Positions 1 through 64,000 of a stretch of 64,000 bases of DNA are shown one piece after another. The position numbers and the translations under genes were made by a program. A model generated the notes under the pieces. The model saw only the letters and a program-made list of their open reading frames with translations. It ran no database searches and was not told where the DNA came from. This DNA comes from an uncultured beta proteobacterium. GTDB lineage: Bacteria > Pseudomonadota > Gammaproteobacteria > Burkholderiales > Burkholderiaceae_C. The stretch lies in NCBI GenBank assembly GCA_903876735.1, contig CAIRAW010000014.1, forward strand, positions 124,001 through 188,000, written 5' to 3'. Position 1 is the stretch's first letter; every line of letters begins with the position of its first letter.

Positions 1-1
1 C

Positions 2-94
2 TGGGGCGGTCAGCCCAGCGTAAATGAAGTTGAAGTCAACACCAACCCGCTCGGTCCGCTGCAAGAAATGGGACCTGCCATCCTGACGCGCTAG
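2..94 (+). CDS. C-terminal end of an unidentified protein (truncated by window edge)
   Basis: An open frame enters from the left edge and ends at a TAG codon at 92-94, leaving about 30 residues ending in LQEMGPAILTR. It has the same orientation as the aldehyde dehydrogenase that starts 48 bases downstream, so it probably belongs to the same operon. The fragment is too short for me to assign a family. Confidence 0.5.
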   Translation, partial: WGGQPSVNEVEVNTNPLGPLQEMGPAILTR

Positions 95-142
95 GCCCAA
101 TGCCGCCTGGCAGCCCCCCGTTTTCATAGGAAAATCACGCCC

Positions 143-1576
143 ATGCAATTCAATTACATCGCCAACACGGCCCTTGCCTCCTCGTCCGGCCAGACCATCG
201 CCATGCTGGACCCGTCGGACGGCCAGCAGTACGACGAAATCCAGCGCAGCAACGCTGCCGACATTGACCAGGCCGTACGCGCCGCGCGCGAGGCCTTTGA
301 CTCGACCTGGCGCAAGCTTGGTGCTGCCGAACGCGGCCGCCTGCTGATGCGACTGTCGCAAAAAGTCACCGAACATGCGCAAGAGCTCAGCGCCATCGAG
401 CAACGCGACTGCGGCAAGCCGACCAAGCAGGCCAATGCAGACGCGGCTGCGCTGGCGCGCTACTTCGAGTTTTACGCCGGCGCCTGCGACAAACTGCACG
501 GCGAAACCATTCCCTACCTGGACGGCTACAGCGTGCTGACCTGGCGTGAAGCGCACGGCGTCACCGGGCACATCGTGCCCTGGAACTACCCGATGCAGAT
601 CTTCGGTCGCTGCGTCGGTGGCGCCCTGGCAGCCGGCAATGTGTGCGTGGTCAAGCCGGCAGAAGACGCCTGCCTGTCACTGATTCGGGTCGCGCAACTG
701 GCGGCTGAGGTTGGTTTCCCGCCCGGTGTCATCAACATCGTCACCGGCTACGGGCATGAAGTCGGTGACGCGCTGGCGCGCCACCCGGGTGTCGACCACA
801 TCAGTTTCACCGGCAGTCCGACCGTCGGCACACTGATTCAGCAGGCGGCCGCGGAGCGCCATTGCCCGGTCACGCTCGAACTCGGCGGCAAGAGCCCGCA
901 GATCATCTTTGCCGATGCCGACCTGGATGCCGCTGTTCCCGCCATCATCAATGCCATCGTGCAAAACGCCGGGCAAACCTGCTCCGCCGGCTCGCGCGTC
1001 CTGATCGACCAGGCCATCTACGAGCCGCTGCTGACACGTCTGGGCCAGGCCTTTGCCAAGTTGCGCGTTGGCCCGGCGATTCTGGACCTCGATGTAGGAC
1101 CGCTGATTCGCCAGAGCCAACAACAACGGGTGCAGCAGTTCCTGTCCGATGCGCATCAGGCCGGCATCGCCACCGTGGCCCAGGGACAAGTCGTCGCCGA
1201 GGCACCGGCGAGCGGCTTCTACCAAGCGCCAACCCTGCTGCGCGATGTGCCCGTGATGCACCGCGTCGCGCAGGAAGAAGTCTTTGGCCCGGTGCTGTGC
1301 GCCATGGCCTTTCGCGACGAAGACCATGCTGTGGAACTGGCCAATGCAACCCGGTTCGGTCTCGTGGCCGGGGTCTGGACGGCCGATGGCGGGCGTCAGT
1401 TCCGCATGGCGCGGCGCCTGCGCAGCGGCCAGGTCTTCATCAACAATTACGGCGCCGGCGGCGGCGTAGAACTGCCATTCGGCGGCGTCAAGTCGAGCGG
1501 CCACGGCCGCGAAAAAGGCTTTGAAGCTCTGTACGGCTTCACCACACTCAAGACCGTGGCGATCAAGCACGGCTAG
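143..1576 (+). CDS. NAD(P)-dependent aldehyde dehydrogenase
   Basis: A full-length (477 aa) member of the aldehyde dehydrogenase superfamily, which oxidises an aldehyde to the carboxylate with NAD(P)+ in the cytoplasm. Visible hallmarks are VPWNYPMQ near residue 150, FTGSPTVG in the cofactor region, the general base glutamate in LELGGKSPQ (Glu246), the catalytic cysteine in NAGQTCSAGSR (Cys280) and EEVFGPV towards the C-terminus. The ATG follows AGGAAAATCACGCCC, an acceptable ribosome site. It is followed 46 bases later by a short-chain dehydrogenase, and the two probably act on successive alcohol/aldehyde intermediates of one catabolic route. The substrate cannot be read from sequence; it resembles the betaine-aldehyde or gamma-aminobutyraldehyde dehydrogenase branch. 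Confidence 0.9.
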   Translation: MQFNYIANTALASSSGQTIAMLDPSDGQQYDEIQRSNAADIDQAVRAAREAFDSTWRKLGAAERGRLLMRLSQKVTEHAQELSAIEQRDCGKPTKQANADAAALARYFEFYAGACDKLHGETIPYLDGYSVLTWREAHGVTGHIVPWNYPMQIFGRCVGGALAAGNVCVVKPAEDACLSLIRVAQLAAEVGFPPGVINIVTGYGHEVGDALARHPGVDHISFTGSPTVGTLIQQAAAERHCPVTLELGGKSPQIIFADADLDAAVPAIINAIVQNAGQTCSAGSRVLIDQAIYEPLLTRLGQAFAKLRVGPAILDLDVGPLIRQSQQQRVQQFLSDAHQAGIATVAQGQVVAEAPASGFYQAPTLLRDVPVMHRVAQEEVFGPVLCAMAFRDEDHAVELANATRFGLVAGVWTADGGRQFRMARRLRSGQVFINNYGAGGGVELPFGGVKSSGHGREKGFEALYGFTTLKTVAIKHG

Positions 1577-1622
1577 GGTTTCCTCCAGCATCCGCAAAGC
1601 AAACTCAATCAGGATTCATGAC

Positions 1623-2384
1623 ATGCGCGTTCAAAACAAATCCATCATCGTGACCGGCGCCGGCGGCGGTATCGGCGAAGGCATCGCCAAACGTCTGGCT
1701 GCCGAAGGCGCCAAGGTCATCGTCAACGACATCAACGCCAGCGCCGGTGAAAAAGTGGTTGCCGAGATCGTGGCCGCGGGCGGCATCGCCTCCTTCTTCG
1801 CGGCCGACGTCACCCAATCGAGCGATGTGCAAGCACTTGTGGCCGCCGCCGTGCAACGCTACGGCCGACTCGACGTGATGGTCAACAACGCCGGCTGGAC
1901 CCACCGCAACCGACCAGCGCTGGAAGTCAGCGAAGAAGAATTCGACAAGTGCTACGCCGTCAACGTCAAGAGCATCTACCTCGCCACCATTCACGCGACA
2001 CCGGTGTTTCGCGCCCAGGGCGGCGGCAGTTTCATCAACATCGCCTCCACCGCCGGCGTGCGACCGCGCCCGGGCCTGACCTGGTACAACGGCTCCAAGG
2101 GCGCCGTCATCACCACATCGAAGTCACTCGCGGCCGAGCTCGGCCCCAACAACATCCGCGTCAACTGCATCAACCCGGTCTTCAACCCGGACACCGGTCT
2201 GGCCACCGAATTTGCCGGCGGTCCTCTGACTGATGAGCGCAAGGCCCTCTTCCGCGCCAGCATTCCCCTGGGCCGCTTCTCCACCGCACTCGACGTCGCC
2301 AACGCCGCCCTGTACCTGGCCAGCGATGAAGCCGCGTTTATCAGCGGCGTCTGCATCGAGGTCGACGGTGCGCGGTGCGTCTGA
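1623..2384 (+). CDS. Short-chain dehydrogenase/reductase (SDR), FabG-like
   Basis: A 253-residue classical SDR. The N-terminal Rossmann motif TGAGGGIGEGIA, the NNAG motif, and the catalytic Tyr/Lys in WYNGSKGA are all present, and the C-terminus has the usual SGVCIEVDGAR. I take the ATG at 1623 because translation from it begins MRVQNKSIIVTGAG, the normal SDR start; the open frame extends further upstream into the aldehyde dehydrogenase gene but that part is not protein-like. Family members reduce or oxidise 3-oxoacyl, sugar or alcohol substrates with NAD(P)(H). Its place after an aldehyde dehydrogenase suggests it is an alcohol or hydroxyacid dehydrogenase of the same pathway (inference). 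Confidence 0.88.
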   Translation: MRVQNKSIIVTGAGGGIGEGIAKRLAAEGAKVIVNDINASAGEKVVAEIVAAGGIASFFAADVTQSSDVQALVAAAVQRYGRLDVMVNNAGWTHRNRPALEVSEEEFDKCYAVNVKSIYLATIHATPVFRAQGGGSFINIASTAGVRPRPGLTWYNGSKGAVITTSKSLAAELGPNNIRVNCINPVFNPDTGLATEFAGGPLTDERKALFRASIPLGRFSTALDVANAALYLASDEAAFISGVCIEVDGARCV

Positions 2385-2411
2385 TCGCAGCGACCCCTTG
2401 CGGGCAAGGAC

Positions 2412-3572
2412 ATGACTGAACGCCACACGCCGCGCGTCGTACCGCTGGTTGACCAGCGCAGCGCAGCGCTGCACAGCCCGGCGGCGGCGTTTGATAGCGG
2501 CACTCGCATCGCGGCTACGGGCTTGCTGACGGACCAGCGCGCGCGCCCGTTGCGCGATCTGCGCATCAGCGTCACCGACCGCTGCAACTTCCGCTGCAGT
2601 TACTGCATGCCCAAGGAGGTGTTCGACAAGGACCACCTCTACCTGCCGCACAGCGCCCTGCTCTCCTTCGAGGAGATCACAAGCATCGCCAAAGCGTTTG
2701 TCGCCCACGGTGTGCAAAAGATCCGTCTGACCGGTGGTGAGCCGCTGCTGCGCAAGAACATCGAAAGCCTGATCGCGCAACTGGCCACGCTGCGCACGCC
2801 CGAAGGCCAGGCGCTGGACCTGACGCTCACCACCAACGGCTCGCTGCTGGCGCGCAAGGCAAGCGCGCTCAAGGCGGCCGGACTGCAGCGCGTCACTGTC
2901 AGCCTGGACGGACTCGACGACGCGGTCTTTCGCAGCATGAACGATGTCGACTTTCCGGTCGCCGAGGTGCTGGCCGGCATCGAGGCCGCGCGCGAGGCAG
3001 GCCTCGGACCGATCAAGGTCAACATGGTGGTCAAGCGCGGCACCAACGAGAGCCAGATCCTGCCGATGGCACGGCACTTCCGCGGCAGCGGCATCGTGCT
3101 GCGCTTCATCGAGTACATGGACGTCGGTGCCAGCAATGGCTGGCGCATGGATGACGTGCTGCCCTCCCGCGAGATCATCCAACGCATCCATGCCGAGTTG
3201 CCACTGGTGCAACTCGATCCCAGCCAGCCGGGTGAAACGGCCGAGCGCTGGGGCTATGCCAACGCCGCCGGCAAGCACGACAAAGCGCTGGGCGAGATCG
3301 GCGTCATCAGCAGCGTCACACAGGCCTTTTGCGGCGACTGCAACCGCGCCCGCCTCTCGACCGAGGGCCAGCTCTACCTCTGCCTGTTTGCCTCGCAGGG
3401 CTACGACCTGCGCACACTGGTGCGCGACCCGGTTCGACAAGCCGATCTGGAGTCGGCTGTTGCGCATATCTGGCAAGGCCGCAAGGACAACTATTCCGAG
3501 TCGCGCAGCGCCCTGTCCGACGACGGCGCCCCGGCTCAGCGGCGCGTCGAGATGAGCTATATCGGAGGCTGA
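2412..3572 (+). CDS. moaA: GTP 3',8-cyclase MoaA
   Basis: A radical SAM enzyme that, with MoaC, starts molybdenum cofactor synthesis by converting GTP to cyclic pyranopterin monophosphate. The N-terminal cluster motif is CNFRCSYC (Cys58, 62, 65), followed by the SAM-binding region [14 protein letters not shown] second cluster is made by the C-terminal cysteines in [11 protein letters not shown] and LYLCLF, and the protein ends in the conserved Gly-Gly needed for activity. At 386 aa it is longer than the ~330 aa of E. coli MoaA because of about 45 extra N-terminal residues before [13 protein letters not shown]; the ATG has a plausible site (GGGCAAGGAC). It starts 27 bases after the SDR gene and is followed by mobA and moeA. 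Confidence 0.96.
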
Positions 3573-3610
3573 GGATGAATCCCATGCGTAACCCGGTTGC
3601 AATGCACAGC

Positions 3611-3715
3611 ATGGATTGCGGGTCAAGCCCGCAACGACAAGTCAATGTTGCATCCCATCCTCGGTTGTCATCCCAGCCCCGGCTGTCATCCCGGACCTGA
3701 TCCGGGATCCAGTGC
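3611..3715 (+). repeat. Composite REP-like palindromic repeats between moaA and mobA
   Basis: Two palindromes sit in the 156-base moaA-mobA gap. The first (3611-3640) has the core GGATTGCGGGTCAAGCCCGC followed by AACGACA. The second (3685-3712) is GTCATCCCGGA, CCTGA, TCCGGGATCCAG, with a 7-bp perfect stem. Between them are partial copies of the GTCATCCC half. The same cores recur at 18.2, 20.3 and 38.0 kb. Confidence 0.8.
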
Positions 3716-3728
3716 CGCGTGAACCATC

Positions 3729-4364
3729 ATGATTGACCCCCAGCACATCACCGCGCTGATCCTGGCCGGCGGCCGCGGCACGCGCATGGGCGGCGTCGAC
3801 AAAGGGCTGCAGCCATTCAATGGCGTGCCGCTTGCCTTGCATACGCTTCAGCGCTTGCAGCAAGGTGGCGGCACCGGTCGCATCGCAATCAACGTCAACC
3901 GAAATCTGGCCAGCTACCAAGCCTTTGGCGTACCGGTCTGGCCCGATGGCATGGCAGACTACGCCGGGCCGCTGGCCGGTTTTCTAACCGGCCTGGAACA
4001 CTGCAAAACGCCCTATCTGCTGACCGTACCCTGCGACACGCCGCTGCTGCCGCTTGACCTCGCGCCACGCCTGGCCCAAGCGCTGCAAGCCGGGCATGCC
4101 GACATCGCCATGGCCAGCGCACCCGAAATCGGCAAGAACGGCCAGACCGAAATGCGCACACAGCCGGTCTTCTGCCTGCTGCACGTGAGCTTGCTCAGCA
4201 GCCTGAAACAGTTCACGCAAAACGGTGGCCGCAAAATTGATCACTGGACCGCGCTGCACCACACCGTGGACGTGCCCTTCAACCTGCCGGGCGATGACAT
4301 TCATGCCTTCTACAACGCCAACTCGCTGGCGGAACTGCGCCAACTGGAAAGCGGCAAACCATGA
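3729..4364 (+). CDS. mobA: Molybdenum cofactor guanylyltransferase MobA
   Basis: A 211-residue nucleotidyltransferase that transfers GMP to molybdopterin to make the guanine dinucleotide form used by DMSO-reductase-family enzymes. The N-terminal signature LILAGGRGTRMGGVDKGLQ is intact, with the metal-binding aspartate in TVPCDTPLL and the C-terminal region KIDHWTALH typical of MobA. It lies between moaA and moeA and its stop codon overlaps the moeA start (ATGA at 4361-4364), so the two are translationally coupled. Confidence 0.95.
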   Translation: MIDPQHITALILAGGRGTRMGGVDKGLQPFNGVPLALHTLQRLQQGGGTGRIAINVNRNLASYQAFGVPVWPDGMADYAGPLAGFLTGLEHCKTPYLLTVPCDTPLLPLDLAPRLAQALQAGHADIAMASAPEIGKNGQTEMRTQPVFCLLHVSLLSSLKQFTQNGGRKIDHWTALHHTVDVPFNLPGDDIHAFYNANSLAELRQLESGKP

Positions 4365-5626
4365 AAACACTGGCCAGCATCGCTGCCGAACTGCAGGGCT
4401 ATGACCCGCAGGCCTTGACCGTCGATGGCGTCAGTGCCTTTCTGTCGCGCCTGGTGGAGCCGGTCGCGGTGCAGGAAACCGTGGGAATTTTTCTGGCGCT
4501 GGGTCGCATGCTGGCACGGGACGTGATCTCGCCCATCAGCGTGCCAGCGCATGACAACTCGGCCATGGACGGCTATGCCTTTGATGCGGAGCAGTTCAGG
4601 CCTGGCGCGGCCCTGACCCTGAAGGTGGCTGGCACCTTGCGCGCCGGCGCCGGTTGGCCACACAAGATCGCGCCGGGTGAGTGCATCAAGATCATGACCG
4701 GCGCCATCATGCCCGGCGGCCTCGATACCGTGGTGCCGCAGGAGTTCGTGTCAATGCAGGGCAGCAGCATCACCATCCCGGCCGGCCTGCTGCACGCCGG
4801 CGACAACCGGCGCAAACTCGGCGAAGACCTGATGCGGGGTCAAGCGGCGTTGCGTCAAGGACAACGGTTGACACCAGCGGCGCTTGGCTTGCTGGCCAGT
4901 CTGGGCATTGAACAGGTGGCGGTCTGGCGCAAACTGCGCGTTGCCTATTTTTCAACCGGTGACGAGGTCCTGAGCCTGGGCCAGCCGCCGCGCGAAGGAG
5001 CGGTCTACGACAGCAACCGCTACACCGTGTTCGGCCTGCTGAGCCGCCTGGGCTGCGAGGTGATCGACATGGGCGTGGTGCGTGACCAACCGGCACTGCT
5101 GGAAGCAGCCTTCACGCACGCAGCGCAGACGGCCGACGCCATCATCACCAGCGGCGGCGTCAGCGTCGGTGAAGCCGACTACACCAAACTGATGATGAAG
5201 AAACTCGGTGACGTCGCGTTCTGGAAGATCGCAATGCGCCCGGGCCGACCAATGGCGGTGGGCCGCATCGGCGACGCCGTGCTGTTTGGTCTGCCGGGAA
5301 ACCCGGTTGCAGTGATGGTCACTTTTTTGGCCTTTGTGCGCCCGGCGCTGCTGCAGATGATGGGCAGCACAGGCACAGCGCCGCCTATGCTCAAAGCACA
5401 CAGTACCGAGCCGCTGCGCAAGAAACCCGGCCGCACCGAGTACCAGCGCGGCATTGTCAGCGCCACTGCCGATGGCAGGCTGCAAGTGCAGACCACCGGT
5501 AACCAGGGCTCGGGCGTGCTTAGCTCCATGGTTCAGGCCAACGGCCTGATCGTGCTGGCCCATGGGCAAGGAGACGTTTCGCCAGGCGACCTGGTGGATG
5601 TCATGATGTTCGAAGGCGTGATCTGA
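4361..5626 (+). CDS. moeA: Molybdopterin molybdenumtransferase MoeA
   Basis: A 421-residue protein that inserts molybdate into adenylylated molybdopterin. Visible MoeA hallmarks are SVPAHDNSAMDGYAF near residue 60, KIMTGAIMPGGLDTVVPQE, the MoCF-type motif TSGGVSVGEADYT and LPGNPVAVMVTF. Length matches the family. The start overlaps the mobA stop. It ends the moaA-mobA-moeA cluster; no moaC, moaD or moaE is present here, so the remainder of the pathway is elsewhere. Confidence 0.95.
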   Translation: MKTLASIAAELQGYDPQALTVDGVSAFLSRLVEPVAVQETVGIFLALGRMLARDVISPISVPAHDNSAMDGYAFDAEQFRPGAALTLKVAGTLRAGAGWPHKIAPGECIKIMTGAIMPGGLDTVVPQEFVSMQGSSITIPAGLLHAGDNRRKLGEDLMRGQAALRQGQRLTPAALGLLASLGIEQVAVWRKLRVAYFSTGDEVLSLGQPPREGAVYDSNRYTVFGLLSRLGCEVIDMGVVRDQPALLEAAFTHAAQTADAIITSGGVSVGEADYTKLMMKKLGDVAFWKIAMRPGRPMAVGRIGDAVLFGLPGNPVAVMVTFLAFVRPALLQMMGSTGTAPPMLKAHSTEPLRKKPGRTEYQRGIVSATADGRLQVQTTGNQGSGVLSSMVQANGLIVLAHGQGDVSPGDLVDVMMFEGVI

Positions 5627-5649
5627 CGAACGGGCATGGACCCCAACGT

Positions 5650-5724
5650 CGTCATTGCGAGGAGCGCCAGCGACGCGGCAATCCATGAATGGATCGCCAC
5701 AGGCCTTCGGCCTTCGCGATGACG
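5650..5724 (+). repeat. Dispersed intergenic palindromic repeat
   Basis: An imperfect inverted repeat of about 75 bases bounded by CGTCATTGCGA on the left and TCGCGATGACG on the right (one mismatch), with two internal palindromes, ATCCATGAATGGAT and AGGCCTTCGGCCT. It lies between moeA and exbB. It shares the GTCATTGCG edge with the other repeats of this window but has a different centre. Confidence 0.75.
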
Positions 5725-5832
5725 AAAATGCTGGCACGCTGTCGTCCCCTATACTCAGCGCATCGTTTTTTTCGGGTGCCGGCGGCCTGAGGGTTGAAGT
5801 CGTCACCTTTCATCTTTGTCAAAGGAATCACC

Positions 5833-6678
5833 GTGCGGATCAAAGTTGCTCGAATCATGGCCTCCTGCGCATGCGCGCTGGTACTGGTACTCCCGCTGAC
5901 ACCCGTCGCCGTCCAGGCGCAACCGGCCACCCCTGCAGCCAGCCAGGCAGCACCCGCTACGGCGCCAACTGCAGTTGCAGTGGTCGACGCCGGTGCTGCC
6001 AAGAAAGCATCTGATGCCGCTGAAAACCCCTACGGCATCGAAGCCCTCTGGAAAACCTCAGACGGTGTGGCCAAGACCGTGCTGCTGCTGCTGCTGGTCA
6101 TGAGCATCAGCAGCTGGTATGTGCTGATCGTCAAACTGCTCGAACAAGCCAAGGTCGGCCGTCAGGCCAAGGCCGCTGCTGCCGATTTCTGGTCTGCCGG
6201 CACCGTTGCGCAGGGCTGCGCCAAGCTCGACGCAACCAGCCCCTTCCGCTTCATTGCCGAAGCAGGTATCGACGCCACCAAGAAGCACGACGGCCTGATG
6301 GGCCACGTTGATCTGAACGACTGGATCGCCATGAGCATCCAGCGCTCGGTTGAGCGCATCCAGAGCAGCATGCAGCGCGGCCTGTCGGTACTGGCCACGG
6401 TCGGCTCGATCTCGCCCTTCGTCGGCCTGTTCGGCACCGTCTGGGGCATTTACCACGCCCTGACCGCCATCGGCATCTCGGGCCAGGCCTCCATCGACAA
6501 GGTTGCCGGCCCGGTTGGCGAAGCCCTGATCATGACCGCCATCGGTCTGGCCGTGGCCGTTCCCGCCGTGCTGGCCTACAACTGGCTGGTGGGTCGCAAC
6601 AAGGACGCCATGGCCGATGTGCGCGCCTTTGGCAGCGACCTGCACGCCGTCATCCTCGGCTCGGTCAAGAAGGCCTGA
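5833..6678 (+). CDS. exbB: ExbB-like proton channel subunit with signal peptide
   Basis: A MotA/TolQ/ExbB-family inner-membrane protein that, with ExbD, uses the proton gradient to energise TonB. I choose the GTG at 5833 because it follows AAAGGAATCACC and opens a typical signal sequence (MRIKVARIMAS to AVQAQ); an upstream TTG at 5794 is less likely. Membrane segments follow at about residues 75-95, 180-205 and 220-245; the conserved core includes GLFGTVWGIYHA and the alanine/glycine-rich ALIMTAIGLAVAVPAVL. The cleavable signal and Ala/Pro-rich periplasmic stretch before the first helix are an addition to the short E. coli ExbB, but known in other proteobacteria. It opens an exbB-exbD-exbD-tonB operon. 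Confidence 0.93.
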   Translation: MRIKVARIMASCACALVLVLPLTPVAVQAQPATPAASQAAPATAPTAVAVVDAGAAKKASDAAENPYGIEALWKTSDGVAKTVLLLLLVMSISSWYVLIVKLLEQAKVGRQAKAAAADFWSAGTVAQGCAKLDATSPFRFIAEAGIDATKKHDGLMGHVDLNDWIAMSIQRSVERIQSSMQRGLSVLATVGSISPFVGLFGTVWGIYHALTAIGISGQASIDKVAGPVGEALIMTAIGLAVAVPAVLAYNWLVGRNKDAMADVRAFGSDLHAVILGSVKKA

Positions 6679-6711
6679 TACCGCCGCGCTCCATCCATTT
6701 AGGAAATTGCC

Positions 6712-7143
6712 ATGTCAATGAGCGTTGGCTCTGCCAGTGACGGCGAAGACGCCGTCATGTCGGCCATCAACACCACGCCCCTGGTGGACGTGATGCTGGT
6801 GCTGCTGATCATCTTCCTGATCACGATTCCCGTGGTCACCACCTCGATCAAGGTCAGCCTGCCCAAGGAACGCGTTGAAGTGCGCGAGACCAAGCCCGAG
6901 AACGTCATCATTTCGGTTGATGCCAACAGCAACGTCTACTGGTACGACCAGCGCGTCCAGAACGTTGAAGTGCTGGTTGACAAGCTCAAGAAGGTCTCGC
7001 ACCTCAAGCCCCAGCCCGAAGTGCAGATCCGCGGTGACATGACCGCGCGCTACGAAGGCGTGGGCAAGATCCTGCTGGCCTGCCAGCGCGCCGGCATCGT
7101 CAAGGTCGCCTTCATCACCGAGCCCCCGCCATTGGGCGGTTGA
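6712..7143 (+). CDS. exbD: ExbD-like transport energising protein (first copy)
   Basis: A 143-residue inner-membrane protein with a short cytoplasmic N-terminus, one transmembrane helix and a periplasmic domain. The conserved proton-carrying aspartate is in INTTPLVDVMLVLLIIFLI. It follows exbB by 33 bases, with AGGAAATTGCC before the ATG. A second exbD follows; paired ExbD proteins in one TonB operon are also known from Xanthomonas, where they are not equivalent. Confidence 0.93.
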   Translation: MSMSVGSASDGEDAVMSAINTTPLVDVMLVLLIIFLITIPVVTTSIKVSLPKERVEVRETKPENVIISVDANSNVYWYDQRVQNVEVLVDKLKKVSHLKPQPEVQIRGDMTARYEGVGKILLACQRAGIVKVAFITEPPPLGG

Positions 7144-7169
7144 GCACACAGCATGCAAGGAACCCACCC

Positions 7170-7595
7170 ATGAGCATGAACGTTGGCAACAGCAACTCGG
7201 ATGAGCCCGAGGTGCTGATGGAGATCAACACCACGCCGTTGATCGACGTGATGCTGGTCCTGCTGGTGATGCTGATCATTACCATTCCGATCCAGTTGCA
7301 CTCGGTCAACCTGGAAATGCCGGTGGGCACACCGCCGGTCAACAACATCAAGCCGGAAAAAATCCAGATTGACATCGACGACAAGAGCACCGTTTACTGG
7401 CAGGGCCTTCCGGTCACGGCGCAGGAACTGGAATTCAAGATGATCGAGACGTCCAGGGCCGCAGTGCAACCCGAGATTCATGTACGGCCCAACAAGGCGG
7501 CCAGCTACGCCGTGTTTGCCAATGTGCTCTCCAGCACCAAGCGTCTGGGCCTGAACAAGATCGCCGTCATCGGCAGCGAGCAGTTTGTCAAATGA
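7170..7595 (+). CDS. exbD: ExbD-like transport energising protein (second copy)
   Basis: A 141-residue ExbD paralogue with EINTTPLIDVMLVLLVML carrying the proton-path aspartate. I start at the ATG 7170, preceded by AAGGAACCCACCC; an in-frame TTG at 7140 overlaps the previous gene but adds a non-family leader. The periplasmic half is clearly diverged from the first copy, with an NNIKPEKIQIDIDD segment in place of its KPENVIISVD. Its stop overlaps the tonB start (ATGA at 7592-7595). Confidence 0.92.
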   Translation: MSMNVGNSNSDEPEVLMEINTTPLIDVMLVLLVMLIITIPIQLHSVNLEMPVGTPPVNNIKPEKIQIDIDDKSTVYWQGLPVTAQELEFKMIETSRAAVQPEIHVRPNKAASYAVFANVLSSTKRLGLNKIAVIGSEQFVK

Positions 7596-8260
7596 ATACG
7601 CCCGTCTCCGCCACAATTGGCATGAACTACCGCTACCAGCCCAAAGACCCGAGTCGCCGCGTCAAGGGCCTGGTCATCGTCATTGCCCTGCACATCTTCA
7701 TGGGCTACGCGCTGGTCTCGGGCATGGCGCGCAAGGGGCTGAACTTCATCAAGAAGCCGCTTGAAGCCGTGGTGATCCAGGAAGTGATCATTCCCCCGCC
7801 GCCACCGCCGCCACCAAAGAAGGTCGAGACGCCCAAGGAAATCGTCAGGAGCGAGGCGCCACCGCCGCCCTATGTGCCGCCGCCGGATGTGGCAACGTCG
7901 ACGGTGAGTTCAGGCATCTCGATTGCATCGACGACCAACGTGCCGACGGCACCCGTCGCCATTGCGCCGCCAGCGCCACCGGCACCGGTCAGGCCAGCGC
8001 CGAACCGCAGCGACATTGGCGTGGCCTGCCCAACCCAGGTGCCACCCGAGATGCCGCGCAAGGCAATCCAGGACGGGACAGAAGGCGTGGTGAAAGCGCA
8101 AATCCGCATCAAAGGCGGCGTGATTCAGGACGTGACCATCGTCTCAGGGCCGCGCGTGTTCCACGCCGCCGTCAAGACCGCCATGATGCAGTACAAATGC
8201 ATCAGCGATGCGGGTGGTGAAGTGGTTGCTACGCAGGAGTTCAACTTCAGGTTGGAATAG
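7592..8260 (+). CDS. tonB: Energy transducer TonB
   Basis: A 222-residue TonB-family protein: a cytoplasmic N-terminus, one transmembrane helix near residues 28-47 (GLVIVIALHIFMGYALVSG), a proline-rich periplasmic spacer (IPPPPPPPPKKVETPKE and more) and a C-terminal TonB domain with GTEGVVKAQIRIKGGVIQDV. It spans the periplasm to transmit energy to outer-membrane receptors. It is the last gene of exbB-exbD-exbD-tonB and is followed by a hairpin terminator and then a TonB-dependent receptor. Confidence 0.93.
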   Translation: MNTPVSATIGMNYRYQPKDPSRRVKGLVIVIALHIFMGYALVSGMARKGLNFIKKPLEAVVIQEVIIPPPPPPPPKKVETPKEIVRSEAPPPPYVPPPDVATSTVSSGISIASTTNVPTAPVAIAPPAPPAPVRPAPNRSDIGVACPTQVPPEMPRKAIQDGTEGVVKAQIRIKGGVIQDVTIVSGPRVFHAAVKTAMMQYKCISDAGGEVVATQEFNFRLE

Positions 8261-8266
8261 GCACAC

Positions 8267-8290
8267 GGCGCAGAAATTCTGCGTCGTTTT
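8267..8290 (+). terminator. Probable intrinsic terminator after tonB
   Basis: The palindrome CGCAGAAATTCTGCG is followed by TCGTTTT, seven bases after the tonB stop codon. The stem is short, so termination may be partial. Confidence 0.5.
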
Positions 8291-8574
8291 AAGGCCGGAT
8301 TGTCCCCACTCGAGACATGGATTTTGTGATGTGCGCGCGCGCCATCCGGATCAAACGTAAATCGGGCTACCAGAGCTTTGTGACAGCACGATGTATTTTG
8401 GCAACATACACAAGTGTTTTTGAGCAATTGGGTTCGTCTCAATCCAAATTTACATTTTTTTACCTTACAGTAGATTTCACGGGAGCAGAAGCAGGTCGGA
8501 AATTCATTCCGACCTGTCGCTCGTCGTGGCGCAATATTGTTTGTTCTGCTTTTCAACTGACTGAAGGACTATTC
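8291..8574 (+). promoter_or_regulatory. Upstream/leader region of the TonB-dependent receptor
   Basis: A 284-base non-coding stretch of lower GC than its neighbours. The receptor frame stays open back to 8317 but that extension has no signal peptide, whereas the ATG at 8575 has GAAGGACTATTC before it and a signal sequence after it. The notable structure is a perfect 10-bp hairpin, CAGGTCGGAA / ATTCA loop / TTCCGACCTG, at 8492-8516, about 60 bases before the start codon and not followed by a T-run. I see no convincing sigma-70 promoter and no Fur box. Confidence 0.45.
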
Positions 8575-11301
8575 ATGAACTACACCGGACGTGGGAACGC
8601 GTTTACACGCACCAAGCTATGCACCAGCTTGGTAATCGCTTTTGGCGGCCTCGTTATGGCACCAGGGGTTGCCGTGGCACAAGATAGTGCATCGTTGCAA
8701 CGTGTAGAGATCACCGGGTCCGCAATTAAACGAATTGATGCAGAAACTGCGGTACCGATCACCGTAATCAAGTTCGATGACCTGAAGAAGCAAGGCGTTA
8801 CCACCATCGAACAGGTGATGGCTTCGATCACATCATCGCAAACAAGCCTTGGCACCAGCCAGGTCGTTGGCTCTGGATCGGGCGGTGCTTCTTTTGCCGA
8901 TCTGCGCGGCATCGGCGCCAACAAGACCTTGGTTCTTTTGAACGGTCGACGCATCGCCAACAATGCGCTTGACAGTTCAGCACCCGATCTGAACATGATT
9001 CCGTTCGCGGCGCTGGACCGTATTGAAGTCCTGCGTGACGGCGCTTCTTCCCTGTATGGCACGGACGCAATCGGTGGTGTGATCAACTTCATCACCCGCA
9101 AGAACTTTAGTGGTGGCACCATCACGGTTGGCGCAGATTCGCCACAACACCCGGGCGGCAAAGCGACCGGCGCGAACATTGGATTCGGGTTTGGTGACCT
9201 CAATGAACGCGGCTTCAATATCCTGGGTTTCCTTGACTACCAAAAGCAGGATTCGATTGGCGGCACACAGCGTGATTTCAATACACGCTACGCCGGCGGC
9301 TTGTCTCCCACAACCAGCCCCGCGAATTACTACCAGGGTGGCAACAGTGGCAACCCGGCGGCGCCCGGATGCACTTCCTCGCCCAACCTGATCCCCAACG
9401 CGACGAATACCGGTTGCCAGATGACAACCTCCAGTTTCGTCAACTACACACCCGCGACGGAGCGCGTGTCCGGCCTGTTGAAGGGCACCCTGAAAATCAA
9501 CAACGACACGCAGCTCGGACTGGAATACTTTGGCAGCCGAAGCCATGTTGACACCGTGATTGCGCCGGTGCCCTACGGTGGCCTGTTCATGAACCGACTG
9601 CGTCCGGACGGCTCACTGAATCCGTACTACCCAGGCGCCACTGCAACTTCCATCGTTCCCAACATCCCGCTGAGCGCCACCTTCACCGACAGTTCTGCTG
9701 CCGCCCACCCGGAATTGCAGCCTGGCTACATTCACGTCAAGTGGCGTGATCTGCCCAACGGCTCACGCGAAGGGATCACAACCAACTACCAGCAACGCCT
9801 GGTTGCGTCATTGGAAGGGACTTTGGCTGGATGGGACTATCAGACAGCACTCAGCTACAACGAAAACAAACTCGTTGATGGCCTGGCCGGATACAGCAAC
9901 GGACCAGCCATTACAGCAGCCGTCTTGAATGGTGTCATCAATCCGTTCGGCGAACAGAGTGCTGCCGGTCAAGCGGTAATTGATGGTGCCGGTCTGTCTG
10001 GCATCCTGCAAACCGCCAAGGGCACGGTAACCGGAATCGATGCACGCGCCAGTCGCGAACTGAGCGATTGGCTCGGTGCTGGTCGCGCCGCCGCCTTGGC
10101 CATTGGCGCAGAAACCCGTCATGAATCATTCAAGGACGCTGCCAATGTCGCCTTCGCAGAACTGGTTGTCGCCAGCACCGGCTTTGACCCAGCTACGCTC
10201 AACGAAGGCGCACGCAACGTCTCGGCGGTCTATGCCGAGTTGAATGTGCCCGTCACCAAGACCTTTGACGTAACAGCGGCACTGCGCCACGACAGGTACA
10301 GCGACTTCGGCAGCACGACCAATCCAAAAGTGAGTTTCCGTTACCAGCCGAGCCAGCAGTTCATGATGCGCGGTTCGTACTCAACCGGATTCCGTGCGCC
10401 GTCCCTCTACGATATCAATGCAGCGCCCTACTACACCAACACCCCGCAAGTTGATGACCCGATCAATTGTCCGGGCGGCACACCAATCGCCGGCAAGCCT
10501 GCATCAGCCAACTGCCAGATCCAGGCACAAGCCCTGTATGGCGGCAACACGAGTCTGCAGCCTGAAACATCGAAGAACATGACCCTCGGTTTTGTGTTTG
10601 AGCCGGCGAAGGATCTGAGTCTGGGTGTGGACTTCTGGATGATCAAACTGGACCATGCGATTGGTTCCATCGACGCCAACACGGTCTTCAGCAATCCGGG
10701 AACTTTCGCCAGTCTCTTCCATCGCAATCCGGGTGGCAACCTTTCCACTGACGGTTCCGAATGCCCGAACCCACTCACCTGCGGCTACGTTGATCTGCGC
10801 ACGCAGAACCTTGGAGGCTTGAACACCAGGGGTATTGACTTCAGCGGCAACTATCGGCTGCGCGCTGGCACGGCTGGTGACTTCCGATTCGGTCTGCAAA
10901 GCACCTACGTCAACCAGTACGAGTACCAGGATTACACCGATGGCCCATGGAATCAAAACGTTGGCATCTACAGTGGAACCGGTCCTGTGTTCCGGTGGCA
11001 GCATAACGTGTCTGTTAACTGGACCAAAGGGGAATTTGGTGCTGGCGTGACAGCACACTACAAGTCGGGCTATATCGATCAGTATGGACTGCCGGATGAA
11101 GTTGCTTCCTACACAACATTCGATGTGTTTGGGTCGTATGCCGTCAACAAGAGTTTTTCTATGACTGCTGGCATTCGCAATATTGCTGATCGGGCTCCCC
11201 CACTGACCTACCAGACCACAGTGTTCCAAGCTGGCTATGATCCACGTTTCACCGATCCGACCGGTCGTGCGTACTACCTGCGCGGAACTGTCAATTTCTA
11301 A
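8575..11301 (+). CDS. TonB-dependent outer membrane receptor
   Basis: A 908-residue receptor. The ATG at 8575 gives a signal peptide cleaved after AVA (about residue 35), then the plug: RVEITGSAIKRIDAE, then RGIGANKTLVLLNGRRIA and IEVLRDGASSLYGTDAIGG, the canonical plug motifs. The rest is a large barrel with late strands such as YSTGFRAPSLYDI and a C-terminal YYLRGTVNF ending in Phe, as required for barrel insertion. It follows its own energising genes by about 300 bases. The ligand cannot be deduced; plugs of this type occur in receptors for sugars, peptides and other non-siderophore ligands as well as metal chelates. Confidence 0.93.
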   Translation: MNYTGRGNAFTRTKLCTSLVIAFGGLVMAPGVAVAQDSASLQRVEITGSAIKRIDAETAVPITVIKFDDLKKQGVTTIEQVMASITSSQTSLGTSQVVGSGSGGASFADLRGIGANKTLVLLNGRRIANNALDSSAPDLNMIPFAALDRIEVLRDGASSLYGTDAIGGVINFITRKNFSGGTITVGADSPQHPGGKATGANIGFGFGDLNERGFNILGFLDYQKQDSIGGTQRDFNTRYAGGLSPTTSPANYYQGGNSGNPAAPGCTSSPNLIPNATNTGCQMTTSSFVNYTPATERVSGLLKGTLKINNDTQLGLEYFGSRSHVDTVIAPVPYGGLFMNRLRPDGSLNPYYPGATATSIVPNIPLSATFTDSSAAAHPELQPGYIHVKWRDLPNGSREGITTNYQQRLVASLEGTLAGWDYQTALSYNENKLVDGLAGYSNGPAITAAVLNGVINPFGEQSAAGQAVIDGAGLSGILQTAKGTVTGIDARASRELSDWLGAGRAAALAIGAETRHESFKDAANVAFAELVVASTGFDPATLNEGARNVSAVYAELNVPVTKTFDVTAALRHDRYSDFGSTTNPKVSFRYQPSQQFMMRGSYSTGFRAPSLYDINAAPYYTNTPQVDDPINCPGGTPIAGKPASANCQIQAQALYGGNTSLQPETSKNMTLGFVFEPAKDLSLGVDFWMIKLDHAIGSIDANTVFSNPGTFASLFHRNPGGNLSTDGSECPNPLTCGYVDLRTQNLGGLNTRGIDFSGNYRLRAGTAGDFRFGLQSTYVNQYEYQDYTDGPWNQNVGIYSGTGPVFRWQHNVSVNWTKGEFGAGVTAHYKSGYIDQYGLPDEVASYTTFDVFGSYAVNKSFSMTAGIRNIADRAPPLTYQTTVFQAGYDPRFTDPTGRAYYLRGTVNF

Positions 11302-11379
11302 TCAGTTGTTTGCGGTGTATCAAACCTGGCTGATCTGAAGGACCCGTTCTTCCCGGTTTGAATTCACGCGCAATTCAGA

Positions 11380-11412
11380 GGAGCAGTACAAAGGTACTGC
11401 TCCTTTTTTTTT
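11380..11412 (+). terminator. Strong intrinsic terminator after the TonB-dependent receptor
   Basis: A perfect 10-bp stem GGAGCAGTAC / AAAG loop / GTACTGCTCC (11380-11403) is followed by nine T residues. It lies about 80 bases after the receptor stop codon and is the clearest terminator in the window. Confidence 0.92.
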
Positions 11413-11420
11413 GCTTTCGA

Positions 11421-11800
11421 CTAAAGCGTAAACGTGAACCCATCAATCAGCGCCCCCGGCGTGCGGGAGCCACCCAGTGCGCGTTGGAAGTAGGTATCGA
11501 CGGCCGGATCAATCTCGGCGTGCGTCGTCAAGGCCATGAGTTTGTTGCCCAGGCGTCATAAAGACTTTCATCCCAGCGCATGTCTTTGATGGGGCCGACG
11601 ACTTCACCGCCCTCCACCCAGAAACAGGCGTAACGGGTCATGCCGGTGATGCGGGCGAAACCGGATCACTCCAGTTCAGGTAATGAAGATTGGACAGGTA
11701 AAGGCCGGTGCCAAGCTCCTTCAGCACATCCTGTTCCCGCAACAAACCGGTTCTGCCATCCATGGCGCGTGGCGCTTCTGTAGATAAAGCAACTTCTTTT
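11421..11800 (-). pseudogene. C-terminal remnant of a TldD/PmbA-family metallopeptidase gene
   Basis: Read on the minus strand from the IS edge, this gives LGTGLYLSNLHYLNWSD, then MTRYACFWVEGGEVVGPIKD, then GALIDGFTFTL and a TAG stop at 11421-11423. These are conserved parts of the C-terminal domain of TldD/PmbA-like zinc peptidases. Two frameshifts are needed to read it continuously, one after WSDPVSP and one near ESLYDA. Its N-terminal half lies on the other side of the IS element at 13126-13593 and the middle of the gene is missing, so the locus is dead. Confidence 0.82.
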
Positions 11801-11820
11801 CAGTAGTGTCCCAACGTTTT
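11801..11820 (+). repeat. Left terminal inverted repeat of the IS
   Basis: Twenty bases, an exact reverse complement of 13106-13125. Confidence 0.93.
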
Positions 11821-11939
11821 CACATCAGGACGTCGTAAGTTAATGAATCGCTTGATGAATTTGGTGTTTTTGTCTGGTCTCGATTTGAACGTCGAGCGTC
11901 AGACTGTTGGTCTTTTGCGTTCTGACGCGAAGGACCGCC

Positions 11940-13166
11940 ATGCACCAAGGCAAGCTCGTGTTTTCGCAGCTCATGGCCTACTTGCCGCTGAGCACGTTTC
12001 GCCGCTGTGTGGCCACCCATCAAGGCGATCACAAGGTCAAGGACTTCTCGTGTCTGGATCAGTTCTTCGCCATGGCGTTTGCGCAACTCACCTACCGGGA
12101 GTCGCTGCGCGACATCGAAGTCAACCTGCGTGCGCAAGCCAAGCGGCTGTATCACATGGGCTTTCGCTGCCAGACGATTTCGCGCAATACCTTGGCCAAT
12201 GCGAACGCAACCCGGCCGTGGCAAATCTACGCCGACTTTGCCCAGCACTTGATTGCCATCGCGCGTCCTCTGTACGCCAAAGAGCCTCTGGGCATCGACT
12301 TGGACGCTGCCGTGTATGCCTTCGATGCGACCACCATCGATCTGTGTTTGTCGCTGTATCCGTGGGCACCGTTTCGCACCACCAAGGCGGCCATTCGGTT
12401 GCATACGCTGCTCGATCTTCACGGCTCGATCCCGAGCTTCATTCACATCACCGACGGCAAGACCCACGAGGTCAATGTGCTCGACGAGTTGGTGATAGAA
12501 CCTGGCGCGTTTTACCTGTTGGATCGGGGTTATCTGGATTTCAGCAGACTCATTGCGATTCACCAAGCGCAAGGCTTCTTTGTGACCCGCGCCAAGAGCA
12601 ATACCAAATTCAGGCGGCGTTACTCCAGTCCCGTGCAGCGCAGCACCACATCGGTTGTATGCGATCAGACCGGCGTGCTGACGTTGTTTCATTCGAGCAA
12701 GGATTACCCGCAGCCGTTGCGCCGCGTGGTGGTCAAGGACGAAGCCGGCAAACGCATCACGTTTCTGACCAACAACTTTGCTTTGAAGCCCGAACTCATT
12801 GCCGATCTGTACCGCCAGCGCTGGCAGGTGGAATTGTTCTTCAAGTGGATCAAACAGCACCTGCGCATCAAGACCTTCCTGGGCACGAGCGAGAACGCGG
12901 TGAAGACGCAAATCTGGATTGCGGTGTGCACCTACGTACTGATTGCCATCGTCAAGAAACGTTTGCATTTGCCGCATAGCCTCTATGAAATCCTACAAAT
13001 CCTGAGCCTGACCATGTTTGAAACATCCCCAATAAATCAACTACTTACACCACCCCCAGCCAATTCAGATTCTGATTTCGAGCCTCAACGCTCGTTCTCC
13101 TCTGAAAAACGTTGGGACACTACTGAATCTGGGTTTGAACCACCATTGCGCTGGCGCTGCGATTGA
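11940..13166 (+). CDS. IS4-family transposase (DDE type)
   Basis: About 408 residues from the ATG at 11940, which follows GAAGGACCGCC. The N-terminal part (FSQLMAYLPLSTFRRCV) resembles the DUF4372 domain of IS4-family enzymes. The catalytic core shows VYAFDATTIDLC for the first Asp, YLLDRGYLDF for the second, and the diagnostic Y-(2)-R-(3)-E-(6)-K in YRQRWQVELFFKWIKQ. There is no stop codon inside the IS: the frame crosses the right inverted repeat and ends at TGA 13164-13166 in host DNA, so the last 14 residues depend on the insertion site. Otherwise it looks intact and possibly active. Confidence 0.93.
   Translation: MHQGKLVFSQLMAYLPLSTFRRCVATHQGDHKVKDFSCLDQFFAMAFAQLTYRESLRDIEVNLRAQAKRLYHMGFRCQTISRNTLANANATRPWQIYADFAQHLIAIARPLYAKEPLGIDLDAAVYAFDATTIDLCLSLYPWAPFRTTKAAIRLHTLLDLHGSIPSFIHITDGKTHEVNVLDELVIEPGAFYLLDRGYLDFSRLIAIHQAQGFFVTRAKSNTKFRRRYSSPVQRSTTSVVCDQTGVLTLFHSSKDYPQPLRRVVVKDEAGKRITFLTNNFALKPELIADLYRQRWQVELFFKWIKQHLRIKTFLGTSENAVKTQIWIAVCTYVLIAIVKKRLHLPHSLYEILQILSLTMFETSPINQLLTPPPANSDSDFEPQRSFSSEKRWDTTESGFEPPLRWRCD
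13106..13125 (-). repeat. Right terminal inverted repeat of the IS
   Basis: Twenty bases, an exact reverse complement of 11801-11820; it lies inside the transposase reading frame. Confidence 0.93.
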
Positions 13167-13593
13167 CCAACAGATCAGACAGTTTCATGGCCTGCGAAGC
13201 AGCCAGCAGACAGTCTGTTATCTCGGCCAGACTGCTTGCATCCAGATCGCGTTCGCGTGCGCTGCGGTAGCTGCCAGTGGCCTTGGGGCGCTGGCGCACA
13301 TCAAAGGCATGCACCTTGGAAACGCTGGTCGAACGGGTGGTGGCAACGGCGCGGTCAAAAGCGCGCATCAAACCACCCATGCTGAGATCGGCGGTCGCGG
13401 CGTAGCCAAAGTGCCCGTCCACCAGCACCTCACACATGGCACCTTCCTCAAGTGAACTCTAGTTGCGCTCAGGACGCTCGTTGCGCACCGCGCGCTGGGT
13501 TGTGCGCTCGCGTGAATAGCACAAGCCCGCCCAGTCGGCCGACTTCAGCGCGTGTTGCAGGGCGGGTTCATGAGGGATGGCGGTATTTGGCAT
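13126..13593 (-). pseudogene. N-terminal remnant of the TldD/PmbA-family gene
   Basis: On the minus strand an ATG at 13593 starts MPNTAIPHEPALQHALKSAD and continues to an in-frame amber codon at 13459-13461. Beyond it the same frame gives DGHFGYAATADLSMGGLMRA, then FDVRQRPKATGSYRS, typical of the N-terminal domain of TldD/PmbA-like proteins, and runs into the IS edge. Together with 11421-11800 this is one interrupted gene lacking its centre. Confidence 0.82.
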
Positions 13594-13693
13594 AGGCGTT
13601 TTTTGTCACGTTGACGGATCAGTCGGCTCTGGAGGAAGTCTATCGAAACACGTTTAAATATTTTGGTCCCACGACCGCTCCCAACTGCGGCAC

Positions 13694-16600
13694 CTATCGA
13701 CTCGAAGTGGTCCCGCGCCGCCGTATCCACCCCACCCCCGCCTTCACCCCCCGATACACCCAGCGCAGCAGCAGCAAGGCCAGCAGCGCCTCCAGCAGCG
13801 TCAGCACAAAGGCCACGAAGGCATTGCGGCCATCGGCGCGCCGGTGAAATTTGGCAATGGCGCGGTCGCGTGTGATCTCGATGCTGTCGTAAAAGGTCGG
13901 CACCACCAGCAGCGTCAGCAGGGTCGAGGTGATGGTGCCGCCGATGATGGCAATCGCCAGCGGCCGGTAGAACTCGCCGCCCTCGCCCATGCCGATGGCC
14001 ACCGGCAGCATGCCGGCAATCAGCGCAAAAGTGGTCATCAAAATCGGACGCAGGCGCAGCCGCCCTGCGTGCATCAGCGCGAGTTCACGCTCGGTACCCT
14101 GCGCCTCTTCCTTGCGTGCGCAGTCCAGCAGCAGGATGGCATTTTTGGCCACCAGCCCCATCAGCATGATGATGCCGATGAAACTCATCAGGTTCAGCGT
14201 ATTGCGGGTCAGCAGCAGGCTCAGCACCACGCCAATCAGGCTCAGCGGCAGCGACAACATCACCGCCAGCGGCGCCGTGAAAGAGCCGAACTGCATCACC
14301 AGGATCAGGTACATCAACCCGATGCCCATGACCAAGGCGATGGCCATCTCGCTGAACAATTCCTTCTGGTCGCGTGCGCTGCCACCGAGTTCGATGCCGT
14401 AACCGGCCGGAAACTCGATCGCTTTCGCAAGCTTCAGGGCATCGGCTGTCACTTCGCCTGAGGAACGACCCTGCACGTTGGCCGATACCGCGATCATGCG
14501 CTTGCCGTCCTGGTGCTGAATCTTGGCCGGCCCCTTGCCCATGGTGACGGTGGCAATCTGGCTCAGCGGCACCATCAGGTCACTGCCGGCCACGGTGATC
14601 GGCAGGTGCTCAATGTTGGCGGCGCTGACGCGGTCATCCGGGTGCAGACGCAGCGCCACATCACGCGCCTCGCCGGTCGGATCAACCCAGTCGCCCACTT
14701 CGACGCCGGCAAAGGCCACCCGCAGCGCCAGCGCTGCATCGCCCACCGAAATTCCGAGCGAGTTGGCCAAACCGCGATTGAGCTCAATCCGGATTTCATC
14801 CTTCGGGTCCTGCTCGGACAAGCCCACATCCACCGCGCCCGGCAGCTGGCGCAGCTGCGCCATGTAGGTGCTGGCGATATCCATCAGTCGCCGTGCATCG
14901 GGCCCGGAGAACTGGATCTGCACCGGCTTTTGCACCCCGTTGTTCAGGTCTTCGATCACCACGTATTCCGCGCCCACCAGGCGCGCCATCTGTGGTCGCA
15001 GCGCGGCCGCAATTTCGATGGCGCTGCGCTTGCGCTTGGTGCTCTTGCCAATGTCAATGTAGATGCGCCCGCCACCGGCATTGACATTGCTGTTGGTGGC
15101 CACCGTCTCCGGCTGCTCGCGCGCCAGCGTCGCCGCCTGCTCCACCTTGAGTCGGGCAAACTCCAGGCTTGAACTCGAAGGTGTGCGCACCTCGATCGCC
15201 AGAATGCCTTCATCGGACGCCGGCATGAAGCTCGACCCGCCAAATTTAACGTGCAGACCCAGCGCTGCCACCATGCTGAAAGCGGCGATAAAGGCCATGG
15301 AACGGCGGTGATGCAGCGCCCAGGCAATCACATCACCGTAGCGATTGGCCTGGTGATCAAACCAGTCGTTAAAGCGCGCCAGCCACGCGCTCAGGCCCTT
15401 GCGCGGCTGACCGTGCAGTGCCACCGGGTCGCCCCAGTAGGCCGACAGCATCGGGTCCAGCGTGAACGAGATAAACAGGCTGACCATGACCGAACTGGTC
15501 ACCGTCAGCGCAAACGGCCGGAACCACTCACCGGCCCCGCCACCCATGAAGGCGACCGGGATGAACACCGCCATGATCGAGAAGGTGGTGGCGGCCACTG
15601 CCAGGCCAATCTCGCGCGTGCCTTCAATCGCTGCCGTGATGCGGTCCGAGCCATTGGCCATGTGGCGCACGATGTTCTCGCGCACCACGATGGCGTCGTC
15701 AATCAGCACACCGATTGCCAGCGAGAGCCCGAGCAGGGTCATGAAATTCAGCGTGAATCCGGAGAGCCAGATCGCTATGAAAGCGGCGATCACCGAAGTC
15801 GGCAGACTCAGCGCCGTGATCAGGGTCGAGCGCCATGAGTTCAAAAACACGTAGACCACAAAAATGGTCAGCACCGCGCCAAACATCAGCGACTCAATCA
15901 CGTTGTCCAGATTGCTCTGCGCCTCCTCACCGCCATCACGCGTCACTTCGAGCCTGGTGCCCTTGGGCAGCGTCTTGTTCACCTCCGCCATCAGGGTGCG
16001 CACCTTGTTGGCCACGCTCACCGTGCTGGCGTCGCGCGAGCGCGTCACCGAAATGCTGACATTGGGGTGCCCGCTGCGCACGCTGAAACTCGCCGGCTCG
16101 GCAAAGCCGTCGGCAATCGTAGCCACCTGCGCCAGGCGCACCACCTCGTTGCCGCGGCGCCGGATCACGATTCTCTCGAACTCGTCCGGCGACTCGATGC
16201 GCCCGACAAGACGGATGCTCTGCTCGTCCAGCGGCCCCTTGACGCGCCCCACCGGCGAGGTCGTGTTCTGACTGCGCAAGGCGTTGACGATCTCGGAGAC
16301 CGAGACGTTGTACTCACGCAGTTTCTCCGAGCGCAGCAGCACGCTGAGTTCACGGCGCAGCGCGCCACTGACATCGACCACGGCAACGCCTTCGATGGCA
16401 CGGAAGCGGTTTGACAAATCATCCTCGGCCAGTCGCGAAATCTCGGCGTGGCTCTGGCTTGTTGAGGACAAGGCCAGTTGCATGATGGGTTGCGCGCCAG
16501 GGTCCACCCGCACCAGCACCGGCTCGCGCATTTCAACCGGAAGTTTGTAGCGCACCGAACCGATCGCATTGCGCACCTCGTCCGAGGCCTCGATCATGTT

Positions 16601-16897
16601 CTTCTTGAAATTGAAGATGATGACGATGGTCGCATTGCTCTCGGCCGCGGTGGAGCGGATCTGGTAGACGCCAGTGATGCTTTGCAGCGATTTCTCGACC
16701 CGGTTGATGATCTCGCGCTCCACCGTGTCGGGCGAAGCACCCGGGTACGGAATGTTGAGCACCAGCACCGGCATCTCGACGTCCGGAATCTGGTTCACGC
16801 GCAGCTTTTTGAGCGCAAGCAGGCCCACACACATCAACGCCACAATGATGACCACCATGGCCACCGGACGGCGGATACTGAAGTCGGACAGGAACAT
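13694..16897 (-). CDS. RND efflux transporter permease (AcrB/MexF-type)
   Basis: A 1,067-residue resistance-nodulation-division pump. It begins MFLSDFSIRRPVAMVVIIV, has the first large periplasmic loop, then the membrane block with GLSLAIGVLIDDAIVVREN (the proton-relay aspartates of helix 4) and in the second half SFIGIIMLMGLVAKNAILLLD. Twelve membrane segments in two halves are expected and hydrophobic blocks fit that. It exports drugs or other hydrophobic compounds using proton influx. It starts 2 bases after the stop of its adaptor gene; no TolC-type outer-membrane gene is adjacent, so it must borrow one. Class (hydrophobic efflux rather than metal) is inferred from overall similarity. Confidence 0.94.
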   Translation of the reverse strand: MFLSDFSIRRPVAMVVIIVALMCVGLLALKKLRVNQIPDVEMPVLVLNIPYPGASPDTVEREIINRVEKSLQSITGVYQIRSTAAESNATIVIIFNFKKNMIEASDEVRNAIGSVRYKLPVEMREPVLVRVDPGAQPIMQLALSSTSQSHAEISRLAEDDLSNRFRAIEGVAVVDVSGALRRELSVLLRSEKLREYNVSVSEIVNALRSQNTTSPVGRVKGPLDEQSIRLVGRIESPDEFERIVIRRRGNEVVRLAQVATIADGFAEPASFSVRSGHPNVSISVTRSRDASTVSVANKVRTLMAEVNKTLPKGTRLEVTRDGGEEAQSNLDNVIESLMFGAVLTIFVVYVFLNSWRSTLITALSLPTSVIAAFIAIWLSGFTLNFMTLLGLSLAIGVLIDDAIVVRENIVRHMANGSDRITAAIEGTREIGLAVAATTFSIMAVFIPVAFMGGGAGEWFRPFALTVTSSVMVSLFISFTLDPMLSAYWGDPVALHGQPRKGLSAWLARFNDWFDHQANRYGDVIAWALHHRRSMAFIAAFSMVAALGLHVKFGGSSFMPASDEGILAIEVRTPSSSSLEFARLKVEQAATLAREQPETVATNSNVNAGGGRIYIDIGKSTKRKRSAIEIAAALRPQMARLVGAEYVVIEDLNNGVQKPVQIQFSGPDARRLMDIASTYMAQLRQLPGAVDVGLSEQDPKDEIRIELNRGLANSLGISVGDAALALRVAFAGVEVGDWVDPTGEARDVALRLHPDDRVSAANIEHLPITVAGSDLMVPLSQIATVTMGKGPAKIQHQDGKRMIAVSANVQGRSSGEVTADALKLAKAIEFPAGYGIELGGSARDQKELFSEMAIALVMGIGLMYLILVMQFGSFTAPLAVMLSLPLSLIGVVLSLLLTRNTLNLMSFIGIIMLMGLVAKNAILLLDCARKEEAQGTERELALMHAGRLRLRPILMTTFALIAGMLPVAIGMGEGGEFYRPLAIAIIGGTITSTLLTLLVVPTFYDSIEITRDRAIAKFHRRADGRNAFVAFVLTLLEALLALLLLRWVYRGVKAGVGWIRRRGTTSSR

Positions 16898-16899
16898 GC

Positions 16900-18036
16900 T
16901 TACTTTCCTGCGGCAGACGGCGCAGCCAGGGGCGCAATGGCAGCGGCAGAACGTATTTCGACCTTCTGCCCCTCTTTCAGTGTCGAGCCCGGATTGCGGA
17001 TCAACCGTTCACCCTCTTTCACCCCCTCGAGCACCACAAAGTCACCCCGGCGCGGATCACGCTCGCCCAAGCTCAGGCCCACCTTGTGCACGGCCGCGTC
17101 CTGCACCCGCCAGGCAAACACCTTGTCGCCCTCGCGCGACAAAGCCAGCGCCGGCACCATGAGCGCGGTCTTGCGGCTGGTCTCAACCCGACCTTCGGCG
17201 TAGAGCCCGGCCAGACGCGGTTGCTTGTCAGTGGCAAATTCAACCACCACCTCGACCTGGCGCGTGGCCGCATTGGCAGAAGGGTTGATGCGCTTGACCC
17301 GGCCGTTGAACTCCTGTGGCCCGTAGCCATTGACCTGAAAAATCACGGTCTGACCGACCTTGACCTCGCCAATCGCATCGGCCGACACCAGTCCCTCAAG
17401 ACGCAGGCTGGTCGGGTCCATCACCTTGAGCAACTCCTTGCCAACCTGCGCAGTGTCGCCGGGCGAGACCTTGCGCTCGCTCACAATGCCGGCAAAGGGC
17501 GCGCGCGCCAGGGTGCGCTCAAGCTGCTGGCGCGCCTGCACGACCCGCGTCTTGGCGGCCGACACATCGCTCTGCCCGTTGTTGCGCCGGATCTCGGCGT
17601 CCTCCAACTGCTGGGTTGAGGCCATGCCCGATTCACGCAGGGTCTTGAGGCGCTGGAATTGCCGTTCGGCCTGATCAAAGGACTGCACCGCAGCCCGCAC
17701 CGCCTCTTCGGCCGAGGCCAGGCTGTCGCGTATCGCCGTATCGTCCAGTCGCACCAGCAGATCGCCACGGGCCACGCTGTCGCCGTTGTCCTTCAAGACC
17801 TGCAACACCACCGCCGACACTTCGGCACGCAGGTCGGCGCGACGCTCGGGCTGAACCGTGCCGGTAATTGGCGGGCCTGAGGCCAGACCGCCGCTTTGCA
17901 GCGTCACCAGGTCTTCGGCCGCGATCAACAAAGGCTGACTCACCAGCGTCGTGCTGGCAGGATCGGTCTTGCTGCAGGCGCACAACAGCAAGGCCAGCGC
18001 GAAAGAAAGAAGTCGGAGAGGTAGTTGATTCATCAT
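16900..18036 (-). CDS. RND efflux periplasmic adaptor lipoprotein
   Basis: A 378-residue membrane fusion protein. The signal ends LLLCACSKTD, an acceptable though atypical lipobox, implying inner-membrane lipid anchoring. The biotinyl-lipoyl-like halves are visible as VLQVLKDNGDSVARGDLLVR and FAGIVSERKVSPGDTAQVGK, flanking an alpha-hairpin of about 70 residues, followed by beta-barrel and membrane-proximal domains. It couples the adjacent pump to an outer-membrane channel and is first in the two-gene operon. Start could be either of two tandem ATG codons. Confidence 0.93.
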   Translation of the reverse strand: MMNQLPLRLLSFALALLLCACSKTDPASTTLVSQPLLIAAEDLVTLQSGGLASGPPITGTVQPERRADLRAEVSAVVLQVLKDNGDSVARGDLLVRLDDTAIRDSLASAEEAVRAAVQSFDQAERQFQRLKTLRESGMASTQQLEDAEIRRNNGQSDVSAAKTRVVQARQQLERTLARAPFAGIVSERKVSPGDTAQVGKELLKVMDPTSLRLEGLVSADAIGEVKVGQTVIFQVNGYGPQEFNGRVKRINPSANAATRQVEVVVEFATDKQPRLAGLYAEGRVETSRKTALMVPALALSREGDKVFAWRVQDAAVHKVGLSLGERDPRRGDFVVLEGVKEGERLIRNPGSTLKEGQKVEIRSAAAIAPLAAPSAAGK

Positions 18037-18150
18037 GGCCTATTTTGCTAACACCCTGTTGCAGCGAATATAACGGCGCCGCGCCCTCATTGCACGAATG
18101 ATGCGACCAACTGCATTGTCACGCGACAGAACGGGGCATTAGCCCGAGTT

Positions 18151-18210
18151 TGTCATTGCTGGCCCCGAGCCTCGGATTCGTCATTGCGGGCTCCGACCCG
18201 CAATCCATGG
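18151..18210 (-). repeat. REP-like palindromic repeat adjacent to the S9 peptidase stop
   Basis: Contains GTCATTGCGGGCTCCGACCC followed by GCAATCCATGG, whose complement matches the GGATTGCGGGTC...GCCCGCAAYGAC core seen at 3.6, 20.3 and 38.0 kb, plus a partial copy (TTTGTCATTGC) to its left. It directly abuts the peptidase stop codon at 18211-18213, so it would lie in the 3' end of that transcript. Confidence 0.8.
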
Positions 18211-20199
18211 CTATTTCAGCAGCGTCATCTCGAAAAACTGCACCGTTGAATAAAAGTAATAGTCGGCATTGACCTTGCGTGCAAAGCCATGGCCTTCGTT
18301 GTCGGCCAGCAGGTACCAGACCGGCACGCCGTTCTTGCGCACCGCCACCACCATCTGCTCGGCCTCGGTATAGGGCACACGCGGGTCGTTCTTGCCTTGC
18401 ACCACGAACAGCGGCACCTTGATCTGGCTCGCGTTGTTGAGCGGCGCCATTTTTTCCATGAAGGCGCGCATCGCCGGATCGCGCTCGTCGCCGTATTCAA
18501 CGCGGCGCAAGTCACGTCGGTAACTCTCGGTGTTATTGAGGAAAGTGACGAAGTGGCTGATGCCCACCACGTCGATGGCGCCGCGCAGCAGCGCGCTGTA
18601 GTCGACCGCCGTGGCCAGGCTCATGTAGCCGCCATAGCTGCCGCCGGTGACGACGACGCGGCTGGCGTCGAGCCTCGTGTGCGATCCCAGCCAGGCCAGA
18701 AAGGCGCCGCCGTCCTTGACCGAGTCCTTGCGCTTGAAGCCGTTGTCCAGGTCCATGAAGCTCTTGCCGTAACCAGCCGAGCCGCGCACATTGGGCAGCA
18801 AAATGGCCAGACCCATCTCGTTGAGGTAGTAGTTCCAGCGCCCCATGAAGTGCACCGTGGACTGACCCTCAGGGCCGCCGTGAAAGTCAACGACAACGGG
18901 TCGTTTTCCCGGAAACTTGGCGGCGTCGGGCAGATACAGCCAGGCGCTGATGGGCAGTCCGTCAAAGCTCTTGATCTGCACCAACTCCGGGCTCACGAAC
19001 TTGTTCGGGTCCACGCCCGGCGCGGCAAAGGCGGTGGTCCAGCGCTGTGTCTTGCCACTGGCGACGTCGTAGCTGTACACATCGCCCGGGCTTTGCGGAG
19101 AGTTCAGCGAAAAGGCAAATTGCCCGGTGTCGACCTCGTGCCAGCGGCCGCCACCGATGGAGCCCGCCGGGATGTCGGGACGCGCGAGTTCCTTGCCGCT
19201 GGCGCTATCAAACAGCCGGACTTCGTCGCGGCCGTTGTTGTTGGCAACCGCCAGCAGGCGCTTGCCATCTTTGGAGAGCGAGAAGTTCTCAATGTCCCAG
19301 GGAATATGGCTTGAAAGCACGGTGAGCTTTTTCGTCGCCAGTTCATAGACCGCCAGTTCAAAAAACTCTCCGCCCTGATTGGTCGTCATGAACAGGCGCT
19401 GGTTGTCCGGGCTCCATTCGACGCCGCCAAAGCCGGCTTTCGCGGCGCCCGCTGCCGGCAGGATTTTCTCGCGCGCACCGGTCTTGGCGTCAATCAGGTA
19501 GACATCCGAGTCACTGGGCGTGCGGTATTGCAAGGCCGCAATGCGCTGGTCACCGTAGCTGAACCGGTAGTCGCCCCAGCCGCCACCGGGCAATTCAGCC
19601 AGGCGCGTTCTGGCTTCGGGTTTGAGCGGATCAACCAGGCTCAGCGTGGTCACCACGCTGTCACGCTTGCCGCCCTGCGCCGTCCTGTCCAGCGGCATCG
19701 CCGCAATCAGCAGCTGCGCTCCACTGCGGGTCCAGGTCGCACTGTTGCGCTCGTCCGGCGATGAGAGCAGCGTGGACTGGCGTGTGGAGATGTCCATGCG
19801 GAAGATCTGCGCTGCCTCATTGCCGCCACTGTCGCGCGCGTAAACGATGTAGTTGCCGTGCACCGGGTTGAACGAAGCATTGGAGATCGGGTCCGGAAAA
19901 TCAGTGAGCTTTTCCAGCTTGCCACCAGGTTCCGCAAGGCGGTAAATCTGCGCCGTGTTGGCGCCGGCCTCACGATGGCGCACCAGCATCGCGCGCGTCG
20001 TCGGGTGCCAGTCCACAAAGCCGTGACCCCGGAAGTCGGCGTACGGCGCCACCCGCTCGGCGATGCGCGCCGCAATCGCCGGCATGCCGTCGGTCTTGAG
20101 GTTGGCGTTGGCCACCAGCGTGCTGGCTGCGTCCTGCGCCCACAGCGGTGTGCCGCTCAAAGTCAACGCCAGCGCGCCGGCCCAGATCCATCGTTTCAT
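18211..20199 (-). CDS. Exported S9-family (prolyl oligopeptidase-like) peptidase
   Basis: A 662-residue serine peptidase from the ATG at 20199, preceded by GGAGAAAGC; the frame remains open further upstream only through repeat DNA. A signal peptide (MKRWIWAGALALTLSGTPLWA) sends it to the periplasm. The N-terminal two-thirds is a beta-propeller with WD40-like repeats (FNPVHGNYIVYARDSGG, VEWSPDNQRLFMTTNQGG). The C-terminal alpha/beta-hydrolase domain has the nucleophile in TGGSYGGYMS (Ser521), Asp605 in KNDPRVPY and His637 in EGHGF. Such enzymes cleave short peptides or acyl-peptides. It is next to a double peptide importer region, transcribed divergently; a functional link is only suggestive. 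Confidence 0.92.
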   Translation of the reverse strand: MKRWIWAGALALTLSGTPLWAQDAASTLVANANLKTDGMPAIAARIAERVAPYADFRGHGFVDWHPTTRAMLVRHREAGANTAQIYRLAEPGGKLEKLTDFPDPISNASFNPVHGNYIVYARDSGGNEAAQIFRMDISTRQSTLLSSPDERNSATWTRSGAQLLIAAMPLDRTAQGGKRDSVVTTLSLVDPLKPEARTRLAELPGGGWGDYRFSYGDQRIAALQYRTPSDSDVYLIDAKTGAREKILPAAGAAKAGFGGVEWSPDNQRLFMTTNQGGEFFELAVYELATKKLTVLSSHIPWDIENFSLSKDGKRLLAVANNNGRDEVRLFDSASGKELARPDIPAGSIGGGRWHEVDTGQFAFSLNSPQSPGDVYSYDVASGKTQRWTTAFAAPGVDPNKFVSPELVQIKSFDGLPISAWLYLPDAAKFPGKRPVVVDFHGGPEGQSTVHFMGRWNYYLNEMGLAILLPNVRGSAGYGKSFMDLDNGFKRKDSVKDGGAFLAWLGSHTRLDASRVVVTGGSYGGYMSLATAVDYSALLRGAIDVVGISHFVTFLNNTESYRRDLRRVEYGDERDPAMRAFMEKMAPLNNASQIKVPLFVVQGKNDPRVPYTEAEQMVVAVRKNGVPVWYLLADNEGHGFARKVNADYYFYSTVQFFEMTLLK

Positions 20200-20232
20200 G
20201 CTTTCTCCAAACCAATGCTGCAATCTGTTTGC

Positions 20233-20286
20233 CTTGTCATTGCGACTCCCTGTCTTGTCATTGCGGGCCCCGACCCGCAATCCAGT
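20233..20286 (-). repeat. REP-like palindromic repeat upstream of the S9 peptidase
   Basis: CTTGTCATTGCGGGCCCCGA then CCCGCAATCCAG at 20254-20285, preceded by a partial direct copy CTTGTCATTGCG at 20233-20244. It lies in the divergent gap between the S9 peptidase and the first peptide-transporter gene. The rest of the gap (20287-20449) is lower in GC and has TAGAAT at 20417-20422 as a possible -10, without a clear -35. Confidence 0.78.
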
Positions 20287-20449
20287 CCCTCACATCTTGC
20301 TCTTCCTGACCACCAGATTATGCTGAGCCAATCCGCTCCGCAGATTCAGATCTACCCTAGCCGGCACAAAACAAAAAAGCAGCGCTGAGGCACAAAGGGT
20401 ACAGTGGCCCCACAGCTAGAATCAATTATCCTAAAACAGTGGAATCCTT

Positions 20450-22729
20450 ATGACCGTTGATGGCATCTTGGCTCGTATCCGACGCGCAATACAAACCGCG
20501 TGCTGCATTCAAGCTGCCGTCGTGCTCCCATTGCTGTTGACGGCTTGCAACGAGGTCTCGAACAACCCGCATCCGCTCGGTTCTGAAAAGACCAATACGA
20601 TGTTCGTGCCCTTTAGCGGCAGATCACCCAAATATCTTGATCCGACCAGTTCCTACTCAAACGACGAAACACCCTACACCTACCAGATCTATGAGCCACC
20701 CTACGGCTACCATTACCTGAAGCGGCCGTACGAACTGATTGGCCGTTCCGCGCAAGACGTTGCAAGTCCGCGCTACATGGACAAGGCTGGCAAGGTGCTG
20801 CCGGACAATGCACCAGGCGAGCAGATCGCAGAAACTGTTTTTGACGTCAAGATCAAGCCCGGCATCCTGTTCGCACCGCATCCGGCGTTCGCCAAAGGTT
20901 CACGCGGTGAGTACCTCTATCATGCGTTAAAACGTGAGGACGTCGCGGACAAGCACCAGATCCCCGACTTCAGGCAAACCGGCACGCGTGAACTGATAGC
21001 GGATGACTATGTTTACGCCATCCGGCGCTTGGCCACCCCCCGAATCAAGTCGCCATCGTTTTCGACAATGTCCGAGCACATTGTGGGTTTGAAAGAATAT
21101 GGTGCGCAAATCGTTGCCGCAGACAAGGCTTTGCGCGCCGGTCTGGAGCCGACAAACCGTGACCTGCCGTTTCTCGATTTCCGCAAGTATGCTTTCGATG
21201 GCGCACAGACGCTCGACCCGCACACCCTGCGGATTCGGATCAATGGCAAGTACCCGCAATTCAAGTACTGGCTGGCAATGACCTTTTTTTCCCCTATCCC
21301 GTGGGAGGCTGAAGCGTTTTACGCCCAACCCGGCATGGCCGAAAGAAACCTGACGCTCAATTTCTGGCCGGTCGGCACTGGCCCTTACATGCTGACCGAG
21401 TTCACTGAAAACCGGAGACACATCCTGGAGAGAAACCCGAACTTCCGGGGTGAACCCTACCCGTGCGAGGGTGAAACCGGGGATGCTGAAAAAGGATACC
21501 TCGCGGATTGCGGCAAGACGATCCCGTTCGTTGACCGGGTGGTATTTGATATTGAAAAGGAAGGCGTGCCCAAGGAGGCCAAATTCCTTCAGGGCTACTA
21601 CGATTCTCCTGCCATCGAACGACTTGACTTTGGCACCAGCTACATCGTTGCCATGGGCGACGACAAGAAAAAGGACAAGGAATTCAAGGACAAGGGCATC
21701 AAGTTGCCGACAACGATTGAGGCCAACAATTGGTACATCGGTTTCAACTGGTTGGATCCGGTAGTGGGAAAGGGCAACAGCCCGGCCCAAGCCGAACGCA
21801 ATCGCAAGTTGCGCCAGGCACTCGCCATCGCGATCGAATGGGAAGAGCACATCGCAATTTTTGAACGGGGTCAAGGCGTCGCATCGCATGGTCCACTACC
21901 GCCCTCCCTGTTTGGGTATCGTGAAGACGGTCCGGCGGCTTTCAACCCGGTAGTTTACCGACGCGGGCCTGACGGCAAGCCGGTTCGGCGTTCGGTCGAA
22001 GAAGCCAGGCAACTGCTGGCTGAAGCCGGCTACCCAAATGGGCGCGACGTTAACACCGGCAAGCCCCTGGTGCTCAATTTCGATTATCAGAACTCAGCGC
22101 CCGGTGCCAAGGCAGTTCTTGACTGGTACGCCAAGCAGTTTGCAAAGATTGGCGTCCAGATGGAAGTGCGGGCGACCGACTACAACCGTTTTCAGGACAA
22201 GATGAACAAGGGTTCCATCCAGATTTTCTTCTGGGGTTGGCTGGCAGACTATCCGGACGCCGAGAATTTCCTGTTCATGCTGTATGGTCCCAACTCCAAA
22301 GCACTGACAGACGGCAACGGCGAAAACGGCGCGAACTACCAGAATCCGGAGTTTGACAAACTCTACGAACGGCTGAAATACCTGGATGACACACCTGAAA
22401 AGCAGGAGTTGATAGACCGCATGATCAAGTTGGTGCAGACCGACGCAGTCTGGAGCTTCGGTTACTTCCCGACCTCCGCTGCCGCCTACCACCAATGGAT
22501 CAACAATGGCAAACCAACACAAATCATCCGCAACCACATCGGTTATCTGCGCCTCAATCCACAGCTTCGCGCCCAGAAGATTGCCGAATGGAACAAGCCG
22601 ATCTGGTGGCCACTGCCCTTGATACTTCTGGCGCTGATCGCAGCCATCGTGCCCGCATGGTTTGCCTGGAAGCGTCGCGAGCAGCAAACTGCGGCACGCT
22701 TGATTGCGAATGAGGGAAATCGACCATGA
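20450..22729 (+). CDS. Family 5 extracellular solute-binding protein, doubly membrane-anchored
   Basis: A 759-residue peptide-type binding protein, longer than the 500-600 aa usual for the family. The N-terminus has a lipoprotein signal with lipobox LTAC (Cys33). The central part has family features such as NFWPVGTGPYMLTEF, RNPNFRG and a late EEARQLLAEAGYPNGRD. Unusually, the C-terminus carries a transmembrane helix (about residues 718-738, WWPLPLILLALIAAIVPAW) followed by a basic tail KRREQQ, so the protein appears tethered at both ends to the inner membrane. The start has GTGGAATCCTT before it. It overlaps the next permease gene (ATGA at 22726), and the arrangement SBP-permease-permease-fused ATPase recalls YejABEF. 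Confidence 0.9.
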   Translation: MTVDGILARIRRAIQTACCIQAAVVLPLLLTACNEVSNNPHPLGSEKTNTMFVPFSGRSPKYLDPTSSYSNDETPYTYQIYEPPYGYHYLKRPYELIGRSAQDVASPRYMDKAGKVLPDNAPGEQIAETVFDVKIKPGILFAPHPAFAKGSRGEYLYHALKREDVADKHQIPDFRQTGTRELIADDYVYAIRRLATPRIKSPSFSTMSEHIVGLKEYGAQIVAADKALRAGLEPTNRDLPFLDFRKYAFDGAQTLDPHTLRIRINGKYPQFKYWLAMTFFSPIPWEAEAFYAQPGMAERNLTLNFWPVGTGPYMLTEFTENRRHILERNPNFRGEPYPCEGETGDAEKGYLADCGKTIPFVDRVVFDIEKEGVPKEAKFLQGYYDSPAIERLDFGTSYIVAMGDDKKKDKEFKDKGIKLPTTIEANNWYIGFNWLDPVVGKGNSPAQAERNRKLRQALAIAIEWEEHIAIFERGQGVASHGPLPPSLFGYREDGPAAFNPVVYRRGPDGKPVRRSVEEARQLLAEAGYPNGRDVNTGKPLVLNFDYQNSAPGAKAVLDWYAKQFAKIGVQMEVRATDYNRFQDKMNKGSIQIFFWGWLADYPDAENFLFMLYGPNSKALTDGNGENGANYQNPEFDKLYERLKYLDDTPEKQELIDRMIKLVQTDAVWSFGYFPTSAAAYHQWINNGKPTQIIRNHIGYLRLNPQLRAQKIAEWNKPIWWPLPLILLALIAAIVPAWFAWKRREQQTAARLIANEGNRP

Positions 22730-23703
22730 TCAACTACATCATCCGGCGCATCGGCTACGGTATGCTGATCCTCATCGGCGTCAACGTCTTTACCTTCATA
22801 TTGTTCTTTGCCGTCAACACCCCTGACGACATGGCACGAATGAACATCGGTGGCAAACGGGTCACGCAGGACGCCATCGAAAAGTGGAAAGTTGAACGCG
22901 GCTACAACAAACCTCTGCTCTGGAATGCGCAGGAGCCAGGAACCCGGAAACTGACCAAAACGATTTTCTTTGAACGTTCGGTCCCGCTTTTCGCGCTCGA
23001 TTTTGGCGCATCGGACAACGGGCGTGACATCGGCTACGAATTGCAGAAACGGGCTGGACCTTCCATTGCACTGGCCATCCCGACTTTCCTGCTGGGAATT
23101 TTTGTGGTGATTGTCTTGTCATTGCTGCTGGTATTCTTCCGAAACACCTACCTCGAATTCTGGGGTGTGGCACTGGCGGTTTTTCTGCTTTCGGTCTCGG
23201 GGCTTTTTTATATCATCGCAGGGCAATTCTTCTTCAGCAAACTTCTAAAGTTGGTGCCAATTTCAGGTTTTTCCGGTGGTTGGGATCTGTTTGTTTTTCT
23301 TGCACTTCCGATCGTCATTGGCATCCTGTCACGCCTGGGGGGCGAAGCGCTGTTCTATCGCACCATGTTCCTGGAAGAAATCGGCAAAGACTACGTTCGC
23401 ACGGCACGATCCAAAGGACTGACGGAAGCCGTCGTGCTGTTCCGCCACGTCCTGCACAATGCCTTATTGCCGATTCTGACCAGTACTGTCGCCGTGCTGC
23501 CCTTGCTGTTCCTGGGCGCACTCATCATGGAGTCATTTTTTGGCATTCCCGGATTGGGTAGTTACACCATTGATGCCATCAACGCGCAAGACTTCGCCGT
23601 GGTTCGTTCCATGGTATTTGTCGGATCGGTTCTCTACATACTGGGCTTGATCCTGACCGATATTTCCTACACCCTTGCCGACCCGCGCATCCGTTTGAGC
23701 TAG
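22726..23703 (+). CDS. Peptide ABC transporter permease, DppB/YejB-type
   Basis: A 325-residue integral membrane protein starting MINYIIRRIGYGMLILIGVN, the standard start of DppB-type permeases. The coupling (EAA) loop is visible as DYVRTARSKGLTEAVVLFRH, and the C-terminus reads LADPRIRLS. About six membrane segments. A loop of roughly 70 residues between the first two helices (around KVERGYNKPLLW) matches the extended periplasmic region of this type. It forms the channel with the next permease. Confidence 0.9.
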   Translation: MINYIIRRIGYGMLILIGVNVFTFILFFAVNTPDDMARMNIGGKRVTQDAIEKWKVERGYNKPLLWNAQEPGTRKLTKTIFFERSVPLFALDFGASDNGRDIGYELQKRAGPSIALAIPTFLLGIFVVIVLSLLLVFFRNTYLEFWGVALAVFLLSVSGLFYIIAGQFFFSKLLKLVPISGFSGGWDLFVFLALPIVIGILSRLGGEALFYRTMFLEEIGKDYVRTARSKGLTEAVVLFRHVLHNALLPILTSTVAVLPLLFLGALIMESFFGIPGLGSYTIDAINAQDFAVVRSMVFVGSVLYILGLILTDISYTLADPRIRLS

Positions 23704-23722
23704 CGTCTGCCTGGACTGCAAT

Positions 23723-25219
23723 ATGCCAAAACTTGTATTTCTCGCCACCGATGTCGCACTGTTCCTGCAGTTGGCGGTTGTCGCTTTTTATGCCTGGCAT
23801 GCATGGAACACGCCGACGCTAAGGCAAACCTGGCGCCATGTTTTGCATGACGCGGCAGCAATGTCCGCCGGCGTTGTGCTGAGCCTGTTTCTGCTCATAG
23901 CGGTTGTTGACTCCTTTCATTTCCGTTCCCTGCTGCCGCCCAGCCTTGGCGCACCAAGCACCGAACAAGCTGCCTATTCAACCCGCACCCTGTCGTTGCT
24001 GGACCTGCTTTTGAGCGGCCCGCGCGAAGCGCGGGAAAAAACCTACTCGATACCCCTTGGCACCCATCAGTTTTCCAAGGAGTCCATGCAGATCGATGGC
24101 AAGACGGTGCGTGATTTTCCCCGGCTGCAATATGGTGGCAGGCATCTCAAGGAAACGCAAACCGAGTGGGCTGATGACATTATTCAGCGTTCAGCGAGCG
24201 GTCTGTTGTGTGGCCTGCTCATCGCGATCGGCGGGTGCTGGCTCATTACGGTTTTGAGAGCACGGGCTGCCGCAGTCGGAATCGCCGCTTCGTGGGGAAC
24301 GATTTGGCAGCGCGACAGCAAGGTGCCGTGGCGTGCAATCCTGATGACCGCGACAGCGCTTGCAATGGTGGTGGGCTGGATTAGCGCGCTCTGGCCTTAC
24401 TACCATGTGCTCGGGACTGATCAGACCGGCAACGACATCCTGTTTCAGGCCATTAAGTCGATTCGCACGGCAGTCGTTATCGGTTCACTGGCAACCATCG
24501 CCACCCTGCCGCTGGCCATCATATTCGGCATCCTGGCCGGCTACTACAAGGGACGTGTGGACGATGCAATCCAGTATCTTTACACGGTGCTGTCATCGAT
24601 ACCCTCGGTGCTGTTGATCTCGGCGTTCGTGCTCATGATCCAGGTCTTCATCGACAAGAATCCGCAGCTGTTTGAAACCGGCCTCGAGCGCGCTGACATC
24701 CGCCTGTTTTTACTGGCGGCCATTCTCGGCGTCACGGGATGGGCAGGACTGGCGCGTCTGTTGCGGGCTGAAACCCTGAAACTGGGTGAACTCGACTATG
24801 TGCAGGCGGCACGTGCCTTTGGTGTGTCCGATGCGGGCATCATGCGACGGCACATCCTGCCAAATTTGACGCATATCGTGGTGATCGTGGCGGTTCTGGA
24901 TTTTTCCGGCCTGGTGCTCTACGAAGCGGTTTTGTCCTATGTCGGCGTCGGCGTTGACCCGATCACCAACAGCTTTGGCACCATGATCAATGGGGCGCGC
25001 AACGAAATGTCACGTGACCCCGTCGTCTGGTGGACCCTGCTCGCCGCGTTTACTTTCATGGTAGCCCTGGTTCTGTCCATGACACTTTTTGCCAGTGCGG
25101 TACGTGAAGCCTTCGACCCGCGTGCGCGAGCCTTCCGTGTCCAACGAAACACGGTGCCGCGCATGGCCCCCGTCCAGGCTGCTGCGGCCAGCGCGACCGA
25201 ATCACGGGAAGTCAAATGA
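23723..25219 (+). CDS. Peptide ABC transporter permease, DppC/YejE-type, with long N-terminal extension
   Basis: A 498-residue permease; ordinary DppC proteins have about 300. The C-terminal 300 residues are typical: HVLGTDQTGNDILFQAIKSI, then the coupling loop LDYVQAARAFGVSDAGIMRR and ends in the EAFDPRAR motif. The N-terminal 200 residues add helices at about 5-25, 45-65 and 160-180, with a hydrophilic loop of about 95 residues between the last two. YejE of the microcin C importer also has such an insertion. Its 3' end overlaps the ATPase gene (ATGA at 25216). Confidence 0.88.
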   Translation: MPKLVFLATDVALFLQLAVVAFYAWHAWNTPTLRQTWRHVLHDAAAMSAGVVLSLFLLIAVVDSFHFRSLLPPSLGAPSTEQAAYSTRTLSLLDLLLSGPREAREKTYSIPLGTHQFSKESMQIDGKTVRDFPRLQYGGRHLKETQTEWADDIIQRSASGLLCGLLIAIGGCWLITVLRARAAAVGIAASWGTIWQRDSKVPWRAILMTATALAMVVGWISALWPYYHVLGTDQTGNDILFQAIKSIRTAVVIGSLATIATLPLAIIFGILAGYYKGRVDDAIQYLYTVLSSIPSVLLISAFVLMIQVFIDKNPQLFETGLERADIRLFLLAAILGVTGWAGLARLLRAETLKLGELDYVQAARAFGVSDAGIMRRHILPNLTHIVVIVAVLDFSGLVLYEAVLSYVGVGVDPITNSFGTMINGARNEMSRDPVVWWTLLAAFTFMVALVLSMTLFASAVREAFDPRARAFRVQRNTVPRMAPVQAAAASATESREVK

Positions 25220-27048
25220 TCGAAATCCACAATCTCACGACGGAACTCAATTCCGATTCCGGTCTGGTTCGTGCGGTCGATTCCTTGACCCTCACCATCG
25301 AACGCGGCGAAACGTTTGCACTGGTGGGCGAATCCGGCTGCGGCAAGTCAATGACGGCTCTGTCGATCCTGCGCCTACTGCCCGACAGCGGCTGCGTTGC
25401 AGCCGGCGGGGTTGACTTTGACGGGACCGACATCATGCAATTGCCGGAAGCACGGATGCGCGATTACCGCGGCCGGCGGATCAGCATCATCTTCCAGGAA
25501 CCATCCACCAGTTTGAATCCGGTGATGACGGTTGGGCGCCAAATCACCGAAGTAATTGAGCGGCATACCGAAGTGCGCGGGGCAGCGGCGCTGGCAAAGG
25601 CCGTTGACTGGCTGGCGCGCGTCGGCATTCCTGAGCCCGAGCGTCGGGTCAATGACTATCCATTCCAGATGTCGGGTGGACAGAAGCAACGCGTGATGAT
25701 TGCCATTGCCCTGGCCGCCGAGCCTGATGTTGTCATTGCCGATGAACCAACCACTGCACTGGATGTAACCATCCAGGCGCAGATACTTGACCTGCTCAAA
25801 GATCTGCAGCGCACGCAGAAGATGGCCATGCTGCTGATCACGCACGACCTCGCCATCGTGGCGCAGATGGCGCACCGCGTCGCACTGATGTACGCGGGTC
25901 AGGTGGTCGAGGTGGCCGAAGCGACCGAGTTTTTTGCACGGCCCTTGCATCCTTATGCGGTCAACCTGTTCGACGCGCTGCCTGACGAGAGCAAACGCGG
26001 TCGGCGCCTGGCGTCGATTGCCGGAACCGTGCCGGCGCTCAATCAGGAATTTTCAGGTTGCCGCTTTGCTGACCGCTGCGCGGATGTCATGGCGCTGTGC
26101 CGTTCCACGCCGCCAGCACTGCGCGACTTTGAACCGGGTCACTCCGTGCGCTGCGTGCTCTACACCGAACCTGGCGGGCCACAACGTGCCAGTCTGCGCG
26201 CAGGCCAGCAAGAGTTGCTCGCGGCCGACCTGGAAGCGGGCCCGCCGGTGTTGACGGTGCAGGACTACCGGGTCTGGTTTCCAATCCGCAAGGGGCTTTT
26301 CCAACGCACAGTTGGGCATGTCAAGGCGGTGGACGGTGTCTCTTTCAGTATTGCCGCCGGACGCACGCTGGCGCTGGTGGGCGAGTCCGGCAGCGGCAAG
26401 ACAACCGTCGGAAAAGCGCTGTTGCAACTACTGCGTGGCAAGGCCGAAATCAGCGGTTCAGTCGTGTTATCGGGCCAGTCAATGCAGGAATTGGGCGGCG
26501 AATCGCTGCGCACAGCGCGACGCACGGTCCAGATCGTGTTTCAGGATCCGTTTGCCTCACTCAACCCGCGCATGCGGGTCAACGAAATCCTGGAAGAAGG
26601 CGTGGTTTCCCTGCACCCGGAAGTTTCGGCCGGTGATCGACGCCAGCGGGTTTCAGCCTTGCTGGAAAAGGTTGGCATGTCCAGCACCGCACTGAGTCGC
26701 TACCCACACGAGTTCTCGGGCGGACAGCGACAGCGGCTGGCAATCGCCCGCGCACTGGCCGTGGAGCCAAGCCTGATTGTTGCTGACGAACCCACGTCCG
26801 CGCTGGATGTTTCGGTGCAAGCCCAGATCCTCAACCTACTGCGCCAATTGCAACAGGAACTGGGAGTCGCCTACCTGTTCATCACCCACAATTTCGGCGT
26901 TGTCGAATACCTGGCGCACGACATCGCCGTGATGAAGAACGGGCGACTGGTCGAAAGCGGGCCGGCCGAAGAAATTCTGCACCGGCCGACCCACGAGTAC
27001 ACGCGCGCTCTGCTGCGCGCGGTACCGCGCCTTGCGCGCAGCACCTGA
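25216..27048 (+). CDS. Fused double ABC ATPase for peptide import (YejF-like)
   Basis: A 610-residue protein with two complete ATP-binding cassettes. The first has [16 protein letters not shown] and [10 protein letters not shown]; the second has [18 protein letters not shown] and [10 protein letters not shown]. The Opp-type cysteine-rich segment between them ([17 protein letters not shown]) is intact. It therefore replaces the separate DppD and DppF subunits and powers the two preceding permeases. The next gene, oppA, begins 21 bases downstream. Confidence 0.93.
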
Positions 27049-27069
27049 AACCCATCTCTGGAATCAACC

Positions 27070-28683
27070 ATGAAGCTCATCGCCCAACACAGCGCCGCAG
27101 CCCTGCTGCTGGCCAGTGCCTTTGTGCTCAGCAGCACAGCGGCAACGATTCCCGCCGGCGTGCAACTGCACGCGACGCAAACCCTGATTCGCAACAATGG
27201 CTCCGAGCCCGAAACGCTGGACCCGGCGCTGGCCGAATCGGTCGGCGCCAACAACCTGACGCGCGACCTGTTCGAAGGGCTGACCGCCAACAACGCCGAC
27301 GGCAAGACGGTGCCAGGCGTGGCTGAGAGCTGGAAGCAGACAGACGCCACCACCTGGGTCTTCAAACTGCGCAAGGATGCCAAATGGTCCAACGGTGAGC
27401 CGGTCAGCGCCGACGATTTTGTCTACGGCATCCGCCGTTTTGTCGATCCCAAGACCGCCTCCACCTACGCCGCAACCTTCGGCGTGTTTCTGCTCAATGG
27501 CCCGGCGGTGGTCAAGGGCAGCAAACCGCCAAGCGAGATCGGCGTCAGGGCCATCGACAAGAACACGCTCGAAGTCAAGACGGCATTCCCGGTGACCTTT
27601 CTGCCCGAGTTGATGAGCAACAACAACCTCGGTCCCGTGCACAAGGCCTCGCTGGAGAAGTTCGGCAAGGACTGGACCAAGCCCGGCAGCCTGGTCTCCA
27701 ACGGCGCCTACGTGCTCAAGGAATGGCAGGTCAACAACCGCGTCGTGATCGAGAAGAACCCGAAGTACTGGGACGCCGCCAATGTGCAACTCAGCAAGGT
27801 GACCTACCTGCCGGTGGAAGACGGCTATGCCGATGTCAAGCTCTACGAATCCGGCGAGAACGAATGGGTCTACCAGTTGCCCCCCGGCACCTATGACAAA
27901 TACAAGGCTCAATACCCAAAGGAGATCCGCAACGCGCCCATGATCGGCCTGCGCTACTACTCGTATCAGACGCAGGACCCGGTGTTCAAGGACCTGCGCG
28001 TGCGCAAGGCCTTGTCAATGGTGATTGACCGCGACATCCTGGCCCAGCGCGTTACCGCCGACGGCCAGGCCCCGGCCTACAGCGTGATGGTGGCCGGCAC
28101 CAACGGCGCCGACGTCACACCCTACGATTGGGCAAGCTGGCCCATGGACAAGCGCGTGGCCGAGGCCAAGAACCTGTTGCAACAAGCCGGCGTCAAGCCC
28201 GGCGCCAAGTTCAGTTTCTCCTACAACACCAGCGAGTACCACAAGAAGATGGCTGTGTTTGCCGCCTCCGAATGGAAGACCAAGCTCGGCCTGGCCATTG
28301 AGACAGAGAGCATGGAGTTCAAGGTGCTGCTGAAGAAGCGTCACGACGGATCATTCCAGATGGCACGCAACGGCTGGACCGCCGACTACAACGACGCAAC
28401 CACCTTTCTGGCGCTGATCCGTTGTGACTCCGATCAGAACAACAATTTCAACTGCAACCGCAAGGCTGAAGAACTGATCAACCAGGGCTCCAACAGCACC
28501 GACCCGGCCAAGCGCCGCGCGCTGCTGACGCAGGCCTCCAAGATGATCATGGACGACTACCCCATCATCCCGCTGCTGCAATACTCGCTGCCGCGTCTGG
28601 TGAAGTCCTACGTCGGCGGCTACTCGCTGAGCAACGCGATGGACCGCTTCCGCTCCAAAGACCTCTACATCATCAAGCACTGA
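27070..28683 (+). CDS. oppA: Oligopeptide-binding protein OppA
   Basis: A 537-residue periplasmic binding protein with a signal peptide (LLLASAFVLSSTAA) and no lipobox. The first mature motif RNNGSEPETLDPALAESVGA is typical OppA, as are LRKDAKWSNGEPVSADDFVY and PGSLVSNGAYVLKEW. It captures oligopeptides for OppBCDF, whose genes follow directly. MppA-like murein peptide binding is an alternative specificity. Confidence 0.93.
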   Translation: MKLIAQHSAAALLLASAFVLSSTAATIPAGVQLHATQTLIRNNGSEPETLDPALAESVGANNLTRDLFEGLTANNADGKTVPGVAESWKQTDATTWVFKLRKDAKWSNGEPVSADDFVYGIRRFVDPKTASTYAATFGVFLLNGPAVVKGSKPPSEIGVRAIDKNTLEVKTAFPVTFLPELMSNNNLGPVHKASLEKFGKDWTKPGSLVSNGAYVLKEWQVNNRVVIEKNPKYWDAANVQLSKVTYLPVEDGYADVKLYESGENEWVYQLPPGTYDKYKAQYPKEIRNAPMIGLRYYSYQTQDPVFKDLRVRKALSMVIDRDILAQRVTADGQAPAYSVMVAGTNGADVTPYDWASWPMDKRVAEAKNLLQQAGVKPGAKFSFSYNTSEYHKKMAVFAASEWKTKLGLAIETESMEFKVLLKKRHDGSFQMARNGWTADYNDATTFLALIRCDSDQNNNFNCNRKAEELINQGSNSTDPAKRRALLTQASKMIMDDYPIIPLLQYSLPRLVKSYVGGYSLSNAMDRFRSKDLYIIKH

Positions 28684-28693
28684 GCGTCAGTCC

Positions 28694-29614
28694 ATGTGGT
28701 CCTACACCCTGCGCCGGGTGCTCTCGGCGATCCCGACCATGCTGGTGGTGATCACCGTGTGCTACCTGCTACTGCACGCCACACCGGGCGGCCCTTTTGA
28801 TTCCGAGCGCAAGGTATCGGCCGCCGTGCTGGCCAATCTGCAGGCCAAGTACCACCTCGACCTGCCGCTGTGGCAGCAGTACCTGCTGTACCTGAAAAGC
28901 GTGTTGCAGGGCGATCTGGGCGCGTCCTTCCGCTACGCTGACTGGTCGGTCAACGATTTGGTCGCCAGCGCGCTGCCGGTCTCGGCCATCATCGGCGGCG
29001 GCTCACTGCTGCTCGGGCTTGTGATCGGGGTCACCTTGGGCATCTTTGCCGCGCTGCGCCAGAACAGCATGGTCGATTACCTGGTGATGCTGCTGGGCAA
29101 CGTCGGCAGCGCCGTGCCCAGCTTTGTGCTGGGCCCCGTACTCATCATCATCTTTGCCATCGGCCTGCATTGGCTGCCCGCCGGCGGCTGGAACAATTTC
29201 GAGCCACGCTTCATGGTGCTGCCGATCGCCCTGCTGACCATCATCAACGTCTCAACCATCGGGCGCGTGATGCGCGGCAGCCTGATCGAGGTGCTGCACA
29301 GCAACTTCATCCGCACCGCGCGCGCCAAGGGTTTGCCGACCCACATCGTCGTGCTGCGCCACGCGCTCAAGCCTGCGCTGCTGCCGGTGGTCTCGCTGCT
29401 GGGTCCGCTGGCCATCTCATCCATCACCTCGGCACTGGTGACCGAAACTGTGTTCTCGCTGCCGGGCCTGGGCAAGCTCATCGTCAACGGCGCCGGCAAC
29501 CGCGACTACACGCTGGTGCTGGGCCTGGTCGTTTTGATCACGGTGCTGACGGTAGCGCTGAACCTGCTGGTGGACCTGGCCTACGCCTGGCTCGACCCGA
29601 AGATCCGTTACTGA
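28694..29614 (+). CDS. oppB: Oligopeptide ABC transporter permease OppB
   Basis: A 306-residue permease of the standard length, starting MWSYTLRRVLSAIPTMLVVI, with the coupling loop NFIRTARAKGLPTHIVVLRH and a C-terminal YAWLDPKIRY. Six membrane segments are apparent. The ATG follows the oppA stop by 10 bases. Confidence 0.93.
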   Translation: MWSYTLRRVLSAIPTMLVVITVCYLLLHATPGGPFDSERKVSAAVLANLQAKYHLDLPLWQQYLLYLKSVLQGDLGASFRYADWSVNDLVASALPVSAIIGGGSLLLGLVIGVTLGIFAALRQNSMVDYLVMLLGNVGSAVPSFVLGPVLIIIFAIGLHWLPAGGWNNFEPRFMVLPIALLTIINVSTIGRVMRGSLIEVLHSNFIRTARAKGLPTHIVVLRHALKPALLPVVSLLGPLAISSITSALVTETVFSLPGLGKLIVNGAGNRDYTLVLGLVVLITVLTVALNLLVDLAYAWLDPKIRY

Positions 29615-29620
29615 ACACCC

Positions 29621-30502
29621 ATGCTAAAGCCCAAGGAAATCGAAACGCTGGTGCAGGGGCGCAGCCTTTGGAGTGACGCTCGGCTGCGCTTCATGCGCAA
29701 CAAGGCAGCCCTGGTCAGCCTCGGCCTGCTGCTGTTCGTCGCGCTGGCCTGCATCATCGGGCCCTGGCTGCTGCCCCATGCGTTTGACAGCGCCGACTGG
29801 GACGCCATGAGCGCCGCGCCGGGCTGGAAGAACGCGCACTTCTGGGGAACGGACGACGCCGGGCGCGACCTGCTGGTGCGTTGCCTGGTCGGTGGGCGCG
29901 TCTCGCTCACAGTCGGGCTGCTGGCAACGCTGGCCTCGGTGTCGCTCGGCATCGTCTGGGGCGCAACGGCCGGCTTCATCGGCGGCAAGGTCGACGCGCT
30001 GATGATGCGCATCGTTGACATGATGTACGCCATCCCCTACCTGCTGATCGCCATCCTGCTGGTCACGATTCTGGGCCGCGAGTTCTACCTCGTGGTGCTG
30101 ACCATCACCGTATTCTCATGGATGGACATGGCGCGCGTGGTGCGTGGCCAGACGCTGTCCTTGCGCTCGATGGAATACGTGGAAGCCGCGCGCGCCATGG
30201 GCGTTTCCACTACGCGCATCATCTTTCGCCACATCGTTCCCAATCTGCTCGGCGTGGTCGTGATCTACACCACGGTCACCGTGCCCGGTGTCATCCTGAC
30301 CGAGTCCGTTTTGTCCTTCCTGGGCCTTGGCATTCAGGAGCCGATGACCAGCTGGGGCGTGCTGATCCAGGACGGCGCCAAGGCGATGGAAGTCACGCCC
30401 TGGATTTTGCTGTTCCCGGCCGGGTTGCTGTCGGTTACGCTTTACTGCTTCAACTTTATCGGCGACGGTCTGCGCGACGCGCTTGACCCGAAAGAACGCT
30501 AA
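29621..30502 (+). CDS. oppC: Oligopeptide ABC transporter permease OppC
   Basis: A 293-residue permease with the typical N-terminal cytoplasmic stretch (LWSDARLRFMRNKAALVSL), FWGTDDAGRDLLVRCLVGGR after the first helix, the coupling loop MEYVEAARAMGVSTTRIIFR and a final RDALDPKER. Six bases separate it from oppB. Confidence 0.93.
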   Translation: MLKPKEIETLVQGRSLWSDARLRFMRNKAALVSLGLLLFVALACIIGPWLLPHAFDSADWDAMSAAPGWKNAHFWGTDDAGRDLLVRCLVGGRVSLTVGLLATLASVSLGIVWGATAGFIGGKVDALMMRIVDMMYAIPYLLIAILLVTILGREFYLVVLTITVFSWMDMARVVRGQTLSLRSMEYVEAARAMGVSTTRIIFRHIVPNLLGVVVIYTTVTVPGVILTESVLSFLGLGIQEPMTSWGVLIQDGAKAMEVTPWILLFPAGLLSVTLYCFNFIGDGLRDALDPKER

Positions 30503-30506
30503 ACCC

Positions 30507-31505
30507 ATGGCCCTGCTTGAAGTCACCAACCTGAGCGTGCAGTTCGACACACCGGACGGCGCCGTCACCGCCGTCAATGGTCTGAGCTTCGAGCTCGAGC
30601 GCGGGCAGACCGTCGGCATCGTCGGCGAGAGCGGCTCCGGCAAGAGCCAGACCGTGCTGGCCATGATGGGCCTGTTGGCCAGCAACGGCCGCGCCAGCGG
30701 ATCTGCAGTGTTCGACGGCCAGGACCTGCTGAGTCTGCCGCCGAAGGCTTTAAACGCCATTCGTGGCAACCGCGTCGCGATGATCTTCCAGGACCCGATG
30801 ACCTCGCTCAATCCGTATCTCACGGTCGAGCGCCAGATGACCGAGGTGCTGGAGTTGCACAAAGGCCTGACGCGCGCCCAGGCACGTGTGCGCGCGGTGC
30901 AGGCACTCGACGCCGTCAAGATCCCCGAAGCGGCGCGGCGCCTGACCATGTACCCGCACGAGTTTTCCGGCGGCATGCGCCAGCGCGTCATGATCGCCAT
31001 GGCCCTGCTGTGCGAGCCCGACGTGCTGATCGCTGACGAGCCGACGACGGCGCTCGACGTCACCGTACAGGCGCAGATCATTGCCCTGCTGCGCGAGTTG
31101 CAGCGCGAGCACGGCACCGCCATCGTGATGATCACACACGACCTTGGCGTGGTGGCAGGGCTGTGCGACCAGGTCATGGTGCTGTACGGCGGGCGCGTCA
31201 TGGAACAAGGCAGCGCCGAATCGATTTTTTACCAACCGACCCACCCCTATACCGTCGGACTGCTGGGTGCGATCCCACGCATCGGGCAGGACGGCAACAC
31301 GCTGCTGGCGATCCCCGGGGCGCCGCCCAACATGGCGCATCTGCCAGCCGGTTGCCCTTTCAGCGAACGCTGCAGTTGGGCCGAACCGCACTGTGTCAGT
31401 CAGCGCCCGGCATTGACGGCGGTACCAGAGCAGACTGGTGTGCTGCGCGCCTGTCACCTGAGTCCAGACCAGATTGCGCTGGCAAGCAAGGCTGCCCAAG
31501 CATGA
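30507..31505 (+). CDS. oppD: Oligopeptide ABC transporter ATPase OppD
   Basis: A 332-residue ATPase from the ATG at 30507; an in-frame TTG at 30483 would overlap oppC and is not needed. Walker A is GESGSGKSQ, the signature is FSGGMRQRVM, Walker B is [12 protein letters not shown]. The C-terminal Opp extension with GCPFSERCSWAEPHC is present. It pairs with OppF, whose start overlaps its stop (ATGA at 31502). Confidence 0.93.
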   Translation: MALLEVTNLSVQFDTPDGAVTAVNGLSFELERGQTVGIVGESGSGKSQTVLAMMGLLASNGRASGSAVFDGQDLLSLPPKALNAIRGNRVAMIFQDPMTSLNPYLTVERQMTEVLELHKGLTRAQARVRAVQALDAVKIPEAARRLTMYPHEFSGGMRQRVMIAMALLCEPDVLIADEPTTALDVTVQAQIIALLRELQREHGTAIVMITHDLGVVAGLCDQVMVLYGGRVMEQGSAESIFYQPTHPYTVGLLGAIPRIGQDGNTLLAIPGAPPNMAHLPAGCPFSERCSWAEPHCVSQRPALTAVPEQTGVLRACHLSPDQIALASKAAQA

Positions 31506-32488
31506 CAGTGCGCACCCCCCTGCTCTCGGTTAAAGACCTCAAGGTCCACTTCCAACTGGCCAGCGATTCGCCATGGCCCTGGGCAGCGCCGCGCGTGCTC
31601 AAGGCCGTCGACAGCCTGTCCTTTGATATTTTCCCGGGTGAAACCCTGGGCATTGTTGGCGAGTCGGGCTGCGGCAAATCAACGCTGGCACGCGCCGTGC
31701 TGAACCTGATCCCGGCCACCGCTGGCAGCATCAACTGGCAGGGACAGGAAATGCGCGGCGCCAGTGCCGAGGTCTGGCAAGGCCTGCGCAAGGACGTTCA
31801 GATGATCTTCCAGGACCCGCTGGCATCGCTCGACCCACGCATGACCATCGGCCAGATCATTGCCGAACCGCTGCACACGCACCTGCCCGCTTTGCCGCAG
31901 GCCGACGTGATGCAAAAGGTGCGCGCCATGATGCAGAAGGTGGGCCTGACCGAACAGCAGATCAACCGCTACCCGCACGAATTCTCGGGCGGCCAGTGCC
32001 AGCGCATCGGCATTGCGCGCGCCCTCGTGCTCGAACCCAAACTGGTGATCTGCGATGAGCCGGTCTCAGCGCTTGACGTATCGATCCAGGCGCAGATCAT
32101 CAACCTGCTGATGGAACTGCAAGCGCAGATGGGCTTGGCGCTGGTCTTCATCGCGCACGACCTGGCCGTGGTGCGCCACATCAGCCAGCGCGTGATGGTG
32201 ATGTACCTGGGCCGCAGCATGGAGCTTGCCGGCAAGCAGGCGATCTACCAGAGTCCGCGCCACCCCTACACCCAGGCGCTGCTGAGCGCGATCCCGACGC
32301 CCGACCCACGGCGCGAGCGCCACAAGACGCAGCAACTGCTGCAAGGCGAACTGCCGTCACCCATGAATCCACCATCGGGCTGCATCTTCCGCACCCGCTG
32401 CCCCATCGCAACGTCCGCCTGCGCCGATCAGCGCCCCGAGTTGCGGGCCCTGAACGCCGACACTGAAGTGGCCTGCGACATTGTTTAA
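31502..32488 (+). CDS. oppF: Oligopeptide ABC transporter ATPase OppF
   Basis: A 328-residue ATPase starting MTVRTPLLSVKDLKVHFQL. Walker [10 protein letters not shown], signature FSGGQCQRIGIA, Walker B LVICDEPVSALD, and the C-terminal cysteine motif CIFRTRCPIATSAC. The open frame runs back to 31163 inside oppD, but the ATG at 31502, overlapping the oppD stop, is the family start. It ends the nine-gene run and converges on rnhA, leaving 3 bases between stop codons. Confidence 0.93.
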   Translation: MTVRTPLLSVKDLKVHFQLASDSPWPWAAPRVLKAVDSLSFDIFPGETLGIVGESGCGKSTLARAVLNLIPATAGSINWQGQEMRGASAEVWQGLRKDVQMIFQDPLASLDPRMTIGQIIAEPLHTHLPALPQADVMQKVRAMMQKVGLTEQQINRYPHEFSGGQCQRIGIARALVLEPKLVICDEPVSALDVSIQAQIINLLMELQAQMGLALVFIAHDLAVVRHISQRVMVMYLGRSMELAGKQAIYQSPRHPYTQALLSAIPTPDPRRERHKTQQLLQGELPSPMNPPSGCIFRTRCPIATSACADQRPELRALNADTEVACDIV

Positions 32489-32491
32489 GTT

Positions 32492-32947
32492 TCAACGCTG
32501 CAACAACACCTGCTCAACACCGCGATTGGCCAGGGCATCGGCATGTTCGTTGCCGGGGTGGCCATTGTGGCCGCGGACCCAGCGCCAGTCGATCTTGTGC
32601 TTGTGCTCGTTCCTGTTAACCAATTCATCCAGGCGCTGCCAGAGATCGACGTTCTTCACCTCGGCCTTGGCGGCGGTCTTCCAGCCGCGCGCCTTCCAGC
32701 CGGGAAGCCATTCGGTCATGCCCTTGAGCACGTACTGACTGTCAACGTGCAGGGTCACATGGCAGGGGCGTTTCAGGGCCGATAAAGCCTCGATCACAGC
32801 CATCATTTCCATGCGGTTATTGGTGGTCTCCAACTCGCCGCCAAACAATTCTTTTTGCGTCGTCGCCGATTTCAGCAGCGCGCCCCAGCCACCCGGGCCG
32901 GGGTTGCCCTTGCAGGCGCCATCGGTATAAATGTCTATCGCGTTCAA
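32492..32947 (-). CDS. rnhA: Ribonuclease HI, TTG start
   Basis: A 151-residue RNase HI that removes RNA from RNA-DNA hybrids. The four catalytic acidic residues are seen in [37 protein letters not shown] and [10 protein letters not shown]; the basic [15 protein letters not shown] handle segment is present. No ATG lies in a suitable place: the frame has a TTG at 32947 preceded by GAGGAATCTGGA, giving the family start (M)NAIDIYTDG. That TTG overlaps the TGA stop of the upstream methyltransferase (TTGA), so the two are coupled. Confidence 0.92.
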
Positions 32948-33723
32948 TCCAGATTCCTCATGTTTGCATCTTTCATTCCAGTCAGGGTCTCGCGCCCGGC
33001 GATCGATGCCGGCGCAGCCACCAGGCCGCGCGCCGCCTTCCAGGCCGGGCTCAGCAGCGTCACGCCGCGCACACGCTTGACCGCCACCAAAAAATAAACC
33101 GCGCCAAAGATCGACCACCAGCGCGCACCGGCGCGGTCCATCCAGGCAAAACTGCGTAACCATTGTTCGTTGGCGATGGCGGGACGGTAGCAGCCGAAGC
33201 GCTCGCTCTCGACCTCGAAACTCAGCAGGCGCAACCAGTCGCGCAGCCGCCGAAAACCAATGCACTCCTCCTGCGGCATGAACGGTTTGCCCAGCCCCAG
33301 ACGCCGGTACAGGCGTCCATGCTTCTGCCGAAGGCCCCATAGCGACATCGGGTTCAGCCCACAGATCACCACCCTGCCTTCGGGCACGAGCACGCGCTCG
33401 ACCTCGCGCAGCGTGGCATGCGGGTCACGCGAGAGTTCCAGCGAATGGGGCAGCAGCACCAGGTCAAGGCTGTTGGCCGGAAAGGGCAAGGCCTCGAAAT
33501 CGGTCACAATGGCCGCCCCGGGGCTGTAGACCGGCGTGGCAAGCCAGCGATGCGGCATGCGGTTGCAGCGCAGGGCATCGAGTTCGCTCATGCCGAGTTG
33601 CAAGGCGTGGTAACCGAAAATATCGGCCACGGCCAAATCAAGCTGCTCACGTTCCCACGCCAGCAGGTAGCGTCCGGGCGGCGTCGCAAACCAGTCATGC
33701 AAACCTACAATACGATCGTTCAT
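32944..33723 (-). CDS. Class I SAM-dependent methyltransferase
   Basis: About 259 residues from the ATG at 33723. It begins like a family found beside rnhA and gloB in proteobacteria ([20 protein letters not shown]). Methyltransferase features are [20 protein letters not shown] and [18 protein letters not shown], the post-I and motif III region; motif I is weak ([13 protein letters not shown]). Substrate unknown. Its start codon overlaps head to head with the divergent gloB start through the shared palindrome CATG at 33721-33724, so promoters for each must lie inside the other gene. Confidence 0.85.
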
Positions 33724-34492
33724 GAAGTTAATCCCACTCCCCGCGTTCACCGACAACTACATCTGGATGCTGCATGACGGTCATCACGCTCTGGTGGTTG
33801 ACCCCGGTGCTGCACAGCCGGTACTCGAAGCACTGACGCGTTTTGGCGTGCAACTGGAGGCCATTCTAGTCACGCACCACCATCCGGACCATACGGCCGG
33901 CGTCGAGGCCCTGCGCCTGGCAACCGGTGCCACGGTCTACGGCCCACAGCAGGAACTCATGCCAGAGCCGCTGACCCGACTTGCGCAGGGTGAACAGGCG
34001 CACAGCCTGGGCTTGCACTTTGATGTACTCGAAGTGCCGGGGCACACCGCCGGTCACATTGCCTATTACTGCGCCAACGTCGATGGCGCGCCACTGCTTT
34101 TTTGTGGCGACACGCTGTTTTCTGCCGGTTGCGGGCGCCTGTTTGAGGGCAGTCCCGCGCAGATGCTGGCGTCGCTCGACAAACTCGCCGCGCTACCCGA
34201 TGCGACGCAAATCTGCTGCGCCCATGAGTACACGCTGAGCAACCTCAAATTCGCCTGCGCGGTCGAGTCCCGCAACACGGCGCTGATGGATTACGCCGCT
34301 GCGGCACAGCAGCTGCGCGCCACGCAACAGCCCACCCTGCCCTCCAACATGCTGCTCGAGCGTCAAGTCAACCCTTTTCTGCGCAGCCGGGAGCCGGAAG
34401 TGATCCACGCCGTGCAGGGCTTTGACGCCTCAGCCCGGGACGCCGTCAGCGTCTTTGCCGCGCTGCGTCGATGGAAAAACGAGTTTCGATGA
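33722..34492 (+). CDS. gloB: Hydroxyacylglutathione hydrolase (glyoxalase II)
   Basis: A 256-residue metallo-beta-lactamase-fold enzyme that hydrolyses S-lactoylglutathione in methylglyoxal detoxification. The start [19 protein letters not shown] is family-typical. Metal ligands are in VTHHHPDHTAG, VPGHTAGH and LFCGDTLFSAGCGRLFEG, with CAHEYTLSNLKFA later. The stop overlaps the mltD start (ATGA at 34489). Confidence 0.95.
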   Translation: MKLIPLPAFTDNYIWMLHDGHHALVVDPGAAQPVLEALTRFGVQLEAILVTHHHPDHTAGVEALRLATGATVYGPQQELMPEPLTRLAQGEQAHSLGLHFDVLEVPGHTAGHIAYYCANVDGAPLLFCGDTLFSAGCGRLFEGSPAQMLASLDKLAALPDATQICCAHEYTLSNLKFACAVESRNTALMDYAAAAQQLRATQQPTLPSNMLLERQVNPFLRSREPEVIHAVQGFDASARDAVSVFAALRRWKNEFR

Positions 34493-35880
34493 AATTACTC
34501 AACATTCTTGCACTGGGCAGCCTGCTCTGGCTGACCGGATGCGCCAACACCCCGGTCGGCAGCGCGACCGAGCCAAGGGCGCTGCTCGACATGAGCGCAC
34601 CGGGCGGCGCCGGCATCAAGGCGCCTCCGTCCAGAGCGCAACCCGGCTTGCAAGCGAGTTCGGATCTGCTGCCGATTCTGGCCGAGCACGCGGCCTCGGG
34701 CCTTGTGGTGCCGCTGGCGCCACCAGCCGACCTGTGGGAACGCATCCGGCGCGGCTATGCCATGCCGGACCTGGACAACCCGCTGGTGCACGACCGAGAA
34801 CGCTGGTACAGCCACCGTCCCGATTACATCCTGCGCATGACGGAGCGTTCGCGCAAGTACATCTTCCACATCATTGAGGAACTCGAACTGCGCGGCATGC
34901 CGACCGAACTGGCACTGCTGCCTTTTGTCGAGAGCGCCTTCAATCCGCAGGCGGTCTCCAGCGCCAAGGCCGCCGGCATGTGGCAGTTCATGCCGGCCAC
35001 CGGCAAGACTTTCGAGCTCAAGCAGAACGCGTTTCGCGACGACCGGCGCGACGTGCTGGCCTCGACCCGCGCTGCGCTTGATTACCTTCAAAAACTCCAC
35101 GGCATGTTCGGCGACTGGCAGTTGGCACTGGCAGCCTACAACTGGGGCGAAGGCAGTGTGGGGCGCGCGATCGCGAAGAACCAGCGCGCCGGGCTGGGCA
35201 CCAGCTATTCCGACCTGACCATGCCGATGGAAACACGCTTTTACGTGCCCAAGCTGCAGGCGATCAAGAACATTGTGGCCAACCCTCAGGCCTTCAACTC
35301 CAGCCTGCCGCAGATTGGCAACCATCCCTACTTCCAGACGGTTGACATCACGCGCGACATCGACGTGGCGCTGGCGGCCAAGCTGGCCGAGGTGGCGCTG
35401 GCGGATTTCAAGGCGCTCAACCCGTCGGCGAATCGCCCGGTGATCCTGGCCGCTGGCACACCGCAAATCCTGCTGCCCTGGGACAATGCCGCGATCTTTC
35501 AGAGCAATCTGCAAGCCTACGGTGGTGGCCGGCTGGCAAGTTGGACGGTATGGCTGGCCCCCGCCACCATGCGTCCAGCCGATGCGGCGAAACGGGTCGG
35601 TATCAGCGAGAGCGTGCTGCGCAGCGTCAACAACATTCCTCAACGCATGCTGATCAAGGCTGGCTCCAGCCTGGTGGTGCCGCGTTCCAGCCATTACGAA
35701 CTGGATGTGGCGCTGCAGGTGGCCGACCATGGCCAACTGTCACTGGCATCGGAGCCGACCGCAGTCAAAAGCAAGAAGGGCAAAAGCGCAAAAGCGCTGC
35801 GCCCGGCAAGTGGCAAGCCCAAAAGCAAGGCAGGCAAACCGGGTCCGTCGAAAAAGCGCAAGGCCAAAAAACCGGCTTGA
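34489..35880 (+). CDS. mltD: Membrane-bound lytic murein transglycosylase D (lipoprotein)
   Basis: A 463-residue peptidoglycan lytic enzyme from the ATG at 34489. A lipobox WLTGC anchors it, probably in the outer membrane. The SLT domain has the catalytic glutamate in FVESAFNPQAVSSAKAAGMW, then QFMPATGKTFEL and LALAAYNWGEG. A LysM-like segment appears around KRVGISESVLRSVNNIPQ, ahead of a strongly basic tail (KSKKGKSAKAL... KKRKAKKPA) that is unusual in length and charge. Coupled to gloB. Confidence 0.93.
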   Translation: MKLLNILALGSLLWLTGCANTPVGSATEPRALLDMSAPGGAGIKAPPSRAQPGLQASSDLLPILAEHAASGLVVPLAPPADLWERIRRGYAMPDLDNPLVHDRERWYSHRPDYILRMTERSRKYIFHIIEELELRGMPTELALLPFVESAFNPQAVSSAKAAGMWQFMPATGKTFELKQNAFRDDRRDVLASTRAALDYLQKLHGMFGDWQLALAAYNWGEGSVGRAIAKNQRAGLGTSYSDLTMPMETRFYVPKLQAIKNIVANPQAFNSSLPQIGNHPYFQTVDITRDIDVALAAKLAEVALADFKALNPSANRPVILAAGTPQILLPWDNAAIFQSNLQAYGGGRLASWTVWLAPATMRPADAAKRVGISESVLRSVNNIPQRMLIKAGSSLVVPRSSHYELDVALQVADHGQLSLASEPTAVKSKKGKSAKALRPASGKPKSKAGKPGPSKKRKAKKPA

Positions 35881-35885
35881 GCGAT

Positions 35886-36932
35886 TCAGCCCTGCGAGCG
35901 CTCCCTGGCCTTGGTCGCAAACACATTGCTGTAGGTCAGGCCCAGATCGACCCTGGCAGCCCCGATCGCCGGTTCGAAACGCGACAGCACTTTCAGTGTG
36001 GTCTGGACACCATCCTCGGGAAAGATGCCGTCGGGTGAAATCGATTCGTGCACCTTGTTGAAGGCTTCCAGGTACAGAACCCGGTTGCCCAGCAGATAGC
36101 TTTCGGGCACGACCCGCACGAGGTCGCCCAGACTTGCGGTTTGCAGCCATTTCAGGCTGCGCACCATACCATGGGTCAGGGCCTGGACCGTGTTCGGGTT
36201 CTTCTTGATGAAATCGAGCGAAGCGTACAGGCATGCGCCCGGCATCTGACTGCCAAACAGGTCGAGCGTCCCCTTGAGCGTGCGCGTGTCCGCGATCACT
36301 CTCACCTCGCCTTTGCGCTCCAGGCTGCTGATGACCGGCTCGCCATAGCTGACGGCATCAATCTGCCCTGAGCGCAAAGCCGCCAGCGCAGCGCTGCTGC
36401 TGCCGAAACTGACAAAGTTGACGTCGGATTCGGTCAGACCGACACGGGCGAGCACCACGTTGGCCAGCATCTGGCCGGCCGAGCCCACAGCCGAAATGCC
36501 GATTCGGCGACCCCGCAGTTGCAGCGGCGACTTGTACTGGCGCAGTTTGCGGGACGAAATGCCCATGGCAACCGCCGGCGTTCGACCCTGCAGCACGAAA
36601 GCCTGAAATTTCTGGCCCTGCGCCTGCAGGCGAATCGTTTGTGCATAAGGGCCCGAAACCACATCGGTAGCAGCCCCAGCCGGCGCCTGCACTGCGGGAG
36701 AGCCGGCGCCGCTGTCCTGAATGCTGACCTCCAGGCCTTCGGCGCTGAAGAAACCGAGCTGGTCGGCCAGGGTCAGCGCCAGATGCTGAAAGCTTGCACG
36801 CCCGGGCGCTGCAATCGCAATCCTGGATTTTTCCAACCGCATCTGGGCCTGCGATTCAGGTGCCGTCAACGACGCCACCGAGAAGGCTGCAGCAAGCGAG
36901 AAGCTGCGCCGATTAAGCCCGGGCGGGTTCAT
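35886..36932 (-). CDS. Orphan ABC substrate-binding protein (NitT/TauT/THI5-like)
   Basis: A 348-residue periplasmic binding protein. The N-terminus NRRSFSLAAAFSVASL resembles a Tat signal with a twin arginine. Mature motifs (LALTLADQLGFFSAEGLEVS, FVSFGSSSAALAALRSGQID) match the family binding sulfonates, nitrate or pyrimidine precursors. No permease or ATPase lies nearby. It starts 21 bases after the recR stop on the same strand, with AGAGGA about 12 bases before the ATG, so it may be read as a tail of the dnaX-ybaB-recR transcript. Confidence 0.87.
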   Translation of the reverse strand: MNPPGLNRRSFSLAAAFSVASLTAPESQAQMRLEKSRIAIAAPGRASFQHLALTLADQLGFFSAEGLEVSIQDSGAGSPAVQAPAGAATDVVSGPYAQTIRLQAQGQKFQAFVLQGRTPAVAMGISSRKLRQYKSPLQLRGRRIGISAVGSAGQMLANVVLARVGLTESDVNFVSFGSSSAALAALRSGQIDAVSYGEPVISSLERKGEVRVIADTRTLKGTLDLFGSQMPGACLYASLDFIKKNPNTVQALTHGMVRSLKWLQTASLGDLVRVVPESYLLGNRVLYLEAFNKVHESISPDGIFPEDGVQTTLKVLSRFEPAIGAARVDLGLTYSNVFATKARERSQG

Positions 36933-36953
36933 TGATTGGGTCGGTCCTCTGGT

Positions 36954-37550
36954 TCAATTATCACGCCGGTCAACCAGCGCATGAGCGATGGTGCCAAGAT
37001 CCACATACTCGAGCTCACTGCCGACCGGCACACCGCGCGCCAGACGCGTCAGGTGCAGACCGCGCGCCTTCAGGCCTTCGCTGATCACATGCGCCGTAGC
37101 CTCGCCTTCGGCTGTGAAATTGGTCGCCAGAATAACCTCCTGCACAAGGCCGTCGCAAGCGCGCTGAAACAGTTCCTGCAGGCCAATGTCCTTCGGGCCG
37201 ATGCCGTCGAGCGGACTGAGTTTGCCCATCAGCACAAAATACAGTCCCTTGTAGGCACCGGTGCGCTCAACCGCCGACTGATCGGCCGGCGTTTCCACCA
37301 CGCACAGTTTGCTGGCGTCGCGCCGCACGTCAAGACAGGTGGCACAGATTGGCGCCTGCGTGAAGGTATGGCAGCGCTCGCAATGCTGCACCGAATCCGC
37401 CGCCTCGTGCAGCGCGCGCGACAGAGCCCGCGCGCCCATCCGGTCATGCTGCAGCAGGTGAAACGCCATGCGCGAGGCCGACTTGACCCCCACGCCCGGC
37501 AGCCGCCGCAGCGCCTGGATCAAAACCTCAAGCGCGTTGGTGTTGGCCAT
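36954..37550 (-). CDS. recR: Recombination protein RecR
   Basis: A 198-residue DNA-binding protein that works with RecF/RecO in gap repair. The helix-hairpin-helix start ([19 protein letters not shown]), the zinc finger [16 protein letters not shown] and the Toprim segment [20 protein letters not shown] are present. The start lies four bases beyond the ybaB stop. Confidence 0.96.
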
Positions 37551-37554
37551 TGCG

Positions 37555-37887
37555 TTAGAAAGGGAACTTCATGCCGCCGGGCAGGCCTGGCATGCCCGCG
37601 GTGATCTTGCCCATCTTCTCGGCCGAGGTCTCCTCGGCCTTGCGCACGGCGGCGTTGAAGGCCGCTGCCACCAGGTCTTCGAGCATGTCCTTGTCTTCGG
37701 CCAGCAGGCTGGGGTCAATGGTGACGCGCTTGACGTCGTGCTTGCAGGTCATGGTGACCTTGACCAGGCCGGCGCCGGACTCACCGCTGACTTCGACGTT
37801 GCCGAGTTCGTCCTGCGCCTTCTTCATGTTGTCCTGCATGGCCTGCGCCTGCTTCATGAGACCGGCAAGTTGTCCTTTGTTGAACAT
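37555..37887 (-). CDS. ybaB: YbaB/EbfC family nucleoid-associated protein
   Basis: A 110-residue DNA-binding protein with the usual length and sequence ([49 protein letters not shown]). Located between dnaX and recR as in most bacteria. ATG preceded by GGAAACCCC. Confidence 0.95.
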
Positions 37888-37980
37888 GGGGTTTCCTTCG
37901 ATGGTGTTTTTGGTTAACTGAATTGACGCAGAAAGTCTGCCAAATTATTGAGCTTTCCAGTCATCATGACGCGCACAAAG

Positions 37981-38050
37981 GCAACATTGTCATGCCGGAC
38001 TTGATCCGGCATCCATGGATTGCGGGTCAAGCCCGCAATGACAATGCTGC
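37981..38050 (-). repeat. REP-like double-hairpin repeat between dnaX and ybaB
   Basis: The best-formed copy in the window. Outer arms CATTGTCAT and ATGACAATG are exactly complementary (37985-38046). Inside are two hairpins: GCCGGACTTGATCCGGC, and ATTGCGGG / TCAAG loop / CCCGCAAT. It splits the dnaX and ybaB coding regions and could affect stability or termination of the shared transcript. Confidence 0.85.
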
Positions 38051-38118
38051 GTTGATCTCTATCCGAGGGTGTCATTAATTTCGGAAACATCAATAATGCT
38101 CGGGTGCGACCGGGGTCA

Positions 38119-39969
38119 TCACCCCGGCTTGATGCTGCCGGGGACGATTTTCGCCGCAAAATCGCGCATCAGGGTCTGTACGAACGGATCATCAAAAATG
38201 ATTTTCTCGGCCGCCAGTTGCCGCTCGGCCGCCAGCGCCACATTGCGCCGGGCCGGGCTGTCGGTGACACGCCCGATTTCAACCACCAGGCGCACCGGGT
38301 GACCGGCAGCCTGCAAGGCCGCGCCCAGGCGTTCGCGGCTGGCGGGCTGATTGAGCGACTCGCGCTCCACCCGCAAGATCCACTGGTCGGTATCGCGCGC
38401 CACCAGTTGCGACTGCAGGGCCAGTTCGCGCACCATGGCGGTAACCACCTCGCCGGCAACAAGCTGCTGCACCGTGCTGTGCCAGAACTCGCCCTCCTCG
38501 GTCGCCTGCAGCACGGTCGCCGCCGACTGGCCAGCCAGCGCCTCCAGGCGCGAATCCGCCTGCACCCGCACCGGCAGCGCCTCCATTCTGGCCGGCGGCG
38601 GCGCTGCGGCCGCGGCCGCGGGCGCAGGCCCGGCGCCGGCGGCTGGCCGCGCGCCCTCGGGCATCTGGACCACGTGCAACTGTTGCGCTGCCGGCTGCGC
38701 GGCAATGGGGGCCGGGGCCACAGGATCCGTTGCCGGCACCGGCTCTGGCCTGGTTGCGACAGGGGCCTTTAGCGGCTCTGGAGCCGGGCTGCGAACCGGG
38801 ACCACCGGCAGCCGCGGCGCCTCAATCAGAGTTTTTTTTTCTGCGGAGGGCCGCTGCCCGGTTGCCGGCTTGAAGGCCAGCAGGCGCAGCAGCACCATGG
38901 TCAGCGCCGCGTATTCGTCCGGCGCCAGGCCCAATTCGGCGCGCCCGTGCAAGCAGATGCTGTAGAGCAATTGCGTCTCGTCGGCGGGCATCAGCTCGGC
39001 CAGGCGCAGCATGTCGGCCGCTTCCGGATCGCTCTCGTCCAACTGCGCACCGGCACCGGGCACGGCTTGCAGCACCGCCATGCGCTGCAGCACCGCGCTC
39101 ATTTCTTCCAGCGTCGAGGCCGCGCTCAGGCCGTTGAGGCGCAGCGCCTCGGAAATTTCGAACACCGTCTTGCCATCGCCCAGCGCGAGCGCTTCGAGCA
39201 GCCGGAAAACATAGGAGCGGTCAACGCTGCCCAGCATCTGGCGCACCGTGGCTTCGCTGAGTTCCCCGGCGCCAAAGGCAATCGCCTGATCGGTCAGGCT
39301 CAGGGCGTCGCGCATCGAACCGCGCGCGGCGCGCGAGAGCAGGCGCAGCGACTGCACATCGGCGGTCACGTTCTCGGCCTGCAGCACCATTTGCAGGTGT
39401 TCGCGGATGGTCTCGGGCGCCATCGGGCGCAGATTGAACTGCAGACAGCGCGACAGCACGGTAACCGGCACTTTCTGCGGATCGGTCGTGGCCAGCACAA
39501 ACTTCAGGTACTCGGGCGGCTCTTCCAGCGTCTTGAGCATGGCGTTGAAGGCGTGACCCGTGAGCATATGAACTTCGTCGATCATGAAGACCTTGAAGCG
39601 CCCCTGTACCGGCTTGTAGACCGCCTGCTCCATCAGGGTCTGCACCTCGTCAACGCCGCGATTTGAGGCGGCGTCGAGTTCGGTGTAGTCGACAAAGCGC
39701 CCGGCATCAATGTCGCGGCAGGCCTGGCAGACGCCGCATGGCGTGGCAGTGATGCCGCCGGTGCCGTCCGGCCCCTGGCAGTTGAGCGACTTGGCCAGAA
39801 TGCGCGAGACCGTGGTCTTGCCGACGCCGCGTGTGCCGGTGAACAGATAGGCGTGGTGCAGACGCTGCGTGCCCAGCGCGTTGGACAGGGCACGCACCAC
39901 GTGGTCCTGGCCCACCATCTCGGAGAAATTGCGGGGGCGGTACTTGCGGGCGAGCACGAGGTAAGACAT
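38119..39969 (-). CDS. dnaX: DNA polymerase III subunit tau (and predicted gamma), DnaX
   Basis: A 616-residue clamp-loader subunit. Motifs: FTGTRGVGKTTVSRILAKSL (Walker A), the zinc-binding CGVCQACRDI region, LDAASNRGVDEVQ, VFMIDEVHMLTG (Walker B/DExx) and SRAARGSMRDALSL (sensor 2). After domain III comes a Pro/Ala-rich linker and a tau-specific C-terminal domain. At the start of the linker the coding strand has nine consecutive A residues (complement of T at 38832-38840; codons Glu377-Lys378-Lys379). A -1 slip reads Asn-Ser-Asp-stop and a +1 slip Leu-stop, so a gamma-like product of about 380 residues is predicted. Confidence 0.96.
   Translation of the reverse strand: MSYLVLARKYRPRNFSEMVGQDHVVRALSNALGTQRLHHAYLFTGTRGVGKTTVSRILAKSLNCQGPDGTGGITATPCGVCQACRDIDAGRFVDYTELDAASNRGVDEVQTLMEQAVYKPVQGRFKVFMIDEVHMLTGHAFNAMLKTLEEPPEYLKFVLATTDPQKVPVTVLSRCLQFNLRPMAPETIREHLQMVLQAENVTADVQSLRLLSRAARGSMRDALSLTDQAIAFGAGELSEATVRQMLGSVDRSYVFRLLEALALGDGKTVFEISEALRLNGLSAASTLEEMSAVLQRMAVLQAVPGAGAQLDESDPEAADMLRLAELMPADETQLLYSICLHGRAELGLAPDEYAALTMVLLRLLAFKPATGQRPSAEKKTLIEAPRLPVVPVRSPAPEPLKAPVATRPEPVPATDPVAPAPIAAQPAAQQLHVVQMPEGARPAAGAGPAPAAAAAAPPPARMEALPVRVQADSRLEALAGQSAATVLQATEEGEFWHSTVQQLVAGEVVTAMVRELALQSQLVARDTDQWILRVERESLNQPASRERLGAALQAAGHPVRLVVEIGRVTDSPARRNVALAAERQLAAEKIIFDDPFVQTLMRDFAAKIVPGSIKPG
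38832..38840 (-). promoter_or_regulatory. A9 slippery run in dnaX (candidate recoding/slippage site)
   Basis: Nine A residues on the coding strand in GCA GAA AAA AAA ACT. Stops occur almost at once in both other frames (TGA four codons later for -1, two for +1). E. coli dnaX uses A AAA AAG for programmed -1 frameshifting, and Thermus dnaX uses an A9 run for transcriptional slippage, both yielding short forms. Confidence 0.65.
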
Positions 39970-40011
39970 AGGGACTGATTCTAAAGCCCGACCTGATCAG
40001 GCGTCCGCCCT

Positions 40012-40017
40012 TACAAT
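40012..40017 (+). promoter_or_regulatory. -10 element of the SRP RNA gene
   Basis: TACAAT ends seven bases before the first paired base of the RNA (40024), the expected distance to a transcription start. No good -35 is visible. Confidence 0.5.
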
Positions 40018-40023
40018 ACCGCC

Positions 40024-40119
40024 TGACGGGCCTTCCCACATGGTGAAGCGGCCAACCGGGTCAGGTGGGGAACCAAGCAGCCCTAACTGTGGAGCCAGTG
40101 CTGGGGTCAAGGCTCGTCA
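40024..40119 (+). ncRNA. ffs: Signal recognition particle RNA (small bacterial 4.5S type)
   Basis: The conserved domain IV is readable: GGGTCAGGTGGGGAACCAAG then CAGCCC, equivalent to the E. coli GGTCAGG...GGAA...AGCAGCC segment with the GGAA tetraloop that binds Ffh. The ends TGACGGGCCTT (40024) and AAGGCTCGTCA (to 40119) pair over 11 bp with one G-U. Size, about 96 nt, fits. It is transcribed away from dnaX, whose start lies 54 bases to the left. Downstream, 40120-40203 contains CTTGTTTTTTAG...CTAAAACAAG, which may end the transcript. Confidence 0.92.
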
Positions 40120-40203
40120 ACCTCATTTCGACAGATGGCAACCCGCCTTGTTTTTTAGCTACTAAAACAAGAGCAAGCAACCGTTGCTGTCCCCTCCTGG
40201 GCT

Positions 40204-41808
40204 TCAGCGTTTGAGCAGGTCGCCAAACGCGACGTTGAGTTTTGCTTCGGCCGTGGCCAGATGCAGGCGCCGCTCGCCCACCCATTGCCGGTCTGCGGCA
40301 AGCGCCTTTTGCGCTGCGCTCAGCATGCGCCGCACTTCGGCCGGCTGCGGCCCGCCGATGCCGACACGCGTGCGCACCATAGACTCCGGCGACAGGGTAC
40401 GCCGGAAGCTCACTTCGTCCAGCGGCAACCTGGAATCAGCCAGCTGGTACATCTTTCCGGCTTCGGCATAGATGCGCACGGCCTGCGCGTATGGAAAATC
40501 CTTCGGCCGCAATCCGTGCTCGCGCGCGTACAGCACCACTTCGGACGCAAAGTGGTGACCAACGCGGAACGGAATCCGGTTCTCACGCTGCAGCGTTTCA
40601 GCCAGTTCCATCGAGGTGGTCCATTCAGACTCGAGTTCCTCCAGCGAGCGCTTGGCGTCAACCCGCAGCGATGCCAGCACGTCGGTCGCATCGCGCAGCA
40701 TTTGCGAGCCGAGTACGAAGGTGCGCGCGCGTTCGTCGGTCCAGCTGTACTTGTAATCGATCATCCCGGGCGTCACGTTGTGGGCCCGAAGAACCACGTT
40801 CTGTGCCGATGCGACGACATCGCTGGCCAGCGCCCGCGTGTCCTGTATCACCCCGGGATTGGCTTTCTGCGGCATTGCGCTGCTGGTGTAGGTCTTGCCC
40901 GGCACCAGCAACAGCCATGGGCGGGTCTGGTGATACTGGACGTGGATGTCCTGCATCAACGAGCCAACGCGCAGCGCGATCGACTGGGCTATCTGCGCCG
41001 CCTCCAGGCCAACGTCGTTGGGGCTGATCTGGGTCCCGTCGTAGCCGTTAACGGCCAGCGCCTCGAAGCCAAGCAGGTCAGCCAGACGGGGTCGGTCAAG
41101 CGGCCAGCTTGAGTTGGCCAGCACCGCGCTGCCAAGCGGGCTGCGGTCAACGCGCGACCAGGCCTGCCGGATGCGCTCGGCATCGCGCGTGAAGGAGTCG
41201 GCAAACGCGAGCAGGTAGTGCCCCAAACTGGTCGGCATGGCCTGCACGCCGTTGGTGTAGGCCGGGACGAAGGTCTCGACATTCTTGCCGGCCATCTCCA
41301 GCAACTGCGCGCGCAGTTCGGTCAACCGGTCTGTGAAGTCGAGCAGTTCGACTCGCAACTGGCCCGTCGTCAGCGTCGGGTGCATGTCTTGGCGGCTGCG
41401 CCCGGTATGAATCAAGGTCGCGTCCGGCCCGGCGAAGTCGGTGATGATCTTTTCAGTTTGCAGAACGTCCTTGGGGCGCTTGCCACCCGGCAGTGCGCCC
41501 TGGTTGATCGAGTGCGCGACACCGCGAGCAATCGGGCCGGCGAGTTCAGGTGGAATGATCCCGCGCTCGACATTCGCCACGGTTGACGCCATGTTGATGC
41601 GCCCGAACCAATAGAACAAGTCTTGGGTACGCGCCAGTTCGCTGGTGCCGCTACCCGCGGGTCGCACCAGCAGTTTGGCGCTAGCGGCCAGACAGGTATC
41701 CGGGGTTCGGCAGAGGGCATCCACCGGTTCGCGGGTCTGGGCATCAGCGTGGCAGCAGAGTGCAAGCAAGCTTGCAACCGAGAGTCGGGACAAGGACGGC
41801 ATCATCAC
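40204..41808 (-). CDS. Exported argininosuccinate lyase-like protein
   Basis: A 534-residue member of the fumarase/aspartase/argininosuccinate lyase superfamily. The start has GGAGGAAATCGC before GTG ATG ATG (41808 or 41805). Superfamily motifs are conserved: IHTGRSRQDMHPT, SPLGSAVLANSSWPLDR and the signature SSAMPQKANPG with the catalytic serine. Unlike cytoplasmic ArgH it has a signal peptide (SLSRLSVASLLALCCHADA) and about 60 extra N-terminal residues with two cysteines (LCRTPDTC), suitable for a periplasmic disulphide. Neighbours do not explain the role. It is unlikely to be the arginine-biosynthetic enzyme; a periplasmic lyase acting on an N-substituted aspartate is an inference only. 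Confidence 0.82.
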   Translation of the reverse strand: MMMPSLSRLSVASLLALCCHADAQTREPVDALCRTPDTCLAASAKLLVRPAGSGTSELARTQDLFYWFGRINMASTVANVERGIIPPELAGPIARGVAHSINQGALPGGKRPKDVLQTEKIITDFAGPDATLIHTGRSRQDMHPTLTTGQLRVELLDFTDRLTELRAQLLEMAGKNVETFVPAYTNGVQAMPTSLGHYLLAFADSFTRDAERIRQAWSRVDRSPLGSAVLANSSWPLDRPRLADLLGFEALAVNGYDGTQISPNDVGLEAAQIAQSIALRVGSLMQDIHVQYHQTRPWLLLVPGKTYTSSAMPQKANPGVIQDTRALASDVVASAQNVVLRAHNVTPGMIDYKYSWTDERARTFVLGSQMLRDATDVLASLRVDAKRSLEELESEWTTSMELAETLQRENRIPFRVGHHFASEVVLYAREHGLRPKDFPYAQAVRIYAEAGKMYQLADSRLPLDEVSFRRTLSPESMVRTRVGIGGPQPAEVRRMLSAAQKALAADRQWVGERRLHLATAEAKLNVAFGDLLKR

Positions 41809-41904
41809 GCGATTTCCTCCAATAATGGGTTTGACAGCGTGATGCTATCAGCCACACCATGGTGCACGGCAGGAAGTCATTCGGTCCGTTCCAGCAATTC
41901 CGGC

Positions 41905-42420
41905 TTATGGCCCGTCCTGACCGTCCGGGGGCCCGAGCGCGCGGTCGATTTGGGCCACGAATTTTTTCACCTTCACCTTGTACTGCTTGCCGGAAATTTC
42001 GGCGTCGCTGATGGCCAGGCTGGCAACAGCCCGCTTGCCGCTGAGCTGCTGCAGGTCTTTGAGCACCTTGACCTGACCGGAGCCGGAATAGGTGCAGAAG
42101 AACCCAAGTTTGCGAATCTCATTGCGGTGCTTCTCGAGATAGGAGCGGACCGGGCTCGACAGACTCCAGAACCAGACCGGTGTGCCAATCAGCGTCAGGT
42201 CGTAGTCGGCCGGCGCATGCTTGCCCGGACGGAGCCCGGGCTTGATATGCAGGATGGCCTCCAGCGCGGAACAGACATAGCCAATCGGATTGGTGCGTCG
42301 GCCGCAGACCGATTCGTCCTCGATTGCCTCGATGTCGGCGTGGCAGGACTTGGCAACAAGCTGCGCAAGGGTTTGCGTGAACCCGGTTCGCGAATAGTAG
42401 ACCACCAGTATCTTCGTCAT
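41905..42420 (-). CDS. Flavodoxin-family protein
   Basis: About 171 residues from ATG 42420 (another ATG at 42429 adds MRS; neither has a strong ribosome site). The FMN phosphate-binding loop is visible at the start (MTKILVVYYSRTGFTQTLA) and TLIGTPVWFWSLSSPVRSYL matches the 50s-loop region of flavodoxin/NAD(P)H oxidoreductase-like proteins. FFCTYSGSGQVKVLKDL fits the 90s loop. Probably an electron carrier or quinone reductase-like protein; partner unknown. Confidence 0.8.
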   Translation of the reverse strand: MTKILVVYYSRTGFTQTLAQLVAKSCHADIEAIEDESVCGRRTNPIGYVCSALEAILHIKPGLRPGKHAPADYDLTLIGTPVWFWSLSSPVRSYLEKHRNEIRKLGFFCTYSGSGQVKVLKDLQQLSGKRAVASLAISDAEISGKQYKVKVKKFVAQIDRALGPPDGQDGP

Positions 42421-42429
42421 GGAACGCAT

Positions 42430-42692
42430 GGTGGCGCTCGAGAGGGGAGCAGGTGTTGCGATATCTCAAGTCCGACCGGGGTGGCGGCCGGTCCGTATCG
42501 ATGCCAAACCCATTGCGGCGGCAGGCGATGATTCTTCGCTGACTTGCGATTACGCAAACCGCCCAGGCATCCGATTCCTATGATTTCCATCAACCTGGCG
42601 CCCAAAGTAAAAGACCAGATCCTCACACAGTATGAGGAGGCCGGTTTGCACCTCAAGGGTGGTCTTCTGGTTCAGGGCGTGACCGGCGTTGC
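42430..42692 (+). other. Intergenic region with no assignable gene
   Basis: Between the divergent flavodoxin and DUF2934 genes. It contains a possible 48-codon frame from 42580 (MISINLAPKVKDQILTQYEE) that shows no ribosome site I trust and runs into the hairpin at 42693. No promoter stands out. Confidence 0.4.
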
Positions 42693-42716
42693 GGAGCGCA
42701 CCGGTTGGTGCGCTCC
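42693..42716 (+). terminator. Strong hairpin, possible terminator or leader structure
   Basis: GGAGCGCACC / GGTT loop / GGTGCGCTCC, a perfect 10-bp stem followed by CGTTCTTTG. It lies 35 bases before the DUF2934 start, so it could end an upstream transcript or sit in the 5' leader of that gene. Confidence 0.5.
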
Positions 42717-42751
42717 CGTTCTTTGAACTTGATGACCTTGAAAGGAATGAT

Positions 42752-43033
42752 ATGAAACTCCAGCGAACCGCTGTCCACTCGTCGCCTGCAATGGCGGCCA
42801 CCAAAGGCAAATTGGCGCCCTCTTCGGGCAAGATCAAGGCGGCCGCGCGGTCCAAGCAAATGCTTCCCCACAATGGCGAAGACCGTCTTGAAAAGATACG
42901 CCAGCAAGCGTATGCCCTGTACACCGCACGCAATTGCGTTGAAGGCTATGAACTCGAGGATTGGCTGCGGGCGGAGGCCCTGGTGGACCAGATCTCTGCG
43001 CAGCAAGCGTCGACAAGCCAACCGATGCTTTGA
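42752..43033 (+). CDS. DUF2934-family small protein
   Basis: A 93-residue protein starting after AAAGGAATGAT. The C-terminal part (DRLEKIRQQAYALYTARNCV, GYELEDWLRAEALV) matches the short DUF2934 helix motif; the N-terminal 45 residues are basic and low in complexity. Function unknown. Members often lie near stress genes, and an Hsp20 gene follows 132 bases downstream here. Confidence 0.75.
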   Translation: MKLQRTAVHSSPAMAATKGKLAPSSGKIKAAARSKQMLPHNGEDRLEKIRQQAYALYTARNCVEGYELEDWLRAEALVDQISAQQASTSQPML

Positions 43034-43165
43034 TCGGCCGAAGTGCCAACTACAGCCTGGTTTGAACGTGCCTGACTGGTCGCCGCCTTCTTTGGGCAGT
43101 CATTTGGTACGCGCAGATCCATGCGAACAGTTTTTTGATTATTTTTAACCACAGGAGTAGCCATC

Positions 43166-43609
43166 ATGAGCAAATTACGTTTGTTTGAGCCACGTCTATT
43201 TGAGCCGGCACTGAGCGACCCATTCGAGTCCATGTTGACCCGATTCATGGCGCCCATGCGAAAAGCAATGGAAGACGGGGCGCTCGATATCAAGATCGAC
43301 GTCACCGAGGCTGATGGTATGTACAAAGTTCGTGCCGACATCCCTGGTGTCAAAAAAGACGATATCAATGTGCGAATCGACGGCAACATCATTCAAATTG
43401 ATGCCGAGGCCAAGAAAGAAAAAGAAACAAAGGGCAATGGCGGAAAAGTCCTTTGCAGCGAGCGCTGGGAAGGCGCGGTGTCGCGCACCTTCTCGGTGGC
43501 ACAGGATGTCGATGAAGCCAAAGTCTCAGCCAAGTACGAGGACGGTGTCTTGACGCTTGAGTTGCCGAAGAAAACGACCACGGCTTCGAAGCGGATCTCG
43601 ATTCAGTGA
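43166..43609 (+). CDS. Small heat shock protein, Hsp20/alpha-crystallin family
   Basis: A 147-residue ATP-independent holdase. The alpha-crystallin domain runs from about residue 45 (ALDIKIDVTEADGMYKVRAD IPGV) to the end, with YEDGVLTLELPKK the conserved core and KRISIQ a C-terminal I-x-I anchor for oligomerisation. The N-terminus carries a small internal repeat, LFEPRLFEP. ATG preceded by CAGGAGTAGCCATC. No clear sigma-32 promoter was recognised in the 130 bases upstream. Confidence 0.93.
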   Translation: MSKLRLFEPRLFEPALSDPFESMLTRFMAPMRKAMEDGALDIKIDVTEADGMYKVRADIPGVKKDDINVRIDGNIIQIDAEAKKEKETKGNGGKVLCSERWEGAVSRTFSVAQDVDEAKVSAKYEDGVLTLELPKKTTTASKRISIQ

Positions 43610-43621
43610 TTGATCCGAATT

Positions 43622-43652
43622 GCCAGGGCCGGCACCATGCTGCCGGCCTGGC
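43622..43652 (+). terminator. Hairpin between convergent hsp20 and patatin genes
   Basis: GCCAGGGCCGGCA / CCATGC loop / TGCCGGCCTGGC, 12 pairs with one bulge, 13 bases after the hsp20 stop. No T-run follows on either strand, so it may act as a stabilising 3' hairpin rather than an intrinsic terminator. Confidence 0.55.
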
Positions 43653-43685
43653 TATCAAAGGAGTCGGGGGTGCGCAGCTTCACAT

Positions 43686-44513
43686 TCAAGCCTGCTTGAT
43701 GCAGAAGGCTTCGGCATCCCGTTTTCCCAGATCAAAAGTCGCCTGCAGGGCAGTATCGTTGGTGTAGTCCCAGACGCCGACCTGAATCGCTTGAGAAGGC
43801 TGGGCATAGGTGAGCCCCGCAATCCTCGGAAGCCGTGCGAACGGTCGTGTCAGAAGCACCAAAGTGTTTTCACCCGGCTTTAGCACACCCTCAATCGGCA
43901 CATTGTTCACCAGCCCGCCGTCAAATATGGCAAGGCCGTTGCGCCTGGCCTGGGGTGTCAGAGGTGGAACGCAAGAGGACGCAATGATGAGGTCCGCCAG
44001 CGACTCCGGCGTTGCGCATTCACGCACCGATACATAAAGCGGCTTGAATCCGATTCGCCGAGCGGCAGAGCAATCAACGCGTTCAGCATCCCACGCGTCG
44101 ACACCGAAGGCAACCGCACCCAACAGCATGGCCATGCGCCGACTCGCCCAGCGCGGCGGACATGAAATCAGAACATTGATATCCGGACCGTGCTGCAGAC
44201 GCGCCAACGCTTCCGGGTCGATGCTGCTGAGAATGGCATCCCGGTACATCGCGCCATGGGGAAACATGGGCTGCCTGCGCCAGAGGTTGTGCAAGTACAA
44301 ATTGCGCCTGTTCCTTGCAACTGCCCGCAGGTGCTTCTGAAAACCCTGGTCAAAAGTCTTCGCGAACAAAGCGCAGGCCATCGCTGAGCCAGCGCTGACA
44401 GCTGCAACCCTTGATGGCTTCAGATTTAGTGTGGGAGCCGCGACGGACCAGAACCCGGCTTGCCAGAAGCATCGGTTTCCACCCCCCGCAAATACGACGC
44501 TGTCACATTGCAT
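43686..44513 (-). CDS. Patatin-like phospholipase
   Basis: About 275 residues from the ATG at 44513 (MQCDSVVFAGGGNRCFWQAG); the frame extends upstream but without family features. The oxyanion segment GGGNR is present, the nucleophile elbow reads AVSAGSAMA (the usual G-x-S-x-G with the first Gly replaced by Ala) and the catalytic aspartate is in FDGGLVNNVP. Patatins hydrolyse acyl chains from membrane lipids using a Ser-Asp dyad. No signal peptide, so it acts in the cytoplasm or at the inner face. Divergent from the lipoprotein gene at 44717. Confidence 0.85.
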   Translation of the reverse strand: MQCDSVVFAGGGNRCFWQAGFWSVAAPTLNLKPSRVAAVSAGSAMACALFAKTFDQGFQKHLRAVARNRRNLYLHNLWRRQPMFPHGAMYRDAILSSIDPEALARLQHGPDINVLISCPPRWASRRMAMLLGAVAFGVDAWDAERVDCSAARRIGFKPLYVSVRECATPESLADLIIASSCVPPLTPQARRNGLAIFDGGLVNNVPIEGVLKPGENTLVLLTRPFARLPRIAGLTYAQPSQAIQVGVWDYTNDTALQATFDLGKRDAEAFCIKQA

Positions 44514-44716
44514 GATCGTGCAATTGTTGTCGGAGGCTTGGGCATGGCCTTGACAATGCGCAAGTTCAGTTGCCGCCGGTCCAGCCACTGTCTCCAGGAA
44601 GGGCCGGACAGTGCAGCATGTGACGCGCCGTTAGCCAACCCAGCCTCTTTGATAGTTGTCAAACACCCGCCACACAAACCGGAGAACACTGGGCCTTCAG
44701 TTGACAAAGGAAGCTT

Positions 44717-45730
44717 ATGAAAATCATTACCCGGACCATCGGCGCGCCATTTGCCGCAATCTACGTATTCATGCTGGCTGCTTGCGGTGGTGGCGGTGGC
44801 GGCTCCACACCACCCGTGATCACCCCGTCAGCAGCACTCAACAGTTCCAACCAGACGATTGCGGCACAGGATGTGGCGTCCTCTGCGTACCTCCCCCTGA
44901 TGGGCGCACAGACCCTCACGGGCGCGCAGACCCTTGATGAAGGCGTGCTGTTCAGCCTTGCCCGCAGTCAGCTGAACCGTTTGCCAAACTACCTGGCTGC
45001 AGCCAAAGGCAATAGCACCTTGACTGGCGTCGTGCAAAGCCAAATCTATTCCTGTACTTACGGTGGAACGGTCACCGCCAGTGTTTCTGACGCCGATAAC
45101 AATGGTGTTGTTTCGGCCGGTGACAGTGTCACCGTCGCGGCAAACAACTGTGTTGAAAGTGAAGGCACTTTGACAGGCGCTCTGACCTTTGGTGTCAACA
45201 ATGTCACAGGGACGTTTGGGTCAGACAGCTACAGCGGCAGTCTCACGATGACGTTCAATGGCTTTACCGTATCGAGTTCCGAGTTCAGTGCAGGCGCAAA
45301 CGGGTCGCTGACTCTGTCTGTGAGTGCAAGCGGCGTTAACAGGGTCAGCACATCGGTTGCCACACCTTCCTTGTCGGTATCAGGCACCTATGCTGGTGTG
45401 ACACGCTCACGCAGCCTGACAAACTACAGCGCAACGAGTACCAGAACCCCCAACTCAACATCCGGCTACGAAACCAGCTACACCCTTAACGGTACTTTGA
45501 CCAGTTCTGCCTTGGCGTCGCAGGCAATTTCATTTGCCACACCAACGCCGTTCATAAGCCTGTCCTCGGACGATTACCCCTCCAGCGGGGTCATGCTGAT
45601 CAGCGGCGCCGCCAATTCCAAGCTCAAGGTCACGGCCCTTCCTGGCAGCCAGGTCAAACTGGAACTTGATGCCAACGGGGACGACGTCTACGAGGGCAGC
45701 ACCACGCTGAACTGGAACACCTTGATGTGA
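44717..45730 (+). CDS. Hypothetical beta-rich lipoprotein
   Basis: A 337-residue protein with a lipoprotein signal (FMLAAC, followed by a run of six glycines as a flexible linker). The mature part is rich in Ser, Thr, Gly and Val in alternating patterns that suggest beta structure; VSDADNNGVVSAGDSVTV and LELDANGDDVYEG look like acidic, possibly calcium-binding loops. Two cysteines (CTYGG and NNCVE) may form a disulphide. I do not recognise the family. RBS AAAGGAAGCTT. The stop overlaps the next gene's GTG start (GTGA at 45727). Confidence 0.75.
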   Translation: MKIITRTIGAPFAAIYVFMLAACGGGGGGSTPPVITPSAALNSSNQTIAAQDVASSAYLPLMGAQTLTGAQTLDEGVLFSLARSQLNRLPNYLAAAKGNSTLTGVVQSQIYSCTYGGTVTASVSDADNNGVVSAGDSVTVAANNCVESEGTLTGALTFGVNNVTGTFGSDSYSGSLTMTFNGFTVSSSEFSAGANGSLTLSVSASGVNRVSTSVATPSLSVSGTYAGVTRSRSLTNYSATSTRTPNSTSGYETSYTLNGTLTSSALASQAISFATPTPFISLSSDDYPSSGVMLISGAANSKLKVTALPGSQVKLELDANGDDVYEGSTTLNWNTLM

Positions 45731-46557
45731 CGGGAGATACCAGCCTGCAGACAAGCAGGATCAGGAGCAGCTCGCTTGGATTGCTGTTGACCGCCATTTC
45801 CATCGCCGCCACGGCCGAGTGCAATGACCGCTTGACCTCCTTGGCGCTCGCACCTGTCAGCAAGCAAAGCGACTGGAACGAGTTTGATGCCGCGGGTCGC
45901 AAGCTGGTCAATGAGTCGGGCAGGCTTAACGGTGCCGAACTTTCAATTGGCCTGAACTGCTCTGACTGGGATTTTCTGGCCCTCCTGTCTCAGTTGGACG
46001 GGCTGCGAAGCTATGACGGCCAGGCATCGAATGGCGTACCGATTGTTTCCGTTTCCGAGGTAAGGCAACGTCAAGGCCACATAGAGGCGAACTTCCGCCT
46101 CACCGATGCGTGGAGATTGGGTGGCAGACTGTCCAGCAACACGATCTGGCGCGACATGGCTTCCGCCGGCGGCGCTTCGGGCTACCCGGAGCGCTATGCC
46201 TGGACAGCAATTTCACTCGGCCTGCAGTGGGAGGCGGTGTCAGGCAGGAATCGCTTCAAGTTGGGCGCATGGTTTGGCAGACCCGTGGTGTCAACAATGG
46301 AGTTGACGCTTGCGGGCCGCGATCGGGCGACGCTGAAGTTGGGGTCCATGAATCAGGCCGAGTTCGCCGCCACCTGGCGCACCCCGCTCAGTCCATCCTG
46401 GTACGTTGAGGCAGATGTTCAATACCATCGGACGGCAATGGGCCAGGGGGAGAGTTCCGTCATTCAGCGCGGCGGCATGCCAGTCGGACTGGCGCATCAG
46501 CCAACAACCATCATGCTTGACCTGCCTGTTGCAGTCCGCCTGGCTTACGACTTTTGA
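45727..46557 (+). CDS. Hypothetical outer-membrane protein (predicted small beta-barrel)
   Basis: A 276-residue protein, GTG start overlapping the previous stop. A signal peptide (SLGLLLTAISIAATAEC) precedes a mature part with amphipathic strand patterns (RFKLGAWFGRPVVSTMELTL, WYVEADVQYHRTAMG) and a C-terminal VAVRLAYDF ending in Phe, the outer-membrane barrel signature. Family not recognised. Translational coupling to the preceding lipoprotein suggests the two act together at the outer membrane. Confidence 0.72.
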   Translation: MTGDTSLQTSRIRSSSLGLLLTAISIAATAECNDRLTSLALAPVSKQSDWNEFDAAGRKLVNESGRLNGAELSIGLNCSDWDFLALLSQLDGLRSYDGQASNGVPIVSVSEVRQRQGHIEANFRLTDAWRLGGRLSSNTIWRDMASAGGASGYPERYAWTAISLGLQWEAVSGRNRFKLGAWFGRPVVSTMELTLAGRDRATLKLGSMNQAEFAATWRTPLSPSWYVEADVQYHRTAMGQGESSVIQRGGMPVGLAHQPTTIMLDLPVAVRLAYDF

Positions 46558-46572
46558 AGCGACTTCCGTTGG

Positions 46573-47115
46573 TCAATCGAGATTCACAATGCGCACGCGC
46601 CGGTTCTGTGCGGCAAACGGCTGCTCCGGATTGGAAAGTGCGGTCGAGCCCATGCCGGCGGAGTGCAGGCGGGCTGCGTCCACCCCTTTGGATTGCAGGA
46701 AATCGGACACCGCTTGCGCCCGCTGTTCACTGAGTTTGAGGTTGTAGGCGACGGCGCCTTTGGCATCGGTATGCCCTTCGACTGCAAATTTCGAGTTCAG
46801 CAATTCAGGCGACTGCAAAGCCTGCGACAAATTAGACAGGGCTTGCTGGCTTTCGGCGCGCACATGGGCCGAATTGAAATCAAACTGAATCAGCAGCGAC
46901 AGGGACGGCCGCGCCGGCGGGACCGCAGCAGCGCCAGCCGCTGCCGGCGCGGGTGCTGCTTCGACCGTGAGATTGCGCAGGCTCCGTGTGCGGGGCGGCG
47001 CCTTGAGTTGCTCAATCATCTGCTCGGCGCTCGGTGGCGCTTGCGCCAGAGAAGGCAAGGCAGCAACAAGGCACAAAAAAAGACCGGCGATTTTGAACTT
47101 CTTGTGTGCGGTCAT
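46573..47115 (-). CDS. OmpA-domain peptidoglycan-binding protein
   Basis: A 180-residue exported protein with a signal peptide ending LPSLAQA, an Ala/Pro-rich linker, then an OmpA C-terminal-like domain (LLIQFDFNSAHVRAESQQAL, VEGHTDAKGAVAYNLKLSEQ RAQAV, NRRVRI) that binds diaminopimelate in peptidoglycan. It lies 27 bases downstream of the caspase-like gene on the same strand, forming a two-gene operon. Convergent with the barrel-protein gene. Confidence 0.9.
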   Translation of the reverse strand: MTAHKKFKIAGLFLCLVAALPSLAQAPPSAEQMIEQLKAPPRTRSLRNLTVEAAPAPAAAGAAAVPPARPSLSLLIQFDFNSAHVRAESQQALSNLSQALQSPELLNSKFAVEGHTDAKGAVAYNLKLSEQRAQAVSDFLQSKGVDAARLHSAGMGSTALSNPEQPFAAQNRRVRIVNLD

Positions 47116-47142
47116 GGTTAAGCAAGTTGGCTGAATGCCGCC

Positions 47143-49365
47143 TCAGCGGCGGAAATAGAACTCGCCAACCACCTGATCGTAGATGGCGGGCACCTGCTCA
47201 TGGCCAACTGACCTGGCCATCCCCACGACCTCATTGCGCACATTGCGCACCACCTTGTCAATGCTGAGGCCGGGTTTTTGCATCTCCTTGAGGAAGATTC
47301 GCGTGAACAGTCCGTTTCGGCTCTTGTCAGCCGGCCCGAGTTTGTCCAGTGCCTGCTGTCCGGCACCTGCAGAGAAGATCACCATCTGCCCGGTGGCCGC
47401 CGTCGTCGGCGCCAGACCGCGCCCGCTGATATTGCGATTGACGGTCTTGAACGGGTTGTCGCGGCAGGCGTCAATCATGGCCAGTGTGAACTTGGCCTTC
47501 TTTTCACTCATATCATCGAGCACCCGCTGCAACTGGATCGACTCGTCCTTGATCTGCTCTTCGCTCTCGCCAGCGATATCAACCGGCAGCAAATAATTGG
47601 CAGCCCCCAGTTGCACGCCGTGCCCGGCGAAGAAAACCAGTACCTCGTCGCCGCCTTCGACCTGGCCCTTGAAGGTGCGCAGCGCTGCCTTCATGTCCTT
47701 CTCGGTCAGGTCCAGTTTCAAGGTTACCTGATAGCCCACCTGCTGCAGGCTCTCGGCAATGGCACGCGCATCTTCTCTGGCGTTCACCAACTTGGTCACT
47801 TGCCGATAGGTGTCATTGCCGATGACAAGAGCACGTCGTGTCGCGTAAATGGTCTTTTGATCTTTGCCGACTTTCTCATCTTCGAGTTTCGCCAGTTGTT
47901 GGCGCAACTTCACCAGTTCTTCGTCGCGTTGACGTGCCGCCTGCAGCAATTCATTGCTGATGCGCTCTTGCTGCGCCCTTCGCTCCTGCTCCTTGGTCAC
48001 CAGCGCCAGGCGTTCAGTTTCCTTGTCTCTGGTTTCCTGCGCGAGTCGCGCCTGTTCTTTTGCTTTGGCGATTTCAGCCAACCGTTCAGCGTCCCGGACT
48101 TTGGCCTCCTGTGACAGCCGCTCCTGCTCTTTAACCCTTGCCACCTGCAGCACGCGTTCCCGCTCCCTGGCCTGCGCTTCCTGCACAATTCGTTGCTGTT
48201 CCTTGGCCGTGGTTTCCTGCGCGAGTCGTTCCTGTTCTTTTGCTTTGGCGATTTCGGCCAGCCGCTCCACTTCCCTGGCTTTTGCTTCCTGTGCCAGTCG
48301 TTCCCGCTCCTTGGCCTGCGCCTCCTGTGCCAGGCGCTCCGCCTCTTTGGTCTGCGCTTCGTTTGCCAGTCGCTCGCGTTCTTTGACTCGCTCATCCTCG
48401 GCCAATCTGGCTTGCTCTGCATTTGCGCTTTGACTATTGCTTTCGTCCTGCTTCTGCGCGGCGTCCACATTTGCCGCCTGCACAGGCGCATCAACGGACC
48501 CCGGTATGAAATCAGACATCACGGCCATGATGTCACCGTTTCTGGCCCTCTGGATCCACTGCTTGCTAGTACCGGTGGCCATCACGAAAACGGTATTTGT
48601 TTTGGTACTCTTGAAGAAACGTCCGCTGGTCACCGCAATTTCATAAGCACCGGCCGGCATCAAAAAAGCCTCCAGTATCTGGTCAACGAGTGCGATTTCC
48701 TTTTTATCCAACGTAACTGCAAACTCGTCCTGCTTCGAAATGTCACCCCCGAAGTCAAATTGCACAGCGCCCAGGTTCATCAGTTGTTTGGTGTTGATTT
48801 CCTTGCCAGAGAAAATACGATCCAGTGCTTCCGCACGATTATGAAAACCAAGCTGCCTGCCTTCGGCGGAGACCACGAACTGATCCAAATCACGCACGCT
48901 CTGCAAGCGGTCATCGACGCCACGGAACAATCGCCATGTCACCGGGATGCGAACCGAGGCTCCACCCCTGGCGTTGACCAGAAACTGCCCCTGCGACAGG
49001 CCAAACCCGGGGGCTGGAACAAAATGCGACAGCTCCCATTCAAATGGTGAAGTAATCACCGAGTAAGTGCCGACGCCATGCGACACCACTAGCGCGGTTT
49101 CGGATTCACTCAAGGGTCCTTTGTAGATCAATACGCCATCTGCTGGCGACACCACCGGCGCGAATGGCTCGACCAGAAAGGTGATCGACTTGTCGCCGCC
49201 GGTTGAACGCGGAATGTGGACAACACGTTGATCAGAAGCAGCTGGCAGAATCCATTGATCACGTTCAGCATCACCAGCCCACGCCGCACCCATACCCAGC
49301 AGCAACCAGGCCAGCACTGAAATCAGGCAAAGACGAACTTTTGAACTCACCCGCAAAATCCTCAT
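47143..49365 (-). CDS. Periplasmic caspase-like (metacaspase/orthocaspase) protein with coiled-coil repeats
   Basis: A 740-residue exported protein. Residues 1-30 are a signal peptide. Residues ~66-130 (FAPVVSPADGVLIYKG, ALVVSHGVGTYSVIT) resemble a degenerate LytM/M23 sheet lacking the full metal site (inference). Residues ~328-459 are eleven tandem 12-residue units of the type KERERLAQEAKA, a charged coiled coil. Residues ~507-740 are a C14 caspase domain: RRALVIGNDTYRQVTKLVNA, the catalytic His582 in VFFAGHGVQ and Cys634 in MIDACRDNPF. Such enzymes cleave after Arg or Lys. The dyad is intact, so activity is plausible. The OmpA-domain gene downstream suggests a cell-wall-linked complex. Confidence 0.88.
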   Translation of the reverse strand: MRILRVSSKVRLCLISVLAWLLLGMGAAWAGDAERDQWILPAASDQRVVHIPRSTGGDKSITFLVEPFAPVVSPADGVLIYKGPLSESETALVVSHGVGTYSVITSPFEWELSHFVPAPGFGLSQGQFLVNARGGASVRIPVTWRLFRGVDDRLQSVRDLDQFVVSAEGRQLGFHNRAEALDRIFSGKEINTKQLMNLGAVQFDFGGDISKQDEFAVTLDKKEIALVDQILEAFLMPAGAYEIAVTSGRFFKSTKTNTVFVMATGTSKQWIQRARNGDIMAVMSDFIPGSVDAPVQAANVDAAQKQDESNSQSANAEQARLAEDERVKERERLANEAQTKEAERLAQEAQAKERERLAQEAKAREVERLAEIAKAKEQERLAQETTAKEQQRIVQEAQARERERVLQVARVKEQERLSQEAKVRDAERLAEIAKAKEQARLAQETRDKETERLALVTKEQERRAQQERISNELLQAARQRDEELVKLRQQLAKLEDEKVGKDQKTIYATRRALVIGNDTYRQVTKLVNAREDARAIAESLQQVGYQVTLKLDLTEKDMKAALRTFKGQVEGGDEVLVFFAGHGVQLGAANYLLPVDIAGESEEQIKDESIQLQRVLDDMSEKKAKFTLAMIDACRDNPFKTVNRNISGRGLAPTTAATGQMVIFSAGAGQQALDKLGPADKSRNGLFTRIFLKEMQKPGLSIDKVVRNVRNEVVGMARSVGHEQVPAIYDQVVGEFYFRR
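47989..48384 (-). repeat. 36-bp tandem repeats encoding the coiled coil, with a 180-bp higher-order period
   Basis: About eleven 36-bp units encode 12-residue repeats. Units 4-5 and 9-10 are nearly identical at DNA level: GGTTTCCTGCGCGAGTCG occurs at 48031 and again at 48211, exactly 180 bp (five units) apart, indicating duplication of a block after the basic unit had diverged. Confidence 0.85.
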
Positions 49366-49440
49366 AGACGCAAGCCGGCACCATTATCCGCGACTCTCAT
49401 TCTCAACACGATAATGACCTGGCGCCTGCTATCCTAAGCC

Positions 49441-50304
49441 ATGGCCGACCCACAAACGCTGACTATTACCGCTTCCGACAGGCATACCTTCGATGCCACG
49501 CTTTACCCCACCGACGACCCGGGTAAGCCGGTTCTCATCTTTCTCTCGGCGTTGGGCACACCGGCGCGCGTCTACGGGCGACTCGGGCGCGAGATGGTTC
49601 AGCAAGGCGTGCAGCTTTGCGCGCCGGACTGGCGCGGCATTGGCAGCAGTTCGGTGCGCGCCGGACGCGCCAGCGATTTTGGCTACCAGCATCTGATCGA
49701 GTTCGACCTGGCCGCGCTGATCGCAGCCGTGCGCCAGCGCCGGCCGCACGCGCCCATCTGGTTGGGCGGCCACAGCCTGGGTGGTCAGTTGGCACTGCTG
49801 CGCGCTGCTGCGTATCCAGAAGGCATCGACGGCGTGATCATGATTGCGGCCGGCAGCGTGCACTTGCCGGCTTACAGCTGGAAGCTGCGCTTTGGAGTGG
49901 CATCGCTGGCCTTGATGTCTAGCCTCATCGGCCCGCTGCTGGGCTACTTCCCGGGTGGGCGCGTCGGTTTTGGTGGCCGCGAAGCCGCTGGCCTGATGCG
50001 CGACTGGAGCCGTGTCGCCCTCACCGGCCTATACCGCCCGGACGGCTCCGCCGTCGACTACGAAGGCGCACTGCGCACGCTCACGCTGCCAGTGCTGGCG
50101 ATCACCTTCACGGCCGATCACTGGTCTCCGGCTGCAACCGCCAAAGCCCTGCTGCGCAAGCTGCCACCCGATATACCGGTTCACTGGCACTGGGCCCCGT
50201 CGCAGACCCAGGGCGTCGCCGTCGATCACTATGTCTGGCTCAAGCAGCCCGCCCTGGTAGCCCCATCCGTCGCACAACACATAGGCCTTTTGACCGGAGT
50301 TTGA
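49441..50304 (+). CDS. Alpha/beta hydrolase
   Basis: A 287-residue alpha/beta-fold hydrolase. The nucleophile elbow is GGHSLGGQLA; a preceding PVLIFLSALGTP forms the oxyanion region, and the late VDHYVWLKQP supplies a plausible histidine. No signal peptide. The substrate is not readable. Its stop TGA (50302-50304) is 2 bases before the ATG of the next hydrolase gene, and the start faces the caspase gene across a 75-base divergent promoter region. Confidence 0.85.
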   Translation: MADPQTLTITASDRHTFDATLYPTDDPGKPVLIFLSALGTPARVYGRLGREMVQQGVQLCAPDWRGIGSSSVRAGRASDFGYQHLIEFDLAALIAAVRQRRPHAPIWLGGHSLGGQLALLRAAAYPEGIDGVIMIAAGSVHLPAYSWKLRFGVASLALMSSLIGPLLGYFPGGRVGFGGREAAGLMRDWSRVALTGLYRPDGSAVDYEGALRTLTLPVLAITFTADHWSPAATAKALLRKLPPDIPVHWHWAPSQTQGVAVDHYVWLKQPALVAPSVAQHIGLLTGV

Positions 50305-50306
50305 TC

Positions 50307-51566
50307 ATGCACCCAACTGCGCATCGCTTCTTCCTGCTGCTCACCGTTCTGGGCGCGCTGGCAACACCGGCGCTGGCCGAACCCGACGAGCAGGCCCTTG
50401 GCAAAGCGCAAGGCTACCCGCTGGGCAGCAATATCTACAACTGGTACACCGTTCCCTATCGGGTGAGTTCCTGGTCGGCCCTGGACAAGGTGCCAGGTAT
50501 CCTCACGCGGCCGGTCAAACCATCCGCCACGCCCCTGCCACTGCCCAGGGCCGTCAAAGCCAGCGAGATTCTCTACCGCCACCGCAACATGGGCTACACG
50601 CTGGACGAGTACCTGGAACGCCAGCGCATCACCGGTCTGCTGATCCTCAAGAACGGCGAGGTCGTGGCCGAGCGCTACCGCTATGGTCGCACCGAGGATG
50701 CACGCTTCCTGTCGTTTTCAATGGCCAAGAGCGTCACCTCGCTGCTGATCGGCATAGCGGTCGCCAAGGGTGCAATTGCCTCGCTCGACGACACCGTAGC
50801 CAAGTACGTCAAGGATCTGGAAGGCAGCGCCTATGGTGGCACAAAGATCCGGCACCTGCTGCGCATGAGCTCGGGCCTGCGCTTCACCGAACGTTACGAC
50901 GGGCAGGACGACGTGGCACGCTTGTCGCGCAGCGCGGCAACCGGCAATCCCAGCGTGCTCAGCGTGCTGAGTTCCATCACGGAACGCCATGCAGTGGCCG
51001 GCGAAAAGTTTGTCTATGCCAGCGCCGAGACCGAAGTGCTGGGGCGCGTTCTCAGCGCCGCCACCGGTCGCAGCATGGCCGACCTCACCACCGAGTGGTT
51101 GTGGCAGCCGATGGGGGCTGAGAACAATGCCTTCTGGCGCACCAGCCTGGACGGACAGGAGCAAGCCTATGCCGCCTTCAACGCGTCCCTGCGCGACTGG
51201 GGGCGCCTGGGTCTGCTGCTGGCCCACGATGGCAAGATGGGCGCACAGCAGATCGTGCCACTTGAGTACCTGCTCGATGCCACGGATGCTGCACGCCAGC
51301 CCAGCGCTTTTGCACCCTACCGGGCAACACCGTATTTCGGCTATGGCTACCAGTTCTGGCTGCATCCGCTGCGCGAGCGCAGCTTTGGCATGCAGGGCGT
51401 GCACGGTCAAACTGTGTTTGTGCAGCCAGCCAGCGGCATTGTGATGGTGCAGACCGCTGTCTACACCAGTGCCAGTGGTGTGCAGGACCCGGAACCCTAC
51501 GCCGAGCGCGCTTCCTTCTGGCTCGGCGTGCTGCAATCGCTGGGCGGCAACACGCAGCGCTATTAG
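50307..51566 (+). CDS. Exported serine hydrolase of the beta-lactamase (class C/PBP-like) family
   Basis: A 419-residue protein with a signal peptide (FFLLLTVLGALATPALA). The SxxK motif is FSMAKSVTS, the tyrosine motif YASAETE stands where Y-A/S-N is usual, and the third motif region is HGQTV. Related proteins are esterases, D-amino-acid amidases or 6-aminohexanoate-dimer hydrolases (NylB-like), and this fits that esterase-type group rather than true beta-lactamases. It is coupled to the alpha/beta hydrolase, so the pair may process one ester or amide substrate. Confidence 0.87.
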   Translation: MHPTAHRFFLLLTVLGALATPALAEPDEQALGKAQGYPLGSNIYNWYTVPYRVSSWSALDKVPGILTRPVKPSATPLPLPRAVKASEILYRHRNMGYTLDEYLERQRITGLLILKNGEVVAERYRYGRTEDARFLSFSMAKSVTSLLIGIAVAKGAIASLDDTVAKYVKDLEGSAYGGTKIRHLLRMSSGLRFTERYDGQDDVARLSRSAATGNPSVLSVLSSITERHAVAGEKFVYASAETEVLGRVLSAATGRSMADLTTEWLWQPMGAENNAFWRTSLDGQEQAYAAFNASLRDWGRLGLLLAHDGKMGAQQIVPLEYLLDATDAARQPSAFAPYRATPYFGYGYQFWLHPLRERSFGMQGVHGQTVFVQPASGIVMVQTAVYTSASGVQDPEPYAERASFWLGVLQSLGGNTQRY

Positions 51567-51596
51567 TGCTGCTGACCGCGCAGCGCCGGCAAGAAC

Positions 51597-52634
51597 TTAC
51601 TTCTTGCGCGCGGCGATGGCTTTCTCGGCAGCGTTGACCAGATCAGCGCCGACCGTCGACTTCCACTTGGTGTAAACCGGACGCGTGGCCTTGACGAAAG
51701 CCTCGCGCTCGGCCGCGCTCAGTTGCGTCACCGTCACGCCCATGGCTGCGATGTCTTTGAGCAACGGCTTGTCAGCCTCGACCAGACCCTTGCGCGCCAG
51801 CGCAATTTCCTGGCTGCCGGCATCGATGGCGGCCTGGCGCACGATGGCCTGATCGGCCGGCGTCCAGGAAGTCCAGATGTCCTTGTTGACCACAAAGATC
51901 AGCGGGTCGGCCACATAGCCCCAGGTGGTGACAAACTTCTGGCCCACGTTCTGCATCTTGAGGATGGTGAACAGGAACAGCGGGTTCTCCTGGCCGTCGA
52001 CAGCGCCGCTGGAGAGCGCGGGTTGCGCATCGGCCCAACTCATCTGCGTGGGATTGGCACCGAGTGCGCTGAACATGTCAGCGAAGATGGGCGAACCCAC
52101 AACGCGCATCTTCATGCCCTTCATGTCTTCAGGCGCCTTGATCGCGCGTTTCGAGTTGGTCACTTCGCGGTAACCGTTCTCACCCCAGGCCAATGGCACG
52201 ACGCCAGCTTTCTCCAGCGTCGTGAAAATCTGCTTGCCCACCGCGCCCTGCGTCAGCGCGTCGATGGCCGCATAGTCAGGCATCAGGAAGGGCATCGAGA
52301 ACAGGTTGAGTTCCTTGACCTGGGGTGACCAATTGATCGTGGAGCCCACGGCCATGTCGATCACGCCCTGACGCAGCGCCGAGAATTCGCGCGTCTGGTC
52401 GCCCTGGATCAGCGAGACACCGGGATAGAGCTTGATGTTGATGCGGCCCTGCGTGCGCTCCTTGACCAGATCGGCCCAGACCTTGCCGGCCTGGCCCCAG
52501 GGTGTCGGCGGCCCAAGCACCAGCGACATCTTGTATTCGGGTTTGTAAGCAGTTTGCGCTGCGGCATCGACTGCGAAGGTGCCGATCGCGGCGGCGACAG
52601 CCAGCAGGCTGAGAAGGGTTCGGCGTAATTTCAT
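51597..52634 (-). CDS. dctP: TRAP transporter substrate-binding protein DctP
   Basis: A 345-residue periplasmic binding protein with signal peptide (LLSLLAVAAAIGTFAVDAAA). DctP features: LFSMPFLMPDYAAIDAL, AWGENGYREVTNSKRAIKAP and the conserved arginine region MKMRVVGSPIFADMFSALGA that clamps the carboxylate. It delivers a carboxylate-containing ligand, not identifiable here, to DctQM, encoded just upstream on the same strand. Confidence 0.92.
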   Translation of the reverse strand: MKLRRTLLSLLAVAAAIGTFAVDAAAQTAYKPEYKMSLVLGPPTPWGQAGKVWADLVKERTQGRINIKLYPGVSLIQGDQTREFSALRQGVIDMAVGSTINWSPQVKELNLFSMPFLMPDYAAIDALTQGAVGKQIFTTLEKAGVVPLAWGENGYREVTNSKRAIKAPEDMKGMKMRVVGSPIFADMFSALGANPTQMSWADAQPALSSGAVDGQENPLFLFTILKMQNVGQKFVTTWGYVADPLIFVVNKDIWTSWTPADQAIVRQAAIDAGSQEIALARKGLVEADKPLLKDIAAMGVTVTQLSAAEREAFVKATRPVYTKWKSTVGADLVNAAEKAIAARKK

Positions 52635-52673
52635 GTTTGGAGTCTCCTGTAAAAAATTAAAAATCCAAAGGCC

Positions 52674-53972
52674 TTAGTAACCGAGGTAACGCGGCAGCCA
52701 CAGCGCCAGTTCGGGCCAGATGATGACGGCAACCATCACCAGGAACATCGAAAACAGCATCCAGCCAACCCAGCGCACGGTCTCTTCCATGCGCACGCCG
52801 GCAATCCGGCAGGACACCATCAGGTTCACCGCCAGCGGCGGTGTGAATTGACCCAGCGCCACCTTGAGCGTGAGGATGACGCCAAACCAGACCGGGTCCC
52901 ACTTGTAGAACTGCACGATGGGCCAGAGCAGCGGCACAAAAATCAGGAAGATCGAGACGCCGTCGAGGAACATGCCAACCGTGATCAAGAGCAGGATCAA
53001 AAGCGACAACACGCCGTACTCGCCAAGGCCCGAGTTGACGATGGCGCGCGTGACCGGGTCGATCACGCCAAGCGTCGAGAGCGAATAGGCAAAGATGCCG
53101 GCCAGCGACACCACCAGCAGGATGATGGCCGAGAGCTCGCCCGATTCGCGCAGGATGACAAAGAGGTCGCGCAGTTTGATCGTGTGATGGATGGCCATGC
53201 CGACAAACAAGCCGTAGAACACGGCCACCACGGCGGCCTCGGTCGGTGTGAACCAGCCAGCGCGCATGCCGCCCAGAATCAGGATCGGCGCGGCCAGGCC
53301 CCAACTCGCTTCACGCAGGCTGCGCCAGAACGGCGGACGCGGCAAAGTGGCTTCGAGCGCGCCCATCTTGTGCTTGCGCGCCAGCAGCACGGTCGGCACG
53401 ATCAGCGCCAGACCGGCCAGGATGCCCGGAATCATGCCGGCGGCAAACAGCGCAGGCACCGAAGCGCCCGGCACCAGCACCGAATAGACGATGAAGGCCA
53501 CCGATGGCGGAATCAGGATATCGGTGGCCGCTGCCGCGCCAACCACGCTGGCCGAAAACGCCGCCGGATAACCGGCGCGTGACATGGCCGCGATCATGAC
53601 AGCGCCAACCGCCGCCGCGTTGGCCGGACCGGAACCCGAAATGCCGCCCAGGAACATGGCCACCAGAATGGCGACCAGCGGCAGCATGCCCGGGCCGCGC
53701 CCGACGATGGCAATGGCAAAATTGACCAGGCGCAGGGCCACACCGGAGCGGTCGAAGATGGAGCCCACCAGCACAAACATCGGAATCGCCAGCAGCGGGT
53801 ACTTGCCCAGACCGGCATAAAAATTCTGCGGCACGGCCAGCAGGCCAAACCAGAGCGCATCGGTATTGGCCAGCGCAATACAGGCCGCGCCCGCCAGACC
53901 GAGCGCCGCGCCAATCGGCACGCCCAGCAGCATCATGACAACGAAGGCGACGAACAACAGGGTAGGGATCAT
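52674..53972 (-). CDS. dctM: TRAP transporter large permease DctM
   Basis: A 432-residue protein from the ATG at 53972 (MIPTLLFVAFVVMMLLGVPI). About twelve membrane helices; GGISGSGPANAAAVGAVMI and PPSVAFIVYSVLVPGASVPA are typical DctM transport motifs. It forms the sodium-driven channel with DctQ, encoded 10 bases upstream. Confidence 0.93.
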   Translation of the reverse strand: MIPTLLFVAFVVMMLLGVPIGAALGLAGAACIALANTDALWFGLLAVPQNFYAGLGKYPLLAIPMFVLVGSIFDRSGVALRLVNFAIAIVGRGPGMLPLVAILVAMFLGGISGSGPANAAAVGAVMIAAMSRAGYPAAFSASVVGAAAATDILIPPSVAFIVYSVLVPGASVPALFAAGMIPGILAGLALIVPTVLLARKHKMGALEATLPRPPFWRSLREASWGLAAPILILGGMRAGWFTPTEAAVVAVFYGLFVGMAIHHTIKLRDLFVILRESGELSAIILLVVSLAGIFAYSLSTLGVIDPVTRAIVNSGLGEYGVLSLLILLLITVGMFLDGVSIFLIFVPLLWPIVQFYKWDPVWFGVILTLKVALGQFTPPLAVNLMVSCRIAGVRMEETVRWVGWMLFSMFLVMVAVIIWPELALWLPRYLGY

Positions 53973-53982
53973 GGCAATACCC

Positions 53983-54510
53983 TCAGTCGCGCCGGCCACG
54001 GCGAATGAACAGGCCCAGTGCGCGCCCGGCAATCGCCACCGACATCACTGGCAGCCAGATCGTGTACCACCACTGCGGCACGCCGATGCCGGGCGAGGTC
54101 TCACCATAGCGGATGTCGTCATAGACCATGCGGGTGCTGAGCACGGCGATCAGGGCGAACAGCAGAAACATCATGATGGCGCCAAAGCGCGCCAGGGCAC
54201 GCTGACGCGCCGCGGGGCCGCTGTCGGCAAAGTACTCGATGCGGATCTGGCGGTTGCGGGCGACCGAGGCCGAGCCCGCCACCAGCGCCAGCACGATCAT
54301 CAGAAAGACCGAGAACTCCTCGGTCCAGGCGAAGGACTGGTCGGTGAAATAGCGCACCAGCACATTGCCGAAGGTGATCAGCGCAAGCAAGCCCATGACG
54401 ATGACGGTAAGCCAGTCTTCAATCTTGAGCGGAATAACGGTGACCTCATCCTGCGCTGCGGGGTCCGGCACTTCGATGGGCAAATGGGTGGGTTCGTGAG
54501 GAAGGTGCAT
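53983..54510 (-). CDS. dctQ: TRAP transporter small permease DctQ
   Basis: About 175 residues, four helices, with the family motif FTDQSFAWTEEFSVFLMIV. I use the ATG at 54510 (MHLPHEP); another at 54537 is possible and neither has a clear ribosome site. It begins the dctQ-dctM-dctP operon. Confidence 0.88.
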   Translation of the reverse strand: MHLPHEPTHLPIEVPDPAAQDEVTVIPLKIEDWLTVIVMGLLALITFGNVLVRYFTDQSFAWTEEFSVFLMIVLALVAGSASVARNRQIRIEYFADSGPAARQRALARFGAIMMFLLFALIAVLSTRMVYDDIRYGETSPGIGVPQWWYTIWLPVMSVAIAGRALGLFIRRGRRD

Positions 54511-54565
54511 AAGAAGTGGGACGCAGTCTAAAAGCAAAACACGGGTTTGAACATTGGGGGATACC

Positions 54566-55525
54566 TTAGGGCGCTGTCATGGCGCGCACGGCGGCTGCGA
54601 TGGCGTCGGGGCTTATGCGCGACTGCGCTTCCAGCACCGGCGAATAACCAACCGGAATGCGCGGTGCGCCCAGGCGCCTGATCCTGCAGCCGGTGGCCTC
54701 GGCGGCGCTGGCGGCAATTTCAGCGCCAAAGCCCGCGGCCTGCACCGCCTCGTGCACCACCAGCAGCTTGCCGGTCTTCGCACAAGAATCAAGCACGGTG
54801 TCGCGGTCCCACGGCCAGATGGTGCGCAGGTCGATCAGTTCGACGCTGATGCCTTCCTCAGCCAACTTCGCGCAGGCCGCTTCACACGCCTGCAACTGTT
54901 TGCTCCAGCTCACCAGCGTAATCTGCTCGCCGGCACGCAGGATGTGGGCGCGGCCCAGCGTTGCTGGCTGTGTCTCATCAACCTCGCCACTCACGCCCCA
55001 CAGCGCCTTGTGCTCCATGTAGACCACCGGATCGCCACAGGCCAGCGCGGCGCGCAGCATCGAATAGTTGTCCTGCGGTGTGGCCGGGCACAGCACCACC
55101 ACACCGGGCAGGTGCGCAAACCAGCTCTCGAAAGACTGCGAATGCTGCGCGGCCGAAGCGTCCCAGATGCCGATAGGCATGCGCACCACCATCGGCACGC
55201 GGCCTTGACCACCAAACATGAAGCGGTTCTTGGCCGCCTGGTTGACGATCTCGTCCATGCCGCACAGCGCGAAATCAACGACCCGCATCTCGACCACCGG
55301 GCGCAGCCCGGCCAGCGCCATGCCGACACCAGCCCCCAGAATGGCGGCCTCGCTGATCGGCGTGTCAATCACGCGCGCCGCGCCAAAAGTCTGCTGCAAG
55401 CCCTGATACTGGCCGAAGATGCCGCCACGGCCCACGTCTTCACCCAGCACCACCACATTGGCGTCATTCTCCATCTCGCGTTGCACGGCCAGCGCTGCCG
55501 CCTGCGCGTAAGTCATCAGCGCCAT
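54566..55525 (-). CDS. 2-oxoacid (pyruvate/acetoin-type) dehydrogenase E1 component, beta subunit
   Basis: A 319-residue transketolase-like beta subunit. Typical segments: MALMTYAQAAALAVQREMEN, VVLGEDVGRGGIFGQYQGL, FGAARVIDTPISEAAILGAG and a C-terminal RIRRLGAPRIPVGYSPVLEA. It overlaps the alpha subunit gene by 10 bases and has GGGAG seven bases before the ATG. Together they decarboxylate a 2-oxoacid or cleave acetoin with thiamine diphosphate. No E2 or E3 gene accompanies them here. Confidence 0.92.
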   Translation of the reverse strand: MALMTYAQAAALAVQREMENDANVVVLGEDVGRGGIFGQYQGLQQTFGAARVIDTPISEAAILGAGVGMALAGLRPVVEMRVVDFALCGMDEIVNQAAKNRFMFGGQGRVPMVVRMPIGIWDASAAQHSQSFESWFAHLPGVVVLCPATPQDNYSMLRAALACGDPVVYMEHKALWGVSGEVDETQPATLGRAHILRAGEQITLVSWSKQLQACEAACAKLAEEGISVELIDLRTIWPWDRDTVLDSCAKTGKLLVVHEAVQAAGFGAEIAASAAEATGCRIRRLGAPRIPVGYSPVLEAQSRISPDAIAAAVRAMTAP

Positions 55526-56532
55526 TGGCCTGCTCCCAGGGTTTGCACGTCGGTATAGGCGCTTTCCACAGCGGGCCAGGGCGCGGCACCGGCAATGCGC
55601 AAAGCAACCGTCACCTCCTCGGTGGCCGTCTGCTCAATGGCGTCAAGCGCGCTCGCGACGGTGCCGGGCAGCGCCAGGTACTGCGCGCGGGCGCGTGCAA
55701 TCGGGTCGGTCTGCAAGGCTTGCTGTAGCTCGGCGGCGTTGCGGTAGGCTGCAAGGTCAACCGAGACATGGCCCTTGACTCGGTAGGTGATGGCGTGCAA
55801 GAGACGCGGACCGGCTCCGGCGCGCACCTGCTGCACCAGTTGCGCCGCGGCGGCATGCACCGCCAGCACATCGTTGCCATCGACCTGCACCGCGGCGATG
55901 TCCAGACTCAGGGCGCGCGCCGTGGCGCCGTCACCGGCCGTCATCGGGCCGCTGGCGGTAGTGGCGCTCCAGCGGTTGTCTTCACAAACAAACAGCACCG
56001 GCAATTCATAGACGCGTGCCCAGTTCAATGCTTCGAGAAAAGGGCCACGGTTGATCGCGCCGTCGCCGAAGAAGCAGACCGTGATGGCGTCACGCTGCTG
56101 CAATTTTTGCGCGTGCGCTGCGCCGACAGCAATCGGCAGCCCAGCCGCCACAACGCCATTGGCACCGAGCATGCCAACCGAAAAATCAGCAATGTGCATG
56201 GAGCCGCCCTTGCCGCCGTTGAGGCCGCCGGCCTTGCCAAACAGCTCGCTCATCATGCCCTGCAAATCGGCACCCTTGGCCAGCGTGTGGCCGTGGCCGC
56301 GATGGGTGGAGGTGATGTAGTCGGTGCGGCGCAAATGGGCGCAGACGCCGGCCGGCACCGCTTCCTGGCCGGTTGAGAGATGCAGCGGACCGCGCACTTT
56401 GGCGCTGCCGTCAGCCGCCTTGCCGTAAGCGCTGACGCCACCCTGGCTCGCCGCCTCGGCGGCGTTCTCGAACGCGCGGATGCGCACCATGGTGCGGTAC
56501 AAGCCCGCCAATCGTTCTATTTGGTCTGTCAC
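55516..56532 (-). CDS. 2-oxoacid (pyruvate/acetoin-type) dehydrogenase E1 component, alpha subunit
   Basis: A 338-residue subunit with the thiamine-diphosphate motif GDGAINRGPFLEALNWARV ending at CEDN. GTG start at 56532 preceded by GGAGGCAAG. Residues LSTGQEAVPAGVCAHLRRTD and THRGHGHTLAKGADL are family-typical. The upstream 75 bases carry a palindrome that may be an operator (see 56545-56571). Substrate is uncertain: acetoin, pyruvate and branched-chain 2-oxoacids are all possible. Confidence 0.92.
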   Translation of the reverse strand: MTDQIERLAGLYRTMVRIRAFENAAEAASQGGVSAYGKAADGSAKVRGPLHLSTGQEAVPAGVCAHLRRTDYITSTHRGHGHTLAKGADLQGMMSELFGKAGGLNGGKGGSMHIADFSVGMLGANGVVAAGLPIAVGAAHAQKLQQRDAITVCFFGDGAINRGPFLEALNWARVYELPVLFVCEDNRWSATTASGPMTAGDGATARALSLDIAAVQVDGNDVLAVHAAAAQLVQQVRAGAGPRLLHAITYRVKGHVSVDLAAYRNAAELQQALQTDPIARARAQYLALPGTVASALDAIEQTATEEVTVALRIAGAAPWPAVESAYTDVQTLGAGQWR

Positions 56533-56544
56533 CTTGCCTCCAGG

Positions 56545-56571
56545 AATGCAAACTATTTTTCGAATTGCATT
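56545..56571 (-). promoter_or_regulatory. Palindromic candidate operator and -10 before the E1 genes
   Basis: AATGCAA and TTGCATT form a perfect 7-bp inverted repeat with a 13-base spacer. TACAAT on the minus strand (56569-56574) overlaps the upstream arm and could be a -10; the start codon follows about 37 bases on. Confidence 0.45.
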
Positions 56572-56607
56572 GTAGGAGACGAAATTTCAGGCTCGCCTGC
56601 CGTGGCG

Positions 56608-58284
56608 CTAGAACAGACCCGAAATCCGGCCCTCGTCATCGATGTCGATGCGTGACGAGGCTGGTTCTTTGGGCAGGCCCGGCATGGTCATGATGTCGCC
56701 GCAAATCATCACCACGAACTCGGCCCCCGCTGCCAGCCGAACCTCGCGGATGTTGACCATGTGGCCGCTCGGCGCACCGCGCAGCAGCGGGTCGGTCGAG
56801 AACGAGTACTGCGTCTTCGCCACGCACACCGGGTAGTGGCCAAAGCCGTCCTTCTGCAACTGCGCAATCTTGTTGCGCACGGCAGAGTCGGCCGAGATAT
56901 CGGCAGCGCCATAGATTTTGGTGGCGATCGCCTTCATCTTGTCCCACAGGCTGTCCTCATCGGCGTAGACAAAGCGCATGTGGGCGGTTCCCGACTCGGC
57001 CACCTTGACCACCGCATGCGCCAGTTCCTCGGCGCCGGCCGAGCCCTCGGCCCAGTGCCGGCAGATCACCACCTGCACGCCCTGGCGGTCCATGTGGCGG
57101 CGCAGCACGGCCAATTCAGCGTCGGTGTCGGATGTGAAGTGATTGAGCGCAACAATGCACGGCAGTCCGTAGCGATGGCGAATGTTCTCGACGTGGCGCT
57201 CCAGATTGACCAGCCCTTTTTCAACTGCTGCCACATTGGGCAACGAGAAATCGGCCGGCGCCACACCGCCGTGGGCCTTGAGCGCGCGCAAGGTGGCAAC
57301 GATGACAGCCACGTCCGGACGCAGACCCGACTTGCGGCACTTGATGTCGATGAACTTCTCGGCCCCGAGATCTGCGCCGAAGCCGGCTTCGGTCACCACG
57401 TATTCGCCGAGCTTGAGTGCGGCCTGCGTCGCGGTGACGGAGTTGCAGCCATGCGCGATATTGGCGAACGGGCCGCCGTGGATGATGGCCGGGTTGTTCT
57501 CCAGCGTCTGCACCAGGTTCGGCTTGATAGCGTCCTTGAGCAGTGCCGCCATCGCGCCCTGCGCCTGCAGATCGCTGGCGCGAATGGGTGTCAGGTCGCG
57601 CCGGTAGCCGACGATGATGTTGGCCAGGCGCGCCTTGAGGTCCTTGCGTGAGGTCGCCAGGCAGAAGATGGCCATGACCTCGGAGGCAACGACGATGTCA
57701 AAACCGTCCTCGCGCGGAAAGCCGTTGCTCGAACCGCCCAGTGAAATCACGGTCGAGCGTAGCGCGCGGTCGTTCATGTCCATGACGCGGCGCCAGACAA
57801 TGCGGCGTGAATCAAAACGCAGCGTGTTGCCGTGGTGGATGTGGTTGTCAATCAGCGCCGCCAACAGGTTGTGGGCCAGCGCGATGGCGTTGAAGTCGCC
57901 GGTGAAATGCAGGTTGATGTCTTCCATCGGCACGACCTGGGCATAGCCACCGCCGGCGGCGCCGCCCTTCATGCCGAACACGGGACCGAGCGATGGCTCG
58001 CGCAGCGCGATCACGCAGCGTTTGCCGATGCGGTTCAGGGCGTCACCCAGCCCGACCACGGTGGTGGTCTTGCCTTCGCCGGCCGCGGTTGGGCTGATGG
58101 CCGTGACCAGCACCAGTTTGCCGTTGGGGCCGGTCTGCTGGTTGAGCCAGGCCAGATCAATCTTGGCCTTGTAGTGACCGTAGGGTTCCAGCGCCTGCGC
58201 CGGTATGCCCAGGCGCTGCTGCGCCATCTGCAAAACAGGTTGAAGGCTTGCCGCTTGGGCAATTTCAATGTCGGAGAGAGCCAC
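56608..58284 (-). CDS. fhs: Formate-tetrahydrofolate ligase
   Basis: A 558-residue enzyme that makes 10-formyl-tetrahydrofolate from formate, THF and ATP. The P-loop is [20 protein letters not shown], followed by [20 protein letters not shown], the classic signature, and later [20 protein letters not shown]. Start is GTG at 58284 with AAGGAAGCATC before it. It is 17 bases downstream of a PAS-GGDEF-EAL gene. Confidence 0.96.
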
Positions 58285-58301
58285 GATGCTTCCTTTTCTT
58301 G

Positions 58302-60827
58302 TCAGTCACTGAGCGCCGTCAGCGCCTTGATGACCGCCTTGTCCCTGCAGGCCATCTCAAATTCCGTCAGCGGCAAAGCCGCACCATACAAATAGCCCTG
58401 GTAATTGTGGCAGCCCATTTCCGCCAGAAGATCGCGCTGCGCCTGCGTCTCCACACCCTCAGCGATCACGCCAAGCCCCATGCTGTGGGCCAGCGCAATG
58501 ACCATCCGGGCGATAGCCGCGTCGTCGGGGTCGCTCAAAATGTCGCGTACAAAGCTCTGGTCAATCTTGAGTTGGTCCAGCGGCAGGCGCTTCAGGTACG
58601 ACAGCGATGAATAGCCGGTGCCAAAATCATCCAGCGCAAACTGCACGCCCCTGGCCTTGAGCGCGTGCATCGTGTCGATCATGTTCTGCACATCGTTGAG
58701 CAGCAGACTCTCGGTCAGTTCAAGCTTGAGCAAACCCGGGTTGGCGCCGCTTCGCTCCAGCGTTGCCAGAACCTGGGCAACAAAGTCACGGTCATGAAAC
58801 TGGTGGGCGCTGACGTTCACCGCCAGCGTCAAATGCTCCATCCCGGCCTGTTTGGCCCACAGCGCCAGTTGGGCACAGGCTGTTTCCAGCACCCACAGCC
58901 CGAGCGGCAGAATCAGGCCGGACTTCTCGGCCTGCGCAATGAACTCGCCGGGCGACACCCAGCCGCGCTTGGGATGCTGCCAGCGCAGCAGGGCCTCGAC
59001 GCCAACGATCCGGTTCGCGCCATCGACCTGGGCCTGGTAGTGGACGCGGAACTGTTCTTCCAGCAGTGCCGCACGCAGGTCTTCGTCCAGCACGACACGG
59101 GCCGAGATCTCCATCTGCATCTGGGGATCAAAAAAACGCAGCGTGTTGCGGCCTGCGTCCTTGGCCTTGTACATGGCAAGATCGGCCCGTATCAACACGC
59201 TATCGACCTCCTCGGCGTGATCACCAAACAGGGTGACGCCGATGCTGATCGTGCAGTTGTGCGCCCAGTAGCCGAGTTCAAAATAGCGACTCAACTGGAG
59301 CCGAACCTTTTCGGCCACCAAGGCGGCCTGGTTGGCGGCCTGCAGCGCATCCTCGCCCAGGTCTTCGAGCAGCACAACAAATTCATCGCCGCCGAGCCGG
59401 GCCACCGTATCAGAACTCCGCACGCTCGCCTCCAGGCGCCGCGCGACCTGCTCCAGCAACAGGTCGCCCTGCTTGTGCCCGAGCGTGTCGTTGAGGTTCT
59501 TGAAATGGTCCAGATCAATCAGGATCAACGCACCATGCTGCTGGCGACGAACGCTGGAAGCCAGTGCATGCTGAAGGCGGTCCATCAACAGCAGCCGATT
59601 GGGCAGAGCGGTCAGCGAATCGAAGAAGGCCAGTTTGCGAATTTGCTGCTCCGCCAGCTTGCGCTCGGTAATATCCTGAATCGTGCCTTTGAGAAAAGCC
59701 GGCGTACCGTCCGCGTCGTAGATAAACCGGCCCAGCGCGGCGACCCAGCGTGTCTGACCATCACAGGGGCGGATGATCTCGTAGTCCATGTTGAATTTCC
59801 CGTCACCCTGCACAACGCTCTGGTAATAGTCCAGCATCTTCTTCTCATAGCCCGGCGCCATGAGCTTGCCCCAGTTTTCGATATTGGTCACAAAGGAAGC
59901 ATCAATGCCAAATATCTGTTCCAGTGCCGGTGACGCCTGCCAGACGCCAGTCTTGAGGTCTGTGATGTAAGACCCGATCTGTGCCAGTGCCTGCGCTTCG
60001 TTCAGCGACTTTTCACTTTCGCGCAATTCCGTCTCAGCCTGTTTGCGCTCGCTGATGTCTTCCACGATGCACCAGATGTACTGCTGGCCATCCCTGCCCG
60101 TCAGCAGCACGCCCGACAAGCACAGCGGGATCAGGCTGCCGTCCTTGCGGATGTACTCCTTGTCATAGGGACCAAAACGCCCGGTGCGCACAATGGTTTG
60201 CATTTGCAGGGCTTCGCTCGCCATGTACTTTTCGGGGGTCAGTTTCCAGTAGTCAAGCGCCTTCAATTCTTCGGTGCTGTAGCCGCACATGGCGCGAAAC
60301 GATTCATTGAACTCGACGAAGTGGCCGCTCATGTCGGCCATGGCAATACCCAGGGGCGAAACCTCATACAGCCCGCGCAACTGGTCTTCCTTTTCGCGCA
60401 GATGAGCCTCGAGTTCCTTCTTTGCCGTGATGTCCGACACCAGTGCATAAAACCCAACGACCTCAGTTCCGGCAATATCGGGGATGTACTGCGCCAGCGC
60501 GATGCGGGGCGACTTGCTGCCCGGCGTGGCAATGACGCGCTCGAATTGCTGTTCCCGACCTTCCAATGCCGCTTCGATATAGGGCCGGTTGACCTGGTAT
60601 CGCTCCTCACCGATCACCTCGCGGATGTGCATGCCGGGCATCTTCGCCGGATCGATGCCAAACCATTGGGCATAAGCCTGATTGCCAAAGCGATTGCGCA
60701 AGCTGCGGTCCCAATAGCCAATCATGGCCGGAACCTTCTCATCGTCAGACTGCAGTTGGTGCTCACGGCCGCGGCTGTCAACGCTGGCCGGGGACGATGT
60801 CAGCGCTCCTGATTGATCGCGCGTCAT
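58302..60827 (-). CDS. PAS-PAS-PAS-GGDEF-EAL cyclic-di-GMP enzyme
   Basis: An 841-residue cytoplasmic signalling protein without evident membrane helices. Three PAS modules occupy about residues 30-390 (each ending in [30 protein letters not shown]-type junctions). The GGDEF domain (~395-555) has intact GGDEF at about 477 and an inhibitory I-site RSSD five residues before it. The EAL domain (~590-830) keeps [33 protein letters not shown] and KIDQSFVRD, so both synthesis and hydrolysis of c-di-GMP are possible. It precedes fhs on the same strand. Confidence 0.93.
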
Positions 60828-60930
60828 CTATCTGATGTTTCCGATGGTGGTTTGACTCTTGGCCAAACTCGAATAGTTAACCCGTAACAAATATACACGA
60901 TTCGTCCAGGACCGCTTGCAAAATTGCCCG

Positions 60931-62187
60931 CTACAGCGGCAGACCCAGATACCGCAGAACGCCCTGCCCGGCCCGGTAACCACTGGCAAAGCAGGCCGTC
61001 ATTAGATAGCCCCCCGTGGGGGCCTCCCAGTCGAGCATCTCGCCAGCGCAGAAAACGCCGTGCCACTGCGTCAGCGCCAGGTTCCTGTCCATGGCATCGA
61101 AGCGCACGCCGCCGGCGCTGCTGATGGCTTCATCAAGCGGGCGCGTGGCGGCCAGTGTGATTGGTAACGCCTTGATGGCAGCGGCCAGCGTGGCGCTGTC
61201 GTGCATCTGTTCCTTGCTCAGCAGTTCGTGCAGGATGGCGGCCTTGATGCCGTCGAGATGCAAGCGGCCCTTGAGGTGGCTCGATAGCGAACGCGAGCCG
61301 CGCGGATGGCTGACCTCGGCGAGCACGCGATCAAAGCTCATGTCGGGCAACAGGTCCAGTTCGAACATGGCCGCGCCGTGCGCCAGAATTTCGTCGCGCA
61401 GCAAACTCGACGCGGCGTAGATCAGGCTGCCCTCGACGCCACCAGCGGTCAGCACGAACTCGCCCTTGCGCTGAAAACTCTGGCCGTCCGAGTTCGTGAC
61501 GCGAATGGCCACCGACTTGAAAGGCTGTCCGGCAAAGCGGTCAGTGAAATGCGCACTCCAGCCGCCTTTCACATTGAAGCCGCAGTTGGCGGGCAGCAGC
61601 GGCGCCAGCGCCACACCGCGCGCCTGCAGCCACGGCATCCAGGCACCGTCGGAGCCCAGGCGCGCCCAACTGCCGCCACCGAGCGCCAGCAGCACGGCGT
61701 CGGCCTGTGCCTGCACCGGGCCCTGCGGCGTATCAAAGCCCAGGCTCAGGCCCGACACAGCGTCCGCTGCCGCGCCGTTCCAGCGATGGCGCATATGGAA
61801 CTGCACGGCCGGCCCCGTGGCGGGATGACGCAAACGCTGCAGCCAGGCGCGCAGCAGCGGCGCTGCCTTCATGTCCGCCGGAAAGACCCGGCCCGAGCTG
61901 CCGACAAAGGTTTCGACACCGAGGCCACTGGCCCAGGCGCGCAACTGCGTGGCGTCAAAATCCTGTAGCAGGTCTGCGATCGGCTCGCGCCGCGCGCCGT
62001 AGCGCGTGACAAAGATGTCGGCCGGCTCGGCGTGTGTCAGGTTAAGCCCGCCCTTGCCCGCGAGCAGGAATTTGCGCCCGACCGAGGGCATGGCGTCATA
62101 GACATGAACCTCAACCCCGGCCTTGCTCAGCACCTCGGCCGCCATCAAACCAGCCGGGCCTGCGCCCACCACCATCACTTTTTTCAT
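60931..62187 (-). CDS. NAD(P)/FAD-dependent flavoprotein (HI0933/BaiN-like)
   Basis: A 418-residue flavoprotein. The dinucleotide fold is VVGAGPAGLMAAEVLSKAGV with the following acidic strand end, then VGRKFLLAGKGGLNLTHAEP, a hallmark of the HI0933-like family, and the C-terminal GVFCAGEMLDWEAPTGGYLM. Substrate unknown. The gene starts in an ATGA overlap with the stop of the helicase-nuclease gene (62184-62187). Confidence 0.88.
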   Translation of the reverse strand: MKKVMVVGAGPAGLMAAEVLSKAGVEVHVYDAMPSVGRKFLLAGKGGLNLTHAEPADIFVTRYGARREPIADLLQDFDATQLRAWASGLGVETFVGSSGRVFPADMKAAPLLRAWLQRLRHPATGPAVQFHMRHRWNGAAADAVSGLSLGFDTPQGPVQAQADAVLLALGGGSWARLGSDGAWMPWLQARGVALAPLLPANCGFNVKGGWSAHFTDRFAGQPFKSVAIRVTNSDGQSFQRKGEFVLTAGGVEGSLIYAASSLLRDEILAHGAAMFELDLLPDMSFDRVLAEVSHPRGSRSLSSHLKGRLHLDGIKAAILHELLSKEQMHDSATLAAAIKALPITLAATRPLDEAISSAGGVRFDAMDRNLALTQWHGVFCAGEMLDWEAPTGGYLMTACFASGYRAGQGVLRYLGLPL

Positions 62188-64000
62188 TCCATATCCTCAA
62201 GTTCCAACACAGCCCCCTGGGCTGTCAAAAAGGCGGCCCGCACCATCTGGTCGGGGTAAATCGCCTGCACCGCGGCGCGGTAGTCATTCAGTTGCGCGCG
62301 CAACGCCATCTGCGCCTGCGGCGCGGCAGCGCTCTTGTAGTCCAGCACCCACCACTGCCCGGCATGGTCGCCGTCGCGGCGTTGCACCAGGCGATCAATC
62401 TGCCGGTACTGGCCCCGGTAGCTGAGCCCGACTTCATTGCCGGCCCAGGCGATGGCGGCCGGGTCCCAGGCCCAGGCGCCTGCGCCTTGCAGGATACAGG
62501 TGGCTAGACTCGCCGCATGCAAGGCCTGCGCCGGGCTCAGCTCGAATTCATGCGCCACCGCCGCCGTGCCTTGGGCCGAGACGGCGCCCCATTCCAGCAG
62601 GCGGTGCATGGCCTTGCCGATGCGTGCCGCTAGCGGATCGCCGTCCAGCGCGGCAACCGGCGCAGCCGCAGGCAGCGTTGCCGGCGGCAACTCCTTCAGG
62701 TCAAACAGCGTCGGCGCCGAGGCGCTGGCCTTGACGGGCGAGGGCGTCAGGGCTGCTGCTTCAAGCAGCCCGGTTTGTGTCAGGCGTTGCCACCAACTGC
62801 GCGGTGCAGCGCGGTGCGGCACGATGCTGGAGACGACCAGGGTCTGACGGGCGCGGGTCAACGCGACGTAGAGCGCATTGAGCTCCTCGCGCTGGCGCTC
62901 GAGAAGCTCAGCCGCCAACAGAGCGGCGGCGCTGGCCGGCGGCTGGCTCTCGCTGGCCAAAAAGACGAAGGCCTGTGGCCAGGTCGCCTCGCCCGGCCAA
63001 TCGACCAGCACTGTCATGCTGTCGGCGTTGCGCAGCGGCGTGTCGGTATCGAGCAGCAACACACTGTGCGCCTCCAGCCCCTTGGCGCCATGAATGGTGA
63101 GCAGGCGCACTGCCTGCGGATTGACGGCCGCCGGTGCGCGCACGCCGCCAGCCTTGAGCGCGCGCACCAGCGCATAAGGCGTGGCGAAACGCCCACCCCC
63201 CATTTGCAGCGAGGCACCGAGCAAGGCGCGCAAATTGGCCAGAACGGTCTCGCGCTGATGGGCGGGCGCAGCAGCGCTAAAGCGCGCCAATACGGCGCCG
63301 TCGCTGTAAATGGCTTGCAGCGCGTCATGTGGCGGCCAGGCGTCGACCCAGCTTTTCCAGCGCTGCAAGCTGGCCGCCACCGGACGCTGATCGGGCGTGA
63401 CGATGTTGCTGGTCTGCAGCAGTTCAAACCAGGACGCCGACCCCTGCCCCTTGGCCTGGGCCAGTTGCACCAGGGCTTGATCGTCAAGTGCAAACAGCGG
63501 CGACCTGAGTACGCGCGCGAGCGACAAATCATGCTGCGTCGAGACCAGCACATCGAGCAGCGCGACGATGTCCTGCACTTCGCAGCACTCGATCAGTTCG
63601 GTGTTGTCGCCGATCTGGGCAGCGATCTGCAGACGGCGCAATTCGTCCTGCAGCGGCAGCAGTGCTGAGCGCTTGCGCGCCAGTACCATGATATTTTCCG
63701 GCTGCAGCGCCACGCCGTTGGCCGGTGCCAGTTGCCGGGCAATCCAGCGCGCAGCCTGGCGCGCCTCCAGCACGTGCAGCGTTTCTTCCGGCACTTCGCG
63801 TGGACTGCGCAGGCTGTCACGCCAAGCTTGCGCCTGCGCTGCGTCATCGGCGGCCTCGGCAACAACCGGTCGCGGGATCGCTGCCAACTGGCACAAGCTG
63901 GCGCCGCTCTGCGAACTGGTGGTGTGCGTCCGGTAACCCTCAAAGCCATCGGCCTGCACGGCGTCGAGCATCACCGCGTTCACGGTGGCGATCACGCCGC
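62184..64000 (-). CDS. AddA/RecB-like UvrD-family helicase-nuclease, C-terminal part (truncated by window edge)
   Basis: The open frame continues past the right edge, so only about the last 605 residues are here. UvrD helicase motifs V-VI are seen in RLLTIHGAKGLEAHSVLLLD and LNALYVALTRARQTLVVSS. The C-terminal domain has the PD-(D/E)xK nuclease core with WWVLDYKSAA. These enzymes resect double-strand breaks; together with an AddB-like partner, presumably upstream beyond the window, it would process DNA ends for RecA. I see no reason to start the protein at the GTG at 63995. Confidence 0.88.
   Translation of the reverse strand, partial: GVIATVNAVMLDAVQADGFEGYRTHTTSSQSGASLCQLAAIPRPVVAEAADDAAQAQAWRDSLRSPREVPEETLHVLEARQAARWIARQLAPANGVALQPENIMVLARKRSALLPLQDELRRLQIAAQIGDNTELIECCEVQDIVALLDVLVSTQHDLSLARVLRSPLFALDDQALVQLAQAKGQGSASWFELLQTSNIVTPDQRPVAASLQRWKSWVDAWPPHDALQAIYSDGAVLARFSAAAPAHQRETVLANLRALLGASLQMGGGRFATPYALVRALKAGGVRAPAAVNPQAVRLLTIHGAKGLEAHSVLLLDTDTPLRNADSMTVLVDWPGEATWPQAFVFLASESQPPASAAALLAAELLERQREELNALYVALTRARQTLVVSSIVPHRAAPRSWWQRLTQTGLLEAAALTPSPVKASASAPTLFDLKELPPATLPAAAPVAALDGDPLAARIGKAMHRLLEWGAVSAQGTAAVAHEFELSPAQALHAASLATCILQGAGAWAWDPAAIAWAGNEVGLSYRGQYRQIDRLVQRRDGDHAGQWWVLDYKSAAAPQAQMALRAQLNDYRAAVQAIYPDQMVRAAFLTAQGAVLELEDME

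Follow-up and report, generated by a model that had tools for sequence, protein, structure and literature searches.

Bacterial orthocaspases, or prokaryotic metacaspases, have in common a C14 domain, a His-Cys dyad, and acidic residues at the positions for basic specificity. These traits are shared by a 740-amino-acid protein encoded in the window, which is the whole stretch of 64,000 nucleotides analyzed here from an uncultured beta proteobacterium. It differs from them in its LytM-like head, its long repeat helix, and its export-type N-terminus, and its gene belongs to a multi-caspase cluster. The first-pass annotation had judged its combination of features to be unusual, which holds for the LytM-like head but not for the rest: possible signal peptides on caspases, Sel1 caspases, Amidase_2-caspase fusions, and caspase operons with OmpA (14 of 217) were all published in 2012, according to the sections of that survey used here (Asplund-Samuelsson 2012, PMC3501461). 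In the same sections no operon has more than three caspases, and none from Betaproteobacteria has several, whereas the closest relative has five caspases; localization information was missing for 529 of the 671 sequences surveyed. They also describe a Trichodesmium protein in which a CHASE2 sensor is linked to a metacaspase. That link is made within one fused protein whose caspase is predicted to be cytoplasmic, whereas here the genes are separate and the caspases are of the export type (PMC3501461).

The head also invites comparison with EnvC, NlpD, ActS, DipM, and SpoIIQ, whose LytM fold it may share and among which EnvC, NlpD, and ActS have lost catalytic residues. In the window protein, unlike these, the LytM-like part stands at the N-terminus, has diverged further, and is joined to a caspase. 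No description of the module or of a LytM-like head on a caspase was found in the literature searched.

Layout of the gene pair

Features of the two genes are collected in Table 1. Both open reading frames of the pair that had been annotated are present, separated by a gap of 27 bp in the window, with the OmpA gene second.

Table 1. Coordinates of the caspase, its parts, and the adjacent OmpA-domain protein in the window
Feature	Position	Strand	Basis or remark
LytM-like-head/coil/C14 caspase, exported-type, 740 aa	47143..49365	-	ORF and Pfam
Signal-peptide-like N-terminus, residues 1-30, ending AWA	49276..49365	-	Hydropathy and simple rule
LytM/M23-like head with lost catalytic positions, residues 35-152	48910..49263	-	Pfam, hhalign, fold searches
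Second head segment, residues 156-300	48466..48900	-	Without Pfam match; conserved in three LytM-headed proteins
Charged 12-residue-repeat, helix-like segment, residues 311-500	47866..48435	-	Autocorrelation, tandem repeats
Peptidase_C14 domain, residues 508-735, His582 and Cys634	47161..47844	-	Pfam
OmpA-domain protein, 180 aa, signal-peptide-like start; orthologs in caspase module	46573..47115	-	Pfam

The Pfam match to Peptidase_C14 (E 7.4e-34; 117.9 bits versus a curated cut-off of 21.4) spans model positions 1-232 of 233. The closest solved chain by sequence is the MALT1 paracaspase (5.8e-12), in a match confined to residues 9-137 of 240. The proposed dyad residues are found exactly where they had been placed, and the His, the Cys, the Asp two before the Cys, and the Asp of NAREDA are invariant in all ten aligned caspase domains. 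Asp632 and the NAREDA Asp align with Asp residues of MALT1 that we take to be its basic-specificity positions. With a domain above cut-off, the His and Cys, and an acidic pocket, the protein classifies by sequence as a member of Peptidase C14, probably of the orthocaspase type, which has no p10 domain, and its predicted activity is cleavage after Arg or Lys. Plasmid records gave 275 matches to the protein, all of less than 60% identity and none covering 80% of its length; in the ten listed, the caspase end alone was matched.

The N-terminus of the caspase is signal-peptide-like by a hydropathy rule and a looser simple rule, neither of which is a trained predictor. The simple rule is passed by all 13 caspases given to it, which come from the window and its genome and from related loci, against a background of three of ten other window proteins, one of them a membrane permease by eye. 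By the stricter hydropathy rule, only four of the eight caspases given have a transmembrane-like segment at the start. The earlier suggestion of an exported caspase agrees with the export-type N-terminus predicted by these simple rules, and the predicted location is periplasmic.

Between head and protease, the autocorrelation of the charged segment peaks at 12 and 24, and in the DNA a 36-bp unit is repeated in tandem over 48155-48385, while a 180-bp array spans 48019-48360. What had been described as a 132-residue charged coiled coil is indeed a charged repeat segment, but it is somewhat longer and is built on a 12-residue rather than a heptad repeat.

The LytM-like head

Pfam matches Peptidase_M23 to residues 58-102 of the window protein (E 0.014) and to the head of the G184 relative (E 0.0012), in both cases under its cut-off. 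When the head was compared with 31 M23 domains using hhalign, the probability was 94.6% and the score 53.6; none of 200 column shuffles did as well (highest score 21.2), and three unrelated module alignments reached probabilities of at most 0.2 against M23. The head profile had no match among solved structures by sequence at E<=10. An AlphaFold model of the whole head (277 aa) was unusable, with a mean pLDDT of 34.8, and a second model reached 48.2. With this weak model, the best VIA-align Z was 5.1, and Foldseek returned M23/LytM structures in rows 1-16, some of which carry that label on our assumption, all at E 0.08 or worse and none at E 0.001. The LytM domains of EnvC and DipM are among its best structural matches. 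The comparison with LytM folds that had been proposed thus points in the expected direction in its top Foldseek rows, but from a poor model.

In the three heads compared, the five M23 catalytic columns (HxxxD, HxH, and the third His) hold S, D/E, S, R/E, and P, and the one His common to all three lies outside these columns. At most one of the five catalytic positions survives, so no endopeptidase activity is expected. Taken together, the sub-threshold Pfam matches, the profile comparison, and the fold searches on a weak model indicate that the head is a degenerate homolog of M23/LytM, as the first-pass annotation had proposed.

The LytM-like head was found in three genomes only, those of the window, G222, and G184. 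Three other family genomes (G023, G105, and G135) were initially candidates for head relatives, with 29% identity over 77-79 residues and E values from 2.6e-4 to 9.9e-4. The G105 and G023 frames encode proteins of 507 and 463 amino acids with many hydrophobic stretches, presumably resembling conjugation proteins, and all three genomes were dropped from the count.

The OmpA-domain protein and the caspase module

The OmpA domain (Pfam, E 2.7e-21) occupies residues 78-167 of its protein, and G114, H115, D117, N125, L128, S129, R132, and A133 (GHTD...LSxxRA) are invariant in nine of nine OmpA sequences. We take these residues to bind peptidoglycan, and the protein is accordingly classed as OmpA-C-like and predicted to bind peptidoglycan. 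The domain is common, and a first look gives between 4 and 39 candidates in each genome. Orthologs at E<=1e-20 are present in eight of 89 genus genomes, and in seven of the eight the stretch also includes a caspase gene. Caspase matches occur in 20 genus genomes, among them seven of the eight with OmpA (hypergeometric 8e-5, ignoring genome kinship).

All eight OmpA orthologs lie beside module genes, and their neighbors are C14-DUF4384 and the Ig-like gene more often than the LytM-headed caspase. This caspase is a direct neighbor in the window only: one caspase gene intervenes in G222, and in G184 it lies on a different contig from the OmpA module. In the genomes covered, co-occurrence, which the first-pass annotation had proposed to survey across Burkholderiales, supports a neighborhood that is not accidental, but the OmpA protein belongs to the whole caspase module rather than to this one partner.

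The module comprises the exported-type caspases C14-DUF3108 and C14-DUF4384, a coil-C14 caspase, OmpA, a CHASE2 membrane sensor, a lipoprotein, and an Ig-like protein. The closest relative has eight consecutive module genes adjoining the window's flanking genes; five are caspases on the same strand, together with OmpA, CHASE2, and Ig-like genes, and the gene spacing suggests an operon. Neighboring genes of the module stretches in G087, G350, and G011 overlap by 4 bp. The module is divided between two loci in the window's genome, is patchy, and sits at different places in related genomes, in keeping with a movable gene cluster that can include as many as five caspases of the exported type.

The catalytic domain of the coil-C14 caspase is closely similar throughout, and the head varies between NTERM_B, Sel1, and LytM-like forms. 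Two kinds of match carry less weight in these counts: that of OmpA in G687, which is weak and truncated at the end of its contig, and those of NTERM_B in G222, G236, G087, and G716, which are expected because these sequences built the profile. For the strongest coil-C14 matches in nine family genomes, including the window, OmpA is in the stretch in five, four of which also have C14-DUF4384 and Ig-like genes; G029 and G037 have the coil-C14 caspase in stretches of 19.0 and 16.7 kb that contain no OmpA. Part of these loci was located through module genes, so the neighborhood evidence is not fully independent. An Ig-like profile search of the order matched ten of 399 genomes, and in six of them (G698, G614, G662, G665, G753, and G797) the stretch has no other module gene. 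Five of these six matches are weak, and that of G698 is good (2.7e-30), so the Ig-like protein can exist without the module.

Possible functions of the module

Domains, dyad, export-type N-termini, neighborhood, varied heads, M23 residue loss, and purifying selection can all be read from the sequences; what we infer is where the module acts and for what purpose, its physical complex, its signal, and its substrates. On balance, the caspase is probably a periplasmic cysteine protease that cuts after Arg or Lys in a sensor-coupled envelope module, with the head as its recognition part. An enzyme of the orthocaspase/paracaspase kind, it would be one of several exported caspases acting with OmpA-type, lipoprotein, Ig-like, and CHASE2 proteins. 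The interchangeable head (NTERM_B, Sel1, or degenerate LytM) most likely recognizes or docks onto an envelope partner, and the long charged helix might space it from the protease. The OmpA-type protein would anchor the module at the wall. An envelope or small-molecule signal might be reported by the CHASE2 protein, and upon this signal the caspases would cut envelope proteins or each other in a regulated remodeling or stress response. In the first-pass annotation, the caspase would be held at the wall in a complex with its OmpA partner and may sense wall damage through the LytM-like part; we treat both as hypotheses.

Export-type N-termini would also suit a digestive protease, extracellular or periplasmic, in a module that degrades protein for nutrition through heads that bind substrates or surfaces. 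A 2016 aquatic survey, in the part used here, speculates that betaproteobacterial metacaspases degrade extracellular protein (PMC4933709). This role is doubtful, as the characterized non-caspase C14 proteases covered in the relevant part of another source cut after basic residues only, which is narrow for digestion (PMC5756287), and partners such as OmpA, the lipoprotein, and CHASE2 fit better with a module that is retained and senses. The head could instead activate a wall amidase, with the caspase tuning or removing it by cutting. The part of the source used describes EnvC, NlpD, and ActS as amidase activators with degenerate LytM domains (PMC8360153), the window protein's head has such a domain judging by hhalign and the catalytic columns, and EnvC and DipM resemble the weak head model. 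However, sequence identity is low, and the head of sister caspases is NTERM_B or Sel1, so amidase activation is not a common role of the module and seems unlikely here.

A cell-death or anti-phage device, whose caspases kill the cell upon infection or damage, could account for a patchy module placed differently among related genomes and for a partial match to the PADLOC caspase model (4e-14). Exported caspases could hardly reach cytoplasmic targets, however. In a scan of eight module proteins, PADLOC gave no defense-model match beyond the caspase domain except those of the OmpA protein to ZorB/MotB, which stem from its OmpA domain. We consider such a device quite unlikely. An elaboration of the envelope protease module is a periplasmic caspase relay of inflammasome-like logic, in which CHASE2, OmpA, and LytM-like or Sel1 heads would read the envelope and exported caspases would gather, activate one another, and cut targets; this is conceivable but quite improbable.

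The module bears on the roles of bacterial caspase homologs outside cyanobacteria. A cluster that combines as many as five caspases of the exported type with a membrane sensor and a protein predicted to bind the wall offers a defined, testable setting for envelope quality control or remodeling. The varying heads, among them what looks like an inactive wall enzyme, give an indication of what the proteases are aimed at, and the cluster hints that caspases may control the cell surface in bacteria.

Selection on the gene pair

A promoter scan of 46400-49600 returned no sigma-70-like site. Compared with the G222 relative, the caspase and OmpA genes are under purifying selection, with dN/dS at about 0.10 for residues 31-155, 0.14 for residues 156-300, 0.21 for the coil, 0.02 for the C14 domain, and 0.17 for OmpA.

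Features of the LytM-headed caspase (window protein of 740 aa) and its putative module
Feature	Location	Strand	Remark
LytM caspase, 740 aa	window 47143-49365	-	ORF
OmpA-domain protein, 180 aa	window 46573-47115	-	ORF
G222 module in order: LytM-coil-C14, C14 (867 aa), OmpA, C14-DUF3108, CHASE2, C14-DUF4384, Ig-like, NTERM_B-coil-C14	L042	-
Window genome: C14-DUF3108, CHASE2, C14-DUF4384, Ig-like	contig C19, L046 5918-11972		directly after murB

The caspase gene and its neighbor

The window protein is real and can be regarded as an orthocaspase-like protease of the exported type, with a head that is LytM-like but degenerate, situated within a putative envelope caspase module. The first-pass annotation had described a caspase with a signal peptide, such an N-terminus, a charged coiled coil and an adjacent OmpA-domain gene, and this observation stands on reexamination. 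The two genes lie 27 bp apart. The caspase begins with a signal-peptide-like segment whose last residues are AWA; then come the head, a charged segment with a period of 12 residues and, at the C-terminus, a Peptidase_C14 domain (E 7.4e-34) in which the proposed His582 and Cys634 are present. The neighbor does carry an OmpA domain and also has a signal-peptide-like start, with no lipobox detected by eye. Two genes at 44717-46557 face the OmpA gene in convergent orientation; by eye, one product is secreted and lipoprotein-like and the other resembles a beta-barrel, and neither has a match at the corresponding locus of the related genome G222 at E 1e-20.

By sequence, the solved chain nearest to the C14 domain is MALT1 (E 5.8e-12). 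Ten aligned caspase domains share four invariant residues, namely the His, the Cys and two Asp residues, one lying two positions ahead of the Cys and the other within the NAREDA segment. Arg/Lys specificity is likely, because characterized C14 members other than caspases favor basic residues (PMC5756287). Relative to the G222 gene, dN/dS is 0.02 for the caspase and 0.10 for the head, which indicates constraint on both parts. The LytM caspase is under selection, and it belongs to something larger than was first described. The window genome has three C14 domains in total.

A degenerate LytM-like head

Pfam M23 matches residues 58-102 of the window head (E 0.014), and the head from genome G184 (L009/L047), 42% identical to it, gives E 0.0012, both under the cut-off. 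When the three LytM-like heads found (window, G222 and G184; alignment A1) were compared by hhalign with 31 M23 domains from 16 genomes, including the window's, the probability was 94.6 (E 6.5e-8, score 53.6). The top score among 200 column-shuffled versions was 21.2, and three unrelated module alignments reached a probability of at most 0.2 against M23. The AlphaFold models of the head are weak, with pLDDT values of 34.8 (277 residues) and 48.2 (118 residues). In the suggested comparison with LytM folds, rows 1-16 of a Foldseek search with the 118-residue model are nevertheless M23/LytM structures, EnvC and DipM included, at E values of 0.08 to 0.38. Among these matches are NMB0315, ShyA and 6jn7, which we take to be M23. 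VIA-align of the weak model gave SpoIIQ as the best match (Z 5.1), against a background of RNA polymerase chains up to Z 4.0.

In the three aligned heads, the five M23 catalytic columns hold S, D/E, S, R/E and P, so peptidase activity of the head is not expected. Judged from sequence, the window head is LytM-like and dead. Such heads were found in 3 of 89 genus genomes and 2 of 399 family-sample genomes, with G222 absent from the latter matches.

Organization of the module

The module genes encode C14-DUF3108, a 181-aa lipoprotein-like protein, OmpA, CHASE2, C14-DUF4384, a 194-aa Ig-like protein, and coil-C14 caspases, which join a head, a charged repeat segment and a C14 domain. CHASE2, DUF4384 and DUF3108 are Pfam names, the last extended to relatives from the G222 copy, the only one of those scanned above cut-off; "Ig-like" and "lipoprotein" are our own labels for proteins without a Pfam match. 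The CHASE2 protein has four TM-like segments and no output domain above the Pfam cut-off. In genome G698, a stretch of 18 kb contains a good Ig-like match (L090 10774-11235) and nothing else of the module, so the Ig-like protein may act more broadly. In genome G211, a 155-aa frame matching the DUF4384 part alone (L044 4896-5363) lies between the lipoprotein and OmpA genes and is perhaps a caspase minus its protease part.

The fullest copy, in G222 (L042, same contig as L008), consists of eight consecutive genes, five of them encoding caspases. Its OmpA is 78% identical to the window's, and one flank matches the window's flanking genes: an alpha/beta-hydrolase, a beta-lactamase-fold protein, and three more that are presumably a TRAP transporter. 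In the window genome, the only module genes at the window locus are the LytM caspase and OmpA, which stay together, whereas a module half lies on contig C19 at the same murB-adjacent site as in genome G224 (L077). The cluster therefore occurs in different blocks across related genomes. Beyond the C19 half lies a CHASE2-guanylate cyclase gene (L046 16060-18201).

Conservation of the OmpA and caspase genes

The window's OmpA gene counts among the genes of the module. In the genus sample (89 genomes, the window's included), a caspase match at E<=0.001 occurs in 20 genomes and an OmpA orthologue at E<=1e-20 in eight; the surroundings of the 7 other OmpA-bearing genomes were examined. OmpA lies beside module genes in all eight, and in seven the stretch also includes a caspase gene. 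For the remaining genome, G236, the contig bearing OmpA breaks off within CHASE2 (reference residues 5-186), and the rest of that gene (192-541) is at the end of a different contig that carries two caspases; we infer that the two contigs adjoin through the split gene.

A coil-C14 profile gave 25 matches in 21 of 399 family genomes (E<=1e-50), and 24 neighborhoods were examined (all but G355:C117; window, L047 and L092 included). Nine genomes match at E<=1e-115, with the caspase C-terminal in eight; in G482 it is cut by the contig start, and about 80 residues follow it. OmpA is in the stretch in five of the nine (window, G087, G350, G453, G011) and was not found in those of G184, G029, G037, which has a weak Ig-like match, and G482, whose contig is 3.5 kb. 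Of the 15 other matches examined, two of which are on contigs <6 kb, one (G297) is accompanied by genes for OmpA, C14-DUF4384, the lipoprotein and the Ig-like protein, and one (G355) by C14-DUF4384 only. A class sample of 369 genomes gave no match at E<=1e-90 besides the window's own genome.

Of 16 OmpA loci examined (the eight of the genus plus L011, G087, G350, G453, G011, G716, G687 and G297), 12 have C14-DUF4384 nearby on the stretch, in one case truncated where the contig ends, although this count is not independent because several loci were located via module genes; the G687 OmpA is a weak match, itself cut. The C14-DUF4384, OmpA and Ig-like genes show 4-bp overlaps in G087, G350 and G011, as in a tight operon.

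Variation of heads

Closely similar caspase domains bear different heads. These are LytM-like in the window, G222 and G184; Sel1 in G211 and L011 (Pfam) and in G453 and G037 (by eye); and NTERM_B in G222, G236, G087 and G716, from which the profile was built, in G350 and G011, which it detected, and weakly in L010. The Sel1-headed G211 caspase is 90% identical to the window's, compared with 85% for the LytM-headed G184 caspase. Only 4 of 15 inner branches of the caspase tree have good support, so it is too unresolved for counting head swaps.

Relation to described caspases

Asplund-Samuelsson 2012 (PMC3501461) places OmpA in 14 caspase operons, gives three as the maximum number of caspases per operon, and confines multi-caspase operons to Alpha- and Deltaproteobacteria, Bacteroidetes and Cyanobacteria. 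The study also reports single N-terminal TM helices of caspases, possibly signal peptides, a CHASE2-caspase fusion, and Sel1 and Amidase_2 as partners, one in Polaromonas, a betaproteobacterium. No description of the module or of a LytM-headed caspase was found in searches of open-licence literature that included passages of PMC3501461, PMC8195603, PMC2853523, PMC5756287 and PMC4933709.

Other caspase genes were encountered. An Oxalobacteraceae MAG carries a HipA-C gene, a Sel1 caspase and then OmpA, the last two 83 bp apart (L011 2635-6415). One protein (L074 4850-7699) combines a caspase, an AhpC/TSA-type redoxin, TPR repeats and a weak CsgG/LpoB-like C-terminus. Genus genome G214 has 12 caspase matches on several contigs (L048, L049, L050, L052, L053, L070), a strong expansion.
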